A stretch of 8,274 nt of DNA from Phycisphaerae bacterium (lineage in GTDB: Bacteria; Planctomycetota; Phycisphaerae; Phycisphaerales; SM1A02). Both the position numbers and the translations under genes were made by a program. The notes beneath the pieces were generated by a model. It was not told where the DNA came from. It worked only from the letters and a program-made list of their open reading frames with translations, and searched no databases. The stretch lies in assembly GCA_002690755.1 (NCBI GenBank), contig NZFT01000006.1:1583-9856 (forward strand). Reading direction: 5' to 3'. Positions 1 to 8,274 of this stretch are shown one piece after another. Numbering within the stretch: position 1 is the stretch's first letter; each line of letters starts with the position of its first letter.

Positions 1-314
1 TCATCTCCGATTCCGTCCTCGAGCCCGGTCGGCAACTCGTTCTGGAGACCCGTCGGATGAGCGGCCCAAGACTGGCCGAACACGGACTGCAGGCCGACGA
101 CTCCGGGTGCTCGGACCATCTCCCGATCATCTGCGACGTCCGTCCGCCCGCCGGGCCGGCGGGCGACCTGGATGGTGACGGTCTGGTCAACGGATCCGAC
201 CTCGGCATCCTGCTCGCCGCCTGGGACACGTACTCCGAAATCGCCGACCTCGACGGCGACGGCACCGTGGACGGCCGGGACCTGGGCCTGATGCTCGTCG
301 ACTGGTCCAATTGA
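1..314 (+). CDS. Secreted endonuclease/exonuclease/phosphatase-family protein with C-terminal dockerin-like repeats (partial, 5' end missing)
   Basis: The frame is open from base 3 and ends at a TGA at 312-314, so only the last 103 residues are visible and the true start lies left of the window. The first ~50 residues end in GCSDHLPIICDVR. The SDHLP motif is the C-terminal catalytic Asp-His signature of the endonuclease/exonuclease/phosphatase (EEP) superfamily, metal-dependent enzymes that cleave phosphodiester or phosphomonoester bonds. A short Pro/Gly/Ala linker follows, then two calcium-loop repeats, DLDGDGLVNGSDLG and DLDGDGTVDGRDLG, each followed by a hydrophobic helix ending in Trp (LLAAW, MLVDW). 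This is the dockerin-type layout common at the C terminus of exported planctomycete proteins, so I infer an extracellular or surface location. The substrate (DNA, nucleotide or phospholipid) cannot be told from this fragment. It converges on the PEP-CTERM-like gene. Confidence 0.8.
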   Translation, partial: ISDSVLEPGRQLVLETRRMSGPRLAEHGLQADDSGCSDHLPIICDVRPPAGPAGDLDGDGLVNGSDLGILLAAWDTYSEIADLDGDGTVDGRDLGLMLVDWSN

Positions 315-456
315 TTCGTCGGCGCGAATGGGCACGGCTCGGTGGGGCCGGTCCTGACGCTCGGCCTTCCGGGAATCAGTCCCCGCGGGCAGTCGCTCCG
401 CGGCTCGGGCTCCGCGGTGGTTCGCCCCAGGCCGCGGCGCGGGGTCGATGAACGAA

Positions 457-487
457 AGCCCGTCCCGACGCGAGGTCGAGGCGGGCT
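457..487 (-). terminator. Hairpin terminator between convergent genes
   Basis: The outer 8-bp stem pairs 457-464 (AGCCCGTC) with 480-487 (GGCGGGCT), with one G-U type pair. After one mismatch an inner 4-bp stem (466-469 with 475-478) closes a 5-nt loop. Read on the minus strand, the hairpin starts 49 nt after the stop of the PEP-CTERM-like gene and is followed by CTTTCGTTC, a weak T-rich tail. It is most likely that gene's intrinsic terminator. It could also stop transcripts from the plus-strand dockerin gene (GGTTGGTTT follows on that side). Nothing else is recognisable in the 221-bp gap 315-535. Confidence 0.55.
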
Positions 488-535
488 GGTGGGTTGGTTT
501 CAATCGGGTCGAAGTCGGCCGCGTTCAGTTCGGCG

Positions 536-1243
536 TCACCAGGCGACGGTCCGCTGTCGTCGGGACCGGACACCGGTGGCGCCGATCGCGAGGGCGGCGA
601 GGCCACCGAGACCCGGAACGACGGTGGAAGCGCTGGTCTCCCCGGCTCCGATCGAACCACCGGCGACGTCGTTGTAGGCCCATCCGGTGAGGGTGAGCGT
701 CTCCCCGGTCATGTCCGCGAAGTGCATCCAGCCGAATCTCCGGTCGATCCCGGTACCGAGCGCAAATCCGACGTACCCCCCGTCAGCGTTCCACTCTCCG
801 TGGTACCCATCAACTACGAAGGGATGGCCATGTTTGTCTTGAGCGAACGCGACCAGGGGATTGCCGTTGTGGGTCTGGAGATTTGACGTGCTCAACCACG
901 AAGAACCGTCTGATCCGTCGCTCACCATCTCGTCTTCGAGCAGGCGAACCGGCACGTCGGGGTAGTAATTGGGAACGGACTGAATCAGCCAGAGATTTTC
1001 CGGTCGGTACGTCTGCAGGTGGGCATCCGCCGATACGGGGATGACATAGGTCCAAGTGAAGGGATTCGGCGAGCTCGCTCCGATTACCTTCACGCCGATT
1101 TCGAAGGTCTCACCGGCGATGTCGAACTGGACACTTTCGTTCGTGTCGACGCGCTGGCTGATCGGTCCGCTGTAGATGATGCCGGCGTCAGCACTCATTC
1201 CGACCATCGCGCAGGCAATGAGCGGGGCGGCGAATCGTTGCAT
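536..1243 (-). CDS. Secreted protein with PEP-CTERM-like C-terminal sorting signal
   Basis: The 235-residue product starts at the ATG at 1243, which has AGGAG 8 nt upstream (1252-1256). The frame stays open further upstream without a comparable ribosome site. The first ~20 residues (MQRFAAPLIACAMVG...SADA) look like a Sec signal peptide cleaved after ADA. The body is polar, aromatic and Asp/Gly-rich. Near residues 169-193 it contains RFGWMHF...GETLTLTGWAYND followed by GGSIGAGE, a pattern typical of planctomycete PEP-CTERM surface proteins. The C terminus (residues ~208-235) is VVPGLGG, a short Ala/Leu/Ile-rich segment, then RSRRQR, which is the tripartite motif/helix/Arg layout of PEP-CTERM-type anchors. 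This suggests export and processing by an exosortase-like system, though none is encoded here. I recognise no catalytic domain, and the function is unknown. TACACT at 1310-1315 is a possible -10 element. Confidence 0.8.
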   Translation of the reverse strand: MQRFAAPLIACAMVGMSADAGIIYSGPISQRVDTNESVQFDIAGETFEIGVKVIGASSPNPFTWTYVIPVSADAHLQTYRPENLWLIQSVPNYYPDVPVRLLEDEMVSDGSDGSSWLSTSNLQTHNGNPLVAFAQDKHGHPFVVDGYHGEWNADGGYVGFALGTGIDRRFGWMHFADMTGETLTLTGWAYNDVAGGSIGAGETSASTVVPGLGGLAALAIGATGVRSRRQRTVAW

Positions 1244-1380
1244 GGATCCTTCTCCTGTGGTGTGGGACGGAAACGTCGCTTCAGAGGAGGCTGCACGCCT
1301 CGGTCGAACAGTGTAGTGAATCCGGCCTTCCGTCGGCGGGATCTCTGGAAAGCGGGGAGCCTCCAAAGGGGCTGTCGGAC

Positions 1381-1423
1381 GCGAGTGGAAGGACTCGAGC
1401 CTTCAGCCGCCGGTTTCGCAGAC
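1381..1423 (-). pseudogene. 3'-half fragment of tRNA-Arg (possible attachment-site repeat)
   Basis: These 43 nt match the 3' part of the intact tRNA-Arg at 2191-2233 with only three differences, all transitions (A to G, A to G, T to C on the plus strand). The fragment covers the acceptor 3' strand, the T arm, the variable loop, the 3' anticodon stem and the anticodon loop. Similarity stops abruptly after 1423, so there is no 5' acceptor strand, D arm or 5' anticodon stem, and it cannot fold as a tRNA. One change would turn the anticodon from ACG to GCG and another removes the invariant T54, consistent with decay. It lies on the same strand as the intact tRNA, so the two copies form a direct repeat about 810 bp apart. 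Confidence 0.85.
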
Positions 1424-1504
1424 TGAACACGGACGCTGTTTCCCGATCTGGTTCGTCTCCTTCAACAACCTGTGGCGTGAGCGGGTTGAATCAGTGTCGC
1501 GGCC

Positions 1505-1819
1505 TCATTTGGTCAACGGTTGCCCGGGATATGGCAAGGTTGGAAACAGGCACATGATCCCATTGGTCATGATGCAACCTCCCGCAGCGCTGCGCAGCTC
1601 GGCATCCGAGACCGCCTCATGACCGACGGGCGGGGCAGGCATCGTGATGTGCACGCAGTCGTCGGCGTTCTCCACCACCTTCACGTCGATGCCGTCGGGG
1701 ACGGGCATGTCGTACTCGGCCAGGACGGCCTTGGGATCGCTCATGAAGCGAGCCTTCAACGCCTCGTCCTTCCAGCAGGCGGCAAACAGGGACGCGAGTT
1801 GGTTCTTCTGTTCGGTCAT
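1505..1819 (-). CDS. NHLP-type (nitrile hydratase-like leader peptide) RiPP precursor
   Basis: The ATG at 1819 was chosen because CCGGAG sits upstream with exactly 7 nt between GGAG and ATG; it gives 104 residues. Residues ~8-66 match the nitrile-hydratase-alpha-like leader family: a helical DEALKARFMSDPKAVLAEY segment, then VPDGIDVKVVEN, then VHITMPAPP. SDAELRSAAGG (71-81) follows, a typical double-glycine site for a C39-peptidase-containing ABC exporter. The core would be residues 82-104. It begins CIMTNGIMC and is then rich in Pro, Leu and aromatics, with Cys at 82 and 90, three Thr and no Ser. Such precursors are modified by enzymes such as LanM, radical-SAM, YcaO or ATP-grasp proteins before export; none is encoded in this window. 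The 46-aa gene lies 59 nt upstream on the same strand and may be cotranscribed. The leader assignment is firm, but the chemistry of the mature product is unknown. Confidence 0.88.
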   Translation of the reverse strand: MTEQKNQLASLFAACWKDEALKARFMSDPKAVLAEYDMPVPDGIDVKVVENADDCVHITMPAPPVGHEAVSDAELRSAAGGCIMTNGIMCLFPTLPYPGQPLTK

Positions 1820-1826
1820 CGGTCTA

Positions 1827-1830
1827 CTCC
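1827..1830 (-). promoter_or_regulatory. Shine-Dalgarno site of the NHLP precursor
   Basis: GGAG (within CCGGAG) lies 7 nt before the ATG at 1819. It decides the start over the longer open frame that runs back to about 2071. The same hexamer and spacing occur before the 46-aa peptide gene. Confidence 0.7.
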
Positions 1831-1878
1831 GGTCGCAGGAAAGTGAGACCGCGCTGCGGCAGCGTAGCAGGCGACCGG

Positions 1879-2019
1879 TCACCGGGACAGGTCGGGACTC
1901 CCGCTCGGCGGGTTCGTGGCATTCGTAAGCGTGGCCGGCCGAACCGCTCCGACTTCGACTTCGAAGGTCTTGTTCTGGATGAATCGAGAGAGGGCTTCGG
2001 ACGTGGTGATCGTGGACAT
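1879..2019 (-). CDS. Small 46-residue peptide of unknown function upstream of the RiPP precursor
   Basis: The ATG at 2019 gives 46 residues ending at a TGA at 1879-1881. GGAG 7 nt upstream (2027-2030, within CCGGAG) supports this start over a TTG at 2067. Codon use looks genuinely coding: 35 of the 45 codons after the ATG end in G or C, as in the neighbouring genes. The N-terminal half (residues 1-24, including SRFIQNKTFEVEVG) is amphipathic with alternating hydrophobic and acidic residues. The C-terminal half, from about residue 25, is rich in Thr, Asn, Pro, Ser and Ala and has no Cys. There is no signal peptide or membrane segment. I do not recognise a family. Its position before the NHLP gene, with matching ribosome-site geometry, suggests a shared transcript. 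It could be a second precursor-like peptide, an accessory peptide or a translated leader; a chance frame cannot be excluded. Confidence 0.55.
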   Translation of the reverse strand: MSTITTSEALSRFIQNKTFEVEVGAVRPATLTNATNPPSGSPDLSR

Positions 2020-2026
2020 TGGACGT

Positions 2027-2030
2027 CTCC
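2027..2030 (-). promoter_or_regulatory. Shine-Dalgarno site of the 46-residue peptide gene
   Basis: GGAG (within CCGGAG) lies 7 nt before the ATG at 2019. The site sits between two copies of a 9-bp direct repeat (plus-strand GGACATTGG at 2014-2022 and 2031-2039). As a result the start-codon context CCAATGTCC occurs twice, but only the inner ATG is preceded by a ribosome site. Confidence 0.55.
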
Positions 2031-2190
2031 GGACATTGGGGAATGCCGAAGGCGTGAAGTCGGACAATCAAGATCTCGACCGCCGGTCCGTGGAATACGG
2101 GGGCGGTTCGCTCGGTCTGAGCGTAGGTCCCAGAGACCGTTGCTCAAACGCTGCTGGTGTCCCCGAAAAGCGGGGGGACTGGGGGGGAAC

Positions 2191-2263
<73 letters not shown>

Positions 2264-2280
2264 TCGGTTTCGGACGGGGG

Positions 2281-2308
2281 ATTGTAGCGGAATCGAACGC
2301 GGGGTGAA
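2281..2308 (-). promoter_or_regulatory. Probable sigma70-type promoter for tRNA-Arg
   Basis: On the minus strand, TTCACC (2303-2308) and TACAAT (2281-2286) are separated by 16 bp. The -10 hexamer matches the consensus in five of six positions and the -35 in four. The tRNA 5' end lies 17 nt after the -10 hexamer, allowing a short 5' leader. The promoter fills the 52-bp gap after nuoN, so the tRNA need not depend on read-through from the Complex I operon. Confidence 0.5.
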
Positions 2309-2315
2309 GGCCGCC

Positions 2316-3953
2316 TCAGGCTCGCCCGGAGGCTTCCCGGCGTTCGAATGCGATCTCCACCTGCGGGGTCGCCATCTCGGATGCCGCCTCGGGCGGTGCG
2401 ATCCAGCTGCCATCGGTGCTCTGTTCGGCCTGGGTCATCAGCGACTTCGCCGCGAAGGGCAGGGCGAGGATGCCCACGCCGAACACCACGGCCGCGACCT
2501 TCGGCCAGGGCGTCGGGCCGGCGTCGACACCTTCGGTGCGGGCGTCCGGCTTGCGGATCACCGGCAGGCCGGCGAGGTGCAGGTAGTAGTAGGAACTCAC
2601 GGCGCTGGCCGCCATCATGATGACCACCAGCGGTGTCTCGCCCGCGGTGATGCCCGCGACCACGAGGTCCAGCTTGCCCCAGAAGCCGAGCAGTGGCGGA
2701 AGGCCGAGCATCGAGAAGGAGCTTGCGGCGAGGACGAAGGCCATGCCGGGATGTCGCTTCCAGAGGCCGGAGAGGTCGTCGAGCGTCTCGACCTCGCGTC
2801 CGTGGCGCTGCAGGCCGCAGAGCACACCGAACATCGCGACGTTCGCGACGCCGTAGGTGACGAGGTAGAAGAGGACCGCATCGATGCCCTCGGCGGTACC
2901 CGCGATCACCCCGACCAGCATGTAGCCGGAATGGGAGATCGACGAGTAGGCGAGCAGTCGCTTGATCGAGGTCTGCAGCAGGGCGCCGATGTTCCCGAGG
3001 ATCATGGTGAGCACCGCGATCACCCAGAGGGTCGCGTGCACCGGCTTGGGAAGGCCCTCGGCGGGCACCTTGATGCCCGCGTCGTCGATCATGTGGTGGC
3101 CGCTCCAGCCAACCGCCATGCAGAGCATGATGATCGCCCCGAAGCCCGCGACCTTCGGCATGAAGGAGATGAACGCGGTCACCGGGGTGGGCGCGCCCTG
3201 ATAGATGTCCGGGGCGTAGAAGTGCATCGGCACCGCGGTGATCTTGAAGCAGAGCCCGATGATCGCCAGCACCATGCCCAGCACGCCGAAGAACGGGATG
3301 CCTCCGGCTGCGGCCTGGTTGGCGAAGACCTCCTGCATGCCGGTGAGCGACAGGGTCCCGGTCGCGCCGTACATCAACGAGAAGCCGTAGAGGAAGGTCG
3401 CGGAACTCATCGCGCCGAGGAAGAAGTACTTGATCGCCGCTTCCATGTTGCGACGGGTGCCGCGGCCGAGCGCAACCATCACGTAGGTGGGCAGCGAGGA
3501 GAGCTCGATCGCGAGAAACAACCAGATCAGGTCGTTCGCGTTCGCGATCAGCATCGTGCCGGCGATCGAGAGCAGCAGGAAGGCGTGGTATTCGCCACGA
3601 ACCACCCGAAGCGGGTCGAACCCGGCGCGGCCGTTGCGGATCGCCTCCTCGTAGCGGCGGTCGACCATGCCGATTCCGACCAGCACCAGGCCGATCGCGA
3701 TCACCCCCACCATCACCTTGAGGTAGAGGCCGAGATTCGGCAGGAGGAGGTCGGCGCCGGTGACCGCGTCGGAGCCGTCGTAGACGACGTCGGTGGCGAT
3801 GATCGCGGCGACGAGGAATCCGATGGTGGTCCAGGGCACGGCGTTGCGTACGCGGCGGTTCGAGGACAGGCCGAGGACCGACACGACCACCGCGCCGATG
3901 AGGAGCAGGATCTCGGGTGTGATCAGGAGCAGCTTGGAGCTCATGTCGACCAT
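2316..3953 (-). CDS. nuoN: NADH-quinone oxidoreductase subunit N
   Basis: This is one of the three large antiporter-like membrane subunits of respiratory Complex I, which carry out proton translocation coupled to quinone reduction. The ATG at 3953 (MVDMSS...) gives 545 residues. AGGAG lies 11 nt upstream, and the gene begins 4 nt after the nuoM stop; an ATG three codons further in is the alternative. The multi-pass protein shows the family's functional residues: Glu150 in LAIELSSLPTYVMVAL, Lys175 in AIKYFFLGAMSS, Lys237 in CFKITAVPMHFYAPD, Lys267 in FMPKVAG, Lys331 in SIKRLLAYSSISHSG and Lys427 in FWGKLDL. Length is at the upper end for the family because of a ~40-residue hydrophilic tail after the last helix (residues ~504-545). 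It is the last gene of the operon, as in most bacterial nuo clusters. Confidence 0.96.
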   Translation of the reverse strand: MVDMSSKLLLITPEILLLIGAVVVSVLGLSSNRRVRNAVPWTTIGFLVAAIIATDVVYDGSDAVTGADLLLPNLGLYLKVMVGVIAIGLVLVGIGMVDRRYEEAIRNGRAGFDPLRVVRGEYHAFLLLSIAGTMLIANANDLIWLFLAIELSSLPTYVMVALGRGTRRNMEAAIKYFFLGAMSSATFLYGFSLMYGATGTLSLTGMQEVFANQAAAGGIPFFGVLGMVLAIIGLCFKITAVPMHFYAPDIYQGAPTPVTAFISFMPKVAGFGAIIMLCMAVGWSGHHMIDDAGIKVPAEGLPKPVHATLWVIAVLTMILGNIGALLQTSIKRLLAYSSISHSGYMLVGVIAGTAEGIDAVLFYLVTYGVANVAMFGVLCGLQRHGREVETLDDLSGLWKRHPGMAFVLAASSFSMLGLPPLLGFWGKLDLVVAGITAGETPLVVIMMAASAVSSYYYLHLAGLPVIRKPDARTEGVDAGPTPWPKVAAVVFGVGILALPFAAKSLMTQAEQSTDGSWIAPPEAASEMATPQVEIAFERREASGRA

Positions 3954-3957
3954 GGGT

Positions 3958-5631
3958 TCAGCGGCTCCTTTCGGCAAGGGACGGGTCGGCGGGGGACACG
4001 TCGTCTGCGGACACGTCGGGCGTCGACACCGGCGAGAAGGCGACCGATTCGACGGTCTCCGTCTGTTGCATTCGTTCGACGTGCGCTTCCACCAGGGCGG
4101 GATACGGCTTCAGCACTTCCTCGGCCACCGGTTCGACCGCGTGGAGGATCGGCCAGGGCACGAGGCCGAAGACGAGGCAGATCAGGGCGATCGGGGCGAC
4201 CGCCGCGATCTCGCGGAGGTTGAGGTCGGCCGGGAGTTCGTCGTGGTCGTGGTGGTCGGTCGGCTCGCGGAGCGGGCCGAAGCAGAGCTTGCCGGTCATG
4301 TACAGGAGATACATCGCCCCGAGGATCATGCCGGTCGCGGCGACCGCGGCGAACCACGGTCCGAGCACGCCGCCGTAGCCCGACTGGGCGCCGGGCACCG
4401 CGATGAACGTGCCGATCAGGCAGAGGAATTCACTGACGAAGCCGTTGAGTCCGGGCAGGCCGACGCTCGCGAAGACCAGCACGATGAAGAAGAACGACCA
4501 GACCGGCATCTTGAAGGCCAGCCCGCCGACCTCGCGAAGATCCTTGGTGTGGTATCGCTCGTACATCATGCCGATGCAGAGGAACAGCCCGCCCGTGGCG
4601 AAGCCGTGACTGAGCATGTAGAAGACCGAGCCCTGGAGTCCGACCGGGTTGAGGGCGATCAGGCCGAGCACCGCGAAGCCCATGTGACTCACCGACGAGT
4701 AGGCGATGAGCTTCTTGACGTCGGTCTGCACCCAGCAGATCAGGGCGGCGTAGACGATGCCGATCACCGCCAGCACCGCGATGGTCGGGGCCCAGGTCAC
4801 GACCGCCTCCGGCACCATCGGCAGGATGAAGACGTAGAGGCCGTAGAGACCGAGCTTCAGGATCACCGCGGCGAAGTTCACCGAGCCCGCGGTGGGGGCC
4901 TGGTTGTGGGCGAGCGGAAGCCAGGTGTGCAGTGGGAAGAGCGGGACCTTCACCGCGAGTCCGGCGAGCAGGGCGAGCAGGATCCAGCCCTGCTCCTCGG
5001 CCGAGAGCGACGGGGCGAACGCGGTGAGGTCCTTGATCGCGAACGACCAGTCCCCGGTCTGTTCCGCGTGCTGCCACGCGACGTAGGCGAGGCCCAGCAG
5101 CATGAACAACGAGCCCACGAAGGTGTAGATGAAGAACTTGAACGAGGCTTCGCGACGATCCGGGCCGCCGTAGATGGCCAGCATGAAGAAGCCGGGAACC
5201 AGCGACGCCTCGAAGAAGGTGTAGAAGCTGATCACGTCGCGGGCGACGAAGACGCCCATCACGCAGGTCGAGAGGACCATCAACCAGATGTAGAACTCGC
5301 GGCGTCGTTCCTGGATGGCGCTCCACGAGCCGAGCACGCAGCAGGGCATGAGGAACACGTTCAGGAGCACCAGCAGGAGGGAGACGCTGTCCACCCCCAG
5401 CTCGAGGGACACGCCGATTCCCGGCAGCACCGGGAAGGCGTTCGAATCCGGGGCGGGCCAGTACATCCACTGTTCGGCCTGCCAGTGGGGGAACTGCATC
5501 GCGAGGACCACGGCCCAGGCGAGCGTCGCGAGCGAGCCGCCGAGGGCGACGGCCCGGGCGTTGCGTTCACCGCCGAAGGCGATGCCGATGCAGGTCGCGA
5601 TCGGGATGAGGAGCAGGATCCAGAGCTGCAT
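3958..5631 (-). CDS. nuoM: NADH-quinone oxidoreductase subunit M
   Basis: This antiporter-like proton-pumping subunit of the Complex I membrane arm has 557 residues. The ATG at 5631 overlaps the nuoL stop by one base (TGATG) and follows a GAGGGGG ribosome site, implying translational coupling; the frame open to 5940 is shadow sequence over nuoL. Family residues are intact: Glu141 in FYTFFEASLVPGFFM, Lys228 in AVKVPLFPLHTWLPLAH, Lys259 in ILKLGLYGLY, LIAYSSVSHMGF at ~308-319 and Glu401 in FVSEFLCLIG. A small His cluster, DHHDHDE (459-465), sits in the hydrophilic loop before the last helix. After ~520 the protein ends in an acidic, Ser/Pro-rich cytosolic-type tail of ~38 residues, longer than is common in NuoM. 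Confidence 0.96.
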   Translation of the reverse strand: MQLWILLLIPIATCIGIAFGGERNARAVALGGSLATLAWAVVLAMQFPHWQAEQWMYWPAPDSNAFPVLPGIGVSLELGVDSVSLLLVLLNVFLMPCCVLGSWSAIQERRREFYIWLMVLSTCVMGVFVARDVISFYTFFEASLVPGFFMLAIYGGPDRREASFKFFIYTFVGSLFMLLGLAYVAWQHAEQTGDWSFAIKDLTAFAPSLSAEEQGWILLALLAGLAVKVPLFPLHTWLPLAHNQAPTAGSVNFAAVILKLGLYGLYVFILPMVPEAVVTWAPTIAVLAVIGIVYAALICWVQTDVKKLIAYSSVSHMGFAVLGLIALNPVGLQGSVFYMLSHGFATGGLFLCIGMMYERYHTKDLREVGGLAFKMPVWSFFFIVLVFASVGLPGLNGFVSEFLCLIGTFIAVPGAQSGYGGVLGPWFAAVAATGMILGAMYLLYMTGKLCFGPLREPTDHHDHDELPADLNLREIAAVAPIALICLVFGLVPWPILHAVEPVAEEVLKPYPALVEAHVERMQQTETVESVAFSPVSTPDVSADDVSPADPSLAERSR

Positions 5632-7934
5632 CAGACGCCCCCCCTCATCCAGACCCAGATGATCCAGGCGAGCACCAGCGCCACGCCGCCCGCCATCGAG
5701 GTCGCGTAGCCCTGCAGCTTGCCGTTGTAGAGCGGCTGGAAGAGCGAGGCGGCGATCTTCGGAATGCGGGCGGTGCCGTTCACGCCGATGCCGTCGACGA
5801 AGATGCGGTCGAACATGTAGAGGGCCTGGCTCGCGATCCAGAGCGGGAAGCGGATCGTCGCGATGTAGATCTCGTCGACGTACCACTTGTTTTCCATGGC
5901 CTTCGGAAGCCAGGCGATCCAGCCTCGCTGCATCAGCCACGCACGAAGGTCATCGGCGGCCCGGCGGTTCGCACAGTGCAGCCACCACGCGATCGACAGT
6001 CCGATCAGCCCGACCGTGCCGCTCACGAAGTACATCGCGGTGTGCGGGTCGGCGCCGAAGAGGGTGGGGTTCGTTCCCGCGGGCCACAGCTGCAGTCCGG
6101 TGCCCGCGCTCGAATGCATGATCGCGTTCTTCACCCAGCCCTGGGTGCCCCAGACGTCGGCGGAGATGAAGTAGCCCGCGGCGAGCCAGATCGCGCCGGC
6201 GGCGAGGATCATCAGGACCAGATTGATTCGCGGTCCCGGCGCGTGGGGGTGGAAGTCGTGGTCTTCGCCATGCCCGCCATGGCCATCATGATCGACATGA
6301 CCGACATGACCGACATGATCACCATGCTCGAGATGCTCATCCTGATCGTCGTGGTGATCATCGTGCCCGCCGTGGCCGTGGGCCTCGTCGGGCTTGTAGT
6401 GGGTCGGGCCGGTGAAGACCCGGAACCACACCCGGAAGGTGTAGTAGGCGGTGAGGCCGGCGGTGATGATGCCGATCCAGCCGAGGATCCGGAATCCGGC
6501 GCCGTCGGCGATGAAGGCCTGGGCGAGGATCTCGTCCTTCGAGAAGTAGCCCGCGGTGCCGGGGACGCCGGCGAGCCACAGGCTGCCGATCAGCATCGTC
6601 CAGCAGACGACCTTCCATCCCTTGACGCGACGCAGTCCGCCGAGCTTGCGAAGGTCGAGCTGGCCGCCGAAGCCGTGCATCACCGCACCGCAGCAGAGGA
6701 ACAGCAGGGCCTTGAAGAAGGCGTGGGTGAGCACGTGGTAGCAGGCGCCGAAACTGGTCAGCACGCCGAGGCCCATGAACATGTAGCCCAGCTGCGAGAC
6801 CGTCGAGTACGCCATGACCCGTTTGATGTCGTACTGGGCCATGCCGATCGTCGCCGCGAGCAGGGCGGTCAGACCGCCGATCCACGCGACCGCCTCGAGG
6901 GCGTGGCCCCCGTCGGCCTTGTTCATCAGGAAGAACGGCATCATCCGGGCGATCAGGTAGATCCCGGCGGTGACCATCGTCGCGGCGTGGATGAGGGCGG
7001 AGACCGGGGTCGGGCCTTCCATGGCGTCCGGCAGCCAGACGTAGAGCGGAAGCTGGGCGGATTTGCCGAAGGCACCGAGCATGAGGCACCAGGGAATGAG
7101 CGTCGCGGCCCATCCGCCGTACTGGCCGGCGCCGGCGTCGCCGGCTTCGAGGGCGACGAACAGGGTGGCGTAGTCGAGGCTGCCGTACTCGAGCCAGATC
7201 AGATAGACGCCGAGCGCGAGGCCCAGGTCGCCGATCCGGTTCATGATGAAGGCCTTCTTGGCCGCCGCCACCGCTTCGGGCTTCTTGTAGTAGTAGCCGA
7301 TGAGCAGGTAGCTGGCGAGACCGACGCCTTCCCAGCCGAGGTAGAGCAGGACGAGGTTCTCGCCGAGCACCAGGGCGGTCATCGCGAACAGGAAGATGCT
7401 GACGCCGGCGAAGAACCGGCAGTAGCCGGTGCCCTTGTCCTCTTCCATATACTCGCTCGCGTAGAACGCGATCATCGTGCCCAGGAAGGTGACGAAGAGA
7501 ATCCAGTACGCGGAGAGGCCGTCGAGATACAGCGCGAAGTTCGCCCGCAGCCCGTGCCACTTGTCACCCGCCTCCCCCGAACCGCTCGACCAGGAGAGGT
7601 CGATCCAGTCGAAGAGGTGAACCACCACCGGCCGCGTGAAGTCGAGCTTCGAGACGGTGATCACGGCGATCACGAACGAGCCCGCGAGGGCGCCCACCGT
7701 CGTCCAGGCGGGAAGGCGGCTCTTCACGCCGAGGGCGGCGTAGATGCCGCAGAGGATCGCACTGATGACCGGGAGCCAGATCATCCACGCCGCGAGGGCG
7801 AAGGATTGCTCGTCGACCACCGGCGGAATGGCGTGCTGGAAACCGAAGGGTTCACCCGCGGGATATCCGTGACCCCCGTCACCGCCCGCCGCGGCGAGGG
7901 TCGCGAACGCGGTATGTGCGACCGCACTCAGCAT
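5631..7934 (-). CDS. nuoL: NADH-quinone oxidoreductase subunit L with histidine-rich loop
   Basis: This is the distal proton-pumping subunit of Complex I. At 767 residues it is longer than the usual ~610-650. The ATG at 7934 overlaps the end of nuoK by 7 nt and has GGAG 8 nt upstream. Conserved features are Glu202 in LGWEGVGLASYLLIG, Lys291 in GAFGKSAQLPLYVWLPDAMEGPTPVSALIHAA, LAYST-type motif VMAYSTVSQLGYM at ~373-385, Lys408 in THAFFKALLFL, Lys466-Asp467 in YFSKDEIL and the C-terminal ENKWYVDEIY (681-690), which begins the lateral-helix region. The extra length comes from a ~48-residue N-terminal extension before the first clear membrane helix and from a His/Asp/Gly-rich insertion at 519-564 (16 His in 46 residues). 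That insertion lies in a hydrophilic loop where many NuoL proteins carry a much shorter His-containing stretch. Confidence 0.96.
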   Translation of the reverse strand: MLSAVAHTAFATLAAAGGDGGHGYPAGEPFGFQHAIPPVVDEQSFALAAWMIWLPVISAILCGIYAALGVKSRLPAWTTVGALAGSFVIAVITVSKLDFTRPVVVHLFDWIDLSWSSGSGEAGDKWHGLRANFALYLDGLSAYWILFVTFLGTMIAFYASEYMEEDKGTGYCRFFAGVSIFLFAMTALVLGENLVLLYLGWEGVGLASYLLIGYYYKKPEAVAAAKKAFIMNRIGDLGLALGVYLIWLEYGSLDYATLFVALEAGDAGAGQYGGWAATLIPWCLMLGAFGKSAQLPLYVWLPDAMEGPTPVSALIHAATMVTAGIYLIARMMPFFLMNKADGGHALEAVAWIGGLTALLAATIGMAQYDIKRVMAYSTVSQLGYMFMGLGVLTSFGACYHVLTHAFFKALLFLCCGAVMHGFGGQLDLRKLGGLRRVKGWKVVCWTMLIGSLWLAGVPGTAGYFSKDEILAQAFIADGAGFRILGWIGIITAGLTAYYTFRVWFRVFTGPTHYKPDEAHGHGGHDDHHDDQDEHLEHGDHVGHVGHVDHDGHGGHGEDHDFHPHAPGPRINLVLMILAAGAIWLAAGYFISADVWGTQGWVKNAIMHSSAGTGLQLWPAGTNPTLFGADPHTAMYFVSGTVGLIGLSIAWWLHCANRRAADDLRAWLMQRGWIAWLPKAMENKWYVDEIYIATIRFPLWIASQALYMFDRIFVDGIGVNGTARIPKIAASLFQPLYNGKLQGYATSMAGGVALVLAWIIWVWMRGGV
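6243..6380 (-). repeat. Histidine-rich low-complexity insert in nuoL, including a 9-bp tandem repeat
   Basis: This is the in-frame segment coding residues 519-564 of NuoL, with 16 His plus many Asp, Glu and Gly residues and stretches of H-x-x periodicity (GDHVGHVGHVDHDGH). At the DNA level the core is a 9-bp tandem repeat on the plus strand: GACATGACC at 6294-6302 and 6303-6311, then GACATGATC at 6312-6320. Replication slippage therefore probably expanded the loop. The frame is preserved throughout. Confidence 0.85.
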
Positions 7935-8248
7935 TCCTTGAGCTCCGCCCAGGCTTCGGCGTCAAGCGTCGGCTTGCGTCGGTAGAGGAGAACCACGAGT
8001 CCGAGCGCCAGTGCGGCTTCCGCCGCGGCGACGGTCAGGATGAAGATCACGAAGACCTGGCCTTCGGGGTTCAGGTGCATCCGGCCGAACGCGATCATCG
8101 CGATCGCGGAGGCTTGGAACATCAGTTCGGTGCACAGGAACATGAGAATCATGTTCCGGCGGGTGAGGAATCCCACCATCCCGACCGCGAACATGACGGC
8201 GCTGGTGAGCAGCACGATCTGGACCGTTCCGGTCGCGACCGGAAGCAT
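7928..8248 (-). CDS. nuoK: NADH-quinone oxidoreductase subunit K
   Basis: This small three-helix subunit of the Complex I membrane arm contributes to the half-channels beside the antiporter-like subunits. It is 106 residues from the ATG at 8248, close to the usual ~100. Glu41 (FLCTELMFQASAIA) and Glu77 (AAAEAALALGLVVLLYRR) are 36 residues apart, the same spacing as the two functional membrane Glu residues of the family. The RRN motif after the first helix (30-32) and the GQVFVIFILTVAAAE segment are also typical. No Shine-Dalgarno sequence is evident, and the frame is open to the right edge, so a start up to eight codons earlier is possible. Translation may be coupled to nuoJ, expected just upstream outside the window. 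The 3' end overlaps nuoL by 7 nt. Confidence 0.95.
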   Translation of the reverse strand: MLPVATGTVQIVLLTSAVMFAVGMVGFLTRRNMILMFLCTELMFQASAIAMIAFGRMHLNPEGQVFVIFILTVAAAEAALALGLVVLLYRRKPTLDAEAWAELKEC

Positions 8249-8274
8249 GGTCGTCGCGGCGTCGGACTGGGCGA

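Follow-up and report, generated by a model that had tools for sequence, protein, structure and literature searches.

The window, the whole 8,274-nucleotide stretch of DNA analysed here, encodes what we identify from its sequence as an NHLP-leader precursor with a conserved core, on which a LanM enzyme encoded elsewhere in the genome would act in trans; the peptide itself is of an already known type. The novelty sits in the recurring tRNA-fragment setting of the NHLP precursors, which is worth following. We consider it probable that this precursor is modified in trans by the LanM of its genome and exported through a C39-type route, and that it lies in a tRNA-Arg-bounded stretch of 766 bp likely inserted by site-specific recombination. 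The window corresponds to positions 1583-9856 of contig C127 in the draft genome G000 (3.47 Mb, 133 contigs, 88.8% complete, 5.9% contaminated). The host is likely a marine planctomycete, and the relatives of its genome are presumably marine.

The reading frame of the precursor starts with an ATG at 1819 on the minus strand (Table 1), and reading 1505-1819 on the plus strand gives a translation unrelated to the precursor. Residues 4-81 matched the TIGR03793 leader_NHLP profile (57.5 bits, E 9.2e-16, curated cut-off 50.9), and the precursor also matched Pfam PF02979, the nitrile hydratase alpha chain (33.2 bits, cut-off 27.2). The leader ends in Gly-Gly and a divergent core follows, the cores varying among the precursors of this genome, as is characteristic of the NHLP type. 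An earlier note on this DNA had called the leader NHLP and had named failure of a profile search as an outcome that would speak against it; the profile placed the leader in the family. The Gly-Gly that it put at residues 80-81 and its description of a 23-residue core agreed exactly with the translation: two Cys (82 and 90), three Thr (85, 94 and 103), no Ser and a Pro/Leu-rich end. The Nif11-type leader model TIGR03798 was not listed for the precursor at E values up to 1, and thus the leader is not of the prochlorosin kind.

Table 1. Features in and around the predicted cassette, in window coordinates.
Feature	Position	Strand	Basis
NHLP-leader lanthipeptide precursor gene, 104 aa + stop	1505..1819	-	ORF, profile matches, 96% identical orthologues L078 and L180
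Leader, residues 1-81, Gly80-Gly81 at its end	1577..1819	-	TIGR03793 match over residues 4-81
Core, residues 82-104: CIMTNGIMCLFPTLPYPGQPLTK	1508..1576	-	ORF translation and 15-sequence alignment
GGAG, Shine-Dalgarno-like, 7 nt upstream of precursor ATG	1827..1830	-	Sequence reading
tRNA-Arg (ACG), predicted insertion target at 3' end (2190)	2190..2263	-	ARAGORN; Rfam RF00005, 71 bits
Copy of tRNA-Arg 3' half, predicted second attachment site	1379..1423	-	Direct repeat; similar fragments at other precursor loci
Predicted cassette, 766-bp stretch from tRNA-Arg to its 3'-half copy	1424..2189	.	Repeat coordinates
Cassette end ('arm') running into tRNA copy	1412..1498	-	Five-arm profile

Orthologues with the same core, 96% identical, were found at L078 (genome G004) and L180 (record JAAELU010000340.1), and a protein search with precursor residues 65-104 only returned 9 proteins. 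The window precursor and these two orthologues were aligned with 12 database proteins, drawn from 19 precursor-like ones that were read. Across these 15 sequences Cys82, Met84, Thr85, Cys90, Pro93 and Thr94 were invariant and Thr103 varied; the rows were chosen by eye for having this core, and this selection accounts in part for the invariance of its hallmark residues. The core was retained on leaders of varying sequence, and in these 15 sequences, chosen for it, it has the conserved Cys plus Ser/Thr make-up of class II lanthipeptides. The earlier note had asked whether Cys82 and Cys90 are conserved: both were kept in the orthologues, and homologues lacking the Gly-Gly site and core, which it had set against its own reading, did not appear.

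By the Nei-Gojobori method, dN/dS for the whole precursor was 0.031/0.348 against L180 and 0.025/0.141 against L078, and for the 23 codons of the core it was 0.038/0.316 and 0.058/0.227, respectively, with four changed codons in each comparison. A decayed, non-functional precursor remaining in an old island would have parallels in the degraded NHLP copy that adjoins the orthologue in L078, in the genome G006, where the equivalent site holds apparent remnants only, and in the absence of Cys from the core in a third of complete precursors. Such decay is nevertheless most unlikely here, with an intact frame, a core common to 15 sequences and dN below dS in three pairwise comparisons. The proportion comes from 57 complete precursors in the loci of nine genomes, 38 with Cys plus Ser/Thr in the core and 19 without Cys; the count excludes open, partial, duplicate and X-containing rows, the leader-only proteins L026 and L031, and L033, L037-L039, L042, L049 and L057. 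The Cys-less precursors, noted at L027:5024-7479 among other places, include several with very short cores in the array on the LanM contig.

On reading the ORFs of the window we saw no modifying enzyme or exporter, as the earlier note had stated. The term 'orphan' that it gave the precursor holds locally and fails genome-wide: G000 encodes a LanM, NHLP-type export proteins and nine further NHLP matches of at least 46 bits. Of the ten such matches, six are on contig C123; C113, C41, C129 and C127, the contig of the window, have one apiece. The C123 LanM scored 517 bits against TIGR03897 (cut-off 304) and has DUF4135 and LANC_like domains. The same contig encodes an ABC protein with a C39 peptidase domain (PF03412), which at 747 bits does not reach its curated cut-off of 853, together with an HlyD-type adaptor (TIGR03794, 185 bits, cut-off 156) and a TolC-like protein (PF02321) that is also present on the near-copy C133. 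A second ABC protein (ABC2) beside the LanM reached 641 bits, under its curated cut-off of 709; it and the TolC-like protein were scanned in their C133 copies. This set, encoded away from the window, agrees with the supply of maturation in trans that had been predicted, and the search that the earlier note had proposed for further NHLP leaders, LanM and C39-ABC genes found all three, so that its adverse outcome, a genome with no RiPP maturation gene, did not occur. Contig C123 terminates within its NHLP array, and over 247 nt the DNA of the window precursor is 87% identical to that of one precursor on the LanM contig. C123 and C133 are a near-identical pair, as are C113 and C129; each pair likely reflects strain variation at a single locus of the draft genome. 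A second precursor copy, cut off at the contig end, is present on C129 and absent from C113.

Co-occurrence was assessed at curated cut-offs in 61 genomes, G000 and 60 relatives. TIGR03793 exceeded its cut-off in 10 of them (11 had any match at E 0.001) and the LanM model TIGR03897 in 9 (14 at E 0.001, the five extra matches being weak, the best with 149 bits in G016). A LanM above cut-off was found in 9 of the 10 precursor genomes versus 0 of the 51 others; the sole precursor genome without one, G004, has a completeness of 68%. Neither an NHLP leader nor a LanM above cut-off was found in G002, a member of the same genus. Each of the nine genomes has one LanM above cut-off, present in G000 as two near-copies.

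Of the chemistries offered in the earlier note, Thr/Cys thioether formation is favoured because a LanM is present, and radical-SAM crosslinking is disfavoured because the SPASM radical-SAM model TIGR04085 found nothing in the 89% complete genome; nor did the YcaO models, for which that note had also proposed a search. There is a very slight chance that the precursor belongs to a different RiPP class, with radical-SAM crosslinks, azolines or N-methylation, whose enzyme either falls in the part of the genome that is missing or is of another family, such as ATP-grasp or a further radical-SAM family. The draft state of G000, in 133 contigs, leaves room for this, as does the range of the searches, which covered YcaO and SPASM. 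Against it stand the two empty searches and the identity of the co-occurring enzyme, which is LanM in nine of ten precursor genomes.

A CCG motif marks substrate-tolerant ProcM-like LanM enzymes, ProcM carrying CCG for CHG. The same replacement is found in the cyclase of the G000 LanM, which, aligned to LicM2 (6st5), has WCAG for WCHG and CCG for CHG, at positions that we take to be zinc ligands. The favoured product is a methyllanthionine peptide made in trans. LanM would bind the precursor leader and dehydrate the conserved Thr85 and Thr94, and perhaps Thr103; up to two methyllanthionine rings would then form through Cys82 and Cys90, the ABC exporter would use its C39 domain to cleave after Gly81, and the product would exit via the ABC/HlyD/TolC route.

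The earlier note did not mention the tRNA-derived repeats around the precursor. A 45-nt direct repeat (2189-2233 and 1379-1423, 93% identical, spacing 810) joins the tRNA-Arg gene to the copy of its 3' half, which matches the layout of tRNA-targeted integrative elements, with the target tRNA at one end and its 3' part directly repeated at the other. No tyrosine recombinase of the kind that such an element carries was seen in the window. Tandem duplication of the whole tRNA was rejected as the source of this repeat, because the copy comprises the 3' half only and the same truncation recurs with other tRNAs. Two other genomes have sequences similar to the arm at 1412-1498 ahead of four Arg-ACG fragments; of the five alike arms, three come after a precursor with the core of the window (hereafter CIMT precursor) and two do not. 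The arm of a sixth Arg fragment (L067) was not clearly similar, and when the fetched loci were scanned with a profile made from the five, no additional arm turned up; the arm is thus not common to the Gly and Ala fragments. Within the predicted cassette, a 46-aa ORF (1879-2019, minus strand) had no family match. Just outside the tRNA copy, an ORF at 536-1246, minus strand, looks by eye like a secreted protein with a C-terminal anchor-like end; its family matches are weak, below cut-off, and L078 retains the stretch with 96% DNA identity. Viral carriage of the precursor was set aside, a pattern scan with a reach of close relatives having found no relative among viral contigs. A phage collection gave 743 matching records for 1380-2270, and the 20 of them listed all match the tRNA end.

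We then compared this setting with the other precursor loci. The sample comprised 45 loci (300,575 bp) from nine genomes, leaving out G014, G035 and matches in G001 (C254), G005 (C54), G007 (C123, C217) and G013 (C8, C3), and was searched with 53 tRNA sequences of the group. Besides intact tRNAs, 15 tRNA fragments were found in 12 of the 45 loci. Fourteen start at tRNA position 26-39; 11 end at the last tRNA base and 3 more within 2 nt of it. The 22-nt fragment of L060 is not attachment-site-like, which leaves 14 3'-half fragments in 11 loci, of which L028 and L030 are near-copies. An intact tRNA lay within 1.5 kb at 12 of the 45 places, against about 2.1 expected from 46 tRNAs per 3.3 Mb (binomial 6e-7, independence assumed; 4.7e-6 with same-core places collapsed by hand to 10 of 37). 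The genomes were found to have 38 to 44 tRNAs each, and the density assumed is therefore not an underestimate. The nearby tRNAs are of eight species (Arg-ACG, Leu-CAG, Pro-CGG, Gly-GCC, Ser-GCT, Ala-TGC, Lys-CTT and Arg-CCT). With Pro-CGG as the one exception, the precursors follow the 3' end of their tRNA (11 of 12 cases), and seven tRNA genes would be used at their 3' ends; precursor and tRNA share a strand in 7 of 12 cases and are opposite in 5. Counting fragments, 19 of the 45 places are tRNA-linked (18 without L060). At the remaining 26 (27 without L060) no tRNA and no fragment lies within 1.5 kb; some of these are LanM-linked or at contig ends.

Two controls were used. In 18 loci of 8.2 kb (147,600 bp), hand-chosen from the interiors of long contigs of G003, G005 and G006 and possibly repeat-poor, we found 0 tRNA fragments and 0 intact tRNAs; against these, Fisher's test by locus gave 0.013 for fragments (12/45, including L060) and 0.006 for intact tRNAs (14/45). 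The second control consisted of the 30 top-scoring tRNA loci from four genomes, many of these loci being orthologues, with 1.5 kb on each side. NHLP genes were present at 3 of its 4 Arg-ACG loci and 3'-half fragments at 2 of 4, as compared with 0 of 26 other tRNA loci; the remaining short matches fall in the D-arm within the tRNA itself.

In L028 (5053-10922), three 3' fragments of tRNA-Gly(GCC) delimit a precursor-bearing stretch and another of 4.8 kb whose ORFs look by eye lipid kinase-like and phosphoesterase-like. In L180, the stretch at 774-2994 between two tRNA-Arg fragments beside the CIMT precursor has ORFs that look by eye like a membrane protein and a helix-turn-helix regulator.

These data are consistent with precursors that likely travel as small tRNA-attachment-site cassettes, moved by a putative recombinase. 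A tyrosine recombinase, acting on the part of tRNA genes from the anticodon arm to the 3' end, would have placed the cassette of the window. A different reading is that a functional lanthipeptide precursor was spread by ordinary duplication and homologous recombination, the tRNA neighbourhood being a general hot spot. We regard this as unlikely, even though several observations suit it: the window repeats are 93% identical, so not recent; tRNA-fragment-bounded stretches at L028 6122-10876 and L180 774-2994 hold other ORFs; no cognate recombinase was found in G000; and 26 of the 45 precursor loci are without a tRNA link. Against a general hot spot stand the second control, where NHLP genes and 3'-half fragments were confined to Arg-ACG loci, the attachment-site-like extent of 14 of the 15 fragments, from tRNA position 26-39 to no more than 2 nt short of the 3' end, and the position of the precursor 3' of the tRNA in 11 of 12 cases.

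The tRNA-Arg gene adjoins nuoN in four genomes (G000, G003, G005 and G006), and the content of this syntenic site differs among them. Past the tRNA 3' end, G000 has the CIMT precursor and the tRNA copy. G003 has a precursor with a different core, in the opposite orientation and with its own 100% tRNA fragment, and G005 has an integrase-like ORF with one complete precursor and another truncated at the contig end. At the G006 site only short stretches resembling NHLP remnants were found (best 13.8 bits). In L078 and L180 a CIMT precursor is followed by a tRNA-Arg fragment; the remaining neighbours are different, and farther away there is another tRNA-Arg fragment. The integrase-like ORF of G005 matched the PHROG integrase family phrog_1 (48 bits, E 2e-12), had no Pfam match, was present in 1 of the 9 genomes and had 2 homologues in the protein collection; its structure model (mean pLDDT 36.7) was unusable, leaving the integrase identity unconfirmed by structure. 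Searches of G000 with phrog_1 and PF00589 returned two integrases only, on contigs without listed precursors. Besides the G005 ORF, phrog_1 gave two matches in each of the eight genomes searched, on contigs without a listed precursor, and we take these pairs as putative Xer proteins.

The NHLP family was defined by Haft 2010 (PMC2887384), in which, as far as its main text goes, NHLP genes lie beside export and LanM genes, LanM adjoins NHLP in Nostoc, and precursors far from their enzymes are noted, in some genomes away from the cyclodehydratase. The present system resembles that of Nostoc in its Gly-Gly NHLP leader, its several precursors, its LanM and its C39-ABC/ABC/HlyD set, and differs from the systems of that text in that many precursors are dispersed, a good part of them adjoining tRNA genes; the word tRNA has 0 occurrences in the main text of PMC2887384. 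Prochlorosins (ProcA/ProcM of marine picocyanobacteria), which passages of PMC10783134 describe as served by a solitary LanM, likewise combine conserved leaders, multiple diverse cores and one LanM. The differences lie in the leader, which is NHLP here and not Nif11, in the planctomycete host, and in the link to tRNA fragments as opposed to the TnpAREP transposases to which, by the title of a preprint cited in PMC10783134, cyanobacterial lanthipeptide genes are linked. How a promiscuous LanM acquires many, changing substrates is discussed there without being settled, horizontal transfer and core insertions and deletions both being proposed. Tycheposons and additive flexible genomic islands also carry cargo adjoining a tRNA gene, and parts of PMC10872708 describe an island marked by tRNA 3'-end repeats and put tycheposons, elements with a tyrosine recombinase, at 4-200 kb; here the unit can be as short as 766 bp, contains a single precursor and showed no recombinase inside. 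No title among those listed in our search, which lay mostly outside subscription journals, reported precursor cassettes at tRNA genes.

Integron gene cassettes are small single-gene units stacked between short recombination sites. The units described here are similar and differ in their repeats, which are tRNA 3' halves and not attC. The recombination proposed for the window may also have brought cassettes with other cores to tRNA genes throughout the genus, and a single, fixed set of enzymes would then serve exchangeable substrates. Somewhat tentatively, we propose a swappable core library, in which single-precursor tRNA-bounded cassettes are inserted, stacked and exchanged at the 3' ends of no fewer than seven tRNA genes around a fixed CCG-type LanM and exporter. 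If true, natural products would be diversified by a tRNA-based analogue of the integron. A good part of the substrates lie between tRNA-derived repeats, with a syntenic site whose content differs among four genomes, and this offers a concrete, testable route by which precursor genes spread and get replaced independently of the enzyme. Further precursors could be sought at the 3' ends of tRNA genes, besides the surroundings of LanM genes.

Proteins with more than one leader domain were also observed. Adjoining LanM, L026:6740-7144 (on C123 of G000) and L031:9811-10215 encode two NHLP-like leader domains in tandem with no Gly-Gly or core; such a coreless protein could be a leader-like regulator or decoy. 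At L060:4000-4494, L066:4026-4520 and L192:607-1908, two leader domains are followed by one common core-like tail (AKTGARSL or ARTGARSL), and double-leader proteins with this tail occur in two genomes and in a record titled AG-333-L23.
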